This document shows, piece after piece, positions 1-64,000 of a stretch of 64,000 nucleotides of DNA. The notes beneath the pieces are model-generated. The model did no database searches. It was not told the DNA's origin and worked only from the letters and a program-made list of their open reading frames with translations. The stretch covers positions 51,661 to 115,660 of the forward strand of contig NZ_JACJOG010000012.1 in assembly GCF_014695375.1 (NCBI RefSeq), given 5' to 3'. The stretch comes from Coleofasciculus sp. FACHB-T130 (GTDB lineage Bacteria; Cyanobacteriota; Cyanobacteriia; Cyanobacteriales; FACHB-T130). A program made the translations under genes and the position numbers. Each line of letters begins with the position of its first letter. The first letter of the stretch is position 1.

Positions 1-230
1 AAAGGCGCACCAAGCTGTTTTCCCAAAAATGTTGTTGAGATATCAACTTCACGTCGATCTAACTCCGGCAAACAACAGTGATTAAAGCGGTAGCCTTCCA
101 ATCCATTCGTTGTGGAGTGAAATTGCACATCCTCATCGAGACAAATTTTTAGATGATCTGCCTTTCGGGTCTGGGTTTCTTTGGTAAGAGCCGGGTTATT
201 AATCAATCTACTATCTCCAACGTTCTGCAT
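1..230 (-). CDS. fni: Type 2 (FMN-dependent) isopentenyl-diphosphate delta-isomerase, N-terminal part
   Basis: This is the first 76 codons of a gene that runs off the left edge. The family interconverts isopentenyl and dimethylallyl diphosphate in the cytoplasm, supplying isoprenoids for carotenoids, phytol and quinones. The visible part carries the family's N-terminal signature: RKADH at residues 22-26, then the conserved stretches EDVQF, GYRF, LPELD and STTFLGK. The start is the ATG at 228-230; it is the only sensible one, about 20 residues before RKADH. It lies 89 bp downstream of pyrR on the same strand, so the two could be cotranscribed. The FMN-binding barrel and the rest of the active site lie outside the window. 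The family call rests on recognised motifs, not a search. Confidence 0.87.
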
Positions 231-319
231 AGACAGCGCCTGACAAATCTGTACAGACTGGTTTATTAACAATCTCGATTTTCCCACCAACACACCAGGG
301 AAACAGAAGACAAGACAGC

Positions 320-856
320 TTAAACCTTTAATAATTCCACAGCATCTCGTCCATCAATCTCTTGTAAGTAAACCTTCACTTGTTCTTCTTTGGACGTTGG
401 CAACTTCTTGCCGGTGAAATCCGGGTGAATGGGTAACTCCCGCTGCCCCCTATCCACCAGAACGGCTAACCAAATCGCCGCTGGTCTACCATAATCATTT
501 ACCGCATTCAGGGCAGCACGAGCGGTACGCCCTCGATAAATGACATCATCCACCAACACTACCGTCTTACCAGAGAGATCGAAAGGGATGTCAGTTTTGG
601 CGGGTGTGCGAATGCCAATTTGATCCAAATCATCTCGATAGAAGGTAATATCTAGCGCTCCCACGGGCACTTGCACTTGTTCGAGCGCTTCTATCTGACG
701 AGCCAAGAGATTGGCTAATACAGCGCCTCTGGTATAAACACCTACTAGCGCTAACTCAGACAAGTCGCGTGACTTCTCTACCACCTGGGAAGCGATACGA
801 TTGAGGGTTCGACGGATTTCGTCTGCGGAAAGAATTTCTACAACTTCGGGAGACAT
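320..856 (-). CDS. pyrR: PyrR: pyrimidine regulator / uracil phosphoribosyltransferase
   Basis: The 178-residue protein matches the usual PyrR length. The type I phosphoribosyltransferase fold is marked by the PRPP-binding loop at about residues 99-110 ([13 protein letters not shown]), with the two acidic residues followed by T/S-rich contacts. A flexible segment with ITFYRDD is also typical of PyrR. In Bacillus PyrR binds pyr mRNA to control attenuation and also makes UMP from uracil and PRPP. In cyanobacteria the enzyme or an RNA-binding role is assumed from homology. No pyr operon and no attenuator-like hairpin is visible beside it here, so the regulatory role is not supported locally. The neighbour downstream on the same strand is fni. 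Confidence 0.93.
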
Positions 857-946
857 GGTTTAGGAAAATCCGATGATAACTGCGGACAAATTACAGCCTC
901 AGTGTACAAGTTCACCTAAACCATCATCGTTATCATTTCAACAAAA

Positions 947-981
947 ATAACTTCCTGTTCCTACCAGGAACAGGAAGTTAT
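947..981 (-). terminator. Strong hairpin terminator after the peptidoglycan-binding gene
   Basis: Two perfectly complementary 16-base arms (947-962 and 966-981) surround a 3-base loop. Read on the minus strand the hairpin is followed by a T-rich run (946-941). It sits 41 bp past the stop of the minus-strand gene at 1023-1640 and fits a rho-independent terminator for it. Confidence 0.85.
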
Positions 982-1022
982 GTCATTAAGTATAGATAGC
1001 TCAATCTCATCAAGCTATAAGA

Positions 1023-1640
1023 TTAGTCAGCGGCAAGTGCTGCTTTCGTTCTTTGCCCAACGATTCCGTCAGCGAATAGCCCTCTGCTCTGCTGAAATCC
1101 GGTGACGGAGGTCTCGGTCAACCGACCATAGTATCCAGTAATTGGCCCGTTGTAATAGCCCAAGGCTTTCAAAGTATTTTGAAGCCTCGTTACGGAGGAA
1201 CCGCTGCTGCCGCGTTTCAGGGTGCTGCTGCCAAAACCACCCCCCGTAATCGGTTCATCATAATTACCACCCCGATTTTCTAGAGCTGCTAGAGTTCGGG
1301 AGCCTGCAACGCCATCGGCTCTCAGTCCAACTGCTCGCTGAAAACTGCTGACGGATGCCTGCGTCAATTGACCGTAGTATCCAGTAACCGGGCCGTTATA
1401 GAAGCCTGCGATTTTTAGATTTCTCTGAAGCGTGGCGACTTGAGAACCGCTATTCCCTCTCTGGAGTGCTAATGCATGACCGGCTGTCCCGATAACGGAT
1501 AAGGCAAGGGCAACGGATAGTAATCGAATCCATGCTGAACTTGGAAGCGGGTTCCGATTTTGGAACAATTTAAATTGGTGAGGCTCCGAGTTAGGGTCTT
1601 CGTAATTGGCAGATAAATGAAGATATGCAAGAGTTTCCAT
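1023..1640 (-). CDS. Exported protein with two peptidoglycan-binding (PG_binding_1) domains
   Basis: The 205-residue protein has two copies of the PG_binding_1 module, about residues 58-120 and 140-203. Each has the pattern LQRG/LKRG...V..LQ..L...G.YNGP.TGYYG..T...V..FQ...GL..DG..G..T..AL. A hydrophobic segment near residues 37-58, ending in ALA, acts as signal peptide or membrane anchor, unusually preceded by about 35 polar residues. No catalytic domain (amidase, L,D-transpeptidase) is attached, so it is probably a cell-wall-binding or spore-cortex-like accessory protein. A shorter start inside the first 35 codons is possible, but no methionine is well placed. A strong terminator follows. 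Confidence 0.82.
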   Translation of the reverse strand: METLAYLHLSANYEDPNSEPHQFKLFQNRNPLPSSAWIRLLSVALALSVIGTAGHALALQRGNSGSQVATLQRNLKIAGFYNGPVTGYYGQLTQASVSSFQRAVGLRADGVAGSRTLAALENRGGNYDEPITGGGFGSSTLKRGSSGSSVTRLQNTLKALGYYNGPITGYYGRLTETSVTGFQQSRGLFADGIVGQRTKAALAAD

Positions 1641-1884
1641 CGTTTTAGTCGCAGATGATGACTTCGTAGGTCAGACTTAGGCGATCGCTTCCGTGGTTTA
1701 GCGGGGGTTAAGTTTTTGGGTCGCATCTCCTCATTGGCATTTCACTTGACCAATCACTAAAAAGTGCGATCGCTTTCCCAGATGAATCAGTGATTGATTA
1801 CCCTTCAACTGGTTGCTCTATATTCAAAGATATGCTTACACCTATTCAGTAGCCATCGCCCGTTGAGTTCACCTGATAGGGCGA

Positions 1885-2928
1885 TTAAAAAGTCATCAAG
1901 TTGATTCCAATCGAGCGCCCATTTCTAAACCCCAACAGCAGCAAGATAGCGATCGCTATCCCCAACCAAATCAAAAAGTTATATCGTGTTAACTGCAAGG
2001 CTTGTTGAATGCATTCTGCATTGATAGGCTGGAGGTCATCTCCCAGTAAGGCTTTGTGTTTAGCAACGCCACGATACCAATTTGTGCCCCCCACCTGAAC
2101 GCCTAAAATTGCCGCATAGGCGCACTCACTCCAGCCAGAGTTGGGACTAGGATCTTTCGTCGCATCGCGTTGACAAATACTCCAAACATACCCAGGTTTT
2201 CTAGATAGTAAAGCCAAGGTAATCACCGTGAATCGGCAGGGCAACCAAGTCAGGATATCTTCTAATTTGGCACTAAACCAACCCAAATCGGTGTAGGGTG
2301 CTTCTCGATAGCCGACCATTGAATCTAGGGTACTGGCGGCTTTATAGGAAAGGGCGAGAGGAACCGTTCCTAGTAAAGGTAAAAATGCCCCGATAATCGC
2401 ATAAAAAAGGGGTGCCATTACTCCATCGGTAGCATTTTCTGTGACGGTTTCCAAAACAGCCCGAAGAATTTCTGTTTTATGAAGATTTTCGGTATCACGC
2501 CCTACATATTGGCTTAACTTAGAACGCGCCGCGACAAGATCGTTCTCATTTAGAGGTTGCAAGACATCTTCAGCAGCAGCTCTCAAACTTCGACCGGCGA
2601 AACAACTGGCGAGTAAAATACTTTCTATCGCAATTCCTAAAAAAGGATGCACCCAGTTCGCTGCGTGAACGATTAACCACCCCATCCCGTAGCTGCCAGT
2701 TATCAGCCCAATTCCTAAAATTACTCCAGCCCATCGGAGCGTGAGAGGATGACTAAATAATTGGAAAGCCATCTGGCTGTAGCGAGAAATTAGCCAGCCC
2801 ATGACTCGGACTGGGTGAGGCCAACCCCACGGATCGCCGATGATGTAATCAAAAAGGGAAGCGATCGCTAATGATAGGACTGAGGAATGAGAAAGCAGGA
2901 CTGCGGCAAATAAATCTTGGAAATTCAC
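1885..2928 (-). CDS. cobD: Adenosylcobinamide-phosphate synthase CobD/CbiB
   Basis: This integral membrane enzyme joins adenosylcobyric acid to (R)-1-amino-2-propanol phosphate in cobalamin synthesis. The N-terminus has the family signature DYIIGDPWGWPHPVRVMGW, followed by several hydrophobic helices and the conserved central segment with ENATDGVMAPLFY. I chose the GTG at 2926-2928 (347 residues), because family members start about 20-30 residues before the GDP motif. The frame stays open to an ATG at 3018, which would overlap the upstream Rrf2 gene by 56 bp and add 30 polar residues. It follows the Rrf2 gene closely on the same strand and may be cotranscribed. No other cob gene is in the window. 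Confidence 0.9.
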   Translation of the reverse strand: MNFQDLFAAVLLSHSSVLSLAIASLFDYIIGDPWGWPHPVRVMGWLISRYSQMAFQLFSHPLTLRWAGVILGIGLITGSYGMGWLIVHAANWVHPFLGIAIESILLASCFAGRSLRAAAEDVLQPLNENDLVAARSKLSQYVGRDTENLHKTEILRAVLETVTENATDGVMAPLFYAIIGAFLPLLGTVPLALSYKAASTLDSMVGYREAPYTDLGWFSAKLEDILTWLPCRFTVITLALLSRKPGYVWSICQRDATKDPSPNSGWSECAYAAILGVQVGGTNWYRGVAKHKALLGDDLQPINAECIQQALQLTRYNFLIWLGIAIAILLLLGFRNGRSIGINLMTF

Positions 2929-2962
2929 AACACCAAAGCTGCTAGAGATCCGCTGACAGTTT

Positions 2963-3406
2963 CTATACAACAAAACTGGTTTCTTCGCCTTGGGCTGCTT
3001 GCCAACTGCGAGCGTCATAGTAAAGGTCTGCCAGTGTAATACTGTACAACGCTTCTTTAAGTTTTTGATGCAATCGGTGCCAAAGTGTAAACGTTACCCA
3101 ATCCTCAGCAAGCTCTGCATCTGGGGTATGGCGAGGCAGCGGTTCAATTGTTTCACCGACTGCTTCTAATATTTGTCCTAGGGAAATTTGTGCTGGGACG
3201 CGGGATAGTTGATACCCCCCCTGGGCACCTCGAACTGATTGGACTAACCCAGATCGACGTAACTCTATCAACAATTTTTCCAGATAGGGTGCGGGTAAGT
3301 CTTGCCGAGTTGCGATCGCTTTTACAGAAGTTGGTCCATACCCAGGTTGTAGACTCAAATCCAGCAGTGCTTTAACACTGTAGTGTCCGCGGGTTGTCAG
3401 CTTCAT
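2963..3406 (-). CDS. Rrf2 family transcriptional regulator without cysteines
   Basis: The 147-residue protein begins with the typical Rrf2 winged helix (MKLTTRGHYSVKALLDL), then the recognition helix region with LPAPYLEKLL and the wing RGAQGGYQLSR. The C-terminal half is the usual dimerisation helix. The protein contains no cysteine at all, so it cannot bind an iron-sulfur cluster in the manner of IscR or NsrR; other Rrf2 proteins sense via different ligands. Its target is unknown. It is divergent from the cyAbrB gene across about 390 bp, and cobD follows it within 35 bp. Confidence 0.88.
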   Translation of the reverse strand: MKLTTRGHYSVKALLDLSLQPGYGPTSVKAIATRQDLPAPYLEKLLIELRRSGLVQSVRGAQGGYQLSRVPAQISLGQILEAVGETIEPLPRHTPDAELAEDWVTFTLWHRLHQKLKEALYSITLADLYYDARSWQAAQGEETSFVV

Positions 3407-3799
3407 ACTGGAAAATATTCCTTAGGGTAATGGATAATTAGTCAGTGGTCATGAGGCGGTAGTCAATGGAAAAAAAACAGCTCAGAAGCGATCGCTAATG
3501 ATAGACTAACGACTACCCTACAGCGTACCCCCTTCATTTTTTCTCAGGTTGATGCTGTGAGGAACTCCGATCATCGAGATGCATCGGTTGTTCGCAAGGC
3601 ACAGATATTTATGCTTAAGCAAGAACTTGGATTAAAAAGGTTAGTAGTGAATAAATTATCGATCTTATTGAACTAGCTTTCCCCAATCCGTATGATATAG
3701 TTTTATGAGCTGATATAAAGCTAAGCTAAAATTAGCTTAGAAACAGTCAGGCCAAAACACTGTACACACTCTGTATTCCTTACTTTTCGCTCCAAGTTG
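3407..3799. promoter_or_regulatory. Divergent intergenic region between the Rrf2 gene and cyAbrB
   Basis: This 393-bp AT-rich region must hold the promoters of both regulators. It contains one HIP1 site and a perfect 9+2+9 palindrome at 3721-3740. I see no coding potential in it and cannot place promoter hexamers with certainty. Confidence 0.5.
3721..3740. promoter_or_regulatory. Perfect palindrome upstream of cyAbrB (candidate operator)
   Basis: The 20 bases read CTAAGCTAA-AA-TTAGCTTAG, a perfect inverted repeat ending 59 bp before the cyAbrB start. No T-run follows and no gene ends just upstream on the plus strand, so an operator is more likely than a terminator. Which protein binds it is unknown; autoregulation by cyAbrB or control by the divergent Rrf2 protein are the obvious options. 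Confidence 0.4.
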
Positions 3800-4213
3800 A
3801 TGAATAAAAAGAAAAAGATCGATCCCTTAACGGGGGAAGCGCTAGTCAAGAAAGTTAAAGAGCTAGAAAACCTCAGCAAAGAAGAAAAGGCTAGAGCCTG
3901 CGGTTACTACACTGTTACCAAAAGCGGTGTGGAGCGGGTGAATATGATGAAGTTCCTGAATGCTCTCATTGATGCTGAAGGAATTGAGTTAGACGGCAAA
4001 CAAAATGGTAACGGACGTGGCGGTCGAAGTGCCAGCTACAAAATTAGCGTGCAATCGAATGGCAACTTACTGATTGGTTCTGCCTACACCAAACAAATGG
4101 GTCTAAGGGCAGGGGATGAGTTTGAAATCTCTCTGGGACGGAAGCACATTCATCTGCGGCAACTGGATAGAGAAGAAGGCGCTGAAGACGAAGAATTGGA
4201 AGAGGCATCCTAA
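3800..4213 (+). CDS. cyAbrB family transcriptional regulator
   Basis: The 137-residue protein is a cyanobacterial AbrB-like regulator. These DNA-binding proteins influence carbon/nitrogen balance, hydrogenase and stress genes. The N-terminal part carries PLTGEALVKKVKEL and ARACGYYT, conserved in cyAbrBs. The C-terminal AbrB-like half has YTKQMGLRAGDEFEI and KHIHL, where cyAbrBs place the DNA-binding swapped hairpin. The tail is acidic. The ATG at 3800 is preceded directly by an in-frame TTG, but the ATG is the natural start. There are two families (cyAbrB1 and cyAbrB2). I lean towards cyAbrB1 (CalA type) without being able to align it. Confidence 0.9.
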   Translation: MNKKKKIDPLTGEALVKKVKELENLSKEEKARACGYYTVTKSGVERVNMMKFLNALIDAEGIELDGKQNGNGRGGRSASYKISVQSNGNLLIGSAYTKQMGLRAGDEFEISLGRKHIHLRQLDREEGAEDEELEEAS

Positions 4214-4241
4214 AACTTTAGTTTTAGTTAGCAGTTATTCG

Positions 4242-4276
4242 TAATGAGTCATTGATTTGTAACCAATGACTCATTA
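4242..4276. terminator. Bidirectional hairpin between cyAbrB and the ClC gene
   Basis: Two perfect 13-base arms (4242-4254 and 4264-4276) enclose a 9-base loop, between the convergent stop codons of cyAbrB (+) and the chloride channel gene (-). Its position fits a shared terminator, although neither side has a long T-run. Confidence 0.6.
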
Positions 4277-4292
4277 ACGATTCTCTGAATTT

Positions 4293-6251
4293 TCAAACTG
4301 TTTGCTTGATGGGCGGTAAATTTAACTCTTTCGACGCTGGATGGAGGGGAAGATAGCGGCGCAGTGTCTTGCGAGTGGCAGCGACACTATAAGCTAAAGC
4401 GATTCCCTCTTGTTCCAGCACACCTAACACTTGTTGGGGGCGATCGCGGTCAACGACGGGTAACTGGTGGAGACCGCGTGCTGCCATCCGGTCTATCGCT
4501 TCTGCTACCGATTCATCAGGGTTTGCATACAGAATTTCAGTGGTACAGATGTCAGCAACTGGCTGATAAGCCAGATGACTGGTTAAATTGTTCGAGACAT
4601 TGCAAAGAACGTTGTTTGTTTCTACTGTTTCAGTAGGAGCGGTAACTGGCGTTCGAGCTGTAGACATTGCTCGATTAATATCCTGTAAAGTGACGATGCC
4701 AATTAACTGCTCGGCATCATCAATGACTAAAGCACTGCGGCAGCGACCATTGGTTAAAGCTAAACCTGCCTCTAATACTGATAAAGAACCACTCAGCATC
4801 AAACCTGGTACTTGCATTGCTTCTGCAACTAACATTTGTTGCAAAATTTCTAACTGCTGGTCTTTCTCCACATTGAGTTCCAGCTGTTGGAGATTTTGAC
4901 CTTTCGTTGGCGCTGACTTAAAGCGCTCCACCAGCCAAATGCTCAAACCGACTGCTGCCATCAGCGGCAAAACAATCCGGTAGTCGCGCGTTAGCTCAAA
5001 CATCAACAGTATGGCTGTCAGGGGTGCCCTAGCGCTGCCAGCAAGAACGGCTGCCATTCCCACCATTGCGTAAGCTGGAGGTGCGGCAATCTGAATTGGT
5101 GCGCCTGGAAGCATCGCTGCCAGAATTTTTCCATACACTGCCCCCAAAGAAGCACCGAGGAACATGGCAGGGGCAAAGATACCCCCCACCAAACCGCTAC
5201 CCAGACTAATCGCCGTCACGATCAGCTTAACCGCTAGCAAGGCGAGGAGTAACCCTAACGGAAAATCCACATCCTGAAGCATGGCGGCAATCGTTTCGTA
5301 ACCGATTCCCAGAATTTGGGGCCATTGCAAAGCAACCAAGCCCAAACAGGCACCACCAATTACTGGACAAAGCGATCGCGGTATCTTTCCCAGCCACTCA
5401 AAACCGGCAATCTGTCCCCGAAAGAAACTTCGAGCCAGTTGAATTGACTGGGTATAGGTCAGCGACACCAAACTTGCTAATACCCCCAATCCCAGATAAA
5501 GCGGTAATTCTAGAGGACTACGGACTTCATAGACGGGCAGCGTAAAAGCTGGTTGGGCACCCAAACCAATCTGAGCAATTAAAGACGCCACAACTGCTGC
5601 CAGCAATACGACGCTAACCGCTGAAGTTGCAAAGGTGGTTCCCAAGACCACCTCTAAGGCAAAGAAAACCCCGGCAATCGGGGCATTAAAACCCGCCGCC
5701 AGACCCGCCGCTGCTCCAGCTCCCAGGAGTAACTGCTGCCTTTCTCTAGAGACTTGCAGCACTTGACCGAGCAGCATTCCAAAATTGCCGCCAATTTCCA
5801 CGCTCGGCCCTTCTGGGCCTAAAGAGGCTCCACTACCGAGGGAAACAGCAGCGGCTACCATCTTGGTGACGGGTCGCAGGGGTAGCAACTCTCGAACGCC
5901 TTGGGCAGCGGCAATCAGCGAAGAAATACTCGGCCCAAAATCGGGCCAAGCAAGACGCATTAAACCGACGATTAATCCTCCCAAAATGGGAATACAAGCT
6001 AAAGTCCAGGCACCCCAGCCTCCAATTATCCCCATCACCCCTTCCAGCATCAAGCTGTGGATGACAGCGATTAAATAGTGAAACGTGACAACGCCCATCC
6101 CGGTGCCGGTGCCAATTAGTACAGCCAACAGCAGGACGACGCTTTCGGGTGAGGGTTCGAGTCGATTGAGAATTTTAGTAAGACGAGAAGCCGGAGAAGT
6201 TGGTGCGGATGATTCCGCCAACAGCACATCTGACAATGGAGTGGCGCTCAT
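4293..6251 (-). CDS. ClC-type chloride channel with C-terminal CBS domain pair
   Basis: The 652-residue protein has the ClC membrane core (about residues 35-450) and two cytoplasmic CBS domains (about 475-630). Core motifs are visible: GPEGPSVEIGG with the gating glutamate at residue 147, the helix with NAPIAGVFFALE at about 189-200, GSGLVGGIFAPA, and RAPLTAILLMFELT near the anion site. The position matching the inner proton glutamate of E. coli ClC-ec1 (E203) is valine (V201), as in ClC channels; this argues for a chloride channel or uncoupled transporter rather than a normal 2Cl-/H+ exchanger. CBS domains usually bind adenine nucleotides. The gene is convergent with cyAbrB. Confidence 0.92.
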   Translation of the reverse strand: MSATPLSDVLLAESSAPTSPASRLTKILNRLEPSPESVVLLLAVLIGTGTGMGVVTFHYLIAVIHSLMLEGVMGIIGGWGAWTLACIPILGGLIVGLMRLAWPDFGPSISSLIAAAQGVRELLPLRPVTKMVAAAVSLGSGASLGPEGPSVEIGGNFGMLLGQVLQVSRERQQLLLGAGAAAGLAAGFNAPIAGVFFALEVVLGTTFATSAVSVVLLAAVVASLIAQIGLGAQPAFTLPVYEVRSPLELPLYLGLGVLASLVSLTYTQSIQLARSFFRGQIAGFEWLGKIPRSLCPVIGGACLGLVALQWPQILGIGYETIAAMLQDVDFPLGLLLALLAVKLIVTAISLGSGLVGGIFAPAMFLGASLGAVYGKILAAMLPGAPIQIAAPPAYAMVGMAAVLAGSARAPLTAILLMFELTRDYRIVLPLMAAVGLSIWLVERFKSAPTKGQNLQQLELNVEKDQQLEILQQMLVAEAMQVPGLMLSGSLSVLEAGLALTNGRCRSALVIDDAEQLIGIVTLQDINRAMSTARTPVTAPTETVETNNVLCNVSNNLTSHLAYQPVADICTTEILYANPDESVAEAIDRMAARGLHQLPVVDRDRPQQVLGVLEQEGIALAYSVAATRKTLRRYLPLHPASKELNLPPIKQTV

Positions 6252-7185
6252 TGATGGAGGTTAACAGGAAAAATGAGAAAAAGCTTAATTTTTATTCATG
6301 ATTTTCATTGTAACTGCGAGCGATTGGCTATCAGCTTTAAAAGGCGAACAATTAGGGAAAATTTTGGGTTTTTAGCCTGCATAAACAGAGCATCCGGCAT
6401 TTTGCTCGTTTTATGGTTTGCATGATGTACAAATTACCTATGTGAAAGCTTAATTTCTATCCATAGCGATCGCTATAGATATACTGTTTGCCACTCTCAA
6501 ACAAAGCCGGTTGAATCAGGAAGCAACCCAACTCGAATCTGGAGCAGCCATTCAACGTCTGTGTGTGTTGGGGTTGTCTGCTGCTGTGCGTCTGCTTCAA
6601 TTGCCCAAAGGCTTGAAGATGTTACTCAATCAGCAACAGTCATCTTCTGTGATTCCCAGCAGCATTGCCTCACAGAGCTTGCACCCACACTTAATGGTCA
6701 CTTAATAGCCGCATCCCAAAACAACGAACCCTTGTCCTCCCCTAAGGTTGGCTTAGGCAACTTAATTGCTCTACTAGACGGTTGACTCGGCTAGTAGAGC
6801 CAACGGACTACCGAAATTGCCACTCTTTTTCAGGATCTGCGACAGTTTGATTCTCTGTGTCTCGGTTGGTCTTTAGCTTCTTGCCTAGATGTGTATACAC
6901 AGTAGTCGCTTGCAAAAGGACGCAGGGGTGGGGTTCCCCCCTATTTCAGCCAACTGAAATAGGTAAATTTTTTCTACAACCGATCGCAACAATAACGCTA
7001 AATTCGGCATTAATCGCTATTAATCGCTGAAATTCAGCTTAAATTACCTTTAGCATTCATTACCACTTCTCTCCTGGGAATTAGGGCACCAGAGGCAACT
7101 TTATTTCTCAAGAACGATACCTCAGCGGGATGAAAAGGAGAAAATACTGCTCTAAGCATTTTTTCATCAAACTCCAAACACTTCT
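6252..7185. other. Gene-poor region upstream of the first GH13 gene
   Basis: No convincing protein gene is visible in these 934 bp. Two short overlapping plus-strand frames at 6511-6785 lack family resemblance and good ribosome binding sites. The region includes a HIP1 site near 6466, a CTACTAG...CTAGTAG inverted repeat near 6770-6800, and a terminator-like hairpin at 6940-6963. AAAAGGAG at 7133-7140 is too far from the GH13 start to be its ribosome binding site. Confidence 0.5.
6940..6973 (+). terminator. Terminator-like hairpin in gene-free DNA (possible small RNA end)
   Basis: A perfect 10-bp stem (6940-6949 with 6954-6963) with a 4-base CCAA-type loop is followed within 5 bases by a run of T (to 6973). 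This is a classic intrinsic terminator on the plus strand, yet no coding gene ends upstream on that strand. It may end an unannotated small RNA transcribed from about 6780-6900. Confidence 0.45.
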
Positions 7186-8838
7186 ATGGCAACTCCGATT
7201 GAATTTAATTTATTTGCTCCCTATAACAATGGAGCTGCTTTAATTGGGGATTTTTCTAACTGGGAAAGCATCCCAATGAAAAAAGGTAATGATGGTTATT
7301 TCCGTACCACAGTTGAACTGGAAGATGGAGTTTATCAATACAAATTCCGTGTTCAATCCAAATCTTGGTTCTTTGAACCGGATCAATGGATAGAGGTAGT
7401 TGACCCCTACGCCACCGATATTGATAATCCCACCCAAAACGGTGTTGTGAGAATTAAAGATGGTGAGCGGATTGTGGATACATACGTTTGGCAACATGAC
7501 GATAAGCCACTGCCAAGCGATCGCGAATTAGTCATTTACGAATTGCACGTTGGCGACTTCTCCGGTGGTGAAGATGATCCCTACGCCCGAGGCAAATACG
7601 AACACGTTGTAGAAAAATTAGATTACCTATGCGAGTTAGGAGTTAATGCCATTGAGTTAATGCCAGTGAAGGAGTATCCAGGGGACCATAGCTGGGGCTA
7701 TAATCCTCGTCACTTCTTTGCTACAGAATCCAGTTATGGCACAACTGAAGGGTTAAAAAACCTAATTGATGAGTGTCATGGTCGTGGAATTCGCGTCATT
7801 ATGGACGGAATTTTTAACCACTCAGAAGCAGAAAGTCCACTGACGCAAATAGACCACGATTATTGGTACCATCATTCTCCGCGCGACCCTGATAATAACT
7901 GGGGGCCAGAGTTTAACTATGAACACTATGATGAAAATCTAGATCTTAAGCCTGCATGGAAGTTTGTTGGCGATACCGTGCGCTTTTGGATTCAGGAATT
8001 TCACATTGATGGCATTCGCTACGATGCAGCCAGACAAATTGCCAACTACGATTTCATGCACTGGATTGTTCAGGAAGCAAAAAATGCAGCTGGGCCAAAG
8101 CCGTTTTACAATATTGCCGAACACATTCCTGAAACCCCCAGCATTACGAATGTAGATGGACCAATGGATGGCTGCTGGCATGACAGTTTCTATCACTGCA
8201 TTCTAGAACATATCTGCGGCGATACCTTTGACTTAGAGCGTCTCAAGGATGCCATTGACTGCAAGCGGCAAGGCTTCATGGGTGCTACGAATGTTGTGAA
8301 TTACCTGACGAATCACGACCACAATCATGTTTTAGCTGAGTTAGGCGATCGCGGCATTTTGGATGAAGAAGCATTTAAGCGGAGAAAGTTAGGTTCTGTC
8401 ATCAATATGACCGCTGTCGGCGTACCTCTGCTGTGGATGGGTGAAGAGTTCGGAGAGTATAAATACAAAACAACTGAACAAGCAAAAATTGATTGGACGC
8501 TCTTAGGTCATGACCTCAATCGCGGGATGTTTGAGTTTATCAAAGGCTTGATTCATCTCCGTAAAAATAATCATGCCCTCTACACCGAAAATATTGACTT
8601 TATCCATGAAGATCCAGAAGCAAAGGTATTAGCCTACAGCCGCTGGAATGGCGAGGGTTCTCGTGTTGTCGTTGTTGCAAACTTCTCTGACAATTTCCTA
8701 GGAGGCTATCACGTTCCTAACTTCCCCGAAGCAGGAACCTGGCACGAATGGACTGGCGATTATGATGTCGAAGCAGGGGAGGATGGCATCCAGCTCGACT
8801 TAGGAAGTTACGAAGCCAAAGTATTAGTTTGGCAGTAA
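7186..8838 (+). CDS. CBM48-GH13 alpha-glucan-active enzyme, copy 1
   Basis: The 550-residue protein has an N-terminal CBM48-like module (about residues 1-95: GAALIGDFSNW, DGVYQYKF), a GH13 catalytic barrel (about 115-450) and a C-terminal beta domain (470-550). The catalytic residues are all present: nucleophile D280 in GIRYDAA, acid/base E312 in NIAEH, and the transition-state Asp D378 in TNHD; conserved region I is MDGIFNH (206-212). It acts on alpha-1,4/1,6-glucan. It is shorter than true GlgB (about 630-770 residues), and the exact activity (branching, amylase, or trehalohydrolase-like) cannot be read from the sequence. A paralog lies 1.1 kb downstream. Confidence 0.88.
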   Translation: MATPIEFNLFAPYNNGAALIGDFSNWESIPMKKGNDGYFRTTVELEDGVYQYKFRVQSKSWFFEPDQWIEVVDPYATDIDNPTQNGVVRIKDGERIVDTYVWQHDDKPLPSDRELVIYELHVGDFSGGEDDPYARGKYEHVVEKLDYLCELGVNAIELMPVKEYPGDHSWGYNPRHFFATESSYGTTEGLKNLIDECHGRGIRVIMDGIFNHSEAESPLTQIDHDYWYHHSPRDPDNNWGPEFNYEHYDENLDLKPAWKFVGDTVRFWIQEFHIDGIRYDAARQIANYDFMHWIVQEAKNAAGPKPFYNIAEHIPETPSITNVDGPMDGCWHDSFYHCILEHICGDTFDLERLKDAIDCKRQGFMGATNVVNYLTNHDHNHVLAELGDRGILDEEAFKRRKLGSVINMTAVGVPLLWMGEEFGEYKYKTTEQAKIDWTLLGHDLNRGMFEFIKGLIHLRKNNHALYTENIDFIHEDPEAKVLAYSRWNGEGSRVVVVANFSDNFLGGYHVPNFPEAGTWHEWTGDYDVEAGEDGIQLDLGSYEAKVLVWQ

Positions 8839-9205
8839 TCGAAACTTGCTAAAGCCTTGAACAGTAGCTTCTCTTTGCCGCCCTTAAAAAAGCAAAAAAC
8901 TACTGTGTCTATACAGTGAACCTGCCAGTCTCGTTTTACTCCCCGTTAGCCGCTGCGCTAATGCTCTGCTATGGCGCAGCGTGGATTGGGGAATTGAATT
9001 ATTCGTTAATATACTGCCTCACAACTCGAACGGTATTAAATGGATAGGTTTAGGAAAACAATTATTTCCTAAAAGAAGTATTGATTAGAGCCTTGCTTTT
9101 TAAGAAGCGAAGTTTCAACCCTTACTAGAGGTAAGAGCCGAAACCCATAAGGCTAATGAAGCAACAACTCTATTAGATACATTGCCTAAAAATCAGTGGA
9201 TAATT
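8839..9205. other. Intergenic DNA after the first GH13 gene
   Basis: This 367-bp stretch shows no coding potential I trust. It contains an imperfect inverted repeat around 8948-8985 (GCCGCTGCGC...GCGCAGCG) that could terminate the GH13 transcript, but no clear T-run follows. Confidence 0.35.
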
Positions 9206-9439
9206 TTAAGCACTTTTCAGTTGCTGGCTCTGCGTACTGGGTGCTAAAGCCCAACCTTCGCATCTTAATTTTTGGTAGGTTGCCCAACCCTTAGAACCGC
9301 CTGGAACTGGATAGTCTGGTACAGCATATTCGGGAAAAGCCGTATAAGGTCGCCACGGTTGATTGGGTGCAGTTCGTAAATGCAACAACTTTTCTCCACT
9401 GACTCCCATCGCTGGCAACCAACACATTTGTTTCAACAT
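9206..9439 (-). CDS. Small protein of unknown function (77 aa) with strong ribosome binding site
   Basis: I do not recognise this family. The 77 residues are rich in Pro, Trp and Tyr, with VPDYPVPGGSKGWATYQKL near positions 41-60 and two cysteines (6 and 59). There is no clear membrane segment, and it looks like a small structured or complex-bound protein rather than random translation. The ATG at 9437-9439 has AAGGAG seven bases upstream, one of the best Shine-Dalgarno sequences in the window. The 31-codon membrane ORF starts just upstream on the same strand (63 bp gap), so the two probably form an operon opposite the two GH13 genes. Confidence 0.6.
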   Translation of the reverse strand: MLKQMCWLPAMGVSGEKLLHLRTAPNQPWRPYTAFPEYAVPDYPVPGGSKGWATYQKLRCEGWALAPSTQSQQLKSA

Positions 9440-9502
9440 TTGAAACTCCTTAATTCAACTTAGAAATAATTGATTAATCAGACAATCTCTTTCTAGGAAA
9501 AA

Positions 9503-9598
9503 CTAGATAGTAACTGCTGCAAAGCAGTAAGCAAGCATGATAAATGCAAGACCGAGACTAAGAGTAGAAAGTAGGGGAATCCATTGTAATGTACTCAT
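9503..9598 (-). CDS. 31-residue single-span membrane micro-protein
   Basis: The ATG at 9596-9598 is preceded by AAAGGAG, with six bases between. It opens a 31-codon frame ending in TAG at 9503-9505. The product starts MSTLQWIPLLSTLSLGLAFI and is almost wholly hydrophobic, enough for one membrane helix with short ends. In size it resembles the tiny subunits of photosynthetic complexes (Pet, Psb, Psa), but I cannot match it to PetG, PetL, PetM, PetN, PsaM or PsbM. The strong ribosome binding site, the sensible membrane profile and the closely following 77-codon gene argue that it is real. It is divergent from the second GH13 gene. Confidence 0.6.
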   Translation of the reverse strand: MSTLQWIPLLSTLSLGLAFIMLAYCFAAVTI

Positions 9599-9929
9599 CT
9601 TCAGCTCCTTTGAGCTGTTATTTATGACCCGATCTTCCCTATTCATCCCTGAATTGACATCTCTCGCTAGCCTTATTTGCAGTCTTTTTAAACCTATCTC
9701 TTAAAGTTTAGAAAATAGTTTTTGTCTACTTCTCCAGATATAAAAATCCGGAAGTTAGTTAATTTTGTTTTTGAAGATACAAACTTGATTAATGTTCTGC
9801 TATTTCTCAAGATAGATAATTCAGTATAATTCATTACTAAACTTTAAAATTATAAATGCAGGCTTTAAAAATGTTTGCAAAGAACCATTGGTCAACTAAG
9901 TAAGCGAATCTACTTCATTAAAAGCTTTT
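9599..9929. promoter_or_regulatory. Divergent promoter region between the micro-ORF operon and GH13 copy 2
   Basis: These 331 bp are AT-rich. A perfect TATAAT (9825-9830) lies about 100 bp before the GH13 start, with no good -35 box at the usual distance. Two 11-base sites, TTAAAGTTTAG (9701-9711) and its exact reverse complement (9837-9847), flank the centre in inverted orientation. They may be operators for one regulator acting on both transcripts. Confidence 0.4.
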
Positions 9930-11597
9930 ATGGCAGCAGTCGAATTCAATTTATTTGCTCCTCGCAACCAAGGAGCGGCGTTAATCGGCTCTTTTTCTAA
10001 CTGGAAAAACATTCCAATGGAAAAAGGTGAGGATGGATATTTCCGAACCCAGGTAGACTTGGAGGATGGCATTTATCAATATAAATTTCGAGTTCAATCG
10101 AAAAGCCCAAAATTTGAACCCGATCAATGGGTGGATGTAATCGACCCATACGCTACAGACGTTGATGAAGCAAGAGGCCACAGTGTCGCACGGGTCAAAG
10201 ATGGGAAGCGAATTGTTGATACTTACGTTTGGCAGCATGACGATACGCTCTTGCCAGACAATCACGAATTAGTCATCTATGAAATGCACGTTGCAGATTT
10301 TTCCGGTGGTGAAGATGACCCACACCAGCGAGGCAAATACCAAGACGCGATCGCTAAGTTAGATCATTTGAGCGAACTCGGAATTAATGCCATCGAATTG
10401 ATGCCAGTAAATGAGTATCCCGGTGATTACAATTGGGGCTATACAGTCCGCCACTACTTCACTACAGAATCCAGTTACGGCTCCACAGAAGATTTGAAGC
10501 GGTTTATTGACGAGTGTCATGGTCGAGGCATTCGCGTTTTCATGGATGGGATTTATAACCACACAGATGAAGAATGCCCGTTAATGCTGATTGACCGGAA
10601 TTACTGGTACTACGAGCATATGCATTATCCAGAAGACCCGGGTAATTACTGGGGACCAGAATTTAACTACGACAACTACGACGAAAAGTTGGATGTTAAG
10701 CCTGCTTGGAAATACGTCGGAGATGTGGTGCGTTTCTGGGTTCAGGAATATCACGTTGATGGGATTCGCTTTGATGCCGTGCGCCAATTGGCAAATTATG
10801 AATTTTTGGATTGGCTTGCGAAGCAAGCCAAGAAAAATACTGCTCTTAAGCCGTTCTACAACATTGCCGAACATATTCCTGATACCAAAACCGTAGTTTA
10901 TCCAGAAGGTCCCCTGGATGGTTGTTGGCATGAAAGTTTTCGCTACTTTGTGCTTCCACATATTTGTGGCGAAATGTTTGAATTAGAAAAACTGAAGGAA
11001 GTTTTAGATCCCAGAAGGCAGGGTTATACGGCTGCTACGAATGTAGTGAATTATTTGGCAACTCACGACCGCCAACGTTTGATGAGAGAATTAGGCGATC
11101 GCGGGATTTTTGACAAAGCCGCATTTGGCAGAGCGAAGTTAGGAGCTGTTTTGTTAATGACGGCGGTAGGTGTGCCAATGCTCTGGATGGGAGAAGAGTT
11201 TGGAGAATACCAGCGCAAAAGTGAAAACGTGACTCAGCCAAAGAAAATTGCTTGGCCTTTGTTGTCACAAGACTTAAATCAAGATTTGTTTGAGTATTAC
11301 AAAAAGTTAACCGCTCTCCGGAAAGAAAATCCAGCTCTTTCTAGCGATAACATTGAGTTTTTTCACGAAAATCCAGAGGCAAAAGTTTTGGCGTACTACC
11401 GTTGGAACAAACCCGGTTCCCGTGTGGTTGTTGTGGCGAATTTCTCAGATAAGTCTCTGTCAGGGTATCGCATTCCTAACTTCCCATCCTCTGGGACGTG
11501 GCAGGATTGGATGAATAACTCCCGCATCGAAGCTGGAGAGGATGGCTCTCTAGTTGACTTGCCAGAGTACGAAGCGAAGGTGTTTGTCTGTCAGTAA
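9930..11597 (+). CDS. CBM48-GH13 alpha-glucan-active enzyme, copy 2
   Basis: This 555-residue paralog of the gene at 7186-8838 has the same order: CBM48-like module (1-95), GH13 barrel (115-455), C-terminal beta domain. The catalytic residues are D282 (GIRFDAV), E314 (NIAEH) and D380. Before the last one, the usual Asn-His-Asp is Thr-His-Asp, a change from copy 1 in a conserved region that lines the active site. The two proteins are alike over their whole length, so they arose by duplication. The start ATG follows an AT-rich leader without a strong ribosome binding site. Substrate or linkage preference may differ from copy 1. A 16-bp hairpin follows the stop. Confidence 0.88.
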   Translation: MAAVEFNLFAPRNQGAALIGSFSNWKNIPMEKGEDGYFRTQVDLEDGIYQYKFRVQSKSPKFEPDQWVDVIDPYATDVDEARGHSVARVKDGKRIVDTYVWQHDDTLLPDNHELVIYEMHVADFSGGEDDPHQRGKYQDAIAKLDHLSELGINAIELMPVNEYPGDYNWGYTVRHYFTTESSYGSTEDLKRFIDECHGRGIRVFMDGIYNHTDEECPLMLIDRNYWYYEHMHYPEDPGNYWGPEFNYDNYDEKLDVKPAWKYVGDVVRFWVQEYHVDGIRFDAVRQLANYEFLDWLAKQAKKNTALKPFYNIAEHIPDTKTVVYPEGPLDGCWHESFRYFVLPHICGEMFELEKLKEVLDPRRQGYTAATNVVNYLATHDRQRLMRELGDRGIFDKAAFGRAKLGAVLLMTAVGVPMLWMGEEFGEYQRKSENVTQPKKIAWPLLSQDLNQDLFEYYKKLTALRKENPALSSDNIEFFHENPEAKVLAYYRWNKPGSRVVVVANFSDKSLSGYRIPNFPSSGTWQDWMNNSRIEAGEDGSLVDLPEYEAKVFVCQ

Positions 11598-11628
11598 CCG
11601 AATCTATTGCTTGGAAGAATCTTTCAAC

Positions 11629-11664
11629 TCAAGGAGGGACAATTGATAAATTGTCCCTCCTTGA
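11629..11664 (+). terminator. Perfect hairpin after GH13 copy 2
   Basis: Arms of 16 bases (11629-11644 and 11649-11664) pair perfectly around a GATA loop, 32 bp after the GH13 stop codon. There is no T-run downstream, so it may act as an mRNA-stabilising or weak terminator structure. Confidence 0.6.
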
Positions 11665-11792
11665 CGTATGGCGTCTCTACAACTCTTATGCCGTGATATC
11701 CTGATTTTTGCAAGCTACTTCCCCACGGTGTGCAAACTTTGGGGTTGGAGTTTTTTAGTCCACAATCTCACGTTGATAGCAGCATATCTGCA

Positions 11793-12362
11793 ATGTTCTC
11801 ATCCCAACCCCCTGAAGAGAATGGGTCTTCCGTCCAAACCGTCTCGTTGACGGATGAATCCGGGCGATCGCTTAGTTGTTACATTGAGCATTCCATAGAA
11901 GTAGATGGTGAAGAATACGTCATCCTCCTGCCGGTAGATTCACCTGTAGAAATTGTGGCGTGGGACGAGGAGAAGGAGGAGGAAGAAGCCACCTTAGTCG
12001 AAGACGACGCCGAAATTGACGAAGTTTTTCCCACGGCTCAAGCAGTCCTGGCAGAGCGGAATCTCGCCTTAAAGCGAACCGCATTTGCTCTGACTGTTGC
12101 CGGTGAACTGCCTGCGGTTGAAGAGGAAGAAATCCTCACCCTGGAAATCGAAGATGACGATACTCAGCTCGAACCAGAGGAATTTCAGTTTCTAGCCAGC
12201 TTTTATCACAAAGAACAAGAATACACAATATACACGCCTCTCGATCCGCTGCTATTGTTTGCGCGGATTAATAGTGCGGGTGAACCAGTGCTACTTTCCC
12301 CTGAGGAATTTAAAAAAGTGCAACCGCTGCTGGAAGATCAGCTATTTGATGAAATGGAATAG
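11793..12362 (+). CDS. DUF3727 / DUF1292-like cytoplasmic protein
   Basis: The protein is about 189 residues from the ATG at 11793; the frame is open further upstream to a GTG at 11730. The N-terminal part has the DUF1292-like pattern (LTDESGRSLSCYIEHSIEVDG then YVILLPVDSPVEI). The C-terminal part matches the cyanobacterial/plastid DUF3727 module, ending in ARINSAGEPVLLSPEEF. It is strongly acidic and has no signal or membrane segment. In plants a related domain occurs in chloroplast proteins, but no defined function is known to me. It lies directly upstream of mltG on the same strand, an arrangement I believe recurs in cyanobacteria. Confidence 0.8.
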   Translation: MFSSQPPEENGSSVQTVSLTDESGRSLSCYIEHSIEVDGEEYVILLPVDSPVEIVAWDEEKEEEEATLVEDDAEIDEVFPTAQAVLAERNLALKRTAFALTVAGELPAVEEEEILTLEIEDDDTQLEPEEFQFLASFYHKEQEYTIYTPLDPLLLFARINSAGEPVLLSPEEFKKVQPLLEDQLFDEME

Positions 12363-12365
12363 GTA

Positions 12366-12443
12366 AAGAATTAAAAATTAGAAATTGAAAATTAAATATG
12401 AAGAATTTTCTTTTTTTAATTTTTAATTTTGCCTTCTTAATTC
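12366..12443. repeat. AT-rich inverted repeat at a gene border
   Basis: The spacer between the DUF3727 gene and mltG consists of ATTAAAAATTA-type motifs on the left and their complement (TTTTTAATTTTTAATTTT) on the right. Similar motifs border other genes at 48959-49020, 49981-49996 and 52373-52420, so this looks like a dispersed low-complexity border repeat that can form a hairpin. Confidence 0.5.
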
Positions 12444-12472
12444 CATGACAGCGGTTGTTACCCGCAATCAAA

Positions 12473-13558
12473 ATGAAAGCAATCCAACGCATCTCCAAAT
12501 GGACGTTTTATCTCGCCTTAATCCCAGCAACGCTCGGACTCTGTGCATGGCAGGGTTGGGCGTGGTGGAGCTGGGCGAGTGCGCCCCCCGTTGCCGAAAC
12601 TCAACCGTCAGCGAATGCTGGAAAAGATACATCAGTGCTAATCCGGATTCCTCAAGGAACCTCGGCGCAGCAGATAGGGCGCGATCTAGAAGCAGCAGGG
12701 TTGATTCGCTCCGCTGATGCTTGGAAGCTATGGACGTTTTGGTTGGACTTGCAAAAGCGACCGGGTGGGTTTAAAGCTGGGACTTACCAGTTGTCACCCA
12801 CCCAGCCGCTGCCAGCGATCGCTGATAAAATTTGGACGGGCGATGTCGTGCAGCTTTCCTTCACAATCCCTGAAGGATGGTCGCTTCAGCAAATGGCGGC
12901 TTACTTTGAATCTCAGGGATTTTTCAAAAGCGAAGAATTTCTCACTGCCGCAACTCAGATTCCCAAAGACCAGTATCCTTGGCTACCTGCGGATTTGCCT
13001 TATTTAGAAGGTTTTTTGTACCCGGATACCTACAAGCTAAATAGCGATCGCATCACCCCCCAAGCCATCATCAAACAAATGCTAGATCGCTTTGAACAGG
13101 TGGCACTCCCCATCTATCAACAAGCGCCAAACAAAACCCAGATACCTCTTCTTCAATGGGTGACATTGGCTAGTATTGTCGAAAAAGAGGCAGTGATTCC
13201 GGTCGAACGCCCTCAGATTGCTGGTGTGTTTACACAACGCCTTCAGAAAGGGATGAGACTGGAATCCGATCCAACAGTTGAGTATGGACTCGGTATTCGG
13301 CAAACAGCGGATCAGCCCTTAACTTTGGCTCAGGTGAGGACAGCCTCCCCCTACAATACTTATCTCAACGCAGGATTGCCCCCAACTCCCATCGCCAGCC
13401 CTGGCTTAGGAAGTCTCAAAGCCACTCTCAATCCTGAAAAAACAGACTACCTCTTTTTTGTGGCTCGCTACGATGGCACCCATGTGTTTAGTCGGACGCT
13501 ACAAGAACACCAAGCCGCTACAAACGCGATTCGCCAACAACGGCAACAAAGCCGCTAA
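12473..13558 (+). CDS. mltG: Endolytic murein transglycosylase MltG
   Basis: MltG cuts nascent glycan strands at the inner membrane and is thought to release or terminate them. The 361-residue protein has an N-terminal membrane helix (about residues 8-30), a LysM-like segment (RIPQGTSAQQIGRDLEAAGLI) and the YceG catalytic domain. The catalytic glutamate is E237 in ASIVEKEA; downstream landmarks are GMRLESDPTVEYGLG, SPYNTYLNAGLPPTPI and SPGLGSLKA. The ATG at 12473 puts the membrane helix close to the N-terminus. An in-frame TTG at 12455 is less likely. The YqeG phosphatase gene follows on the same strand, as in many cyanobacteria and Firmicutes. Confidence 0.93.
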   Translation: MKAIQRISKWTFYLALIPATLGLCAWQGWAWWSWASAPPVAETQPSANAGKDTSVLIRIPQGTSAQQIGRDLEAAGLIRSADAWKLWTFWLDLQKRPGGFKAGTYQLSPTQPLPAIADKIWTGDVVQLSFTIPEGWSLQQMAAYFESQGFFKSEEFLTAATQIPKDQYPWLPADLPYLEGFLYPDTYKLNSDRITPQAIIKQMLDRFEQVALPIYQQAPNKTQIPLLQWVTLASIVEKEAVIPVERPQIAGVFTQRLQKGMRLESDPTVEYGLGIRQTADQPLTLAQVRTASPYNTYLNAGLPPTPIASPGLGSLKATLNPEKTDYLFFVARYDGTHVFSRTLQEHQAATNAIRQQRQQSR

Positions 13559-13725
13559 CAACAGTACCTAGATTGGTCTAGTCGCCAAGCTGCCAATAAG
13601 TCTAATTAAGATCGGGGAAGTTGGACTTGCAACTACTAGCAATCCCATTGATAACTTTGCCGGGTTGAAAAAGCTCTTACCTGGGAGTTCTCCTAACAAC
13701 TCACACTTACAATTAAAAACTGCTT

Positions 13726-14274
13726 ATGTCCTGGGTAACACGGTTACAGCCTGACTTAATTCTGGGCAGACCTATTGTGAGTCTGACCCCCGATCTTCTC
13801 CAGCAATATCATCTCAAAGGTTTAGTCTTGGATGTCGATGACACGCTGGTACCCCTAAAAGCAGCCGAGGCGTCTGAAGAACTCGTGGAATGGGTGAAGG
13901 AAATTAGACAGGTGGCGACGCTATGGCTGGTGAGTAATAACTTGAGCGAAAACCGAATTAGTGGCATCGCTCGCTCATTAAATTTGCCTTACATTACCAG
14001 CGCTGCTAAGCCATCGCGGCGCAAGCTGCGGCAGGCTGTCACCGCGATGAACCTTCCTGTCGAACAAGTAGGAATGGTGGGCGATCGCTTATTTACAGAC
14101 GTTTTAGCAGGCAACCGACTCGGTATGTTTACCATTCTCGTCGAGCCGATGCTTGACCCAGCGCCTGCCGTGCGCTCTTATCCAGTCCGTACCTTTGAGG
14201 TCTGGGTGTCCCAAGCCTTGGGCGTCTCGCTCACCGCAAAGCAACAAAACTTAAAAAATCCAGACAAATCCTGA
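13726..14274 (+). CDS. YqeG family HAD IIIA-type phosphatase
   Basis: The 182-residue protein is a haloacid-dehalogenase superfamily phosphatase. Motif I is LDVDDTLVP with the nucleophile D36 and acid/base D38, motif II is WLVSNN, the motif III lysine lies in the AAKPSRRKL segment, and motif IV is MVGDRLFTDV. Members of this family are often annotated as YqeG; plant and algal relatives include a mitochondrial phosphatidylglycerophosphate phosphatase. A PGP phosphatase role is possible but not shown by the sequence. The neighbouring mltG and proB genes share its strand. Confidence 0.86.
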   Translation: MSWVTRLQPDLILGRPIVSLTPDLLQQYHLKGLVLDVDDTLVPLKAAEASEELVEWVKEIRQVATLWLVSNNLSENRISGIARSLNLPYITSAAKPSRRKLRQAVTAMNLPVEQVGMVGDRLFTDVLAGNRLGMFTILVEPMLDPAPAVRSYPVRTFEVWVSQALGVSLTAKQQNLKNPDKS

Positions 14275-14579
14275 AAAACCAAAATATAAAGAAATAATTA
14301 TGAGATTCTCGATTGTCAAAAATCCCTGGCATTATACATATGGTTCAAATGGGGTCAGCCAATATAAAGACCCTAAACATTAATCCCCGTGAATACCTGT
14401 GTAAAGCGTCAGTTCCCCGATGGAGGAGCTGGCGTTTTACAATTTGGAATGGGAAATCGGCTGAAGCTAATCACTCATTGCCAATTCCCAGTCTCCAGAC
14501 GCGATAAATCGCATCTGATTTATCGCGTCTGGACAATCTGCTCCCCCTCCCCTCTACTCCCCTGCGCCCCCTCTCTTTT
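14275..14579. other. Spacer between the YqeG gene and proB, with a perfect hairpin
   Basis: I see no gene in these 305 bp. The main feature is a perfect 16-bp hairpin at 14495-14532, about 50 bp before proB. The rest is unremarkable, and the C-rich stretch just before the proB GTG has no Shine-Dalgarno sequence. Confidence 0.5.
14495..14532 (+). promoter_or_regulatory. Perfect 16-bp hairpin upstream of proB
   Basis: Arms 14495-14510 and 14517-14532 pair perfectly around a 6-base loop (GCATCT). No T-run follows, and the structure sits 47 bp before the proB start in a leader without a ribosome binding site. It could terminate the upstream transcript, protect an mRNA end or be a dispersed palindromic repeat; I cannot tell which. 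Confidence 0.45.
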
Positions 14580-15689
14580 GTGAGTCAAACCCTTGTCATC
14601 AAAATTGGTACTTCCAGCCTGACATCGCCTGAAACAGGTCATCTGGCTCTTTCCACCATCGCTGCCTTAGTAGAAACCCTCACAGATTTACGGCGGCAAG
14701 GTTATAAAGTGGTGCTAGTTTCTTCGGGTGCTGTCGGAGTGGGTTGCGCCCGCTTGGGACTCGTGCAACGTCCGCGCACCCTAGCACTCAAACAAGCAGT
14801 GGCAGCAGTCGGTCAGGGACGCCTGATGCGTGTATACGATGACTTTTTTACAACCTTAGAACAACCCATTGCCCAGGTTCTCCTGACTCGCAGTAGCTTC
14901 AAAGAACGCTCAGCTTATATCAACGCCTCCAACACCTTCCGCGAACTGTTGCGGTTGGGCGTCATCCCCGTGGTGAATGAAAATGACACCGTAGCCGTAG
15001 AGGAACTGAAATTTGGGGATAATGATACGCTTTCAGCCCTAGTTGCCAGCTTGATAGAGGCAGATTGGCTATTTTTAATGACCGATGTAGACCGACTGTA
15101 CTCCGCCGATCCGCGTCAAGTTCCGGATGCTCAGCCGATCGCTCTAGTGAACCACATTGATGAGCTGGAAGAATTACAAGTGCAAACAGGCGATCGCGGC
15201 TCTCAATGGGGCACAGGTGGCATGGTTACAAAAATTACTGCCGCCCGCATCGCTACCAGCGCCGGAGTTCGGACAGTCATCACCGAAGGGCGATTTCCCC
15301 GCAACATCCAAAAAATCTTGCAAGGAGAACCCCTCGGCACTCAGTTTGAACCCCGCGACACGATGGGCAATGCCCGTAAGCGCTGGATTGCCCACGGGTT
15401 GATTCCCGCTGGGAAGCTATATCTGGATAAGGGAGCGATCGCGGCAATTAGTCAGGCAGGAAAATCCCTCTTAGCTGCTGGGATTACCCTAGTCGAGGGA
15501 GACTTCCAGGCGTCAGACGCTGTACAGTTATGCGACCCTCAAGGACGGGAAATAGCTAGAGGGCTGGTGAACTACAGCAGCGACGAGCTACAGCAAATTA
15601 GTGGACGCCGTTCCGAAGAAATTCCTGCCATTTTAGGCTACGCCGGTGCAGAAACCGTCGTCCATCGAGATAATCTTGTCATTAGTTAG
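14580..15689 (+). CDS. proB: Glutamate 5-kinase ProB
   Basis: ProB phosphorylates glutamate, the first step of proline synthesis. The 369-residue protein has the amino acid kinase domain (about 1-255; [10 protein letters not shown] at 5-14, VSSGAVGVG near 49, [11 protein letters not shown] near 138, GTGGM near 213) and a C-terminal PUA domain (about 275-367). The length fits the two-domain type. The start is a GTG at 14580; no good Shine-Dalgarno sequence precedes it, but the protein begins exactly at the conserved N-terminus. proC is also in the window, about 38 kb away, and proA is not seen. Confidence 0.95.
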
Positions 15690-15733
15690 TCAGCAGTCAG
15701 TTGTTTTTTCTGCCAATAACTAATAACAAATGA

Positions 15734-16828
15734 CTAATTACGACTAATTGCTTCAGGCGGAGCAATATCAGGCCCAACCGCCACTCCTTTCTGACCCGCC
15801 TTTAAACCGGGTTTCGCAGCAGGTTTCACAGGACGATGCGACTCAGAAGCAGATGAGTTGTTAGGAACATCCGGTGGAGAATCAGCAGACGCTGATGATT
15901 GTGAATGGTTTGACATCAACGCGAGTCCCCCCACTGCCCCTGCCACTAGCGCAGCATAACCCACGTATAAATGAACTGTATTGAGCTGAAATCCAAACCC
16001 AGGCACTGATTTCGGTCGGTACCAAGAAGGCAGTACAGATTTTGCAGGATCGGGCGCGGGTAAGGAAGCAGCCATTGCAGCACCATCTAACCCCAAGGCG
16101 ACCCCCATCCGGCGAATAAAACCTCGGACATAGATATCCTCAGGCAAATGCTCGAAGCAACCGACTTCCAAAGCCTGAATGTGATGAAGCGGCACGAGTG
16201 TTTGATTGTGAAGTTGCCGCAGAGTCATTGACTGTGCATGACGTGCTTGCCCTAATTGCTGACCAATTTGACGCAGGCACTCTTGCCGTTGCTCATCTGC
16301 GATTTGCGCTGCCAGTTCCGCCTTAGAGAGCTTTTTGAGTGGTTTGGGAAAAACCGGATCTGGGCTGGTTGGGAGAGGCAGTGGCGTAATGTCTACTAAA
16401 TCGGCAGGTGAGGCATTCATACTGCGTCCTTGGTCATTCGTTAAAGTTAAGTCATTCGTCGTTGATTCTGGGTGATTAACGGATGACTGTTCGCTATGGA
16501 CTGATGACTCTTGAGGCTGAGTGCTGGCTTGCGGCTCTTGTTGATTGTTACCAATTTCTGGAGATGTGACTGGGACAACCTTATAAGTTTTCGCAAACTG
16601 CTGGAACGCTAGCCGGATGGCTTCTCTCCCTACTGCCTTAACCATAATCTGGGCACTCCCAGCAGCTTCTCCCAAGATTGTCTGTAACCCAGCCAAGGCA
16701 CGATTGTAGACTTCGCTGCTATGGAGTTCAGATTCTATCCGGCTAAGGATAGACCGTAATACTTCCTGAGAAATTTCAATGGTTGGGCTTTCGGTAATAC
16801 CGCTACCATATGCCGATTGTAATGCCAT
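15734..16828 (-). CDS. RodZ-like helix-turn-helix membrane protein
   Basis: From the ATG at 16828 the protein has 364 residues; the frame stays open 30 codons further upstream. A variable N-terminal half (residues 1-175) with a Ser/Gln/Glu-rich linker precedes an HTH_25-type helix-turn-helix (about 190-265; LGQARHAQSMTLRQLHNQT, LPEDIYVRGFIRRMGVALGLD). A single membrane helix follows (about 290-315), then a Ser/Pro/Lys-rich tail. This is the RodZ topology, but the long N-terminal extension differs from E. coli RodZ and the periplasmic domain is short. It is convergent with proB. A role in cell shape is inference from the domain. Confidence 0.75.
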   Translation of the reverse strand: MALQSAYGSGITESPTIEISQEVLRSILSRIESELHSSEVYNRALAGLQTILGEAAGSAQIMVKAVGREAIRLAFQQFAKTYKVVPVTSPEIGNNQQEPQASTQPQESSVHSEQSSVNHPESTTNDLTLTNDQGRSMNASPADLVDITPLPLPTSPDPVFPKPLKKLSKAELAAQIADEQRQECLRQIGQQLGQARHAQSMTLRQLHNQTLVPLHHIQALEVGCFEHLPEDIYVRGFIRRMGVALGLDGAAMAASLPAPDPAKSVLPSWYRPKSVPGFGFQLNTVHLYVGYAALVAGAVGGLALMSNHSQSSASADSPPDVPNNSSASESHRPVKPAAKPGLKAGQKGVAVGPDIAPPEAISRN

Positions 16829-17113
16829 GACTTTTCTTGTCGAGCGTGCTTGAGGAAAACCAAACTTATGCGATCGCTCGCGAGCGTGCATTCCTGAGAG
16901 CCTAAAACGGCTCCCCACGACGGTTACAGGGGCTTTTCACCCATAACTGACGGTGAATTTGCAGGCTGTTTGAGCTATCTGAGTAAAGTATTCGGCAAGC
17001 GGGAACTAGATTCCGGATCGAGCAAAAGTCAATTTTCTCTGTTCAGCGGCGTCACTTAGAACCTGAAGTGCGTTTAAACTTAATAAATTAAAATAACAAT
17101 TTTCGCCTTATTT

Positions 17114-17159
17114 AGAATCCAGGGGTCAGACTGAGGATAGATTCTGGCTCCTGGATTCT
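17114..17159. promoter_or_regulatory. Inverted repeat in the gene-free region (structured RNA candidate)
   Basis: AGAATCCAGG (17114-17123) and its exact complement (17150-17159) enclose 26 bases, which themselves include a partial third copy (GATTCTGG). It could be the stem of a non-coding RNA or a binding site; no gene is near enough for it to be a terminator. Confidence 0.3.
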
Positions 17160-17904
17160 GTAGAGACCTTGTGGTGGTCAGTCTCAACTTGGCTCCTGAC
17201 AACTGAATGCAATTTGGCGGTTTAGTGCTGACGGCGGTTTCCTGGCTGGTAATCTTTAACCCAGCAGCGTTCCAAAAGGTGAATTCTGTAACAATACGAG
17301 AAGCGGCGGGGATTGAGCACTAATTTAGTTTTGGAACTAAACAGGGGCTGATTGAGAAACTGCCACAGAGGGAACCGAATCTTGCCGTTTTGGGGAGCCA
17401 TAGTTTGAAAATTCCAGATAGCAGTAGTACAAAACAGGGGCACCGTGCATCTATCTATGGTGACATCTGCTTGGTTAATATTACCTTGCCAAAGATTACT
17501 ACAAATTTGCTTGGGTTAGATTACGGAATCTCCAGAAAGTGTTTTTGCAAACTCTGTACTTCCACGGATGCGCTGTTGAACTGCCCAGTTAGGGTACTCT
17601 GCTACTAGAGCGTAAGCGCTATGTAAGCGCTCTTCTAGAGACCGTGTCAAGATATTTCAAGGAGCAGCTCAACAATTGAATCTTAGGTACTTATACTTAA
17701 TAGATGTAGCGAGATTTTCTACTACTACCAAAGATAGAAAAAATTTATAGGCGAGCAGGCTTAAATAAATTTACAAATCTTAAAATATCAGGGGCACCAA
17801 GGCTAGTAAATTGCGTAAGTTTTAATCTGCAAAGATCGACTACAACCTCAATTAAGTTCACAAGATACAGCAATCCTACTCAAGTTGTGATAGTTCAGGG
17901 CTTG

Positions 17905-17937
17905 AGATACCCAACTTCTTTAAGAAGTTGGGTATCT
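17905..17937. repeat. 33-bp near-perfect palindrome
   Basis: Two 16-base arms (17905-17920 and 17922-17937) are exact complements around one central T. This AGATACCC...GGGTATCT type is, as I recall, a dispersed palindrome in filamentous cyanobacteria. It is not next to a stop codon. Confidence 0.6.
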
Positions 17938-18496
17938 TGCCTTCGGGAATCATTTAGAACTGCTGTAACAATCCCATTCGACTTGTGAAATAAAAAAACT
18001 GCGTAAGCGATGCTGCCGTACATGATCTCCGCTTTAGAGGCAAAAAAGGCCAAGGAAAGCCCACAAGCAGTCTATTAGTTTTACAAAATATTGAATCTAA
18101 GATTGCAGGAGCAATTCATCTCATTCAAAAAATGTTAGATGCTTCTCTTAGGTTAAGAATAATTTAATCTTTTGAAGAGTTTATTAATTAAATTCTATAT
18201 CTATCCATTGAAATATATACATACCTGTCTGAAGGGAGATAAAAAATCAAAACTTGTTGCTTTCATTAGCAAATATAGAAAGATAATTGGTAATTATTTG
18301 TAAAAAAAACTTATTTTTATCTCTACTTAATAATTAACTGACAAAAAAATGAGCAAATGCTCCATAATTGTGCATCCTCTTTAGGGCTTATGTATTGAAT
18401 TTATTGAAGTCAGTCGCTAGCCAGATGGAGCCAGCGCAGAGACTTTTAGCATAGATACATAAGAAATACACAAGAAATTTGGAGGAAAAGAAAAGC

Positions 18497-19474
18497 ATGG
18501 TTTTATACAAGCTTGAAGATTTCGACACAGACTATCAAGACACTTTTGGCGGTGAAGACGTTAAGGGATTTGACGTCTATTCAGATATCAGCGATGACAA
18601 GGTTGGTAGCGTCAAAAATATCTTAGTTGATGAATCGGGGCGTTTCCGCTATTTAGTTGTTGATACAGGCTTCTGGGTTTTCGGTAAGCAAGTATTGCTA
18701 CCAGTGGGTCGTTCTCGGATCGACTATGATAATCGGCACGTCTACGCTGTTGGGCTTACCAAAGAGCAAGTAGAAAATTTACCGGAATTTGGCGACGAGC
18801 TCAAGGTTGATTACGATTACGAGGAGCAGGTGAGAGGAGTTTATCGCAACTCGGCGGTAGAGCCATCTGTGGAAACATCGGCACCGATAAACACAGCAAC
18901 ACCTTTAGATGCATCTGCACCTTTGGGGGCACCTGTTGTGGAACCTAGTTACGCCGCTCCGATGGCAGGTGCTGTACCTGTTGAGGATAATTATGAAGCT
19001 TACGATCGCGATCGCTACAATTATCAGCAAGAGCCATCTTTGTACGATATGAACGATCGGGATCATCAAACCCTCAAGTTGTACGAAGAACGGTTGATTG
19101 CTAATAAAACCCGCCAGAAAACAGGTGAGGTAGCGGTTGGTAAACACGTTGAAACTGAGACAGCGCGAGTTTCAGTCCCCATTGAAAGGGAGCGAGTGAT
19201 CGTTGAGCGCGTGACTCCAGCAGATGCGGGAAGAGCTGTTACTCCGGGCGAAGCTGCCTTCCAGGAAGGGGAAGCTGCACGGGTGGAAATCTACGAAGAA
19301 ACTCCTAACATTCAAAAGGAAGCTTTTGTACGTGAGGAAGTCAGAATCAGAAAAGAAGTAGATCGTGAAACGGTTAATGCTGAAGAACAGCTTCGTCGAG
19401 AAGAACTGGATGTGAATAGTAACGATCTGCCCATTCGGGATCAAAACATCCGCACCGATCGCGATCGCATCTAA
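18497..19474 (+). CDS. PRC-barrel and DUF2382 domain protein (AvaK-like stress protein)
   Basis: The 325-residue soluble protein has a PRC-barrel (about 20-95; KGFDVYSDISDDKVGSVKN, YLVVDTGFWVFGKQV), a low-complexity Ala/Pro/Tyr linker (120-185) and a C-terminal DUF2382 module (about 195-310). The last contains KLYEERLIANKTRQKTGEV and the charged repeats typical of YsnF/AvaK proteins. The family includes an akinete marker of Anabaena and general stress proteins of other bacteria; a stress or dormancy role is inferred. I chose the ATG at 18497 because GGAGG lies at 18481-18485; the in-frame TTG at 18479 would overlap that site. A 19-bp terminator follows. Confidence 0.86.
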   Translation: MVLYKLEDFDTDYQDTFGGEDVKGFDVYSDISDDKVGSVKNILVDESGRFRYLVVDTGFWVFGKQVLLPVGRSRIDYDNRHVYAVGLTKEQVENLPEFGDELKVDYDYEEQVRGVYRNSAVEPSVETSAPINTATPLDASAPLGAPVVEPSYAAPMAGAVPVEDNYEAYDRDRYNYQQEPSLYDMNDRDHQTLKLYEERLIANKTRQKTGEVAVGKHVETETARVSVPIERERVIVERVTPADAGRAVTPGEAAFQEGEAARVEIYEETPNIQKEAFVREEVRIRKEVDRETVNAEEQLRREELDVNSNDLPIRDQNIRTDRDRI

Positions 19475-19531
19475 TCGCGTAGAGGCTACACCCTTTTGAA
19501 TCTGAAATAATGGGTGAAACGCTTCAAGTGT

Positions 19532-19573
19532 AAATATTAAGGGGTAGGTTTTTTAACCTACCCCTTAATATTT
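19532..19573. terminator. Very strong bidirectional terminator
   Basis: Arms of 19 bases (19532-19550 and 19555-19573) pair perfectly around TTTT. The outer ends are A- and T-rich on both sides, so it can serve the DUF2382 gene (+) and the GH57 gene (-). A second, weaker inverted repeat (GGTAATGGG at 19594-19602 with CCCATTACC at 19621-19629) lies closer to the GH57 stop. Confidence 0.8.
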
Positions 19574-19637
19574 GAGAGCAGCTAATCGATTCAGGTAATG
19601 GGTGATTCGTCGGACAATTCCCCATTACCCGTGACAT

Positions 19638-22283
19638 TTATGACAGTTGGTTCAACCAGGGACTGACATCTACAGCTAGCTTTTGACCGAGTAATAGCAA
19701 CTGACGTAGCTGAGACGAATTGCCGTTAGTTTCTGACTCCAGCAGAGGCACAATTTGGCTGTGGAGACAGCTAAAGTAGAGTTCTTGAGGGCGATGCAAA
19801 GATAAGCCGAGGTGTAGCTGATTGCCTACAGAAATCATGCGCTCTAAGCGTTGGATATCTGCTTCTAGAGTGGCTGGGTTAGAGTCGTGCAGAAGCTTCC
19901 AGAGCGATCGCAAGATCAACTGCTCTAACGTTTGCTTGGCATCGGGAATATTTAGCTGACAGCGCAATTGATTCGCTTCTTTCGCGATCGCTTCCAGTTC
20001 TGCCAGCTGATTCAAACCTTGCTGGGGTTCACCGTTTTCTTGCTCCAGTGCCCGTAGAGACATCCGGGCGCGGTTAGAAATTGCCACTTCTGCGGCTACT
20101 TGCAACTCTTGCGGAACGGGCAGCTCATCGCGCTGGAACGCCATCAAGATGCCGTAGTTATCCCGGTAAACCTGCGTATAAAGCTGGTCTAGGCGCGTTA
20201 AAGTTTTCTGACTGAGCAGCCGCATAATCCGGTGCCGTTCTTCAGCAAATAATTTCTGCAAATTGAATGAATTACCCCCAAATAGTTGGGACATCGCCAG
20301 GATCGCGTGAGCAGCACTAGCCTGTTGCAGCGCCGCAAACAGCTTTTCCTTCATCTGGCTATAAGTGCGGCGACCGCCAAATGGTTGAATGCAGCAATGG
20401 AAATCCCAGCCGCCCAAATGAAGAACGGCAAAGACTAAATGAGTACTTTCCCAGGTAATTTCTGAAGTTAGTCGCAGTTGCCCCACCGCTAGAGTCAGCG
20501 ATCCCATGCGTTGCATCTGGTAATCCAACTGATGGGCATCGTAACAGTAGACCCGCTGTTGTTGGGGATAGGTAGTGAATAGGGAACTGATGGCATAGTG
20601 CGCTGCCACTTGCTCTATACCAATCTGGGCACTGACTACCAGCTGCCGATACACCTCAGCTCCGTGCTTGAATAAATCAACATTACTGGGAGCTTGGGAG
20701 AGGCGTTTGATAAATCCTTTTTCCAACTGCACACCAGAGACATCACCGGCAAGTTCCAATGCTCTAGCGGCGTAGCGGAGAATCTGCGTTCCTTCAGGTC
20801 TTGAGAGTTCTTCAAAGAACCAGCCGCAACTGGTGTACATCAGCAGACTATGGCGCTGCATCTCTAATAGGCGCAGGGCGTCTACTTGTTCTGATGGTGT
20901 TAGTTTGCGGGTGCGATGGCGGGCGAGGAAGCGCTCTACATTAGCAGGAGAGCGATCGCGAATTACGTGGATATATTCATCCCGTGTAGCCCAGGGATCG
21001 CGGAAGAACTGGCGACCCGTTTCTTCATAAACTTTGCTTAACTGATCCCGCAACCAATCTAGGGCATTCCGCAGGGGACGCCGCCATTTCTGATGCCAAA
21101 CGCCACCTTCGCCACCGCAACCGCAATCATCCTGCCATCGATTCACTCCGTGAGCGCAACTCCAAGCCGTGACTGGCTTCAGTTCCACTTCCCAGGTGGG
21201 AGGATTCAGACTCAGGTAATGGGCATAGTTGGTGACAGTCCAGCCGCGCCGAGGAAACTCGTCTACAAAGGCGAAGGCTAAGGTTTTCTCTGTACCGCTT
21301 TTGTGGTGTCCAAAGGTTTCGCCATCTGTGCCAACAGAGATGAGCTGCGAAGTCCGGCGATCCCCGCGCACGGCTGAACCGATCCGCCCAGCTAGCGTAC
21401 CCGCCCAGCCCAGGACATCGTTAAATCCCATGTCCCGCGAAATCGGGCCATCGTAGAAAAAGATATCGATGTAAGGACTCTCCGAGGCTTGGTTGGTGGG
21501 GAATGAATACTCAGTGCTAAGGGGTGAATCTTGCGTGCTGAGTGTAGGTTTCAGATAACAGCGATAGGGACGGGTAGGATCGATTTGAGAACCGCCCACT
21601 TCTAACCACTGAGTCACTGGCTGCTCGTCTGTGGGGATCGGTCGGCAACGTTCAGCTTGAGAAGGTGCTAAAACAATGAATTTAATTCCTTCTGCAACTA
21701 ATGCTTCTAAGGTTGCATAGTCTACGGCAGTTTCAGCCAGCCACATTCCTTCGGGATCGCGCCCGAACCGGGAGCGGAAGTCTTCTTTACCCCAGCGAAT
21801 TTGGGTGTACTTATCCCGCTCGTTGGCAAGCGGCATGATGATGTGATTGTAGACTTGCGCGATCGCATTGCCGTGTCCGTTCAGGCGATCGCTACTTTTG
21901 CGATCCGCTTCCAGAATTCGCTGATATACCTCTACGTCGTAACGTTCCAGCCACGACATCAATGTGGGACCAATATTAAAGCTGAAATACTCATAGTTAT
22001 TCACGATCCCCACGACTTCGCCCCGGTCATTTAGCACTCTGGCAAAGGCATTCGGGCGATAGCATTCATGGTGAATCCGCTCATTCCAGTCATGGAACGG
22101 AGACGCACTCGGCTGCCGTTCAATCGCATCTAGATAAGGGTTTTCGCGGGGCGGTTGGTAAAAATGACCGTGAACCGTAACATAAACGCCGGTAGCCGTT
22201 TGCAGGGGATCGGTCGCTACACTGGTGTTTGCTGTTCCCTCAGCAGAATACTGTGAAGCTGGTCTTTCAGCAGCAGAAGTCAT
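19638..22283 (-). CDS. GH57 glycoside hydrolase with DUF3536
   Basis: The 881-residue protein is a long GH57 family member. Motif 1 is VHGHFYQPPRENP (37-49), the predicted catalytic nucleophile is E184 in GMWLAETAVD, and the motif-4 region with the acid/base Asp is IFFYDGPISRD (about 290-305). The C-terminal half (about 480-870) matches DUF3536, which accompanies this GH57 group in cyanobacteria. GH57 enzymes act on alpha-glucans as amylases, 4-alpha-glucanotransferases or branching enzymes; this subgroup's activity is not assigned as far as I know. There is no signal peptide, so it works in the cytoplasm, presumably on glycogen. It adds to the glucan genes elsewhere in the window. Confidence 0.88.
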   Translation of the reverse strand: MTSAAERPASQYSAEGTANTSVATDPLQTATGVYVTVHGHFYQPPRENPYLDAIERQPSASPFHDWNERIHHECYRPNAFARVLNDRGEVVGIVNNYEYFSFNIGPTLMSWLERYDVEVYQRILEADRKSSDRLNGHGNAIAQVYNHIIMPLANERDKYTQIRWGKEDFRSRFGRDPEGMWLAETAVDYATLEALVAEGIKFIVLAPSQAERCRPIPTDEQPVTQWLEVGGSQIDPTRPYRCYLKPTLSTQDSPLSTEYSFPTNQASESPYIDIFFYDGPISRDMGFNDVLGWAGTLAGRIGSAVRGDRRTSQLISVGTDGETFGHHKSGTEKTLAFAFVDEFPRRGWTVTNYAHYLSLNPPTWEVELKPVTAWSCAHGVNRWQDDCGCGGEGGVWHQKWRRPLRNALDWLRDQLSKVYEETGRQFFRDPWATRDEYIHVIRDRSPANVERFLARHRTRKLTPSEQVDALRLLEMQRHSLLMYTSCGWFFEELSRPEGTQILRYAARALELAGDVSGVQLEKGFIKRLSQAPSNVDLFKHGAEVYRQLVVSAQIGIEQVAAHYAISSLFTTYPQQQRVYCYDAHQLDYQMQRMGSLTLAVGQLRLTSEITWESTHLVFAVLHLGGWDFHCCIQPFGGRRTYSQMKEKLFAALQQASAAHAILAMSQLFGGNSFNLQKLFAEERHRIMRLLSQKTLTRLDQLYTQVYRDNYGILMAFQRDELPVPQELQVAAEVAISNRARMSLRALEQENGEPQQGLNQLAELEAIAKEANQLRCQLNIPDAKQTLEQLILRSLWKLLHDSNPATLEADIQRLERMISVGNQLHLGLSLHRPQELYFSCLHSQIVPLLESETNGNSSQLRQLLLLGQKLAVDVSPWLNQLS

Positions 22284-22775
22284 AGGATCGCATCCAAAAT
22301 TAGTAAAAAATTAGGGTCAATAACTTATCTAGATAGACTGAGCATCCCCGCGTTTACTTGAACGCCAGGGAAACAGCAAGTTAAATCAGTCCATCTGGAG
22401 AAGGCGAAGACTCACCACCCAAACATGGCAAAGACTCTTGGGGGCGAAGCCTTCTCTCCTTAAATGGGGGGATCAAAGCAATCGGTTTAACATCCAATTA
22501 TTTTGCCCGTACCGATGAGCAACTGCCTGTGCCCCATGCCGGTAACGGTCAATGAACAAAATTGAAAAGCCAGGATAGTTACTTGTTACTTACATGATTC
22601 AAGCGTAATGCTGCCATGCTTGGAACACTAACTTCATGCAAATGAATAGTAAATTAACTTTGCTTAAGGAATCCTGCATCTAAAGAAATATTCTGTTACA
22701 TACTCAAAGACTGAAAGAAGCCAGAACACTCAACAAGCGGCTATCCTAGACACGAGCTAAATACGAATAATTTGG
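22284..22775. other. Divergent intergenic region between GH57 and cax
   Basis: These 492 bp show no gene. They must contain the promoters of both divergent genes; I could not identify convincing promoter hexamers or operators. Confidence 0.4.
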
Positions 22776-23897
22776 ATGCTGTCTCTAAACACGCTTTTTT
22801 CCATTCTTTTGTTGTTTATCCCTATTTCCATTACGGCCCACTTTCTGGAATGGGGATCGTCAGTCGTCTTCATCACCGCTTGTCTGGGGATCATTCCCCT
22901 TGCCGCTTGGATGGGCACCGCCACAGAGGAAATCGCGGTTGTTCTTGGCCCCTCCTTGGGAGGACTGCTGAATGCTACTTTTGGTAACGCCACCGAACTC
23001 ATTATCTCCCTCGTTGCCCTCAACGCGGGGCTGGTGGATGTCGTCAAAGCGAGTATCACCGGCTCTATTATCAGCAACTTACTCCTGGTCATGGGCTTTT
23101 CCATGCTATTGGGGGGCTTGCGCTTCAAAGAGCAGGAATTTCAGCCAATGGTGGCAGGGGTAAATGCCTCGGCAATGAACCTAGCAGTGATTGCAATGCT
23201 GTTACCAACCGCGATGGACTATACCTCCACCGGGATTGATGAAGCCATCGTCCAGCAACTTTCGGTCGCCGTTGCCGTAGTATTAATCGGAGTCTATGGG
23301 TTGACGCTGCTATTTTCGATGAAGACCCACAGCTATCTCTACGATGCGGGTGTGGCAGAACAGGAGATACTCACTGAGTTAGCTGAGTCAAATCTCGCTC
23401 CAGAAGATCCGGAACATAAAGTTAACCTGCCCCTATGGATTGGAGTGCTATTAGGCGCAACACTACTGGTTGCGGCGGAGTCGGAACTATTGGTTTCCTC
23501 CTTGGAAGAAGCCACCTCCCAACTGGGTCTGACGGCGCTGTTTACAGGGGTGATCCTGGTTCCGATTATTGGCAATGCTGCCGAACACGCTACCGCTGTC
23601 ACCGTAGCGATGAAAAATAAGATGGATCTTTCTATCTCAGTGGCGGTGGGTTCTAGCTTGCAGATTGCCTTATTTGTGGCTCCGGTTCTCGTTCTGACGG
23701 GTTGGGCGTTGCACAAACCGATGGATTTGGACTTCAACCCGTTTGAATTGGTAGCAGTGGCGGTGTCGGTACTCATTGCCAATTCGATTAGTTCTGATGG
23801 CAAGTCGAACTGGTTAGAAGGCACGCTGCTATTGGCTGCTTATGCAATTTTGGCGTTGGCTTTTTACTTCCACCCAGTCATGGGGGGGATCGGGTAG
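22776..23897 (+). CDS. cax: Calcium/proton exchanger (CaCA/Cax family)
   Basis: The 373-residue membrane protein has about 11 hydrophobic helices in two pseudo-symmetric halves. Each half carries the CaCA alpha repeat: GNATELIISLVAL (about 69-81) and GNAAEHATAVTVA (about 267-279), with the ion-binding glutamates. An acidic loop between the halves (about 195-215) is normal for Cax. It would move Ca2+ out of the cytoplasm against protons across the plasma membrane; related cyanobacterial proteins are linked to salt and alkaline tolerance. The gene stands alone between GH57 (divergent) and the TPR gene (convergent). Confidence 0.93.
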   Translation: MLSLNTLFSILLLFIPISITAHFLEWGSSVVFITACLGIIPLAAWMGTATEEIAVVLGPSLGGLLNATFGNATELIISLVALNAGLVDVVKASITGSIISNLLLVMGFSMLLGGLRFKEQEFQPMVAGVNASAMNLAVIAMLLPTAMDYTSTGIDEAIVQQLSVAVAVVLIGVYGLTLLFSMKTHSYLYDAGVAEQEILTELAESNLAPEDPEHKVNLPLWIGVLLGATLLVAAESELLVSSLEEATSQLGLTALFTGVILVPIIGNAAEHATAVTVAMKNKMDLSISVAVGSSLQIALFVAPVLVLTGWALHKPMDLDFNPFELVAVAVSVLIANSISSDGKSNWLEGTLLLAAYAILALAFYFHPVMGGIG

Positions 23898-24257
23898 ACA
23901 CACAAAAGGTAAAAGTTCTTTCTGCGAGCTTTTGAGTTTTCTAATGGCTCCTCTGGCGTCTATCGATTGTTAGAAAAGGCGATCGCTAACCTGAATGGGT
24001 GATTCTTTTTTACCTGGCAGGGTGAGGGGGAAGCGTGGCAAAGCAGATTACCTTGGAACTGTAGAAAAGTTTTGATTTGCTTCCAGGTCATCCCTAGAAG
24101 TGAATCAAAACCGCGATCGCCCTTTCTCACTAAACGCGATCGCTATCTCTATACAGAAACTCTATACGGAAAATTCCTCAATCAAAAAACCGCTTTCTTA
24201 AAGAAGGCGGTTTTCTGATATTTGTGGCACAAACCTTAGGGGTAGTTGCAATCGCCT
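23898..24257. other. Intergenic DNA between cax and the TPR gene
   Basis: No gene is visible in 360 bp. It contains HIP1 or HIP1-like sites near 23980, 24115 and 24138, and the terminator at 24186-24214. Confidence 0.45.
24186..24214. terminator. Terminator between the convergent cax and TPR genes
   Basis: Arms 24186-24199 and 24201-24214 pair with a single G-T wobble and are bounded by A and T runs. Read on the minus strand it lies 43 bp after the TPR gene stop and has the U-rich tail of an intrinsic terminator; it could also serve cax. Confidence 0.75.
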
Positions 24258-25079
24258 TTATTGTAGACTCAGAAATTTCTCTAAAGCGGCAACCATGACT
24301 GGAGGCCAACGGCGGACATTTTTTACCCAGTTAATATCTTTATAGCGGCGATCGATTCCGACAACGGCAACCCAGTTACTTTCGGCTTCACCCCGATTTC
24401 CCTGTTCCCAGAGAGCAGCGGTAAGGGCAGCTCGCATATCAGGAAACTGGGGATATTTACGAACAATATTCTTCATAGTGCGAATCGCTTCTTTTTGTTC
24501 GCCCATTTGATAGAGAGCGATCGCATAATTGGCTCTGGCAAACGCAAAATTAGGAGCGAGATCGGCGGCTTTTTTGTAGTCAGCGATCGCGTCCTCCCAC
24601 TCACCCAATCCTGCTTTGGCATTCCCCCGATTGTTGTAAGCCATTGCATCCTTGGGATCGATTTCCAGTACCCGATTGTAATCAGCGATCGCTTCCAAAT
24701 ATTTTCCCTGTCCTTCTAATGCCGTACCGCGATTCAGATAGGGATCGGTGGCGTTCGGGGCGAGTTCAATAGATTTATTAAAGTCAGCGATCGCCTCTGA
24801 CAATTTATTCTGGCTTACCTTGGAATTTCCCCGATTGCTCCAAATAGCCGGATTAGCGGGAAATCGCTCAATCAGTTGTGTCCAAAGCCCTTCAGCCGTA
24901 ACAAAATCACCGGCATTTGTCGCAGTAAATGCTTTAGCCGCTAGTTCGTCTCCTTCCTGCAACTCAGTTTCCGTGTAAGTGGAAGGTTGTTCTTGGGCGA
25001 TCGCTGGCGGCGCATTCATGAACCCAGTTGAAACAGTAATAAACAGAATGCTCAGTAAAGTCAGAATCCAACGAATCAT
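24258..25079 (-). CDS. Exported tetratricopeptide repeat protein
   Basis: From the ATG at 25079 the protein has 273 residues. It starts with a signal peptide ending near PPAIAQ, followed by about five TPR motifs (for example IWSNRGNSKVSQNKLSEAIADF, PYLNRGTALEGQGKYLEAIADY, AYNNRGNAKAGLGEWEDAIADY). An ATG ten codons upstream (25109) has no ribosome binding site, whereas 25079 has a weak AAGATA. This type is often annotated as a lumenal or periplasmic TPR protein in cyanobacteria; some homologs assist photosystem assembly, but no partner can be inferred here. A clear terminator follows. Confidence 0.83.
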   Translation of the reverse strand: MIRWILTLLSILFITVSTGFMNAPPAIAQEQPSTYTETELQEGDELAAKAFTATNAGDFVTAEGLWTQLIERFPANPAIWSNRGNSKVSQNKLSEAIADFNKSIELAPNATDPYLNRGTALEGQGKYLEAIADYNRVLEIDPKDAMAYNNRGNAKAGLGEWEDAIADYKKAADLAPNFAFARANYAIALYQMGEQKEAIRTMKNIVRKYPQFPDMRAALTAALWEQGNRGEAESNWVAVVGIDRRYKDINWVKNVRRWPPVMVAALEKFLSLQ

Positions 25080-25208
25080 ATTATCTTGGCTTTTAGATTT
25101 TGGTAGCATAGGCGCTGCCCAGCAGAAAGTTATCGCGGTTCTCCCTTTGTTGCAATATACACTTCGTCACCTCATCCCCAACTCACCGAAAAGCGGAGGA
25201 CAGTATTC

Positions 25209-25247
25209 AACCCCTCCTCGCTTGCGGGGAGGGGCAGGGGTGGGGTT
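25209..25247. repeat. GC-rich hairpin repeat, copy A
   Basis: ACCCCTCC...GGAGGGG arms followed by CAGGGGTGGGGTT. Related copies are at 27781-27821 (opposite orientation) and 42765-42804, always in intergenic DNA. This is a dispersed palindromic repeat well known in cyanobacterial genomes. Confidence 0.7.
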
Positions 25248-25342
25248 AAACGGTACTGCATCCAAACGAGAATTGCGATAATCCGTAGGCAATGCCCATC
25301 CTACTACTGCTGTATTCGTCATTTGTCTTTAGCTTATTATCC

Positions 25343-26446
25343 TTAGAATAATGACGAATCATATCCTAAGTGCTTTCGGGCTGCGGGAGTGGCAATGCGA
25401 CCGCGAGGCGTGCGGTGCAAATAGCCAATCTGCAATAAATACGGCTCATAGACATCTTCAATTGTTTGGGCATCTTCCCCAGTCGCGGCGGCGATCGCTT
25501 CCAAGCCTACAGGCCCCCCATTAAATTGTTCTATCATGACGGTCAGCATCAACCGATCTGCCCAATCTAAACCCATCGGATCTACACCGAAGACTTCCAA
25601 AGCTTCCACTGCAATAGGTTGTGTAATTTCCCCAACTTTTTTTACCTGAGCAAAATCTCGCACCCGTTTTAAAAGGCGATTGGCAATTCGGGGAGTTCCA
25701 CGGGAACGACGCGCAATTTCTTCAGCACCATCCGGCGTAACCGGGGCTTGGATCACTTCAGCCGTCCGCTGCACAATCAAAATCAGTTCATCCAACTCAT
25801 AAAAGCGTAACCGTTGAATTAAACCAAAGCGATCGCGTAATGGTGACGACAGCGAACCTACCCGCGTCGTTGCTCCCACTAGCGTAAACGGCGGTAGCGG
25901 CAAGCTGCGAGTTTTCGCACTTTGACCCTTGCCAATCGTAATATCTAATCGAAAATCCTCCATTGCCGGATAAAGCAATTCCTCCGTCATCCGACTCAAG
26001 CGGTGGATTTCGTCAATAAATATAATATCTCCCGGCTTTAGGCTCATTAGTATCCCCACAATATCGCGGGGACGCTCTAAAGCGGGTGCAGAGGTGATTT
26101 TACAAGTGGTTCCCATCTCCGTCGCCAAAATCAACGACATTGTGGTTTTTCCTAAACCCGGCGGACCATACAGCAGCAAGTGATCCATCGACTCGCCTCT
26201 GCCTTTTGCCGCTTGAATCGCAATTTCTAGAACGCCCTTGAGGTCTTTTTGCCCAATATACTCAGCTAGTCGTTGGGGTCGCAGACCTTCTTCTTGCTTC
26301 TCGGTTTCGTCCATTGCGACAGTTGGCTGTAATAACTCTTCAACCGTCTCTTCTGGCTGAGATTTGCGGCGTCCCGCTGGCTTTCGGCGTTCCTGGGGTT
26401 GCCCGTTGGGTTCTTGAGGCTGCTGTTTAGAAGAAATTATCGCCAT
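25343..26446 (-). CDS. ruvB: Holliday junction branch migration ATPase RuvB
   Basis: RuvB forms the hexameric motor that drives branch migration with RuvA. The 367-residue protein has a polar N-terminal extension (about 1-50, Gln/Pro/Lys-rich), as usual in cyanobacteria. The AAA+ domain follows: Walker A GPPGLGKT near residue 95, Walker [10 protein letters not shown], sensor I GATTR and the arginine finger segment LRDRFG. The winged-helix C-terminal domain ends with [16 protein letters not shown]. It is divergent from hisF. No ruvA or ruvC is nearby, which is normal in cyanobacteria. Confidence 0.97.
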
Positions 26447-26549
26447 GATTAAAAATTTATTTTAAAAACAATACCAAGACATGAAGACACAGAAGGTCTA
26501 GAGTGTATAGGCTTTCATTATCATTACATCGGGGAACTAGAGGATTGTC

Positions 26550-27320
26550 ATGCTTGCAAAAAGAATACTGCCTTGCTTAGATGTGAAAGCAGGGCGAGTT
26601 GTCAAAGGGGTTAACTTTGTCAATCTCCAGGATGCTGGCGATCCGGTGGAACTGGCACAAGCTTATAATCAGGCGGGTGCAGATGAGTTGGTGTTTCTGG
26701 ATATTACTGCCACTCACGAAGACCGGGGCATCATTCTGGATGTGGTATACCGCACCGCTGAGCAGGTATTTATCCCTCTAACTGTGGGTGGGGGAATTCA
26801 ATCCTTAGAAAATATTAAACAATTGTTAAGGGCTGGCGCAGACAAAGTCAGCATTAACTCGGCAGCGGTACGCGATCCAGAGTTGATCGATCGGGCGAGC
26901 GATCGCTTCGGCAACCAGTGCATCGTGGTAGCAATTGATGCACGGAAACGGCAAGACCCCACCAATCCCGGTTGGGATGTTTACGTGCGGGGTGGGCGGG
27001 AAAACACAGGCATTGATGCAATCAATTGGGCGCAAGAAGTCGAGCAACGCGGCGCGGGCGAACTGCTCGTCACCAGTATGGACGCCGATGGAACTAAAGC
27101 AGGCTATGACTTAGAGCTTACACGTACCATAGCGGAACAAGTACAAATTCCAGTAATTGCCTCCGGTGGTGCTGGTAACACGAGTCACATTTATGACGCC
27201 TTAACGGAAGGGAAAGCAGAAGCTGCCCTGCTGGCTTCCCTCCTGCATTACGGAGAACTCACTGTATCAGAAATTAAAAACTATCTCGCAGAGCATCAGG
27301 TGCCAGTGCGGCTTTTGTAA
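26550..27320 (+). CDS. hisF: Imidazole glycerol phosphate synthase subunit HisF
   Basis: HisF is the cyclase subunit that, with HisH, makes imidazole glycerol phosphate and AICAR in histidine synthesis. The 256-residue barrel has both catalytic aspartates, D11 ([15 protein letters not shown]) and D130 (VVAIDARK), and the phosphate-binding segments VGGGIQ and ASGGAG. The length is normal. The start ATG follows a leader without a strong ribosome binding site. A short hairpin follows the stop. Confidence 0.97.
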
Positions 27321-27328
27321 AGGCGAAA

Positions 27329-27348
27329 CTTCTTCCTTCTGGAAGAAG
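27329..27348 (+). terminator. Short hairpin after hisF
   Basis: CTTCTTCC-TTCT-GGAAGAAG forms an 8-bp stem starting 9 bp after the hisF stop. No proper T-run follows, so termination is only likely. Confidence 0.45.
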
Positions 27349-27422
27349 CGGCTTTGGCTTTGTAGCATCAATCTGTTCGGTTGTATATATTAGAATAAAG
27401 GAAGTGTTACAAAACGTAAATT

Positions 27423-27635
27423 ATGTTAGTTAGTATTTTAATTTTTGATGTGGCTCTGGTGGCGTGGTCGCTGCACCTGATGCAGGAAGCCTTCGACCAA
27501 CAGGAGTTCTCCTTAATGCTTGCTGGCACCCTGGTGGCGCTATCCGCAGCCGCTATGCTAGTCGTATATTTCCTGATGAACAGCTACATGGGTTATATCA
27601 GCCATCTGGCTCAAAACCCTTGCTCGTTTTATTAA
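27423..27635 (+). CDS. Small two-helix membrane protein
   Basis: The 70-residue product has two hydrophobic helices (about 2-20 and 30-53), joined by a polar loop with HLMQEAFDQQEF. I do not recognise a named family, but small proteins of this kind between hisF and a tRNA recur in cyanobacteria. The ATG is well placed, though no strong Shine-Dalgarno sequence is seen. A function cannot be given. Confidence 0.6.
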   Translation: MLVSILIFDVALVAWSLHLMQEAFDQQEFSLMLAGTLVALSAAAMLVVYFLMNSYMGYISHLAQNPCSFY

Positions 27636-27654
27636 TTTATAGTTGCTGTCCTAC

Positions 27655-27684
27655 TTGACGACTTACCAATTTTTAAGGCATAAT
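27655..27684 (+). promoter_or_regulatory. Promoter of tRNA-Ala
   Basis: TTGACG (27655-27660) and CATAAT (27679-27684) are 18 bp apart, which fits a sigma-70 promoter. The expected start is a few bases before the tRNA at 27700. Confidence 0.5.
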
Positions 27685-27699
27685 CATAAAGCACCGTAA

Positions 27700-27772
27700 G
27701 GGGTTATAGCTCAGTTGGTAGAGCACCTCAATGGCATTGAGGGGGTCAGCGGTTCGAATCCGCTTAGCTCCA
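27700..27772 (+). tRNA. tRNA-Ala (anticodon GGC)
   Basis: The 73-nt sequence folds as a tRNA. The acceptor arm is 7 bp (two G-T pairs), the D arm includes AGCTCAGTTGGTAGAGC, the anticodon stem-loop is CTCAA-TGGCATT-GAG with anticodon GGC, and the T arm contains GGTTCGAATCC. CCA is not encoded. GGC reads GCC/GCU alanine codons. A promoter-like sequence lies just upstream. Confidence 0.95.
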
Positions 27773-27780
27773 TAAGAATA

Positions 27781-27821
27781 AACCTCACCCCCAACCCCTC
27801 TCCGTTCACTGAGAGGGGCGA
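27781..27821. repeat. GC-rich hairpin repeat, copy B
   Basis: AACCTCACCCCCAACCCCTC followed by a loop and GAGAGGGGCG, starting 9 bp after the tRNA. It is in the opposite orientation to copies A (25209) and C (42765). Confidence 0.7.
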
Positions 27822-27921
27822 AATGGTTTGGCGATCGCGTTTTTTTAATGAACCGCAAAGACGCAAAGGACGCGAAGGAAGAGAGGGAAGAAGGCGATCG
27901 CGTCCTCCACAAAACTCATTT

Positions 27922-28062
27922 TTATTCGTCGTCGTTTTTCATCAGTTGCCAGATTAGGAAGCAGACATCAAGGACTATACCTAATGGGTTGTTGAATAGT
28001 CCGATTACTGTTGCTATCAGAAATAGAACAATGTCTCGGCGTTGCTTTGGGGAAAGTTTCAT
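27922..28062 (-). CDS. 46-residue membrane micro-protein, divergent from the STAND gene
   Basis: The ATG at 28060-28062 opens a 46-codon frame ending in TAA. The product has a basic N-terminus (MKLSPKQRRD), two hydrophobic stretches (about 11-23 and 27-41) separated by FNNPLG, and an acidic end (KNDDE), a typical membrane hairpin. There is no good Shine-Dalgarno sequence. The basic start, the helical hairpin and the charged end suggest a genuine protein, but random coding cannot be excluded. It is divergent from the STAND ATPase gene across 178 bp. No family is recognised. Confidence 0.4.
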   Translation of the reverse strand: MKLSPKQRRDIVLFLIATVIGLFNNPLGIVLDVCFLIWQLMKNDDE

Positions 28063-28240
28063 CTTGATTCAACCTGTATTTATTGGGGTTGAATGCAAGA
28101 TATTTTTGGGGCTGTAGCTGAAAGCAAAGCAGACTGGGCAACTGCTGAAAGCTCGTTATAATAAGCGATAAGCAGTTTGGGGTAGGTGGGAAGTTTAGGG
28201 TTATCCCCAAACTTTGTGGCAAAGTTTTTGGACTTAATCT

Positions 28241-31162
28241 ATGGCGCGACGTTCTCTAGGTGATGATGTCAAGGCGCGGGTGAAGCGTCTGTTTGAGGCG
28301 TTGCTAGATTATGTTGATGATGAATTTGAGGATGGCGATAAACTCGGAATTGATTTCAACTGGCAAAGCGAGACGCAGTTGGTAATTAGGACAAAGCGGC
28401 GCTATCTGGAAGAACTAACTGCAAAAGACAAATACGAAGGTCAGTTAACCCAAGCGCAAGTTCGGGAAGCGCTAAAACGTCTGGAAGATTATTTAAAAGT
28501 TTTAGAAGATAACCGTACCTCAATCAGAGGTTCGGAAGATTGGCACTTTACTTTGAAGCTGTGGCACAAACATAAAGAGGCGAATCTGAGGCAATTTGAT
28601 ATTGAGTGGGAAAATAAAAGACCGCCAAAATCTCAAGTTATTGCTAAGAAGATTAAGCTGCAAATCCATGACCTAACCGCTACATCTACTGACCTTAAAA
28701 CCGTGGAAGGGGAATCAAAATCTGTTGCTAACAATATTCCTCCCAGCGGTGCCAAAGAATTTGTCGGACGCACTGAAGAATTGTTAAAAGTTCACCAGTT
28801 GTTGCAGGAAAATAAGCAAGTCGGTATCGCTGCTGTGGCTGGGATGGGTGGCGTGGGTAAAACGGAACTCGCTACTCAGTATGCAAGACAGTATTTATCA
28901 AGTTACGCGGGTGGCGTTTGCTGGCTATCTGCACAGGGAAATACGGGAACTGGCATTATTAGGTTTTTCCAGTTGAAATTTGAAATTGACCCACCGCAAG
29001 ATTGGGAATTAACGGAGCAATTGGAGTTTTGTTGGGAGAAATGGCATCCCGGCAATGTTTTAATTGTGTTAGATGATGTCACCGACTACAAACAACAAGT
29101 CAAGCCTTATTTGCCGCCGCCGGAATTATCTCGATTTAAAGTATTGCTGACGACGAGATTTCAGTTTGGGTCATCTTTGCCGCAATTACGGCTAGATGTG
29201 CTGAAACCTTTGGCGGCGATGAAGTTATTAGAATCAATAATTGGCAGGGAACGGCTAAAACGCGAAGCTTGGGTAGCGAGAAAACTTTGTGAATGGTTGG
29301 GATATTTGCCTTTGGGGTTAGAGTTAGTTGGTAGATATCTGGATCAACAGCCGAATTTGCTGCTGGAGAAACTACTGGCGCGATTGGAAAGAAAGCGACT
29401 GGAACACGAAGCGATCCAGAAAGCTGACCCGTTAATGCGTTATGAATTGGGGGTGGCAGCAGCTTTTGATTTGAGTTGGGAACAGTTGGATGATAATGCA
29501 CAAACTATCGGTGCTTGGCTGAGTTTGTATGCTTTGGCTCCGATTCCTCTATCTTTAGAGATAGAGGATGATGAAGAACAAGAAACCTGGGAAAAAGCGC
29601 TAAGCGATTTAATCAGTTTGCACTTGTTACAACACTTGGGGGAAGAAACTTATCGTTTGCATCCGTTGATTCGACAATTTTTCCAACAGAAGTTAAATAA
29701 GTCAGCCGAAGCGGAGGAATTGAAACGCCAATTTGCGGCGCTGATGGTAGCAGTGGCAAGGGAAATTCCTCAGCAGCCTACTTGCGAAGATATTATCAAT
29801 TTCAGTCCGGTAATTCCCCATATAGAAGAAGCGGCTAACTATCTGATTGAATATATTAACGATGAGGATTTAATTTGGTCTTTCACAGGCTTAGGTAGGT
29901 TCTATAATGGTCAAGGATTTTATCAGCAGGCAGAACCTTGGTTAAAACAGTGTGTAGAAGTAGTTAAAAGTCGCCTCGGTGCAGAATATCCCGATGTCGC
30001 CGCCAGTCTCAACAGCTTAGCTGGTCTCTACTATAGTCAAGGACGCTACAGCGAAGCGGAACCATTGTTTCTGCAAGCACTTGACATCGCTCAAAAAAGT
30101 TTGACTGCCGACCATCCCCAAATTGCCATCGGTCTCAACAACTTAGCTGGTCTCTACTATAGTCAAGGACGCTACAGCGAAGCGGAACCATTGTTTCTGC
30201 AAGCACTTGACATTGCTCAAAAAAGTCTTCCCCTCAACCATCCCCAAATTGCCACCCATCTCAACAGCTTAGCTGGTCTCTACCGAAGTCAAGGACGCTA
30301 CAGCGAAGCGGAACCATTGTTTCTGCAAGCACTTGACATCGCTCAAAAAAGTCTTCACCCCGATTATCCCAGTATTGTCATCCATCTCAACAGCTTAGCT
30401 TTACTCTACTCTGATCAAGGACGCTACAGCGAAGCGGAACCATTGCTTCTGCAATCACTTGACATCGATAAAAAAAGTCTTCCCCCCGACCATCCCCAAA
30501 TTGCCACCGATCTCAACAACTTATCTGGTCTCTACTATAGTCAAGGACGCTACAGCGAAGCGGAACCATTGCTTCTGCAAGCACTTGACATCGCTCAAAA
30601 AAGTCTTCCCACCAACCATCCCCAAGTTGCTACCGACCTCAACAACTTAGCGGGACTCTACTATAGTCAAGGACGCTACAGCAAAGCGGAACCATTGTTT
30701 CTGCAAGCACTTGACATCGATAAAAAAAGTCTTCCCCCCGACCATCCTCAAATTGCCATCCATCTCAACAACTTAGCCAGTCTCTACAAATCTCAAGGAC
30801 GCTACGGCGAAGCGGAACCATTGTTTCTGCAAGCACTTGACATCGATAAAAAAAGTCTTCTCCCCGACCATCCCCAAATTGCTACCGACCTCCACAACTT
30901 AGCTGGTCTCTACTATAGTCAAGGATGCTACGGCGAAGCGGAACCATTGTTGCTGCAAGCGATTGAAATTTGTCACCGTAGCTTAGGAGATAATCATCCG
31001 AATACGGTGAAATTTAAAGGAAATTTTGCAATTTTTTTAGAGGCAAGAAATGTGGAGAATCGGTTTAATATAGAGGCGTTGCGGGAGCATCCTTTGGGTG
31101 AGCAAATATTGGCACAATTGATAGCAATGATGGAAGAATCTGAGGATAATTCGCCAGGATGA
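28241..31162 (+). CDS. STAND NTPase (NB-ARC type) with TPR repeats
   Basis: The 973-residue protein has an N-terminal domain I cannot name (about 1-150, with WHFTLKLWHKH near 107-117). An NB-ARC-like ATPase follows (about 175-480; Walker A GMGGVGKT at 201-208, Walker B LIVLDD ending at D278-D279, a GLPL-like LPLGLELVGRYL near 360). The C-terminal part is a TPR sensor of at least eight 42-residue kinesin-light-chain-type units (about 585-920). The units are nearly identical even at DNA level, so they expanded or were homogenised recently. STAND proteins switch on when the repeat part meets a ligand; some bacterial members defend against phage. No effector domain is recognised, so the biological role is open. 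Confidence 0.85.
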   Translation: MARRSLGDDVKARVKRLFEALLDYVDDEFEDGDKLGIDFNWQSETQLVIRTKRRYLEELTAKDKYEGQLTQAQVREALKRLEDYLKVLEDNRTSIRGSEDWHFTLKLWHKHKEANLRQFDIEWENKRPPKSQVIAKKIKLQIHDLTATSTDLKTVEGESKSVANNIPPSGAKEFVGRTEELLKVHQLLQENKQVGIAAVAGMGGVGKTELATQYARQYLSSYAGGVCWLSAQGNTGTGIIRFFQLKFEIDPPQDWELTEQLEFCWEKWHPGNVLIVLDDVTDYKQQVKPYLPPPELSRFKVLLTTRFQFGSSLPQLRLDVLKPLAAMKLLESIIGRERLKREAWVARKLCEWLGYLPLGLELVGRYLDQQPNLLLEKLLARLERKRLEHEAIQKADPLMRYELGVAAAFDLSWEQLDDNAQTIGAWLSLYALAPIPLSLEIEDDEEQETWEKALSDLISLHLLQHLGEETYRLHPLIRQFFQQKLNKSAEAEELKRQFAALMVAVAREIPQQPTCEDIINFSPVIPHIEEAANYLIEYINDEDLIWSFTGLGRFYNGQGFYQQAEPWLKQCVEVVKSRLGAEYPDVAASLNSLAGLYYSQGRYSEAEPLFLQALDIAQKSLTADHPQIAIGLNNLAGLYYSQGRYSEAEPLFLQALDIAQKSLPLNHPQIATHLNSLAGLYRSQGRYSEAEPLFLQALDIAQKSLHPDYPSIVIHLNSLALLYSDQGRYSEAEPLLLQSLDIDKKSLPPDHPQIATDLNNLSGLYYSQGRYSEAEPLLLQALDIAQKSLPTNHPQVATDLNNLAGLYYSQGRYSKAEPLFLQALDIDKKSLPPDHPQIAIHLNNLASLYKSQGRYGEAEPLFLQALDIDKKSLLPDHPQIATDLHNLAGLYYSQGCYGEAEPLLLQAIEICHRSLGDNHPNTVKFKGNFAIFLEARNVENRFNIEALREHPLGEQILAQLIAMMEESEDNSPG
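29998..31005 (+). repeat. Eight tandem 126-bp units coding TPR motifs
   Basis: The string GCGAAGCGGAACCATTG recurs with a period of 126 bp (for example at 30051 and 30177), with minor variants in units 6-8. The units differ at few positions, mostly between AQKSL and DKKSL or in the loop codons, which indicates recent expansion or gene conversion within the STAND gene. Confidence 0.9.
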
Positions 31163-31203
31163 GAGCGATCGCATCTGGGACATCCTGGGAACCCAATATA
31201 CCC

Positions 31204-31318
31204 TGGCGAATGTAATTCGCGGCTATACAAACAACAAAGTCCGCCTACGCGGACTAATAAATTTTATTTAACCCGCGAAGGCGGGTTTCGTCTGTGTAGC
31301 TGCGATTTCCAATCGCCA
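31204..31318. repeat. Long imperfect inverted repeat (MITE-like)
   Basis: The left arm (TGGCGAATGTAATTCGCGGC...) and the right arm (...GATTTCCAATCGCCA) are imperfect complements over about 50 bp. Inside are two short hairpins (GTCCGCCTACGCGGAC and CCCGCGAAGGCGGG). This is a family of miniature palindromic elements common in filamentous cyanobacteria. It lies just after the STAND gene. Confidence 0.7.
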
Positions 31319-31350
31319 AGCTACAAAAATTAGAAGCACTGGGTGAAAGC

Positions 31351-31451
31351 GCGAACTGACAAATCAGCGCTTCGCGATCGCATCCACCACATCAAGAGAG
31401 TGCGAACTGACAAGTCAGCGCTTCGCGATCGCATCACCACATCAAGAGAGT
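31351..31451. repeat. Two tandem 51-bp repeats ending in HIP1
   Basis: Two copies (31351-31401 and 31402-31451) differ by one substitution and one deletion. Each contains TTCGCGATCGCAT and the run CACATCAAGAGAG. They lie between the MITE-like element and gcvT. Confidence 0.85.
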
Positions 31452-31537
31452 GCGATCGCTACCTGCCGTTTTATACTGCTCAAGCAAGAAGCATCCCGTA
31501 GGATAAAAGATATCCACCTGCGACGGAATGACTATCT

Positions 31538-32683
31538 GTGGCTAAGTCAGAAGAATTGCATCCAGAGACGGCGCTTGCCCGTACTCCCCTATATGAACTT
31601 GCCCTAGAACAAAAAGCCCGATTGACTGCCTTTTCCGGCTGGGAAATGCCCGTACAATACACCGGAATCGGACAAGAACACTTGGCAGTCCGCACCACAG
31701 CGGGAATGTTCGATATCTCCCACATGGGGAAATTTACCTTCAAAGGGAAACAGCTAATTTCGTACTTACAGCCTCTCGTTCCCTCAGATTTGAGCCGCCT
31801 GAAAGCTGGTGAATCTCAGTACACCGTCCTGCTGAATTCTCACGGCGGCATTTTGGACGACATTATCTTCTATTATCAGGGCGAAGATGCAGACGGCGAG
31901 CAGCGGGGAGCAATGATTGTCAACGCCGCCACTCGATCTAGAGACAAAGCATGGCTGTTTGCCCAACTGGAATCTTCTCAAATTGATTTCGAGGATCTTT
32001 CCCTAGCAAAAGTTTTGATTGCCGTTCAGGGATCACAAGCAATTGCATATCTTCAAGAATTTGTCAAGGAAGACCTGACGCCGATTAAGGCATTTGGACA
32101 TTTGGAAGCAACCGTCTTGAATGAGCCAGCTTTCATCGCCCGGACTGGGTACACCGGAGAGGATGGATTTGAAGTCATGGTAGACCCAGAAGTGGGGGTA
32201 GACTTGTGGCGCAGTCTCTTTACGGCTGGCGTCGTACCCTGCGGACTCGGTTCCAGAGACACCTTGCGCCTGGAAGCGGCAATGGGCCTCTACGGGCAAG
32301 ATATGGACGAAAGCACCACCCCTTTAGAAGCTGGATTGGGTTGGCTGGTTCATCTGGATACGAAAGGCGATTTTATCGGACGTCCAGTCTTAGAAAAACA
32401 GAAGGCAAATGGCGTAGAACGACGCTTAGTCGGACTGCAAATGCAAGGGCGTTTTATTGCGCGTCATGGCTACCCGGTGCTATCCAAAGGTGAAGCCATC
32501 GGCGTCGTCACCAGCGGCACCTTAGCACCAACGGTAGGGCAACCCATCGCCCTCGCCTATGTTCCTCCGAATCTGGCTCAGATTGGTCAGGAATTGGAGG
32601 TAGAAATCCGGGGCAAAGCTTATCCAGCCGTTGTCGTTAAAAAACCTTTTTATCGCTCCCCCAGCCGTCTCCCCAGCAAGTAA
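31538..32683 (+). CDS. gcvT: Glycine cleavage system aminomethyltransferase (T protein)
   Basis: The T protein takes the aminomethyl group from the lipoyl arm of GcvH, gives ammonia and passes the one-carbon unit to tetrahydrofolate. The 381-residue length is normal. Seen are the N-terminal segment RLTAFSGWEMPVQY, MFDISHMGKF near 60-70, the folate-site region ARTGYTGEDGFE (about 201-212), and the C-terminal barrel with VTSGTLAPTVGQPIALAYV. The start is a GTG at 31538; the protein begins with a short polar lead before the conserved part. gcvH and gcvP follow on the same strand after two unrelated genes. Confidence 0.96.
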   Translation: MAKSEELHPETALARTPLYELALEQKARLTAFSGWEMPVQYTGIGQEHLAVRTTAGMFDISHMGKFTFKGKQLISYLQPLVPSDLSRLKAGESQYTVLLNSHGGILDDIIFYYQGEDADGEQRGAMIVNAATRSRDKAWLFAQLESSQIDFEDLSLAKVLIAVQGSQAIAYLQEFVKEDLTPIKAFGHLEATVLNEPAFIARTGYTGEDGFEVMVDPEVGVDLWRSLFTAGVVPCGLGSRDTLRLEAAMGLYGQDMDESTTPLEAGLGWLVHLDTKGDFIGRPVLEKQKANGVERRLVGLQMQGRFIARHGYPVLSKGEAIGVVTSGTLAPTVGQPIALAYVPPNLAQIGQELEVEIRGKAYPAVVVKKPFYRSPSRLPSK

Positions 32684-32687
32684 ATTT

Positions 32688-33719
32688 ATGGCGCGAGGTG
32701 GATGGATAAGGTGGTTGGTGAATCGGGCGGCATTAATTAGGCTTGCCATCATTGGCATTCTTCTGGGCGTAGCCGCTTGGGCGTGGTTTACATCGATTTG
32801 GATGCCCGGAGTCAGTTACCAAGCTGCATTGCCGCTGCTGACTCCCCAGGAGGAAACGCTGCGAGATGCCCTCCGGCAAGATGTGGAAAAGATTGCCGGT
32901 GAACTGGGAGAACATAACTTCTCGAACTATAAGAATCTAGCGGCGGCGGCTGATTTCTTGGAAGTATCTTTGAGCAATGCTGGCTACAAAGTTCAACGCC
33001 AAGGATACAAAATTGCTGAGAACACTTATTACAACCTAGAAGCCGAGATTGCTGGGACAAATCGAGCCGACGAGATTGTGGTGATAGGGGGTCACTATGA
33101 CTCTGTATTTGGGAGTCCCGGTGCCAATGATAACGGCACGGGTGCCGCAGCCGTCCTAGAGTTAGCGCGTGCCTTTGTTGGAAAAAAGACTTCCCGAACT
33201 CTGCGCTTCGTTGAGTTTGTGAATGAGGAACCGCCATTTTTCCAGACTGCGGAGATGGGAAGCGTTGTTTATGCCAAACGCTGCCGCAACGCGGGTGACA
33301 ATATTGTTGCCATGCTCAGTTTGGAAACAATCGGCTACTACTCCGACAAGCCAGGAACCCAGAAATACCCATTTCCTTTGAGCCTGTTTTATCCCTCACA
33401 GGGTAACTTTATTGCCTTTGTGAGCAACCCAACCTCTGCTGATTTGTTGAGGAAAGCGATCGCATCTTTCCGTCGTCATGCGAAGTTCCCCTCCGAAGGT
33501 GCCGCCCTCCCCGAAAGGATTCCCGGCGTCGGCTGGTCGGATCAATGGTCTTTCTGGCAGCAAGGTTATCCCGGCATCATCGTCACAGACACCGCACCCT
33601 CCCGTTACCCCTACTATCACACTTCACAAGATACCCCCGATAAAATTGATTACGACCGTTTGGCGCGGGTGGTAGCGGGATTAGAGGGCGTTGTTGCAGA
33701 CTTGGCGGGGAGTCAGTAA
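32688..33719 (+). CDS. M28 family metallopeptidase, membrane-anchored
   Basis: The 343-residue protein has an N-terminal membrane helix (about 15-38), then a zinc aminopeptidase-type M28 domain. Predicted metal ligands and catalytic residues are H136 and D138 (GGHYDS), D148 (GANDNGTG), E180/E181 (VNEEPPFF) and the histidine in PYYHTSQDTPDK near the end. The active domain is probably periplasmic. The ATG at 32688 lies 4 bp after the gcvT stop, so translation is likely coupled; the open frame extends into gcvT but the ATG is the natural start. Its relation to glycine cleavage is unclear. Confidence 0.87.
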   Translation: MARGGWIRWLVNRAALIRLAIIGILLGVAAWAWFTSIWMPGVSYQAALPLLTPQEETLRDALRQDVEKIAGELGEHNFSNYKNLAAAADFLEVSLSNAGYKVQRQGYKIAENTYYNLEAEIAGTNRADEIVVIGGHYDSVFGSPGANDNGTGAAAVLELARAFVGKKTSRTLRFVEFVNEEPPFFQTAEMGSVVYAKRCRNAGDNIVAMLSLETIGYYSDKPGTQKYPFPLSLFYPSQGNFIAFVSNPTSADLLRKAIASFRRHAKFPSEGAALPERIPGVGWSDQWSFWQQGYPGIIVTDTAPSRYPYYHTSQDTPDKIDYDRLARVVAGLEGVVADLAGSQ

Positions 33720-33793
33720 TCAAGGTTATTTGCACGGCTTCAAGCGATCGCTCTTTCAGTCAAGCCTGCTGGAAGTGTCCCTATCCCCAGGCT

Positions 33794-34636
33794 TCAGCCT
33801 CTGGGCAGATTGCGCTGAAACTGCTCTACCAACTGGGCAAACTCCCGCACAGCTTTCTCAGACTGCTGTGCCGCAACCCAGCCAAAGTCATTGTGACCTG
33901 CCTCATCCACCCATAAAAAGCGCTTCGGTTCGTTAGCAGCCGCAAAAAGTTGCTCCCCGTGCCAAAAGGGAATCACTTCATCCCGTCTCCCGTGCATGAC
34001 CAAGACTGGGCAACGCACCTTTTTTATCTTGTCGAGATTGCGGAACCGATCAAACGGCACAATCGGGATGCGCGTCAGCACTCGAAACGCTGTAATAAAC
34101 GCACTTTCCACAATTAAACCCGCAAGCGGTTGACGAGAAGCCAAATCCACCGCTGGCCCACTTCCCACCGAACGCCCATAGGCAATAATTCGATTCGGTG
34201 GCACACCCAGCTGCTGAGTCAGATAAGTATAAGCAGCGTCGATATCCCAATAAGAATTGCGCTCGGTAGGCGTTCCCTGACTGGTTCCGTAGCCGCGATA
34301 ATCGTAGGCGAAGACCGCAAAGCCCATGTCCCGCAAACCTTGACGCACCGATAGCACATCAAATAAGTCTTCGGCGTTACCGTGACTATATAAAATTGTG
34401 TAAGTGGCATTGGGATTAGGCAGATAGGCTGCCGAGATTTGCACGCCATCCGCTGTGGTTAGCTTGAGAATCTCGTTACTGTCCCGATAGCTGGACGGCT
34501 GGGGCACAAAAATCATCCTATCGGAAAAGAAATAGGCGTAGAAGCAAAGAAAAGCGTAGATGAAGATGGCAGAGCGCATAAGTCTTTTTACAGAAAATTC
34601 ACCGAAAAGCAGGCGCTTAAGCTTTTTCTTATCCAT
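33794..34636 (-). CDS. Alpha/beta hydrolase with N-terminal membrane anchor
   Basis: The 280-residue protein has a basic N-terminus and membrane helix (about 20-38), then an alpha/beta hydrolase fold. The nucleophile is S156 in GRSVGSG, the acid D219 in HGRRDEVIP and the histidine H248 in DEAGHND; the oxyanion region is YSHGNAED. It resembles the BEM46/YfhR (ABHD13/17-like) group, mostly esterases of unknown substrate. It is the only minus-strand gene in the gcv region and separates the M28 gene from gcvH. It is divergent from gcvH across 84 bp. Confidence 0.87.
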   Translation of the reverse strand: MDKKKLKRLLFGEFSVKRLMRSAIFIYAFLCFYAYFFSDRMIFVPQPSSYRDSNEILKLTTADGVQISAAYLPNPNATYTILYSHGNAEDLFDVLSVRQGLRDMGFAVFAYDYRGYGTSQGTPTERNSYWDIDAAYTYLTQQLGVPPNRIIAYGRSVGSGPAVDLASRQPLAGLIVESAFITAFRVLTRIPIVPFDRFRNLDKIKKVRCPVLVMHGRRDEVIPFWHGEQLFAAANEPKRFLWVDEAGHNDFGWVAAQQSEKAVREFAQLVEQFQRNLPRG

Positions 34637-34720
34637 AATGTTTCTGATATTACGGTTTGAAGCTGTAAACTTAATGGCTGGTTAAAGCTATTTGAGCGCG
34701 TATTTGAGGAAGGAAGTGCA

Positions 34721-35110
34721 ATGGCTCTGGAATATCCTGAAGACCTAAAATATCTGGATTCTCACGAGTATGTGCGACTGGAGGGTGAAATTGCCACAAT
34801 TGGCATCAGCGCCTTTGCAATCGATCAGCTGGGCGATATTGTATTTCTGGATTTGCCAGAAATCGGCGACGCCCTCTCAAAGGGAGAGAGTTTTGGGACA
34901 ATTGAATCGGTGAAAGCCGTTGAAGATATGTATGCCCCAGTCAGCGGAACCGTTATAGAACGCAATACTGCCATCGTGGAAGCTCCGGAACACGTGGCGG
35001 AAGATCCTTACGGCGAAGGATGGTTTTTAAAAGTTCGGATTAACGACCCTGATGAGCTGGATGAAGCTTTATCGGCGGATGAGTATCGTTCGCAGGTGGA
35101 AGGAGAGTAG
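34721..35110 (+). CDS. gcvH: Glycine cleavage system H protein
   Basis: The H protein is the mobile lipoyl carrier of the glycine cleavage complex. The 129-residue protein has the lipoylated lysine K65 in [12 protein letters not shown], flanked by the conserved GTIES and the C-terminal GEGWFLKV. The ATG follows GGAAGTG. gcvP starts 254 bp downstream; a palindromic element lies between them. No glycine riboswitch motif is apparent upstream of gcvT, gcvH or gcvP. Confidence 0.97.
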
Positions 35111-35114
35111 CTCG

Positions 35115-35230
35115 GGACTTACCCACTGCAAGCTTGAAACCTAGATCCCCCTACTACCCCGATAAATTCGGGGGAATCGGAAAAGTCCCCCAACGCATTG
35201 GGGGATTTCGGGGGATCTCTGCGTAAGTCC
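35115..35230. repeat. MITE-like palindromic element between gcvH and gcvP
   Basis: Ends GGACTTAC (35115-35122) and GTAAGTCC (35223-35230) are exact complements. Inside are two hairpins, CCCCGATAAATTCGGGG and TCCCCCAACGCATTGGGGGA. The same GGACTTAC-bounded type is, from memory, a dispersed cyanobacterial repeat. It starts 5 bp after the gcvH stop and may terminate that transcript. Confidence 0.7.
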
Positions 35231-35364
35231 TATTGGTAATTCCTTCCAAAATCTAAAATCTAAAATCGCGGTAACTTCGAGACGCGGCAAATCGGTGTTT
35301 CTACAGCGCCTGACCCCGAAAAATTATTGCAAAATATGAAATAGTCGCGTCTGGAGAGCAACCT

Positions 35365-38313
35365 GTGGTAATTTCTATCCCTCATACCGAGTCTAGCCGT
35401 CAGCATCTGCTAGAAGAAATGGGAGAGCCGATTTCTTTTGTACAGAGACATATCGGCCCTAGCCCGGATGAAGTCCAGCAAATGCTTGAGGTATTGGGGA
35501 TCTCGACCCTAGATGCCTTAATCGACCAAACGATACCGCAGGCAATCCGGCGATCGCGTTCTCTGAATGGAGCAACTCCGAAAACAGATTCGCTCCAGCT
35601 TCCCCCAGCCCAGAGTGAGTACGCAGCGCTGAGTCGATTGAAAGCGATCGCTTCCAAAAATCAGGTGTTTCGCTCATTGATTGGCATGGGTTATTCCGGC
35701 TGCATTACCCCGCCAGTCATTCAACGGAATATTTTAGAAAACCCCGGCTGGTACACCGCCTACACCCCCTATCAGCCAGAAATTGCCCAAGGGCGGCTAG
35801 AGGCACTGCTGAATTTCCAGACAATGATTATTGACTTGACAGGTCTGGAAATTGCCAATGCTTCCTTACTCGATGAAGCAACCGCAGCCGCAGAAGCGAT
35901 GACGATGAGTTATAGCCTCTGTAAAACCAAGGCAAACGCCTTTTTTGTCTCCAGCGCCTGCCATCCCCAAACGATCGAAGTATTGCAAACACGGGCGAGA
36001 CCGCTGGGCATTAAGGTTATTGTCGGCACTCATCAGAACTTTGATTTTGAGCAAGCAATTTTTGGGGCAATCCTGCAATATCCTGCCACGGATGGCACGA
36101 TATACGATTATCGGAGTTTTGTAGAAAAAGCTCATGCAGCGGGTGCTTTAGTCACCGTGGCAGCAGATCCCTTAAGCCTAACTTTGCTGACACCACCGGG
36201 AGAATTTGGCGCAGATATTGCGGTAGGAAGCACTCAGCGGTTTGGAATCCCCCTCGGATACGGGGGACCTCATGCAGCCTACTTTGCCACCAAGGAAGAG
36301 TATAAGCGGCAGGTGCCGGGGCGGATCGTCGGAGTCTCCAAGGATGCTAACGGCAAGCCAGCGCTGCGTTTAGCTTTGCAAACCCGCGAACAGCATATCC
36401 GGCGTGATAAAGCGACCAGTAATATTTGTACCGCGCAAGTTCTCCTGGCGGTGATGGCGAGTATGTATGCCGTTTACCACGGGTCAGCGGGACTGAAAAA
36501 AATTGCCCAGAATATTCATCAGCTAACGGGAATTCTGGCGTCAGGATTGAAGCGGCTGGGGTACGGCATCGGTGCAGAGCAATTTTTTGATACGTTGCGG
36601 GTTGAATTACGCGATCGCACTCTCGAAGACATTCTCGCAGATGCCCAAGCTCGTCAGATTAATCTGCGGATTCTGGATGGAAATACTGTCGGAATCAGCT
36701 TGGACGAAACCACGACCGTACAGGACTTGCAAGACCTATTTGAAATTTTCGCCGGGACGCATGAGTTGCCCTTTACGGTGGAAGAGTTGGGTAAGGGCAT
36801 AACCCCGTCCCTAAAAGAGGGTCCCTTTGCCCGTAAAAGCAGCTATTTAACTCATCCAGTCTTTAACCGCTATCACTCGGAAACCGAGTTATTGCGCTAC
36901 TTGTACCGTCTACAGGCAAAAGACTTGTCGCTGACAACTTCCATGATTCCCTTGGGTTCATGCACGATGAAGCTGAATGCGACTGCGGAAATGATCCCGG
37001 TAACGTGGGCAGAATTTGGCAAAATTCATCCTTTTGCCCCCCATTCGCAAACGCGGGGTTATCAAATTCTGTTCCAGCAGCTTGAAGCGTGGTTAGCTGA
37101 AATCACCGGCTTTGCGGGCATTTCTCTGCAACCAAATGCCGGATCTCAAGGCGAATATGCGGGACTGTTAGTGATTCGTCAGTATCACGAAAGTCGCGGG
37201 GAAGAACATCGGAATGTCTGTCTGATTCCCCAATCAGCCCACGGGACAAATCCTGCCAGTGCGGTAATGTGTGGGATGAAAGTGGTCGCGATCGCTTGCG
37301 ACGATCGAGGCAATATTGATGTGGACGATCTCAAAGCGAAAGCTGAGAAGCATCGCAATGAACTCGCCGCTTTGATGGTGACATATCCTTCGACTCACGG
37401 CGTTTTTGAGGAACCGATTAAAGAAATCTGCAATATCATCCACGCCAACGGCGGACAAGTTTACATGGACGGGGCGAATATGAACGCCCAAGTCGGTTTG
37501 TGCCGTCCGGGAGACTTTGGGGCAGATGTTTGTCACTTAAACCTGCACAAAACCTTCTGTATCCCCCACGGCGGCGGTGGGCCAGGAATGGGGCCAATTG
37601 GGGTAATGCCGCATCTCGTGCCATTTTTACCGGGGCACTCGGTTGTCCCAACTGGCGGCGAACAAGGCATCGGTGCCGTTGCAGCCGCACCTTGGGGGAG
37701 TGCAAGCATCCTCCCCATTTCTTGGATGTACATCGCCATGATGGGGTCGGCAGGCTTAACAGAAGCGACAAAAGTAGCGATTCTCAATGCCAACTATATT
37801 GCCCGTCGCTTAGAAACTTTCTATCCCGTTTTGTACAAAGGGCAGAATGGTTTGGTGGCGCACGAGTGTATTTTAGATTTGCGATCGCTTAAAAAGTCTG
37901 CGGGTATCGAAGTGGATGACATTGCCAAGCGCTTAATGGACTATGGTTTCCACGCCCCTACCGTTTCTTGGCCTGTAGCGGGTACGGTGATGGTAGAACC
38001 CACAGAAAGCGAATCAAAGGAAGAACTGGATCGTTTCTGCGATGCCATGATCTCAATTCGTCAAGAAATTGCCGAAATTGAATCGGGTAAGATGGACGCT
38101 CAAGATAATGTCTTGAAGAATGCCCCTCACACCGCAGAAGCTTTAATGACTTCCGAGTGGAATCATCCCTATTCCCGCGAACAAGCTGCTTATCCTGCGC
38201 CGTGGACGAGAGAACACAAGTTCTGGCCTACTGTCGGACGCATTGATAATGCTTTTGGCGATCGCAATTTTGTTTGCGCTTGTCTCCCGATGGAAGCTTA
38301 TTCACAAGGCTAG
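35365..38313 (+). CDS. gcvP: Glycine dehydrogenase (decarboxylating), P protein
   Basis: The P protein decarboxylates glycine with PLP and loads the lipoyl arm of GcvH, a key photorespiratory step in cyanobacteria. The 982-residue single-chain (N+C fused) form is seen. Landmarks are the N-terminal [17 protein letters not shown], the glycine-rich [10 protein letters not shown] near residue 533, and the PLP lysine K729 in [22 protein letters not shown]. The start is a GTG at 35365. Length and motifs look complete. A strong terminator follows. The L protein (dihydrolipoyl dehydrogenase) is not in the window. Confidence 0.97.
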
Positions 38314-38334
38314 TCCATTTAGGCTGACATCAAG

Positions 38335-38373
38335 TAGGGGTTTCTCTGGTTAGTAGCGAGAAACCCCTATTTT
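38335..38373 (+). terminator. Rho-independent terminator of gcvP
   Basis: A perfect 12-bp stem (38335-38346 with 38358-38369), an 11-base loop and TTTT directly after, starting 22 bp past the gcvP stop. Confidence 0.9.
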
Positions 38374-38434
38374 CGTTATTAGTTATTAATCGCTACAATT
38401 AATTCATAAAATAACGCTGATAACTAATAGCCGT

Positions 38435-39067
38435 ATGGTTCAAACTATTCAAGCTAAGGATATTACCCTTCGAGGTTTAGAAAGCGAATTTGGTTTGTTA
38501 CCTTCTAAAAATAATAATTTTTTTACTGAATGGGTAGATAATTTACCTCAAATTACCTCTGAGGAGCAGCATTTTTTAGACGGAGTCAAAGAGGAATATC
38601 TACATTTAATCGAACGTCGCCCGATGCTAGAAGATTTAGTAAAAATGGTAGTCCTTTCTCCATTGCTGAAACTAGCTGGTTTTTATCGTCCACCTTATGA
38701 AATTGAAACAGAAAAATCTGTAACGATTTCAGATGAAGATGAAGACGGAGTTATAGTGCAGGGGAAAATTGATATTTTAGTTTTACAAAGTGACCTATGG
38801 GTGGTAGTTATCGAGTCTAAAAGACCGCTATTTTCTTTAGATATAGCGATACCTCAAATACTTGCTTATATGTTAGCTAATCCTCATTCTAATAAACCAA
38901 CATTTGGCTTTATCAGCAATGGCAGTCATTTCAGATTTATAAAACTCACCAAGCAAGACACGCCCCAGTACGCCTTATCGGATGAATTTACGCTTTATCG
39001 GCGAGGGAATGAGTTATATAGTGTTCTGAGTATCTTAAAGCGATTGGGTGAATTGGTGGTAAGGTAG
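38435..39067 (+). CDS. PD-(D/E)XK nuclease-like protein (HsdR_N type)
   Basis: The 210-residue protein resembles the N-terminal nuclease domain of type I restriction R subunits, a family often found alone in cyanobacteria. The catalytic core reads GKIDILVL...WVVVIESKR, giving D113, E127 and K129; a following segment with IPQILAYMLAN fits the family's conserved Q region. There is no helicase part and no hsdM or hsdS nearby, so it is not a working restriction system by itself. It is AT-rich compared with gcvP. It is convergent with the broken STAND gene at 39180-42020. Confidence 0.75.
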   Translation: MVQTIQAKDITLRGLESEFGLLPSKNNNFFTEWVDNLPQITSEEQHFLDGVKEEYLHLIERRPMLEDLVKMVVLSPLLKLAGFYRPPYEIETEKSVTISDEDEDGVIVQGKIDILVLQSDLWVVVIESKRPLFSLDIAIPQILAYMLANPHSNKPTFGFISNGSHFRFIKLTKQDTPQYALSDEFTLYRRGNELYSVLSILKRLGELVVR

Positions 39068-39179
39068 CGATCGCATTTAATAATTTGAACTGCAAAGACG
39101 CGCTAGTGCAGCGAAGGCGATCGCATCTTTTTTTAAACCGCATAGGCGCAGAGGACGTAAAAGGGGTATCGTCCTTGAC

Positions 39180-41555
39180 TCATCGTTGCCTGAGAAAGGT
39201 GTGTAGCAGTCGCCATAGGCGATAAACCCATCGCAATAAAAAGCCGACTATAGCTTTTGGCAAACTCATCCAAATATTAGTCTTCCTGGAAAGGCTTTGA
39301 ATTGCATTCTCAGCATTTTGGACATTTGCATCCAATCCCATTGTTTGATACAGATCGTGGGCATTTTGGTAAGCAGCAATGGCTTCTGATTTTCGACCAA
39401 GCTTTGCTAAGGTAATTCCTAAATTAAATAAAGAAGCCGCTTCCCCATTGCGAGCGCCTATCTCTTGGAATATTGCCAGGGACTGCTCATAGTAATCAAT
39501 TGCTGGTGGGTATTGTCCTAGAGAATCGTAAGCCATGCCCAAATTTATGAGAGAAGTCGCCTCTCCCTTGCGATCGCCAATCTCCCGATTTATTGCCAGA
39601 GACTGCTGATAGTAATCAATTGCTTGTGGGTATTGTCCCAGAGAATCGTAAGCCATGCCCAAACTTATGAGAGAATTCGCTTCCCCATTGCGAGCGCCTA
39701 TCTCCCGTTTTATTGCCAGGGACTGCTTATGGTAATCAATGGCGAGTGGGTACTGTCCCAGAGAATTGGAAGCAATGCCCAAATTGCCGAGAGAAGCCGC
39801 TTCCCCATTGCGATCGCCAATCTCTCGGAATATTGCCAGGGACTGCTCATAGTAATCAATTACTTTTTGGTATTGTCCCAGAGAATCGTAAGCAATGCCC
39901 AAACCTATGAGAGAAGTCGCTTCCCCATTGCGATCGCCAATCGCCCGTTTTATTGCCAAAGACTGTTGATAGTAATCAATTGCTTTTTGGTATTCTCCTA
40001 GGGAACGGTAAGCATTGCCCAAATTACCGAGAGAATTCACTTCTCCATTGCGATCGCCAATTTCCCGTGTTATTGCCAGGGACTGCTGATGGTAATCAAT
40101 TGCTTTTTGGTATTGTCCCAGAGCATCGTAAGCAATGCCCAAATTATTGAGAGAAGTCGCTTCTCCATCGGGATTGCCAATTTCCTGTGTTATTGCCAGA
40201 GACTGCTGATGGTAATCAATTGCTTTTTGGTATTGTCCCAGAGAACGGTAAGCATTGCCCAAGCTAGTTAGAGAAGCTGCGAATTTCCGCCTGTCGGAGT
40301 TATTTTGCTGCCATGTTTCAACTAACTTTCCGTACAGTTCAACTAGGTCAGTGTTGTAACCTCGTAAAGTTAGAAAATAGTCACACAGGCGAATAGTCTT
40401 GAAGGCGTCATCATACTCTCCCAACTGATAGCAGTGATAGAAAACTTCTAGGTATTCTGCTACATCACTTTTTGTCTGCCAGGGTTCTGATTTTGCATTT
40501 TCTTTGTAGTATGCGATCGCTTTTTGGTGCGCCTCGGTTAGATCGCCCGCCTTTTGCTTGACATACACCAAAATGAACGGGTGAAACTGAAACCATCGCC
40601 CTCCGTTCTTGTCCCTTTCCTCCTGCAACAGAGAACATCTAGCCAACTGCCTTAAATCTTGCTCCGATACATTCTCTCCTGGCAACTGGGCATCTGCTGC
40701 GGCTGTATTGAAAGGAATCCGATAGACACTCAAATTTAGTAGCAGTCTTTGCAACTTGTCACTAAGGCGGTTAAAGCTGGCATCTAACACCAGGCGCATC
40801 CAGATATCAATGTTGCCCCGGTGCAACCCTTTCAGCTTCTCGTCAGTCACTAGCTGGGCTACGTCAGCCAAACCATACCTCTGCAAGTGACTAATCTGCG
40901 GATCTGATTCCTCCTCTGCCCGCAAAAAACCTGCAACCAGCGTCAGCAGCAAGGGATGTCCCTCTGCCTTTTTCGCAAAATCTAGCAATTCTGTCTCAGT
41001 CCCCAGAATCCCCAAAGCCCCTAACAAATTAGCCCCCTCTGCTGGTAACAATCCCGGCAAAGGAAGCCATTGCAACTTAATTTCTGGCAAATCCGGGCGT
41101 TCCCGCGTCGTTACCAGAATGACACTCTTACCGCCACATCCCAACCAGCCGTGAAAAAACTGCTCGTAAATAGCATCCAACCATTGCCCATTTTGTTGCA
41201 GCAAACTTTCCAGGTTGTCTATGACAAGTAAATACCGCCCCTCCCGCAGATGGTTCACCAACGCATCCACCAGCGACAATTCTGGAATTGCCTCCACAGT
41301 TGACGAGGAAAGCCCCAACCGCAGCAAAACTCGTCGCGCCAACTCGCTAAAAGTCACGCGGCGGCTGACATCTACCCAGAATTTTTTATCAAACTCAGCC
41401 CTATCTTCTTCGTAGATTTTGGCAGCCAGAGTAGATTTGCCAAAGCCACCCAAACCCGTAATGCCAATCAGCCGGATATTTCCATCCGCCATCCATCCCC
41501 CGATTTTCTGCCGTTCCTCCGTGCGCCCTTGCCAATAATCCAAGCTAGGGCGCAT
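39180..41555 (-). CDS. STAND NTPase with TPR repeats (main part of a split gene)
   Basis: The 791-residue reading frame holds an NB-ARC-like ATPase (Walker A GLGGFGKST near 32-40, Walker B LLVIDNLESLL near 103-113) and eight 40-residue TPR units of the NPHP3/TPR_12 type (about 425-745), then a short hydrophobic C-terminal segment. Upstream the frame continues for 21 sense codons to a single TGA (41619-41621), beyond which the 133-codon N-terminal part lies in the same frame. The original gene was therefore about 947 codons (39180-42020). It may now be two proteins, a pseudogene, or a gene with a sequencing error. Confidence 0.8.
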   Translation of the reverse strand: MRPSLDYWQGRTEERQKIGGWMADGNIRLIGITGLGGFGKSTLAAKIYEEDRAEFDKKFWVDVSRRVTFSELARRVLLRLGLSSSTVEAIPELSLVDALVNHLREGRYLLVIDNLESLLQQNGQWLDAIYEQFFHGWLGCGGKSVILVTTRERPDLPEIKLQWLPLPGLLPAEGANLLGALGILGTETELLDFAKKAEGHPLLLTLVAGFLRAEEESDPQISHLQRYGLADVAQLVTDEKLKGLHRGNIDIWMRLVLDASFNRLSDKLQRLLLNLSVYRIPFNTAAADAQLPGENVSEQDLRQLARCSLLQEERDKNGGRWFQFHPFILVYVKQKAGDLTEAHQKAIAYYKENAKSEPWQTKSDVAEYLEVFYHCYQLGEYDDAFKTIRLCDYFLTLRGYNTDLVELYGKLVETWQQNNSDRRKFAASLTSLGNAYRSLGQYQKAIDYHQQSLAITQEIGNPDGEATSLNNLGIAYDALGQYQKAIDYHQQSLAITREIGDRNGEVNSLGNLGNAYRSLGEYQKAIDYYQQSLAIKRAIGDRNGEATSLIGLGIAYDSLGQYQKVIDYYEQSLAIFREIGDRNGEAASLGNLGIASNSLGQYPLAIDYHKQSLAIKREIGARNGEANSLISLGMAYDSLGQYPQAIDYYQQSLAINREIGDRKGEATSLINLGMAYDSLGQYPPAIDYYEQSLAIFQEIGARNGEAASLFNLGITLAKLGRKSEAIAAYQNAHDLYQTMGLDANVQNAENAIQSLSRKTNIWMSLPKAIVGFLLRWVYRLWRLLHTFLRQR
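39320..40280 (-). repeat. Eight tandem 120-bp units coding TPR motifs
   Basis: Strings such as GACTGCTGATAGTAATCAAT (on the plus strand) recur with a 120-bp period. The units are more diverged than those of the STAND gene at 28241-31162 and of different length, so the two arrays expanded independently. Boundaries are approximate. Confidence 0.85.
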
Positions 41556-41618
41556 TTCATCGAGGTTCGGTGTTTTTTGAACGGGTTGAGGGTTTGTTCC
41601 CTGGTTGACTACCAGCAG

Positions 41619-42020
41619 TCAGGGGTTATTGATAACGTCACCAATATGCCCAACTGTATCAGCTTTGACTTGATAGCCTTTACTGCTGTCGTAGTTACTC
41701 TGATTCATGCTGCTGTTGTCTTCCAGGTTGCTGCCATTAATTTCTCTGGCAAGTGCTTGAATCTCTTGGGCAAAGGTTGGCTCTTTATCCATGCAAGCCT
41801 GCAAATATTCAGTAACCTGCACTAATTCGGACTTCGAGCCTTGCTCAACGGCTTTAATGGCTCTTTCTGCCTCCGGATTACCCCATAATTGATTCCAAAT
41901 CTTCTGCCGTAGCAGATTTAACTTTTCAATGGCGATTTCCGTCAACTTACCAGCGCCACCTTCTATCATTCCGCCAAAGGCAATTTCTGCAATCTTTGCT
42001 GCTGTAAATTCCAGTACCAT
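41619..42020 (-). CDS. N-terminal fragment of the split STAND gene
   Basis: The 133-residue frame ends in TGA at 41619-41621 and is in the same frame as the STAND ORF downstream, with 21 sense codons between. Its helical N-terminal region (EFTAAKIAEIAFGGMIEGGAG...) and the SNYDSSKGYQ/VGHIGDV segment are typical of the effector-associated N-termini of cyanobacterial NB-ARC and WD40 proteins, and it is not usual as a free protein. It is best read as the start of the gene at 39180-41555. Confidence 0.65.
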   Translation of the reverse strand: MVLEFTAAKIAEIAFGGMIEGGAGKLTEIAIEKLNLLRQKIWNQLWGNPEAERAIKAVEQGSKSELVQVTEYLQACMDKEPTFAQEIQALAREINGSNLEDNSSMNQSNYDSSKGYQVKADTVGHIGDVINNP

Positions 42021-42184
42021 CTGTCACAGGTTGGCTATGCTTGCCATTTGGTTGTAGCCCATCAACCCTCTATCTGCCAATGTTAAGATTGATGGCTTTA
42101 CTAACTTTTCTCTAATTAAGGCAATTGACTTTAGAGATAAACTGTGTTTTAAATATATGCCGTTCTCACCTAGCAATTAAGCCT

Positions 42185-42697
42185 ATGACTAGGAATCCAT
42201 CGAATCAACGACCGATTTTGACAATAGCGCGATCGCCTATTAGTTGGGTATTAGAAATAGCCGCTGTTGTAGGGATTTTCTGCATCATTGTAATCACCCT
42301 GCAATCTTGGGCAAATCTACCCAACAGTATTCCCATCCATTTTGAGATGGGAGGCAAACCAGATGCTACGGGTAGCAAAAAATTAATCTGGCTTTTCCCC
42401 AGCTTAGCGATTTTACTTTATGTAGCGTTTACAGTGCTGCGTCAGTTTCCTCATACCTTTAATTATATTTGGGGGATTACAGAGCAGAATGTCGCTAAAC
42501 AATATCAGCTAGCTCTTAATTTATTAGACTGGAATAAGGCAGAAATTATGTGGGTACTTGCATTTATAGAATGGCAAATTATCCAGATAAGTTTGGGACA
42601 TTCTGCTGAATTAATCATCGATTTTTTCCTTGTAGTAATGACGCTGCTTTTGGTCACAAATGGGCTGTATTTTTGGCAAGCCTATCAATCTCGTTAG
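42185..42697 (+). CDS. DUF1648 domain membrane protein
   Basis: From the ATG at 42185 the protein has 170 residues; the open frame begins 20 codons earlier. The DUF1648 signature is LPNSIPIHFEMGGKPDATGSK after the first membrane helix (about 18-40). Three more helices follow (about 68-85, 118-135, 142-160). DUF1648 occurs in SdpI-like immunity proteins and other membrane proteins; no SdpC toxin is nearby, so function is unknown. It is divergent from the split STAND gene across about 160 bp. Confidence 0.75.
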   Translation: MTRNPSNQRPILTIARSPISWVLEIAAVVGIFCIIVITLQSWANLPNSIPIHFEMGGKPDATGSKKLIWLFPSLAILLYVAFTVLRQFPHTFNYIWGITEQNVAKQYQLALNLLDWNKAEIMWVLAFIEWQIIQISLGHSAELIIDFFLVVMTLLLVTNGLYFWQAYQSR

Positions 42698-42764
42698 TGA
42701 ATATTTTTACTACTCAATATGTACATTTCATAAGCCACTTGAACTTATTCCTGCCTGCCTCCGG

Positions 42765-42804
42765 CACCCCTCTCCGCCTGCGGAGAGGGGCTGGGGGTGA
42801 GGTT
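42765..42804. repeat. GC-rich hairpin repeat, copy C
   Basis: CACCCCTCTCCGC...GCGGAGAGGGG followed by CTGGGGGTGAGGTT. It is related to copies A (25209) and B (27781), and lies between the convergent DUF1648 and SDR genes, where it may also stop transcription. Confidence 0.7.
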
Positions 42805-42833
42805 CCAAATGACAACTGTTTAAACAATTAATC

Positions 42834-43709
42834 TCAAACCTTCTCCCGCAATGCCGCTAATTCTTCCCGTACAGATAAAGGCGAGTATCCTAATTCAAAA
42901 GCCTTTGAACTATCTAAAGAAACATCCGTTGGTCTTGGTGCAGCCATTCTCACATCTTCTTGTCGGCAAGATTTAAGCCCCCCTTCAGGAAGTTGCAACA
43001 CTTCCACTAATAAACGTCCGAACTCATAGCGCGATATCCGCTCTTTTCCGCCCAAATGAAGGCGTCCGTTTACTTTCTCCAATGTCAATAAAAGCCCTTT
43101 TGCTGCCATTGTTCCGCTAACTGGCGTTCGGAATTCATCGATAAATAAACTTAATTCTTTCCCCTCTCTCAGCATTTCGATAAATGGCTGCATAAAACTT
43201 GTGGCGGTAGGCGTTGCCATCCCATACATTAAAGGCATTCGGCAAACAGCAGTCATCGGATAACGTTCTAACATCCCTTCCTCCGCCATCACTTTTTGCT
43301 CCCCGTAAACATTGACAGGAGACACGGGATCTGCTTCCCGGTAGGGAGGGTTTAAACCATCGAAAACTAAGTCAGTTGAAGTGAAAACGCAAGGAATCGA
43401 AGCATCCGCACAAAGTCCGGCAATATTACTAGATACAGTGACATTAATCGGGTAGGATTCATCAGGATATTGTTGGCAAAAATTAGGTTGCGATCGCGCG
43501 GCGGTATGAATCACTCCATCTGGCTGAATTTCTTGGAACAGATGCTTGAGTTCCTGATAATCTTTTAACTCAACTTTCAGCAAATTTACGCCAGGAATCG
43601 CTAGAGAATGAGAAAAATAAGTTCCATAAACCTCCCATTCTGGTTGTGCTAGTTGGCAAAGATGCCATCCTAAAAAACCACTGGCACCTGTAACTAAGAG
43701 TTTTTTCAT
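42834..43709 (-). CDS. SDR family oxidoreductase (RmlD-like)
   Basis: The protein has 291 residues from the ATG at 43709; an ATG ten codons upstream is less likely. The N-terminus has the extended-SDR NAD(P) motif TGASGFLG, and the catalytic YxxxK is YGEQK near residue 138. It resembles dTDP-4-dehydrorhamnose reductases (RmlD_sub_bind) and related NAD-dependent epimerases. No other nucleotide-sugar genes are nearby, so the substrate is unknown. Confidence 0.85.
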   Translation of the reverse strand: MKKLLVTGASGFLGWHLCQLAQPEWEVYGTYFSHSLAIPGVNLLKVELKDYQELKHLFQEIQPDGVIHTAARSQPNFCQQYPDESYPINVTVSSNIAGLCADASIPCVFTSTDLVFDGLNPPYREADPVSPVNVYGEQKVMAEEGMLERYPMTAVCRMPLMYGMATPTATSFMQPFIEMLREGKELSLFIDEFRTPVSGTMAAKGLLLTLEKVNGRLHLGGKERISRYEFGRLLVEVLQLPEGGLKSCRQEDVRMAAPRPTDVSLDSSKAFELGYSPLSVREELAALREKV

Positions 43710-43953
43710 CGGATTCCCAAACCTGTCATATAAGCCCACAAGCTTCCGCCAGGGGCTAAACCAACCAAGCCTGCGATCGCAGGCGAAAATCTCTGGAAGC
43801 GTTAACCGCAGCCAAAGTCCGCGAAAGCGTACCCTTGAAGGTGACGACTGCTAACTCAGAACAAAAGCATCGTAGCTCATCCTTTAAGATACTAAGGGCA
43901 GTTTTGTAGAACCTGACCCTCGGTGTATCGTTCATCACTTGTGAGTACGCGCT

Positions 43954-45570
43954 ATGCAGTGGCTAAGCGAGCGATCGCTCATGGCAGTCCCGACGGTCAC
44001 AGGCAGCGAGAATCAGGGAAATGTTGCTGAATTAGTCATTTTTCTGATCGTCTTGTTGTTGGTTGCCACGGGGGTTGCCTTACTATCTCGACGATTTCGG
44101 ATTCCCTACATTACAGGGTTAGTATTGGCAGGGTTAGCGATTACAGAGCTTTTGCCAGGTCGCATCCGTCTCGATTCCTCCCTGATTTTTAATCTTTTTT
44201 TGCCGATTCTACTGTTTGAATCGGCAATTAATACCGACGTCAGTCGTCTACGCAGCACATTTAAACCCATTGCTTTGTTAGCCGGAGTGGGCTTTCCCCT
44301 CTGCGCTGCCATCACCTCAGTCTTGCTGAAACTAGAACTGGGCTTAGATTGGGTTCCCGCCTTGCTAGTTGGGGTCATTTTGTCAATTACAGATACCGCC
44401 TTAGTGATTGCGGTTTTCAAGGAAGTATCTGTTCCCCACCGACTGGTCACGCTCGTAGAAGGTGAAAGCTTAGTCAACGATGATGTGGCGCTAGTCTTAT
44501 TTAGCCTAATCTTGACTGCAAATTCAACTGGGTCATTAACGCCCCTTGATGTCGTACAAGCATTTTTGTTCGTGATTGTCGGCGGAATCTTAGTTGGCTT
44601 AGCCTTGGGCTATCTCAGTATTGGTTTATTTAGCCAAGCAGACGATCCTCTCAGCGTGATTCTACTCACGGTTGCCGTAGCGCTGGGAGCCTTTCAACTA
44701 GGCGAATTTTTCCACGTATCCGGCGTGGTTGCGGTTGTGGTGGCAGGACTGATTGTCGGCAACCTGGGGGTTTCTCGCAGTACCTCTGCTTCCACTCAAG
44801 TGACCTTGTTCAGCTTCTGGGAATTTGCCGGGTTTGGTGTTAATACCTTTATTTTCTTACTCATCGGCTTAGAGATTAATCTCATCACCCTTTGGCAGAC
44901 GCTACCCGCCGTTCTTCTCGCACTGATTGCCTACCAAGTCGGGAGGGCACTCACCGTTTATCCACTCTTGGACTTGGTGCGTTTTTTTGACAAACCCATT
45001 CCTGTGAAATGGCGGCACGTTCTCTTTTTGGGCAATATTAAAGGCTCGCTTTCAACCGCCTTGGCTTTAAGCTTACCGGCTAATTTGCCAGGGCGAGATA
45101 AGCTGGTTGTCATTGTCTTAGGGATTGTGCTGCTGTCGTTGGTGGGGCAGGGAGTAAGTTTACCGGGGTTTGTAAGACGTTTAAAGCTCGATCAGCATTC
45201 AAAATCACGGCAGCAGATCGAAGAATTGCAAGCTCAATTGATGACTGCCAAAGCAGCGCAGGATGAATTAGAGAGTCTCCTGAAATCGGGAGTTTTACCA
45301 AAATCAATCTACGAAGAGATGCGAGCCGCTTATCAGGTGCGAGTGGCAGCTTCTGAAAGAACGTTGCGGGAGATATATAATCAGCGTCCAGAAGACTCTG
45401 CTGATGAAAGTAGCGATCGCCTAAAATTAGACACGATTCGTCGGCAATTACTATTGGCAGAAAAGCAGGTACTCAATGACGCCCTCCGCAGACGAATTCT
45501 CTCAGAAGAAGTGGTGCAAGAACGCATCAAAACCATTAACGAGCAACTTCTAAGTTTGGAAGATGACTAG
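43954..45570 (+). CDS. CPA1-type Na+/H+ antiporter with long C-terminal coiled-coil
   Basis: The 538-residue protein has about 12 membrane helices (25-410) and a cytoplasmic helical tail (about 415-535) rich in Glu, Gln, Arg and Leu. The CPA1 ion-site signature is GESLVNDDVALVLF near 170. It exports Na+ (or moves K+) in exchange for protons, important for pH and salt tolerance. A second ATG at 43981 is possible; the first carries a HIP1-like GCGATCGC close behind it. The last 35 bp overlap, convergently, the 3' end of the RCK gene, so both share sequence. Confidence 0.88.
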   Translation: MQWLSERSLMAVPTVTGSENQGNVAELVIFLIVLLLVATGVALLSRRFRIPYITGLVLAGLAITELLPGRIRLDSSLIFNLFLPILLFESAINTDVSRLRSTFKPIALLAGVGFPLCAAITSVLLKLELGLDWVPALLVGVILSITDTALVIAVFKEVSVPHRLVTLVEGESLVNDDVALVLFSLILTANSTGSLTPLDVVQAFLFVIVGGILVGLALGYLSIGLFSQADDPLSVILLTVAVALGAFQLGEFFHVSGVVAVVVAGLIVGNLGVSRSTSASTQVTLFSFWEFAGFGVNTFIFLLIGLEINLITLWQTLPAVLLALIAYQVGRALTVYPLLDLVRFFDKPIPVKWRHVLFLGNIKGSLSTALALSLPANLPGRDKLVVIVLGIVLLSLVGQGVSLPGFVRRLKLDQHSKSRQQIEELQAQLMTAKAAQDELESLLKSGVLPKSIYEEMRAAYQVRVAASERTLREIYNQRPEDSADESSDRLKLDTIRRQLLLAEKQVLNDALRRRILSEEVVQERIKTINEQLLSLEDD

Positions 45571-46243
45571 AACACAATCCTAAGAAATCAATCACTTGAT
45601 GTAACTTTTCCGATTTCGTAACAACTAGCACGGTTGCTCCCGCCTCTAACACGGTCTTTCCATTTGGAATGACGAGATCGGTGTGGGAATGGGATTGATA
45701 GCCAATAATTAAAGAACCACTGGGAAATCGAGAATCCTGAGCGACTTGTGACACGGTATGTCCCGCAATGTCAGACTCCGGTGGAACTTTGAGTTTGAAG
45801 ACTTCTACCTGACCCTGCTCAAAGTGCATCATCGATTCCACTTGGGGATATTCGATCGCATTCACCATTGTGGTCACGGCTAGGTCAACCGTACTGATGA
45901 CATGATGCGCTCCGGCAATCCGATAAGGTTCGGCAAAATCACCTTGGCGCATCCGAGTCACAATATGGGAAACCCCATAGTGCTTGGCAAGTGTCACCAT
46001 TGCCAGATTTAAAGCATCATCGCGGAGGGCAGCAACAACCGCATCTGCCTTGCGAATTCCAGCCTCTATTAGCACTTGCGTACTGACGGCACTGCCTTCA
46101 AAAGCCATCGCTCCGACTTGTTCGCGAGCATACCGGCAGGCGGTGGGATCGGTATCGATGATGGCAACCGTGTGTCCTAATTCTACTAATTGTTGGGCTA
46201 AGTCCAGCCCGACCAGTCCTGCTCCACCAATCAATACGTACAT
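45536..46243 (-). CDS. TrkA/KtrA-type RCK protein (K+ transport regulator)
   Basis: From the ATG at 46243 the protein has 235 residues. The Rossmann domain starts MYVLIGGAGLVGLDLAQQL with GxGxxG and the NAD-ribose aspartate in IIDTDP; it spans 1-140. A TrkA_C domain follows (about 150-220; PPESDIAGHTVSQVA). RCK proteins gate K+ transporters or channels by binding NAD or ATP. No K+ transporter subunit is next to it; the convergent neighbour is a Na+/H+ antiporter, and the last 35 bp of the two genes overlap. The upstream ATG (46282) is less likely. Confidence 0.87.
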   Translation of the reverse strand: MYVLIGGAGLVGLDLAQQLVELGHTVAIIDTDPTACRYAREQVGAMAFEGSAVSTQVLIEAGIRKADAVVAALRDDALNLAMVTLAKHYGVSHIVTRMRQGDFAEPYRIAGAHHVISTVDLAVTTMVNAIEYPQVESMMHFEQGQVEVFKLKVPPESDIAGHTVSQVAQDSRFPSGSLIIGYQSHSHTDLVIPNGKTVLEAGATVLVVTKSEKLHQVIDFLGLCSSHLPNLEVAR

Positions 46244-46446
46244 GGCTAACCTCTGTTGCAGGTATTTACGTCTGACCCTCAAAATCTACAGTGTAGTTGC
46301 TGGGTGGCGAAAGGAGTAAATTATCCCAATTGTTACTCAGGGCGATCGCGTTTTTAAATTTGCACCGCAACGGACAATGGCAGAGGAAAGTTGAAAAGCT
46401 GGCATCATATCCACTTGAAAATTGTTAATCAGAAAAACTTTCCTAT

Positions 46447-47493
46447 TCACTCTTGAGCAGGCACCTGCCAAATCTTAATGCTGCCATCATGACTGCCAGT
46501 CGCTAAAGTTTGCCCATCGGGACTGAAAGCGAAGGAATTTACTTTACTGTCATCTCCTGCCAGAGTGCTTTTGAGTTCGCCAGTGCGAGGATTCCACAGT
46601 TTGATTGCATTGTCCAAACTGCCGCTGGCGATTGTCTGTCCCTTGGGGCTGAAAGCAACAGAATTAATTAACGTGGCATTTCCCTTCAAAGTAGCGATCG
46701 CTTCCCCGTTACGAGGATTCCACAGCTTGATGGTGCCGTCATTACTGCCACTCGCCAGGAGTTTTCCATCGGGACTGAAGGCGACGGAATTTACCCAGTC
46801 AGAATGCCCTTCTAGGGTGCGAATGCGGATGCCCGTGCGCGGATTCCATAAGTTGATCGAGCGATCGGCACTACCACTGGCTAATGTGCCCCCATCAGGG
46901 CTAAAGGTAACGCAATTCACCGCATCTAAATTCCCCGTCAGGGTGCGGATGAGTTCCCCGTTGCTCAGCTGCCAAAGCTTGATCGTCTTGTCTAAACCAC
47001 TGCTGGCTAAAGTTTTTCCATCGGGACTGATGGCAATGGATAAAACTGAGGTGGAATCCCCGTTAAGGGTGTGGATGAGTGCCCCGTTACTGAGTTGCCA
47101 TATCTTGATGGTGCCGTCATAACTGCCACTGGCGACAAGTTTTTTATCCGGACTAATGGCAACGGCATGAATGGGTTTGATATGTCCTGCTAGGGTACGG
47201 ATGCGGATACCTTTGGGTAAATTCCACAACTTGATAGTGCCATCTTCACCGCCACTGGCAAGAATCTGCCCATCGGTACTGATGGCGATCGCCTGCACAT
47301 ACTTAGAATGCCCTGTAAGCGTGTTGAGTGGCTGGGCTGGCTGGGATGCCGTAGTTGATGTAGAGGCTAAGGTTAAATCCTCCCCTTTTACAGGGTTGGC
47401 AGAGGATTCGAGCGAACTGCATCCAGTCAAAGTCGTCACTGCACCCAAAGCGATCGCCACGAAAACTTTTCCGAACGTTGGCTGATGTGTCAT
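46447..47493 (-). CDS. WD40 repeat lipoprotein (seven repeats)
   Basis: The 348-residue protein starts with a lipoprotein signal peptide ending in the lipobox LTGC (cysteine near residue 25). Seven WD40 units follow, each with the pattern H..V..IAISPDG..LASGS.D.TIKLW, sufficient for one complete beta-propeller (about 55-348). It is thus a membrane-tethered propeller facing the periplasm or lumen, probably a binding scaffold. The highly repetitive sequence gives long open frames on the opposite strand that I consider shadows. Divergent from der. Confidence 0.87.
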   Translation of the reverse strand: MTHQPTFGKVFVAIALGAVTTLTGCSSLESSANPVKGEDLTLASTSTTASQPAQPLNTLTGHSKYVQAIAISTDGQILASGGEDGTIKLWNLPKGIRIRTLAGHIKPIHAVAISPDKKLVASGSYDGTIKIWQLSNGALIHTLNGDSTSVLSIAISPDGKTLASSGLDKTIKLWQLSNGELIRTLTGNLDAVNCVTFSPDGGTLASGSADRSINLWNPRTGIRIRTLEGHSDWVNSVAFSPDGKLLASGSNDGTIKLWNPRNGEAIATLKGNATLINSVAFSPKGQTIASGSLDNAIKLWNPRTGELKSTLAGDDSKVNSFAFSPDGQTLATGSHDGSIKIWQVPAQE

Positions 47494-47586
47494 GGATAGT
47501 CACCGCAGAAAACATCACGTCTATCCAGGATGGATACAATATAAATTTGGAGCTGTCATCATCCACTCGGATGAGCATATCTGGTT

Positions 47587-48951
47587 ATGTCCCTGCCTGT
47601 TGTCGCTATTATCGGTCGCCCGAATGTGGGCAAATCTACTCTTGTCAATCGATTGGCAGGTGTACAAGACGCCATTGTGCATGATGAACCTGGAGTCACG
47701 CGCGATCGCACCTATCGTTCCGCCTTCTGGGAAGACCGGGAGTTTGTCATCGTCGATACCGGCGGCTTGGTGTTTAATGATGACACCGAGTTTTTACCCC
47801 TGATTCGGGAACAGGCAATGTTGGCACTCTCAGAAGCGAGTGCCGCAATCTTTGTCGTCGATGGTCAGAGTGGGTTAACAGCAGCGGATGAAACGATCGC
47901 TGACTGGTTGCGTCAACAACCCGTGCCCGTCCTGCTAGCGGTGAATAAATGCGAATCCTCCGAACAAGGTCTCACCCAAGCAATGGAGTTTTGGGAACTG
48001 GGATTGGGCGAACCCTTCCCCGTCTCTGGCATTCATGGGAGTGGTACCGGCGAATTACTCGATGCCCTGATTACCTATATCGTGCCAGCAGGAGAAATCC
48101 CAGAAACTGAAGAAATTAAAGTCGCCATTGTCGGACGTCCCAATGTCGGGAAATCTAGCTTGCTGAACGCCTTTGTCGGCGAAAATCGTTCTATCGTTAG
48201 CCCGATCTCTGGCACGACCCGCGATGCCATCGATATGGTAGTAGAACGCAACGGTAAAACCTACCGACTGATCGATACCGCCGGGATTCGCAAAAAGAAA
48301 AACGTTGAATACGGTCCGGAATTTTTTGGGATTAATCGCGCCTTTAAAGCGATTCGTCGCGCCGACGTGGTTTTGTTAGTCATTGACGCGGTGGATGGCA
48401 TCACCGAACAAGACCAAAAACTGGCTGGGCGGATTGATGAAGAAGGTCGCGCTTGCGTCATCGTCATCAATAAGTGGGATGCTGTTGAAAAGGATTCCTA
48501 CACCATCTACGAGTTTGAACGCAACTTTAAAGGACGGTTGAACTTTATCGATTGGGCAGAAACGATTTTTGTCAGCGCTCAAACAGGTCAGCGGGTGGAA
48601 AAAATTCTAGATTTAGTGAATACAGCCGCCGAACAACACAAACGCCGCGTCACGACTGCTGTAATTAATGAAGTGCTACAAGAAGCGATTTCTTGGGTTT
48701 CCCCGCCCACGACCCGTCAAGGGCGTCAGGGCAAGATTTATTACGGCACCCAAGTGAGCAGCCAACCCCCAGCGATCGCGCTATTTGTCAACGATCCCAA
48801 ACGCTTCAATGACAACTATCGCCGCTACATCGAAGGTCAATTCCGAAAACAGTTGGGTTTTACTGGAACCCCAGTGCGCTTATTCTGGAGAGGGAAAAAA
48901 GTCCGCGAGATGGAAGCGGGCAGTCGTAGTAACCGAGCTACTCGCGTTTAA
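47587..48951 (+). CDS. der: Ribosome biogenesis GTPase Der (EngA)
   Basis: Der has two tandem GTPase domains and a KH-like C-terminal domain and works in 50S subunit maturation. In this 454-residue protein G domain 1 has [14 protein letters not shown] (8-21) and NKCE; G domain 2 has [14 protein letters not shown] (about 184-197), DTAGIRKK and NKWD. The KH-like end contains RLFWRGKK. Length is normal. The ecfT gene follows after an AT-rich spacer. Confidence 0.97.
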
Positions 48952-48958
48952 TCGATTA

Positions 48959-49020
48959 AAAATTAAAAATGTAAAATGAATTTTTGCATTTTTAATTTTT
49001 AATGTTTAATTTTTAATTTT
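48959..49020. repeat. AT-rich inverted repeat between der and ecfT
   Basis: AAAAATTAAAAATG on the left and CATTTTTAATTTTT on the right are exact complements, followed by more ATTTTTAATTTT motifs. It is the same border-repeat type as at 12366-12443 and could terminate der. Confidence 0.6.
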
Positions 49021-49022
49021 CT

Positions 49023-49982
49023 ATGGATTTACTGCGATCGCTGCCTCTGGGGCTGTACCTCGAACAACCAATCACTTGGCTGCATCACCTCGACCCCAGG
49101 GTGAAAATAGCTTGGTTGATGAGCTTTCTCATCGCTCCAGTCCTGGCAAATCCCATCTGGCGCATCGCTCTGGCGGTGCTGCTAGTTGCCATTACTGTGA
49201 CGGCGGCGATTCCATTGCGCGTATGGAAGCAACAAATGGGTTGGCTGTTAATGCTGTGCTTTTTTGTGTTCATCCTGAGCATGATTGCTCCCGATGGGCT
49301 AGGAGCGGACTCTCAGCGACGCCTCCCAGCCGATGAAATATCTTTTATTCAGACTGCTACTCCCAAACCAGGAGTTGTCAAATCCGCTGCAACTCAAAAA
49401 CCAAAGGCGACAAAACCAGTCTCCTCTCAAAACCCTTCAAACTACCGTTACGTGCTGTTCCACCAAGGGCCAGTCAAAATTACTCGCAAGTCCTTGGCGC
49501 TAGCGATTAACGTGAGTACCTTACTATTTACCTTAATTTACAGCACCAACCTGTTTTTGCTGACCACAGCTCCAGAGGAGATTACTGCGGGGATCGAGAG
49601 TTTGATGCGACCGCTGCGAGCATTCAAATTTCCCGTGACAGAAATTGCTCTAACTTTGACTTTATCGCTGCGCTTTATTCCCCTGGTTTTAGAAGAAGTG
49701 CAAAATTTAGTTCGTTCCGTGCGGACACGGGCAATTAACTGGAAAAAACTGGGTATCCGCAAAAGTCTGCAACTTTGGTTGATGGTCGCCGAACGATTGT
49801 TAGAAAATCTCCTCTTACGAGCCGAGCAAATTGCTAGCGCCATGAAGGTTCGCGGCTTTACCACTCCCAATAGCCATCGCGTCCAATGGCACCAGTTGCG
49901 TCTCAAAAAGAGCGACTGGGCGGGACTGGTGAGTTTGGTCGTACTTTGGGGGGCACGGCTGATGTGGGGATGGGAGAGTTAA
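49023..49982 (+). CDS. ecfT: ECF transporter T component (CbiQ family)
   Basis: EcfT is the membrane coupling subunit of energy-coupling factor importers, which bind substrate with a separate S subunit and use two ATPases. The 319-residue protein has four to five helices, the N-terminal HHLDPRVKIAWL and the coupling helices with arginine motifs near RTRAINW and AMKVRGF. An unusual Pro/Lys/Ser-rich insertion of about 45 residues (about 95-145) separates the second and third helices. No S or A component is adjacent, so it is the solitary, shared type. Confidence 0.88.
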   Translation: MDLLRSLPLGLYLEQPITWLHHLDPRVKIAWLMSFLIAPVLANPIWRIALAVLLVAITVTAAIPLRVWKQQMGWLLMLCFFVFILSMIAPDGLGADSQRRLPADEISFIQTATPKPGVVKSAATQKPKATKPVSSQNPSNYRYVLFHQGPVKITRKSLALAINVSTLLFTLIYSTNLFLLTTAPEEITAGIESLMRPLRAFKFPVTEIALTLTLSLRFIPLVLEEVQNLVRSVRTRAINWKKLGIRKSLQLWLMVAERLLENLLLRAEQIASAMKVRGFTTPNSHRVQWHQLRLKKSDWAGLVSLVVLWGARLMWGWES

Positions 49983-49997
49983 GAATTAAAAATTCAT

Positions 49998-51422
49998 ATG
50001 AAACCTTGGTTTTGGCGATCGCTTCCTCTACAACATCGAACTGGCTCAGAAGTATTCGCCGCCCTGTTTCTGGACGCTGGTAAAATTGCTACCCTACTCG
50101 AAAGTCCCTATAATCCGCTCCTTCAACACTCACCTGAAGCCAAGAACGCGATCGCCAGATATTCGATTTGTGCTGGTGCGCCGCGCTTTATAGATGGCGT
50201 GCAAGCAGTGTGGACTCCACCCGTTGGCGAGATCCTCCCCTTCCTACGCCGCTTGCGGCAACGTTCTGCCTTCAGGGATGAGTCCCTAAGCTCGTCAGAC
50301 CTGCCTTTCACTGGCGGCTGGCTGGGATGGCTTGGTTATGACCTCGCTTGGGAGATCGAGCAGCTACCCAATTTAAATTCTGACCCCCTACCATTCCCGG
50401 TTGCTTATTGGTATGAACCAGCATCCTTTGCTGTCCTCGACCACTGGGAACAAACCCTATGGCTAGCCGCTAGCGATGAAGCCGAACTCGATTCCCTGCA
50501 AAGGTTGCTGGAAAGCCAAACGCAGTACGGGATAGCAGAGGAGCCAGCATCTTCCATCCAAAATCCAAAATCCCCCCATTTCCATTTTTGGACGCCCCAA
50601 ACTGATTACGAAGATGCGGTGCGGCAAGCGAAAAAGTATATCCGAGCCGGAGATATCTTTCAGGCAAATCTTTCCCTACGCTTTGAAAGCCGCGTAACCG
50701 CCAGTCCTTGGGCAATTTATCAAGCGTTACACCAAATCAATCCTTCTCCTTTTGCTAGCTATTGGCAGACCCCGTGGGGGGCACTCATCAGCTGTTCTCC
50801 AGAACGGTTGGTTCAGATGCAAGATCGACAAGCGCAAACGCGACCGATTGCGGGAACGCGATCGCGCGGCACTACCCCCGCCCTCGACGAGCATCTGGCG
50901 CAAGACTTGATTGCCAATGCCAAAGAAAGAGCCGAACACATTATGTTGGTGGATTTAGAGCGGAACGACTTGGGGCGTGTGTGCGAGTGGGGTTCAGTAG
51001 AAGTCAACGAACTTTTCACAATTGAACGCTACAGCCATGTCATGCACCTCGTGAGCAACGTCATCGGCACAATTCGCCCAAACTACGACGCGGTTGACCT
51101 GATTCGCGCCTTCTTCCCTGGTGGTACTATCACTGGCTGTCCGAAAGTCCGCTGTATGGAAATCATTGAAGAACTCGAACCCGTGCGGCGCAATTTGTTT
51201 TATGGTTCCTGTGGCTTTCTCGATTGGCGCGGACACCTAGATTTAAATATCTTGATCCGCACCCTCCTCTATCCCAATCGTGCCAATGCAGCGATGGTTT
51301 ACGGACAAGTTGGGGCGGGAATCGTTGCCGATAGCGATCCAGAACGGGAATGGCATGAGTCTCTACACAAAGCGCAAGCTCTGCTGGCAGCCTTGGGAAG
51401 TTTTAATGTTATTAGTGATTAG
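49998..51422 (+). CDS. Chorismate-binding enzyme (aminodeoxychorismate or anthranilate synthase component I)
   Basis: The 474-residue protein belongs to the TrpE/PabB family that aminates chorismate. Conserved parts are the N-terminal LLES (33-36), the GDIFQANLSLRF segment near 220, RPIAGTRSRG with A285, VDLERNDLGR near 318, the FFPGGTITGCPK block (about 372-384) and VGAGIVADSDPE near 442. The motif PIAGT has alanine where E. coli PabB has the catalytic lysine (PIKGT), as in TrpE; the N-terminal LLES is also a feature of tryptophan-sensitive TrpE. Naming it pabB or trpE is unsafe from sequence alone; shorter size (474) fits PabB-like annotations. No glutaminase gene is adjacent. Confidence 0.85.
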   Translation: MKPWFWRSLPLQHRTGSEVFAALFLDAGKIATLLESPYNPLLQHSPEAKNAIARYSICAGAPRFIDGVQAVWTPPVGEILPFLRRLRQRSAFRDESLSSSDLPFTGGWLGWLGYDLAWEIEQLPNLNSDPLPFPVAYWYEPASFAVLDHWEQTLWLAASDEAELDSLQRLLESQTQYGIAEEPASSIQNPKSPHFHFWTPQTDYEDAVRQAKKYIRAGDIFQANLSLRFESRVTASPWAIYQALHQINPSPFASYWQTPWGALISCSPERLVQMQDRQAQTRPIAGTRSRGTTPALDEHLAQDLIANAKERAEHIMLVDLERNDLGRVCEWGSVEVNELFTIERYSHVMHLVSNVIGTIRPNYDAVDLIRAFFPGGTITGCPKVRCMEIIEELEPVRRNLFYGSCGFLDWRGHLDLNILIRTLLYPNRANAAMVYGQVGAGIVADSDPEREWHESLHKAQALLAALGSFNVISD

Positions 51423-51510
51423 TTCTGGATTAGTCAGTCCAGTGCCTTTGGCGAATGGCTGCCAGACAGGGTTTTGAAGAGCCACTCTTCTATTAGCAAT
51501 TAGCAACAGA

Positions 51511-51903
51511 ATGATTCGGCTGGGAACGGATATTGTTTATATGCCTAGAATTAAAGCCGCTGTTGAACGCTTTGGCGATCGCTTCTTGCAGCGCGTCTAT
51601 ACTTTTGATGAACAAAAAGATTGCGGCTACATTCAGGGCGATAGCAGTCGCCTTTCTATCAACCAGCTAGCAGGGCGCTGGGCGGCAAAAGAAGCCGTTG
51701 CGAAAGCACTGGGAACTGGATGGCGGGGAGTCAGCTACACCGATATTGAGATTCGACGTTTACCCACGGGTGCGCCGCAAGTATTGCTTCACCATTCAGC
51801 CGCCGCCCAGATAGCAGGCTGGGAAGATTGTCAGTGGCAACTAAGCATCAGCCATGATGGCGATTATTCGGTAGCCACCGCTATCCTCGTTTGCTCACCC
51901 TGA
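51511..51903 (+). CDS. acpS: Holo-[acyl-carrier-protein] synthase AcpS
   Basis: AcpS transfers 4'-phosphopantetheine from CoA to apo-ACP. The 130-residue protein has both magnesium-binding signatures: GTDIV with D7 at the N-terminus and WAAKEAVAKALGTGW, whose glutamate is near 71. The C-terminal SISHDGDYSVATAI fits. The ATG at 51511 is correct for the conserved start. It follows the chorismate-enzyme gene by 88 bp on the same strand. Confidence 0.94.
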   Translation: MIRLGTDIVYMPRIKAAVERFGDRFLQRVYTFDEQKDCGYIQGDSSRLSINQLAGRWAAKEAVAKALGTGWRGVSYTDIEIRRLPTGAPQVLLHHSAAAQIAGWEDCQWQLSISHDGDYSVATAILVCSP

Positions 51904-52093
51904 AAAGTGTCGCCAATTCCCAAACATTCTCTCTGAGGTGCCCGAATACAAGCTATCATCTGCATAGTTTGAACTAGAGTGAAACATCTTGGGTTTCAAC
52001 AGAGAGCGGCTGGCGTGAGTCGCACTGCCGCTTAAACTCTTCGACTTTTCCCAATCTCTCCCTTAGGGATGGGCATTCTTCGCGTGGATGTTA

Positions 52094-52363
52094 ATGAGCA
52101 GCGAAACCTATTTAAATCACCCTACATTTGGCTTACTGTACAGAGTGTGTCTGCTTGAGGACAGCCAGGAACTATTTACGACCCTATATGCCCAGCGTCT
52201 CTTCTTTTTGGTGAATACCAGTCCTACTGGCATCACGTTTGAACCGATTACCCGCAGCGATGGTCGCCTCATGGTGGAAAACCGTTTGCGAATGCTCCGT
52301 CGCAACGGTCAAATGGAGGAGTACACCCAACTTCAGGCTATTCATAAGCGAACATTTCAATAG
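52094..52363 (+). CDS. pipX: PII-interacting protein PipX
   Basis: PipX is a cyanobacterial coactivator of NtcA; PII sequesters it when nitrogen is plentiful. The 89-residue protein has the Tudor-like N-terminal half (SETYLNHPTFGLLYRVC, LFTTLYAQRLFFLV) and a C-terminal helix pair ending RTFQ, as in Synechococcus PipX. The ATG at 52094 gives the canonical MSSETYLNHP; an in-frame ATG two codons upstream (52088) is also possible. pipY follows at 85 bp, the conserved pipX-pipY pairing. Confidence 0.95.
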   Translation: MSSETYLNHPTFGLLYRVCLLEDSQELFTTLYAQRLFFLVNTSPTGITFEPITRSDGRLMVENRLRMLRRNGQMEEYTQLQAIHKRTFQ

Positions 52364-52372
52364 GGGCAAGCA

Positions 52373-52420
52373 ATTCAAAATTAAAAAATTCTTTTTAATG
52401 CAAGCATTTTTAATTTTTGC
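52373..52420. repeat. AT-rich inverted repeat between pipX and pipY
   Basis: AAAATTAAAAAATT and CATTTTTAATTTTTGC form the same kind of border repeat as at 12366 and 48959. It lies inside the presumed pipX-pipY operon, so it might reduce readthrough or stabilise the pipX message. Confidence 0.4.
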
Positions 52421-52448
52421 TTCCCTGTCTATTTTCAAGTGAAGTCAA

Positions 52449-53120
52449 ATGACTGGAGCGATCGCCCAACGCCTTTCTGAAATTCGCCAGCAACTGCCGG
52501 AATCTGTCCGCCTCATCGCCGTTACGAAACAGGTTTCCCCTGAAGCCATGCGCGAAGCTTATGCAGCGGGAGTAAGGGATTTCGGCGAAAGTCGCATCTC
52601 TGAAGCTGAACTTAAACAAGCGCAACTGCAAGATTTACCAGACATCACCTGGCACCTGATTGGACACCTCCAAAGTAATAAAGCTCGAAAAGCCCTAGAA
52701 CAATTTCAGTGGATTCACTCGATAGATAGTTTAAAATTAGCCCAACGATTAAACGAACTGGCGCTTGAGCTGTCGCGATCGCCCTTCATCTGCCTGCAAG
52801 TGAAACTACTGCCAGATCCCAACAAGTATGGGTGGACAGTTCCTCAACTGCTTGCCGATTTACCAGCCTTGAATGAGTGCTACAATCTGCAAATTCAAGG
52901 TTTGATGACAATCCCGCCTTTCGATCTCAAGGCTTCTGAAATCCTGTCAGTTTTCGATAGAACCCGCAAACTAGCCGATGAAATCAGACAGCAAAACTGG
53001 TCAAATATTCAAATGCAGCAGCTATCCATGGGAATGTCAGGTGATTACCCGCTAGCTGTGCAATCTGGGGCAACAATGATACGTTTGGGGCGAATTCTTT
53101 TTGGAGAACGGGCATCCTGA
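52449..53120 (+). CDS. pipY: PipY: YggS family PLP homeostasis protein
   Basis: The 223-residue protein is a single-domain PLP-binding barrel without known enzymatic activity, which helps balance vitamin B6 and amino acid pools. The PLP lysine is in RLIAVTKQVS near residue 27; WHLIGHLQSNKA and LSMGMSGDYPLAVQSGATMIRLG are family signatures. It sits directly after pipX, the known partner. The usual annotation is YggS/PipY. Confidence 0.95.
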   Translation: MTGAIAQRLSEIRQQLPESVRLIAVTKQVSPEAMREAYAAGVRDFGESRISEAELKQAQLQDLPDITWHLIGHLQSNKARKALEQFQWIHSIDSLKLAQRLNELALELSRSPFICLQVKLLPDPNKYGWTVPQLLADLPALNECYNLQIQGLMTIPPFDLKASEILSVFDRTRKLADEIRQQNWSNIQMQQLSMGMSGDYPLAVQSGATMIRLGRILFGERAS

Positions 53121-53317
53121 AAAGCCCCACTATGCTTACAAATGTCAACATCTATTCCAAACAGATGAGTAGGGTAATTAAGAGGCATCGGATATTATAT
53201 TGCCAGCACGACTATATGATTGTTATTGTCGTTTCCTTAAACTAGGACTGCTGCCTCAAGGGTGCCCTGCGATCCCAGCCCCAAAGTCTAACCTTAAATC
53301 GTGATGGAGCGTGAACT

Positions 53318-53908
53318 GTGAATAATATTTTTTCTAAGCTACGAGATTTCGTGGGTCTCAATGAGCCAGCTCAATACGAGTATGACGAGTACGAAGAAGC
53401 CGAGGGAGAAGAGTACCAAAATCTCTATCAAGAACAGCATCCTCAACCGACGACAGCAGAAGAAGAACGTCGCCAGAGCCGTCGGGCGCGGACAAACACA
53501 CCTGTTGCAAGAGAAATAGAAATGGGGACAACAATGAATAATGTTATTGGGATGCCCGGTTCGGTGAATGGAATTTCGGAAGTGGTCGTAATGGAGCCAC
53601 GTTCTTTTGAAGAAATGCCCCAAGCGATTCAAGCTTTGCGCGAGCGGAAGTCAGTCGTGCTAAACCTGACAATTATGGACCCAGATCAGGCGCAACGGGC
53701 TGTAGACTTTGTTGCCGGTGGCACTTATGCAATCGATGGGCACCAAGAGCGAATCGGCGAAAGTATCTTTCTGTTTACACCGAGCTGTGTTCAAGTCAGT
53801 ACCCAGACTGGAGTGGTTCACGAAGTGCCTCAACCACAAGTCCGGATTCCCCGTCCCTCTGCCCCCTCCCCAGCTTGGTCAAACGAACCGACCCGGATGG
53901 CGCAGTAA
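53318..53908 (+). CDS. sepF: Cell division protein SepF
   Basis: SepF (Cdv2/YlmF in cyanobacteria) binds FtsZ and anchors the divisome. The 196-residue protein has an N-terminal short membrane-binding helix ([13 protein letters not shown]), an acidic linker with many Glu/Tyr, and the SepF core (about 90-170: [36 protein letters not shown], ...F.LTP-like end). The start is a GTG at 53318. It lies between pipY and proC, an order seen in many bacteria (ylmE-ylmF-proC). Confidence 0.94.
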
Positions 53909-54017
53909 AATTTCTGAGTCGAGACGCTTGTTAGCGGTCAATAGTCAGTCGTAACGGCTAAAAACAACTGACCGCCAACAACTGACTTTTCATGCTGATA
54001 GGGATTGGGGGACGAGG

Positions 54018-54830
54018 TTGGCTACTAAATTCGGCATGATTGGTGGCGGGGTAATGGGAGAAGCTCTGTTATCCCGCCTGATGCAAAAACAGCTTTATGC
54101 CACAGAAGAAGTCTTGGTGAGTGAGCCGCAAAAAGAGCGGCGAGACTTTTTGGCGCAGCAGTACGGCATCCAGGTGACGGCAGAGAATCGGGCGGTAGCG
54201 GCGGCAAAGGATGTGCTGTTACTGGCGATTAAACCTCAAGTGTTTGCAGCGGTGGCGGCAGACTTGGAGAAAGAAATTTCTGCCCAAGCGTTGCCGCCAG
54301 TGGTGATTTCGATTATGGCGGGTGTTTCTTTGAGTCAACTGGAAGCAGCTTTTCCCCAGGCTCCAGTAATTCGGGCGATGCCGAATACTCCGGCGACGGT
54401 AGGGGCAGGAATGAGTGCGATCGCGCTGGGTCAGCACGCCACCGAACGCCACTTAGAACAGGCAAAGGCGATCTTTCAAGCGGTGGGAGAGGTCGTTGAA
54501 GTGCCAGAATCCTTAATGGATGCGGTGACAGGACTTTCGGGTTCGGGTCCCGCTTATGTGGCGCTGATGGTGGAAGCACTCGCAGATGGTGGGGTAGCGG
54601 CTGGATTGCCAAGAGCGATCGCGTCTTCGTTAGCCCTGCAAACCGTCTTGGGGACTGCCCATCTGTTGCACGAATCGGGAATGCATCCCGCTCAACTCAA
54701 AGACCGTGTGACTAGCCCTGGAGGTACCACCATCGCTGGGATTGCCCAGTTAGAAAGGGCTGGTTTCCGCTCGGCTTTGATTGAGGCAGTGGTGGCGGCT
54801 TCTCGGCGCTCTCAGGAGCTTGGTCGTTAA
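54018..54830 (+). CDS. proC: Pyrroline-5-carboxylate reductase ProC
   Basis: ProC performs the last step of proline synthesis. The 270-residue protein has the Rossmann motif MIGGGVMGEALL (8-19), RAMPNTPA near residue 121 and the C-terminal signature VTGLSGSGPAY...VTSPGGTT. The start is the TTG at 54018, preceded by a G-rich sequence (GGGGGACGAGG) that can act as ribosome binding site; an internal ATG at 54036 would cut off the first residues of the nucleotide motif. proB is at 14580. Confidence 0.95.
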   Translation: MATKFGMIGGGVMGEALLSRLMQKQLYATEEVLVSEPQKERRDFLAQQYGIQVTAENRAVAAAKDVLLLAIKPQVFAAVAADLEKEISAQALPPVVISIMAGVSLSQLEAAFPQAPVIRAMPNTPATVGAGMSAIALGQHATERHLEQAKAIFQAVGEVVEVPESLMDAVTGLSGSGPAYVALMVEALADGGVAAGLPRAIASSLALQTVLGTAHLLHESGMHPAQLKDRVTSPGGTTIAGIAQLERAGFRSALIEAVVAASRRSQELGR

Positions 54831-54890
54831 TGCATCGCTGAATACTCTTTTCCGGCTGCCAAAAGTAAAATGATTTGTTAAAAATCCTTT

Positions 54891-56417
54891 ATGCGGCAAA
54901 AATGGGCAAATAAAGTCTTTATTTTTAGCCTTTTGCTGATACTGGTCGTTACACTTTTTCCTTATGATTTTGCCTTTAAAGAGAATGCTAGTAAAATAAA
55001 TTATCGCTTTCTCACTTCAGAATTTTTTAAATTAAGAAATTTTTACGACTTAATCACTAACGTTTTATTATTCTCCCCCTTTGGTTTCGTCTTTTCCTGC
55101 TTGATGCAGCGAAAAAGATTCCCAGGTATCAAGACACTTGGTTTCATCTTATTAACTTCTTTTTGTTTAAGTTTTACGATTGAGATTTTACAGCTATTTA
55201 TTCCTTCTCGAAGTTCCTCTTTAGTCGATATTGGTGCTAGTATCCTAGGGGCTTTTATCGGTTCTTTAAGCTTTCGTTTAGGGGAAGATAAAATCCTAGG
55301 AGCAGCCTTAAATCTTGTTAGAAGTAGTAAGAGTTTTCTTTCAATCAAAAAGTTAACGGCTGCTTTTATTGGATATATTATATTGATTTTTATAACGACG
55401 CTCCTTTGGCAAAATTCTGGAAGTCTCAGTAATTGGAATCACACTTTCCCGCTGAGTCTTGGCAACGAGCCAACCGGAAATAGACCTTGGAAAGGATATA
55501 TTTCAGAGCTATACGTCGCGAATAAAGCAGTTTCAGATCAAGAAGCAGAATCCGCCTTTTCCTCAGAAATCCCATTTTCTGCAATCAAAAAAGACCTAGT
55601 AGCTGTATATCAATTGACAGGTACAGGTAGTTACCCCGATTTAACTGGGCACCTTCCAGATTTATCTTGGCGAGAAAATTCCCCAACTACTCAGGATAAA
55701 AGGGGTGTTTCGCTCAATTCAAATCATTGGCTAGAGACAAAAAGCTCTGTAGCCTTGATGACACAAAAGATTGCCGCAACTTCTCAATTTACAATAGGTG
55801 CTGTTGTTGCTACTGCTGACACAATGCAGGCTGGCCCTGCTCGAATTATTTCCCTTTCAGCAGATGATGAAAGCCGCAATTTTACCCTTGGGCAAAAGGG
55901 AGCGGATTTGGTGTTTCGAGTGCGAACTCCAGTCACCGGAAAAAATGCAACAAGCTATCAACTAGCTGTTCCAAATGTTTTTGGTGACACCAAGAATCAT
56001 CAGATACTTCTTACCTATGAAGGGTCAATTCTTAAAATTTATATAGATGGATTGAAACAACCTTACTCGCTGAAACTGATTCCAGAGGTGATGATTTTTC
56101 AGCTATTACCTTTTGATGCTAATAGTATTAATCTAGAAATCTACAAGATTTTCTATTATGGATTGATTTTTATCCCTATTGGCTTCTTTCTAGCACTCAT
56201 TAGTGCAAGAGCCAGAGGAAAACTTATTTTTTATGCCGTATTGCTTTTTGGAGGAATTTTATTTCCATCTCTAATATTAGAAGCCGTATTAGCGATTGGA
56301 ACCCAGAGAGCAATTAGGCTGGATAATCTACTATTTAGCATGGCACTAGCTGTTAGCACCATGCTGGTAGTGAAAAGGTGGGCTAACTCTTGGTTACGCC
56401 GGGAGATAATAGCATAA
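54891..56417 (+). CDS. VanZ-like membrane protein with LamG-like exterior domain
   Basis: The 508-residue protein has a VanZ domain (about 1-125: five helices, VTLFPYDF, NVLLFSPFGFVFS, EILQLFIPSRSSSLVDIGA). A membrane helix near 155-172 follows, then an extracytoplasmic part (about 180-410) with two LamG/concanavalin-like segments (WKGYISELYVANKAVS and ...KIYIDGLKQPYS). Three more C-terminal helices (about 425-500) end it. VanZ is associated with teicoplanin resistance and with envelope or glycan processing; the beta-sandwich suggests polysaccharide binding. It is AT-richer than proC and stands alone. Confidence 0.75.
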   Translation: MRQKWANKVFIFSLLLILVVTLFPYDFAFKENASKINYRFLTSEFFKLRNFYDLITNVLLFSPFGFVFSCLMQRKRFPGIKTLGFILLTSFCLSFTIEILQLFIPSRSSSLVDIGASILGAFIGSLSFRLGEDKILGAALNLVRSSKSFLSIKKLTAAFIGYIILIFITTLLWQNSGSLSNWNHTFPLSLGNEPTGNRPWKGYISELYVANKAVSDQEAESAFSSEIPFSAIKKDLVAVYQLTGTGSYPDLTGHLPDLSWRENSPTTQDKRGVSLNSNHWLETKSSVALMTQKIAATSQFTIGAVVATADTMQAGPARIISLSADDESRNFTLGQKGADLVFRVRTPVTGKNATSYQLAVPNVFGDTKNHQILLTYEGSILKIYIDGLKQPYSLKLIPEVMIFQLLPFDANSINLEIYKIFYYGLIFIPIGFFLALISARARGKLIFYAVLLFGGILFPSLILEAVLAIGTQRAIRLDNLLFSMALAVSTMLVVKRWANSWLRREIIA

Positions 56418-56486
56418 AAACGAGTAAGGAGCAAAATGACGTTTAGTATCAAAACGCCTACGCATCTTTATAAGTTAGGAAATAAG

Positions 56487-57161
56487 TTAGGAACTTTGTT
56501 CGGGTTCTGTTGATAATTTTTGACCGATTTGGGGTTCGGTACCGGCAAGTAAACGCTCAATGTTGCTCTGGTGTCGCCAGATGACGTAGATACCGCCAGC
56601 GATCGCAAAGATTAGATAAGGTAACGGCTGCTTGAAAATTAACATCCAAACCGAAACCGCGATCGCACCCGCAATGGAACCGAGGGAAACAATTCGGGAA
56701 AAGGCAATAACTGTGCCAAACACCGCTGCTGTTCCCAACGCCACAGGTAAGGACATGGCAAATAAAACGCCCAGGCTCGTGGCAACTGATTTCCCGCCCG
56801 TGAAGTTCAGCCAGACAGATTTACTATGACCGATGCTGGCAGCGAATCCGGTGCCAGCGACTAACCAAGATTCCCAGGTGACAGGCAGGACAGACGTTGG
56901 CGCAAAAGTTGGCGCGAAGGCATAGAAGGCGTAAACCAAAGCGATCGCGCCGACTCCTTTAAATAGATCGATCAGTAACACCGCGATGGCTGGCCCTTTT
57001 CCCAAGTTTCTGAGAACATTGGTGGCACCTGTAGAACCAGATCCCTGCTCTCGAATATCAATCCCTTTGAGCCAGCGTCCTGCCAAATAACCCGTAGGAA
57101 TCGAGCCTAAGAGATAGGCTGCGATTAACAATGCCCCACTTAAAGCCAGCTGTAGACCCAT
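56487..57161 (-). CDS. plsY: Glycerol-3-phosphate acyltransferase PlsY
   Basis: PlsY acylates glycerol-3-phosphate with acyl phosphate at the plasma membrane, starting phospholipid synthesis. The 224-residue protein has five to six helices, the conserved GSIPTGYLAGRWLKGIDIREQGSGSTGATN near 18-48, the catalytic loop GKSVATSLG near 124-132, and the third motif WRHQSNIERLL near residue 195. Length is normal. The DUF3086 gene is upstream on the same strand. Confidence 0.95.
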   Translation of the reverse strand: MGLQLALSGALLIAAYLLGSIPTGYLAGRWLKGIDIREQGSGSTGATNVLRNLGKGPAIAVLLIDLFKGVGAIALVYAFYAFAPTFAPTSVLPVTWESWLVAGTGFAASIGHSKSVWLNFTGGKSVATSLGVLFAMSLPVALGTAAVFGTVIAFSRIVSLGSIAGAIAVSVWMLIFKQPLPYLIFAIAGGIYVIWRHQSNIERLLAGTEPQIGQKLSTEPEQSS

Positions 57162-57197
57162 CTAACGCCTCTTGCTTGTAGCTCAATTAGTCTGTCG

Positions 57198-58496
57198 CTA
57201 ATATCTCATATCGGCGGACATCTGCTGAGGATCGGGTGCAAAAGCTAACCACAGGGGAAATTGCAGTAGCGACAGATTAATTTGATCTTCTGTCTCATCA
57301 ATGATAATCAGCGGCATCTGCCGTTCCTTGACGAGACGCTCTGCCTTTTGCACAACTGCTTCTGAGGATTCAAACAAAACGATTCCCTGTTCTGGACCAA
57401 AATCAGAGCGGGAAATGCCCAGACAGTCTTGCAAACCCCGCCGCCATTCTCCCAATCGTTCTGGGGAGTTAGCGAGGATCAGGGCACGAACGCGATCGCC
57501 ATACAGCGTGCTTAATACCGAGATGACGGAAGAAGCAATCAGGATATTTTGCAGGCGACTGCCCATTGTCCGCAAAGCGCCTCTTCCTCCTTGCGTGAAA
57601 AACCAGTTCGCAACTCGCTCCGCATGAACCGGCTCAAAGGTACGACGCAATTGCCAGGGCGGGCCATAATAGTCAGGTCGCGTCCGGTACTGGTCTAAAA
57701 TACTGCGAATTTGTTTTGCAGTTGATTGAAAGCTCTGTTCTGTAAATTTGGGGTTTACAGGCGATGCAGCCTTCGACTCTTCCACGACTGGAACTGCCTT
57801 CGGGGGTTCTGGTTCCTTCTGGAGTTGCAATTCTTCTGCCGCTACTACCAAATCTTGTAAGCTACCGACCAGATAATCTTTAAAGCCTTGCACCCGAATG
57901 GCTAATTCTTGGGAGGTGCCAGCAAAGGTTCTTCGCATTTCCTCTCGGATGCGTTCCCGTCGTCGTTCCAGTTGTTCAACGGAAATTTGTAGTGTTTGTC
58001 TGCGTTGTTCCAGATCGTTCAAAGACTCCTGCACCAGACGGTTTAACGCCGCTTGGGTTTGAGCCAGCTGGTCTTGCAGAACTTTATTATGAGAAGCTTG
58101 CAGGGCGGCAATTTCCTGAATTAATGCCTCTTCCTGCTGTTGTAAATCAGCCACCCGTTGCTCTAAAACAGAGACGGAATTTTCCATCGCTACTGTTATA
58201 TTTGGCTCCTCAGCATTATCTGATTCCTCAACAACGGCGACTACAGTTATATCTGGCTCCTCAGGCTCCTCAGAATTATCTGATTCCTCAACAACGGCGG
58301 CAATTTCCGCTTCTGAATCATCAAATGCCTCCACAACAGCGGCAATTTGTAATGCTATAAGATTGTCTGAGGCTGGATCGGCAGTTACAGTTTCCTCTTC
58401 TGGCGCTTCTAAATTGTCCGATGCTTCAACAACTGGCTGTTGCTTTTGTTCTTGCTCTTGTTCTTGTTCTTGGGTTTGAGGTTCGTCTGAATTCAT
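57198..58496 (-). CDS. DUF3086 protein with acidic repetitive N-terminus
   Basis: The 432-residue protein has an acidic N-terminal third containing imperfect direct repeats (VVEESDNSEEPE.. and VVEESDNAEEPN..) and a run of Gln-Glu pairs, then a coiled-coil (about 105-225) and a C-terminal DUF3086 domain (about 255-430; YYGPPWQLRRTFEPVHAERV, FPLWLAF). There is no signal or membrane segment. DUF3086 is restricted to cyanobacteria and has no known function to me. It sits in a same-strand group with plsY, DUF3119 and the MlaE permease genes, which hints at an envelope or lipid-transport role. Confidence 0.8.
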   Translation of the reverse strand: MNSDEPQTQEQEQEQEQKQQPVVEASDNLEAPEEETVTADPASDNLIALQIAAVVEAFDDSEAEIAAVVEESDNSEEPEEPDITVVAVVEESDNAEEPNITVAMENSVSVLEQRVADLQQQEEALIQEIAALQASHNKVLQDQLAQTQAALNRLVQESLNDLEQRRQTLQISVEQLERRRERIREEMRRTFAGTSQELAIRVQGFKDYLVGSLQDLVVAAEELQLQKEPEPPKAVPVVEESKAASPVNPKFTEQSFQSTAKQIRSILDQYRTRPDYYGPPWQLRRTFEPVHAERVANWFFTQGGRGALRTMGSRLQNILIASSVISVLSTLYGDRVRALILANSPERLGEWRRGLQDCLGISRSDFGPEQGIVLFESSEAVVQKAERLVKERQMPLIIIDETEDQINLSLLQFPLWLAFAPDPQQMSADMRY

Positions 58497-58497
58497 C

Positions 58498-58530
58498 TAA
58501 CAATTAACACTTAACAACTAACAATTAACT
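58498..58530. repeat. Short AT-rich tandem repeat
   Basis: Five to six imperfect copies of a 7-8 base unit (TAACAAT/TTAACA) follow the DUF3119 region and precede the DUF3086 start. It is a short tandem repeat of the type common in filamentous cyanobacteria. Confidence 0.5.
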
Positions 58531-58562
58531 ACTCATCTGTAAGGACGCGCATCTGTGTATCC

Positions 58563-58961
58563 CTACGCACTTGCTTTTGGACAGCGTTGTTCCAAGCAAG
58601 TTTTTAGCATTTTGGGATCGAAGAGAACCGGCAAAAAGTGAATGCTTTTAACTTCTTTGAAGTAAAACAGAATCGGCACTGGAGTCCAGAATATCTGCCA
58701 ATTTTGCCATTCTTGGTAGGGAAAACGCCGAATTAAGGTTTGGGAACGATAAACATCTAATGCTGTTTCGGTGAATTGCAGGCGAATCGTTGCCGCCTGA
58801 AACAGCAAGAACAAACCAAATGCAGCGATCGCTAAACTCACCCAAGGTTGAACGAATAACAGCCCAATCGAAGCCGCTACTAACACCAAAGGAATTGCGT
58901 AGCTGGGTGCCAGTTCAACAGTTTGTGAAGGTAAAGAAGATGTAGTAGTAGTCACAGGCAT
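58563..58961 (-). CDS. DUF3119 membrane protein
   Basis: From the ATG at 58961 the protein has 132 residues; the frame extends 32 codons further upstream. Two hydrophobic helices (about 22-37 and 43-58) are followed by a PH-like cytoplasmic part (FTETALDVYRSQTLIRRFPYQEWQNWQI...). DUF3119 is a cyanobacterial/plastid family, often encoded next to the MlaE-type permease. A role in lipid transport is suggested only by this neighbourhood. The genes upstream (MlaE) and downstream (DUF3086) are on the same strand. Confidence 0.8.
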   Translation of the reverse strand: MPVTTTTSSLPSQTVELAPSYAIPLVLVAASIGLLFVQPWVSLAIAAFGLFLLFQAATIRLQFTETALDVYRSQTLIRRFPYQEWQNWQIFWTPVPILFYFKEVKSIHFLPVLFDPKMLKTCLEQRCPKASA

Positions 58962-59098
58962 AAACCCGATATTGTAAACTATCGTACTAGACCTACCCAC
59001 TTTCTTAGCGTTCAAGCTGAAGTGGGGCGGCAGTTCAAATCCTGATTCGAGATTCAAGCTCAGGATTGCAACTTTATTTATTTTAAAGGTTTTCCGCC

Positions 59099-59896
59099 TC
59101 AGACCCCTTTAAGTACGGCACTGCCCGTTCCCTGAAACATCAACCACGATAAGAAAAAGTTAGAAATAAAGATAGCTAGCAAAGCTGTGACGACTGCTGT
59201 GGTGGTCGATTGTCCAACACCTTTTGCTCCCCCAGTGGTTGTTAAGCCCCAACTGCAACCAATTACGGCAATCAGCGCCCCAAAGAAAAATGCCTTAATT
59301 AAGGCACTACACAAATCCCAGACTTGCAGGAAATTCCGGGCAGACTCTAAAAATACATTTGGGGCAATTCCGTAGAGATTTCTGGCAATGAGCAATCCCC
59401 CTGCCATGCCAGTGAGGATAGACAAAATGGTTAAAACTGGCAGCATTAAGCAGCAGGCGATCGCGCGGGGAATCACTAGGTAATCAATCGGGTCGGTTTT
59501 CAGCATATAGAGGGCGTCGATTTGCTCGGTGACGCGCATCGTGCCAATTTCAGCGGCAAACGCCGAACCGACTCGTCCTGCCAAAATCACGGCAGTCAGG
59601 ACAGGGCCAAGTTCCCGGCATAAGGAAAGCGCTAACACTCCGCCCACAGCACTGCCCGCACCCAAGTTGACAAATTCTCGCGCCACCTGAATGGTGAATA
59701 CCATGCCGACAAAACCGGCTGTTACCAACGCAATCAAGAGCGATTCTGGGCCAACCATCGCCATTTGGTCGAGGGTGTTGCGCCGATGGATTTTTTTTGT
59801 CAGAAGGTGAACGACCACCTGCCCACCCAGCAAAATCGCCGCCAGCAACCGCTGACCCCATAACTCTAAGCTGGAACTGGAAGGAGTCTCGCTCAA
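59099..59896 (-). CDS. MlaE-family ABC transporter permease
   Basis: The 265-residue protein has five membrane helices and the MlaE/TGD1 pattern: GPESLLIALVTAGFVGMVFTIQ near 50, LGPVLTAVILAGRVGSAFAAEIGTM near 100-125, DPIDYLVIPR near 142. MlaE permeases move lipids between membranes with MlaD- and MlaF-type partners; the chloroplast homolog TGD1 imports lipids. It heads the minus-strand group MlaE-DUF3119-DUF3086-plsY. No MlaD or MlaF gene is in the window. Confidence 0.92.
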   Translation of the reverse strand: MSETPSSSSLELWGQRLLAAILLGGQVVVHLLTKKIHRRNTLDQMAMVGPESLLIALVTAGFVGMVFTIQVAREFVNLGAGSAVGGVLALSLCRELGPVLTAVILAGRVGSAFAAEIGTMRVTEQIDALYMLKTDPIDYLVIPRAIACCLMLPVLTILSILTGMAGGLLIARNLYGIAPNVFLESARNFLQVWDLCSALIKAFFFGALIAVIGCSWGLTTTGGAKGVGQSTTTAVVTALLAIFISNFFLSWLMFQGTGSAVLKGV

Positions 59897-60188
59897 GGAT
59901 GTCCTGCTGACTCAACGACTTTGTAAAGCATAGCTGATGAGTGGCGACGACCTACAAGAATCTCTTTTGTACTGTTCGCACGGCTCTGGCTCAGCACTCT
60001 GGGCGCGGGGCTGGGGAATCGCTGGGAGATTCCTGAGATATATTTACGGACTTTAAACAAGATTTTTAAGGTTTATTTAAGATTTCTGACAGATCGGGAT
60101 AGTGACAGCGATCGCTTCTATCGTATATAGAGGTTCAAAGTAACGTTCCCAATTCCCCGCTCGGCAGTTCATTCGCACTTACAGTTTC

Positions 60189-60482
60189 ATGAACATTTTG
60201 CCTAACTATTTCCGTTCCCTACTCTTGACGAGTTTTCTTAGCTTCACCGCCCCGATTCTGCTGTTCGCTAGTGTGTTGGCAAGTCTGTCCATACTAGGTT
60301 ACATTCCCCTCCTTGAAGCAGTCAGTCAGTGCGGCAGAGCGGTAATTTTAGAGTTTCTTACCGTCTTCGGCAGCGGATGTTCCATTGAAGGTCTCCTCGT
60401 AATCGGTTTTACCTGTAGCGTTGCTGGAGCCATGTTTGACACCTACGCCTTTTATCGTTACCAAAATTTACGTGGAAATTAA
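60189..60482 (+). CDS. Small membrane protein (97 aa), function unknown
   Basis: The 97-residue product has two strong hydrophobic helices (about 15-40 and 65-85), with SFLSFTAPILLFASVLASL and LLVIGFTCSVAGAMFDT. I recognise it only as a type common in cyanobacteria and cannot name a family. The ATG follows CAGTTTC with no clear Shine-Dalgarno sequence. It is divergent from the MlaE gene across about 290 bp. Confidence 0.65.
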   Translation: MNILPNYFRSLLLTSFLSFTAPILLFASVLASLSILGYIPLLEAVSQCGRAVILEFLTVFGSGCSIEGLLVIGFTCSVAGAMFDTYAFYRYQNLRGN

Positions 60483-60671
60483 TCTTCGGCGATCGCTTTC
60501 GTCGTTGCCTAATCTCCAACCCTCAACAAGAGTTCTGCCGCGCGATCGCAGTTCTGACTGAATTTGTTAGAGAATGCCGTCTCTACCCAAGTTAGGTAAG
60601 ATTGTGCCCCCAAAAGCGAGGCACAACCACAAAAGACTTACTTTACAGATTCCACCGATCGCAATTTCGCT

Positions 60672-62144
60672 TCATTTGTGTCGGATCTGGTCGTAAATCT
60701 TCAAATATTCCGCCCCTGGATCTTTCCACGAGTAGTCATACTCCATACCCTGGAGCGCAAACTGACGAAACTCTTCGGGATGGTTGTACCACAGCTTAAA
60801 AGCACGCTCCATTGCTGATTCAAACGCAGGCTCATCACTGTGCTCAAACACAAAACCATTCCGTTTTTCCGGGGGCTTTGTTTGGTCGTAGTCTCGGTCA
60901 AACACCGTATTCACCAGTCCACCAACTGCCCGCACGACTGGCACCGTGCCGTACTTTAAGCCAATCATCTGAGTCAGTCCGCAGGGTTCGTAGTTGCTAG
61001 GGACAATAATCATATCCGCCCCTGCATAGATCAGGTGGGATAACTCTTCATTAAAGCCAAGTTCTAGATGAACGTCAGGATTCTCATTCAAAAAGGCTTT
61101 TTCGTGCTGGAAATGGGTATTGATTCCCGGTTCCGTTGCCGAACCCAACAACACAAATTGCGCCCCATTGTTGAGTGCGTAGTAGATCGCATGATGGACA
61201 AGATGAACGCCTTTTTGAGCGTCTAAGCGACCGATGTAAGCAACGATGGGTTTATCAACGTCGCGAAGTAGAAGTCTCTCCCGGAGGGCTTTTTTAGTCT
61301 CGGCTTTCCCTTCTAGATTCTCTTTGCTGTAATGAGCGGGTATATAGCGATCGCTTTCGGGATTCCAAAAATCATGATCGATGCCGTTGAGTACGCCAGT
61401 GAATTTGTCCTGGTGCAGATGTAAGGTATGACCTAAACCAGAGCCAATCTCCGTGCAGCGAGCTTCCCAAGCATGGTGAGGCGAAACGGTCGTCACAGCG
61501 TTGGCATAAACAATCCCCCCTTTCATAAAGTTCAAGGCAAAAGGGTTGAAGTTATCTTGCAGGCGATCGTAAGTGAAGTAGTAAGATTCGTTATTCAGCC
61601 CGGTTGCCCACAGGGTCTCTTGACCGCCCATCCCTTGGTGTTTGAAATTGTGAATGGTGTAGCAAACCCGTTGAAGACCCATCTCATACTTGTAATTCTC
61701 GAAGAGCATGACTGGAATTAAGCCGGTCTGCCAGTCATGGCAATGAATGATATCGGGTCTTTTGTTGCTTTGCAGTAGAAATTCTAAAGCGGCTTTGCTG
61801 AAGAACGCAAACCGCATATTGTCATCGTTGCACCCGTAATAACAGCCTCGATTGAAGAAATTATCTTCAGAGTGAGGTTCGATAAAGAAACACACCCGCC
61901 CGTGTACCCAACCGCAATAAACAGAACAGTGGACTTTACCGCCATACCAGGGTACCCACAAGTCGCGGTAAGCATCGTGGAGTCCCCAGATGTGGTCGTA
62001 CCGCATGCAATCGTACTTAGGCAAAATCAGCTCGACGCAATTTCCCTGATTTTCTAACTCCCGACTCAGCCCGTAAACGACATCTCCCAAACCACCAGCT
62101 TTGATGACCGGAGCGCATTCAGAGGCAATTTGTACGATGTACAT
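60672..62144 (-). CDS. glgA: Glycogen synthase GlgA (GlgA2 type)
   Basis: GlgA elongates glycogen from ADP-glucose. The 490-residue GT5 protein has the ADP-glucose loop KAGGLGD at 15-21, the acceptor-region IHCHDWQTG near 155-163, IGRLDAQKG near 294 and the second phosphate/base region ...SNYEPCGLTQMIGLKYGT near 375-392. Cyanobacteria have two isoforms; the CAPVIKAGGLGD start and the YDCMRYDHIWGLHDAYRDL segment match my memory of the GlgA2 type (Synechocystis sll1393). An RBS-like AGGAG lies 9 bases before the ATG. The GH13, GH57 and this gene make glycogen metabolism the strongest theme of the window, though they are not one operon. Confidence 0.93.
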   Translation of the reverse strand: MYIVQIASECAPVIKAGGLGDVVYGLSRELENQGNCVELILPKYDCMRYDHIWGLHDAYRDLWVPWYGGKVHCSVYCGWVHGRVCFFIEPHSEDNFFNRGCYYGCNDDNMRFAFFSKAALEFLLQSNKRPDIIHCHDWQTGLIPVMLFENYKYEMGLQRVCYTIHNFKHQGMGGQETLWATGLNNESYYFTYDRLQDNFNPFALNFMKGGIVYANAVTTVSPHHAWEARCTEIGSGLGHTLHLHQDKFTGVLNGIDHDFWNPESDRYIPAHYSKENLEGKAETKKALRERLLLRDVDKPIVAYIGRLDAQKGVHLVHHAIYYALNNGAQFVLLGSATEPGINTHFQHEKAFLNENPDVHLELGFNEELSHLIYAGADMIIVPSNYEPCGLTQMIGLKYGTVPVVRAVGGLVNTVFDRDYDQTKPPEKRNGFVFEHSDEPAFESAMERAFKLWYNHPEEFRQFALQGMEYDYSWKDPGAEYLKIYDQIRHK

Positions 62145-62334
62145 CCTTACTCCTCCTGAGATAGAAATCTATTTTCTTAATTTCACAAAAGTATATATAC
62201 ACCTCAGCAATAGCGACCCCGCCATTCGGTATAAACAAGCCGGACATCGTAGTTTGATTCCGGCTGCGTCCGCTGAATGCGACCCGTAAAATAGAGAGCA
62301 AAGCTCGTCTGAGTTTTTTTGGAGGCGATCGCAA

Positions 62335-62850
62335 ATGGTCAGGACACCATCTAAACCCTTAACCTTGGAAGAGTTTCTGAAGCTACCTGAAACCAAACCC
62401 GCTAGCGAATACATAGATGGTCAAATTATTCAAAAGCCTATGCCGCTGGGGAAACACAGCATAATTCAAACAGAACTACCCACTGCTATCAATGCAGTTG
62501 TTAAACCTCAACGTGTTGCAAGAGCTTTTTCAGAACTGCGATGTACTTTTGACGGACGTTCAATTGTTCCTGATGTCTCAGTGTTTACCTGGGATAAAAT
62601 TCCCCGCGATGAGAATGGCGAAATTGCTAACGTTTTTCAAATAGCTTCTGATTGGGTAATTGAAATCTTATCTCCCGACCAAAGCCAAACGAAAATCACC
62701 AAAAAAATTCTGCATTGTCTAAAATATGCAACTCTAATGGGTTGGTTGATCGATCCAAAAGAGCAAACAGTGTTTTTTTATCTTCCAACTCAACTTTTAG
62801 AAGTATTTGATGATCCAGAACTAGCAACTTCCTGTACCATCTTTTGCTAG
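62335..62850 (+). CDS. Uma2 family endonuclease, C-terminus frameshifted
   Basis: This 171-codon frame encodes a DUF820/Uma2-type PD-(D/E)XK nuclease, a family abundant in cyanobacteria. The core is present: D80 in VPDVSVF, E110 in WVIEILSP, and K124 nearby. The frame ends after LLEVFDDPELATSCTIFC, whereas the family normally continues with a PVPSFASDLRLTVGELF-type tail. Exactly that tail exists in the +1 frame at 62831-62899, so a one-base indel near 62819-62835 has cut the protein by about 18 residues. The nuclease core remains, so it may still work. GGAGG upstream (62320-62324) supports the start. Confidence 0.82.
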   Translation: MVRTPSKPLTLEEFLKLPETKPASEYIDGQIIQKPMPLGKHSIIQTELPTAINAVVKPQRVARAFSELRCTFDGRSIVPDVSVFTWDKIPRDENGEIANVFQIASDWVIEILSPDQSQTKITKKILHCLKYATLMGWLIDPKEQTVFFYLPTQLLEVFDDPELATSCTIFC

Positions 62851-62899
62851 TGATCTGCGACTTACAGTAGGGGAGTTATTTGGTTGGTTGTTGGAGTAA
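62831..62899 (+). pseudogene. Detached C-terminal tail of the Uma2 gene (+1 frame)
   Basis: These 22 codons plus TAA read PVPSFASDLRLTVGELF...LLE, the normal C-terminal end of Uma2 proteins. They lie in the +1 frame relative to 62335-62850 and overlap its last codons, which is the signature of a recent frameshift. Confidence 0.8.
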
Positions 62900-63045
62900 C
62901 TTAAATTAAATAGCGATCGCGTCTTGGTTTGTTCGAGTTGTGCGATCGCTTCCCTTTTTTTTTAAAATTTTTACCTCTCGATCCGGATCATTATTAACTA
63001 GCTGGTAAGTTCTAGATAGAAACCTACTACTTGCAAGCTATCCAT

Positions 63046-63261
63046 ATGAATTACAACTCATTGTCTGATTCTGACCTGCGGAATCTACATGAAAGCCTTG
63101 TGAACGAAAAATTAAAGCTTGAAGATGAACTCTGGAAATTAGGAGTACATTCAGAAATCCTAGGCGCAGTAAAGCAAAAAATATTTGACTTAGCAGAAAA
63201 AGAAAGGAGTGTTGAGTCGATTGCTGAACTCCTCCTACAGCGTCAAAGTATAGATTATTAA
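63046..63261 (+). CDS. Small helical protein (71 aa), unknown
   Basis: From the ATG at 63046 the product has 71 residues: charged, helical, with heptad-like Leu spacing (SLVNEKLKLEDELWKL, IAELLLQRQ). It has no membrane segment. No family is recognised; the low GC and small size are typical of accessory regions. An in-frame TTG lies five codons upstream. It is convergent with the gene at 63297-63872. Confidence 0.5.
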   Translation: MNYNSLSDSDLRNLHESLVNEKLKLEDELWKLGVHSEILGAVKQKIFDLAEKERSVESIAELLLQRQSIDY

Positions 63262-63296
63262 AGCTATTCTGTAATAATAGTATATATTCGTTTTTG

Positions 63297-63872
63297 CTAA
63301 GTAATCCTTTGTTTCAAGTAGTCTATTCGGTGTTCAATCTCCTGTCTTGCCAAGATATCTAAATCTTCCGGTATCCTATTTTTTATAGCATTCAAAGCTT
63401 CTGCATAAATATTAAGGTTAGATAAAGTTTGATGGATTGGTGGCTCCCGCAAGAGATTTGTTCTTCGAGTTAGTATAGAGTTATAAATTAGCTCTAAATA
63501 TTTCTCAATTTCCCAGTAAAATCTTTTAACAGTATCCTTATTTTCTTTTAATTCAGGGAACTTTTCTAAAGCAGCCTTGGCAGCTTTTTTTGCTAACATA
63601 TCTCGATTAGATAACCACTCTAAAGCTTCTTTTAGTGGACGACTACCATTAGGCTCTAGTCTAGATTTTAATTCAGATTCTGTTATTTCTACCTCTTTAT
63701 CAAGATTTACTACTTTTTCTATTTTAGAAACCACCTCCGCACGATTTATTTTTAATAAATCCTCTTTTTGCTTTTGAATCCGTACTTTGTATTCAACCAG
63801 TGCTAGCTTAGCAGCGGATGCTCCACGTTTTACCAACTCTTCTTTTGCATCCGGTTTCAAATTGAAGTTCAA
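63297..63872 (-). CDS. Unknown cytoplasmic helical protein (191 aa)
   Basis: The 191-residue product is Lys/Glu-rich and predicted mostly helical, with no membrane or signal segment. I recognise no domain. The ATG at 63872 has no good ribosome binding site. A sequence at the extreme right (63966) may belong to an unrelated mobile element, so this could be accessory DNA. Confidence 0.55.
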   Translation of the reverse strand: MNFNLKPDAKEELVKRGASAAKLALVEYKVRIQKQKEDLLKINRAEVVSKIEKVVNLDKEVEITESELKSRLEPNGSRPLKEALEWLSNRDMLAKKAAKAALEKFPELKENKDTVKRFYWEIEKYLELIYNSILTRRTNLLREPPIHQTLSNLNIYAEALNAIKNRIPEDLDILARQEIEHRIDYLKQRIT

Positions 63873-63965
63873 GGGCGTAAAACCTGATAAGTGCTTATGT
63901 AAAATAAATTACACATAATAAAAAGTAGAATAAGCTAAAACAAAAGTCAAGAAAACAAGAGACTT

Positions 63966-64000
63966 ATGAGATTTATTAGAGATTTAAGCCGAGAAACTCA
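63966..64000 (+). mobile_element. Possible start of an IS630-type transposase gene (cut by the window end)
   Basis: The ATG at 63966 starts MRFIRDLSRET before the window ends. This resembles, from memory, the N-terminus of IS630-family transposases of cyanobacteria (RFI..L..ET.. then a helix-turn-helix). Eleven residues are too few for a firm call. The surrounding DNA is AT-rich, but no inverted repeat of an element end could be identified. Confidence 0.3.

Follow-up and report, generated by a model that had tools for sequence, protein, structure and literature searches.

Between two genes for GH13/CBM48 alpha-amylase-family proteins of Coleofasciculus sp. FACHB-T130 lie two very small open reading frames (ORFs) on the opposite strand. 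The locus raises the question of whether these ORFs are genuine genes and, if so, in which process such a pair of small proteins could take part. The whole stretch of DNA that was analysed, here called the window, is 64,000 nucleotides long.

The upstream ORF (9503–9598, minus strand) has 31 codons and its product, MSTLQWIPLLSTLSLGLAFIMLAYCFAAVTI, is a hydrophobic peptide of 31 aa; the downstream ORF (9206–9439, minus strand) has 77 codons and encodes a conserved cyanobacterial protein. The flanking GH13/CBM48 paralogs, 65% identical to each other, are both on the plus strand: the first (7186–8838) is convergent with the pair, and the second (9930–11597) is divergent from it, with a 331-bp intergenic region in common. 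AAAGGAG precedes the ATG of the peptide gene and AAGGAG that of the 77-aa gene, and the spacing between the two genes is 63 bp, exactly as given in the preliminary description of this DNA. The matches to the anti-Shine-Dalgarno (SD) sequence amount to 7 nt for the peptide and 6 nt for the 77-aa gene, whereas a 6-nt match is reached by one of the 43 window ORFs of at least 150 aa, taking for each the best start within the first 40 codons; the SDs are thus better than those of most genes here, as had been claimed. However, intergenic DNA resampled by a Markov model yields on average 1.2 ORFs of 25–80 aa with an SD match of at least 6 nt per window, and the probability of finding at least two is 0.35. 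SD quality alone is therefore no proof, and conservation must carry the claim.

Conservation does so. Among 60 relatives searched, the nearest genomes contain clear homologues of the peptide at the same place, with an identity of 90% in genome G001 and of 63% in G002 and G005; for the 77-aa protein, the corresponding values are 96% in G001 and 79–80% in G002 and G005. Between the FACHB-T130 gene and that of G001, the 77-aa gene has a dN of 0.017 and a dS of 0.32 (dN/dS 0.05). For the peptide, the eight informative pairs give dN/dS ratios of 0.15–0.24 (five pairs) and 0.29–0.47 (three pairs), and the excess of synonymous changes has a combined P of 1e-6 over four non-overlapping pairs. A longer in-frame start of the peptide gene is present (47 aa, 9503–9646), but this extension is not conserved: G002 and G005 have an in-frame stop just before the ATG, and the 31-codon start is therefore the conserved one. 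Order, frame and start are thus all conserved in relatives. These substitution patterns indicate that purifying selection acts on both genes; because the pair is conserved in relatives with dN/dS below 1 for both members, it stands above chance, and on these grounds both ORFs are genuine small genes. In G003, which belongs to the same family of genomes, neither gene was found.

The two families differ in extent. The peptide is present in 28 of the 388 genomes sampled in the order (E ≤1e-3, profile of 11 peptides), a count that takes in the genomes that supplied the 11 rows of the profile. With a profile of 22 peptides, 7 of 388 genomes of the class are matched, including two that do not belong to the order. 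The lengths of the 22 aligned members range from 29 to 39 aa, and they share a pattern close to [QS]-W/F-I-P-L-x-S-S-x-x-I-G-x-G-x-I-x-L-A-Y-x-x-A, which reads QWIPLxSSxxIGxGxIxLAYxxAA for the gene of the window. A weaker relative, QLVLLLSSGIIGIGFILxSYxLA, occurs in another context in genus g87 of family f33 (loci L241, L163 and L167); it is likely homologous to the peptide, with marginal scores. In Microcoleus-type loci (L085, L119, L128, L014 and L110), weak, fragment-like matches to the peptide are found at the same spot (E 0.045–1.5), suggesting that loss of the peptide need not entail loss of the 77-aa gene.

The 31-aa form has one hydrophobic stretch (best 19-residue hydropathy of 2.23) and carries no charged residue. 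It had been described as a single-span membrane ORF: the hydrophobic stretch is indeed there, and the span itself is a prediction from hydropathy, according to which the peptide would be inserted in the membrane and cross it once. Its length had also led to the suggestion that it could belong to a photosynthetic-membrane complex. It might, for instance, be a minor subunit resembling PetG (cytochrome b6f subunit V, PF02529), with which it shares the length class and a helix pattern P-L-[LI]-S...G. PetG is among the best non-family matches of the peptide profile (E 0.04–0.1 in a set of 30,037 segments supplemented with PetG sequences), and the profile–profile score against PetG is reached by none of 300 column shuffles. 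Nevertheless, the peptide lacks the charged QYKRG tail of PetG, does not hit PetG in a Pfam search at E ≤1, and coexists with a separate PetG in its own genome. The identity with PetG, which these weak matches had raised, fails the reciprocal test, since the PetG model recovers none of 18 peptides at E ≤10, and a canonical PetG is present in 17 of the 18 genomes. With PetG as the subunit covered by this model test, and with a peptide so sporadic in the order and the class and reduced to fragments in Microcoleus-type loci, the photosynthetic link is not upheld, and a role as a PetG-like subunit appears very improbable.

The 77-aa family is far more widespread. Its profile matches 213 of the 388 sampled genomes of the order when distant forms are counted; 331 proteins are matched at E ≤1e-3 and, with a wider profile, 1024 at E ≤0.01. 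Among the matches listed (120 from each of the two sets), none is annotated with a precomputed Pfam domain, and those with a name are called 'hypothetical' or 'uncharacterized'. Neither the 77-aa protein nor the peptide matches a Pfam or NCBIfam model, the one Pfam match of the peptide (E 0.085) being far below the cut-off, and for the 77-aa protein Pfam gives no match even at E ≤1. An alignment of 31 members nevertheless contains 22 invariant positions, and the family is conserved from the N-terminus onwards (MCWL, PWRPY, KGWATYQKL). AlphaFold2 models, computed for 76 aa with one N-terminal residue missing, show a beta hairpin (3–21) and a helix (about 50–60) with pLDDT values of 78 and 80; in the modelled sequence, residue 5 is the conserved Cys. 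Fold searches gave no convincing match to solved structures, and the best hit of a sequence search in the PDB has an E-value of 0.43. The protein is likely soluble. A second copy, 61% identical, is encoded elsewhere in the FACHB-T130 genome (at C39).

How tightly are the two genes associated? In 12 of the 28 genomes carrying the peptide, the next gene downstream, in the same orientation, is the 77-aa gene; counted anywhere in the genome, it is present in 24 of these 28 carriers, as compared to 189 of the 360 non-carriers. The corresponding one-sided Fisher P of 4e-4 is too small, because the genomes are related and hence not independent. The association is also asymmetric: the peptide is missing from most genomes with a 77-aa gene, and for 16 of the 28 peptide genes no 77-aa gene lies within 1.5 kb in the loci examined (that of G164 being cut by a contig end).

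Three contexts of the peptide gene can be distinguished. In type A, it precedes the 77-aa gene and/or is divergent from a GH13 gene. The FACHB-T130 locus and those of G001, G002, G005 and G030 are of this type, as are those of G004, G058 and G151, which lack the 77-aa gene, and that of G007, in which the peptide gene precedes the 77-aa gene and a second GH13 gene was not found on the contig. A cyanophycinase gene and a partial cyanophycin-synthetase-like gene are near the peptide in G004, G058, G151 and G059; in the first three, the cyanophycinase gene and a cyanophycin-synthetase-like gene of 637 aa lie between the GH13 genes, the latter scoring 340 bits in G058, under the cut-off of 850. In type B, the peptide gene lies behind genes for a hybrid kinase and a response regulator (G117, G252, G303, G315 and G380, from the DNA examined), and the 77-aa gene then follows it in G117 and G252, the adjoining copy in G252 containing stops. 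In two of these loci (G315, L181:5377–6349; G303, L182), the peptide gene is situated between the response regulator gene and a gene with a Mo-dependent-nitrogenase C-terminal domain (PF06967), followed by an NYN-domain gene. In type C, an acyl-CoA-dehydrogenase-like gene is found downstream of the peptide gene, on the same strand and within about 0.5 kb, in all six genomes (G051, G025, G067, G008, G018 and G146). A similar ACAAAAGAGAGAGG-like block is present before the peptide in type C loci L184, L187, L188, L223, L224 and L225. The tandem of the peptide and 77-aa genes is thus not limited to one context, occurring in types A and B alike.

The leader of the peptide gene contains several elements. 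A perfect 6-bp hairpin, CAGCUC-AAAG-GAGCUG (9602–9617, minus strand; –9.0 kcal/mol), covers part of the SD. Its letters are identical in FACHB-T130, G001, G002 and G005 and were not seen in the other nine of the 13 type A leaders aligned. Because half of the SD is buried in this hairpin, the peptide site, first described as near-ideal together with that of the 77-aa gene, is likely to be partly masked; the description stands as far as the 7- and 6-nt matches are concerned. The longest identical run between the leaders of G001 and G005 is 13 nt, with a P of 0.075, so that selection on the hairpin is weakly argued for and its conservation could be due to chance. Folding of the whole leader RNA gives z-scores of –0.17 (FACHB-T130), –3.43 (G001) and –1.87 (G005), and the claim of RNA structure is confined to the local hairpin. 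That it could act as a terminator for the plus strand was considered and rejected, the T-rich tail not being kept in G001 and G005. A search of Rfam over 5000–13000 gave nothing at the gathering score, with one chance match to MIR390 (27.1 bits against 77). Further upstream, two stretches line up, with variations, across the 13 type A leaders: AACTTTA (9702–9708, minus strand), about 110 nt before the peptide ATG and present as the exact pattern in 8 of the 13 leaders, and GCTAGCGAGAGATG (9658–9671, minus strand), 60–73 nt before the ATG, which is aligned with the GCTaTAGAGAGAGG forms of the relatives. The latter pattern, when searched as such, is matched in 7 of the 13 leaders, that of FACHB-T130 not being among them.

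The peptide is short, hydrophobic and sporadic; it occurs in three kinds of context, is represented by fragments in Microcoleus-type loci, and has an SD that a hairpin partly occludes. With these features it could also act on membranes independently, as a type I toxin or a stress peptide would, and its place before the 77-aa gene would then be historical. For Microcystis, a type I system has been put forward (PMC12390103). The recurrence of the tandem in 12 genomes spanning types A and B argues against an independent peptide, as does the absence of any charged residue in the 31-aa form. Moreover, no sigma-70-like site for an antisense RNA was detected on either strand of 8830–9960, although this consensus scan is crude and detected no such promoter for the pair either. 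We therefore consider an independent toxin-like peptide unlikely, and retain the reading in which the peptide and the 77-aa protein work together.

The promoter regions give the clearest indication of the regulation of the 77-aa family. They were examined in the best 80 of 206 confirmed 77-aa loci from named genomes; these 80 loci are related to each other. A promoter activated by NtcA (class II) consists of GTAN8TAC followed by TAN3T at about 22 nt (PMC3898017). A perfect GTAN8TAC box is found in the 350 nt preceding the 77-aa gene in 55 of the 80 loci (4.9 expected, sd 2.1), none of these 55 boxes falling inside an ORF of at least 100 aa, and the full form, GTAN8TAC-N19-25-TAN3T, in 48 of the 80 (0.9 expected), with an offset of 22 in 39 instances. 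By comparison, control ORFs of at least 150 aa in the same loci have the full form in 19 of 428 cases. Most of the 77-aa genes sampled thus show both parts of the pattern of an NtcA-activated promoter. When the loci are sorted by neighbour, the full form is present in 40 of 47 with a gamma-glutamyltranspeptidase (GGT) gene, 3 of 6 with ArgZ, 1 of 5 with GH13, none of 8 with cyanophycinase (CphB) and 4 of 14 others; 40 of the 48 full promoters therefore come from one syntenic group, of GGT context and rich in Nostocales, in which the signal is strongest without being confined to it. These motifs suggest that the 77-aa family belongs to the nitrogen regulon of NtcA.

At GH13 or CphB–GH13 loci the picture is less complete. 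A perfect box is present 330–342 nt before the 77-aa ATG in seven genomes (G002, G005, G007, G024, G030, G051 and G025), with the full promoter in only two of them, G002 and G005; G051 and G025 have the box but no peptide at this locus. Among 25 peptide leaders of all contexts, five contain a box (1.3 expected) and one the full form. In the window, the NtcA-like box GTATCTTCAAAAAC (9767–9780, minus strand), which is aligned with the perfect boxes of G002, G005, G007 and G030, has one mismatch to GTAN8TAC. Two perfect GTAN8TAC palindromes are also present on the minus strand, GTAATGAATTATAC (9824–9837), 239 nt before the peptide ATG, and GTAGATTCGCTTAC (9900–9913), 16 nt from the start of the second GH13 gene, both without a minus-strand TAN3T at 19–25 nt. 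Upstream of the pair of the window, then, no perfect box with a correctly spaced TAN3T was found; no perfect box was found in G001, and none within 420 nt of the paralog in the FACHB-T130 genome (L002). As the aligned box is mismatched and the perfect palindromes lack a fitting –10 element, NtcA control of the pair in this genome is a prediction with a blemish.

The position of these boxes between divergent genes suggests another assignment. The NtcA-like box is about 150 nt from the start of the second GH13 gene, and a further perfect palindrome is even closer to it, so that the box in the 331-bp region could serve this gene while the pair would use a promoter of its own (AACTTTA ... GCTaTAGAGAGAGG) responding to another signal. 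Consistently, the leader elements nearer to the peptide align across the 13 type A leaders, also where the box was not found, and a similar AGAGAGAGG block precedes type C peptides. On the other hand, the same box recurs upstream of the 77-aa gene across the 80 loci, 69 of which have no GH13-cluster gene; the –10 element lies on the 77-aa side of the box in 48 loci, against 17 in which it is on the opposite side; and G007 keeps the perfect box even though no second GH13 gene was found on its contig. Assignment of the box to the GH13 gene is a possibility that we take into account but do not favour, and the preferred reading remains that NtcA controls the 77-aa gene and the peptide gene preceding it.

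The neighbours of the 77-aa gene point in the same direction. In the best 80 of the 206 loci, with names taken from one representative per cluster, GGT is found 47 times, DUF1802 44 times and an aldo/keto reductase 34 times, followed by GH13 (11), a partial cyanophycin-synthetase-like gene (9), CphB (8) and ArgZ (6). Of these enzymes, GGT, ArgZ and those of cyanophycin metabolism handle nitrogen-rich compounds, and the GH13 enzymes work on carbon stores. Families f1, f21 and f26 all show the order GH13 – 77-aa gene – GH13, which gives a little more substance to the link with glycogen metabolism first proposed from location; the wider signal of the 77-aa family is, however, nitrogen, given its NtcA-type promoter and its nitrogen-reserve neighbours.

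Distant relatives of 66–70 aa introduce a further possibility. Out of seven, four are located directly before a gene for a CpeS-family bilin lyase, two beside DUF3172 and one beside neither; the CpeS-adjacent ones are on the same strand as the lyase gene (L025:1501–2302, L026:859–1677, L027 and L029:803–1677). This arrangement suggests that these relatives may have a role near the attachment of phycobiliprotein chromophores, and the 77-aa protein itself might then help to make or recycle phycobiliprotein, which is a nitrogen reserve (PMC10504260), instead of serving storage enzymes. Yet no CpeS match at E ≤1e-6 was found in the other loci examined, and the close members of the family adjoin GGT, ArgZ and CphB. 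We consider a phycobiliprotein function of the 77-aa protein rather doubtful, and favour one connected with storage or amino-acid enzymes.

Taking together what can be read from the sequences, namely frames, starts, selection, tandem order in 12 genomes, the promoter pattern of the family and its recurrent neighbours, the most likely reading is a nitrogen-controlled pair of small proteins tied to storage metabolism. Under nitrogen shortage, NtcA would raise an operon of the peptide and 77-aa genes, whose co-transcription we infer from the 63-bp gap and from the lack of a terminator-like site on the minus strand. Several cyanobacterial small proteins regulate by binding enzymes (review: PMC7760959) and, by analogy, the most likely mode of action of the 77-aa protein would be to bind directly and tune a storage or amino-acid enzyme. 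The peptide would be its membrane-side partner, with a translational brake of its own, the SD hairpin possibly gating its translation. We would give an even chance to the proposal that this conserved, likely co-transcribed and likely NtcA-raised pair of small proteins regulates nitrogen and carbon stores under nitrogen shortage. A more specific version is a bicistronic module of the NtcA regulon, in which a soluble 77-aa regulator and a hairpin-restrained membrane peptide would couple the degradation of cyanophycin, arginine and gamma-glutamyl compounds, as nitrogen reserves, to the flanking, glycogen-type GH13 enzymes; this version is speculative and rather improbable.

Such a pair would have known counterparts. 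NirP1 of Synechocystis (81 aa) is also a small cyanobacterial protein with conserved Trp residues; its promoter region has an NtcA box, and the transcript that encodes it was originally catalogued as ncr1071 (PMC10907346). According to its published description, NirP1 is acidic (pI 4.59), is conserved over its last ~50 aa and has a central Cys, three Trp and four beta strands, and it is NtcA-repressed (PMC10907346), whereas the 77-aa family has the box spacing of an activated promoter. With a Cys at position 5 and two strands plus a helix, the 77-aa protein is set apart from NirP1 as there described. It also resembles PirC/CfrA (PMC7760959), PirA (PMC8092223) and GifA (asl2329 in the NtcA table of PMC3898017), small proteins that tune arginine, glutamine or glycogen flux according to nitrogen status. 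Since it has no Pfam match at E ≤1, it has no Pfam family in common with them, and it is by this Pfam result, rather than by sequence comparison, that it is distinguished from the three.

For the peptide, the closest likeness is Norf4 of Synechocystis, which has 31 aa and one predicted span, is conserved and is mildly induced by nitrogen removal (PMC5126843). Norf4 overlaps gap1 and varies very little (PMC5126843); compared by its primer-derived termini alone (MTADQLL and GSFAKGG), it is unlike the 22 aligned members, and the peptide was not retained as a Norf4. In the literature, no title or abstract opening was found to point to either family, a kind of search that nameless families make weak.

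NtcA-linked small proteins are thus already known as a kind, and what is new here is a member with an unusual membrane partner. Cyanobacteria steer the flow of nitrogen and carbon with a growing set of small proteins, and the peptide is an example of a conserved coding sequence below the length accepted by many searches. As for the unnamed 77-aa family, so widespread in the order, it gains a concrete prediction: it would be controlled by NtcA and may have its partners in GGT, ArgZ or cyanophycin metabolism.
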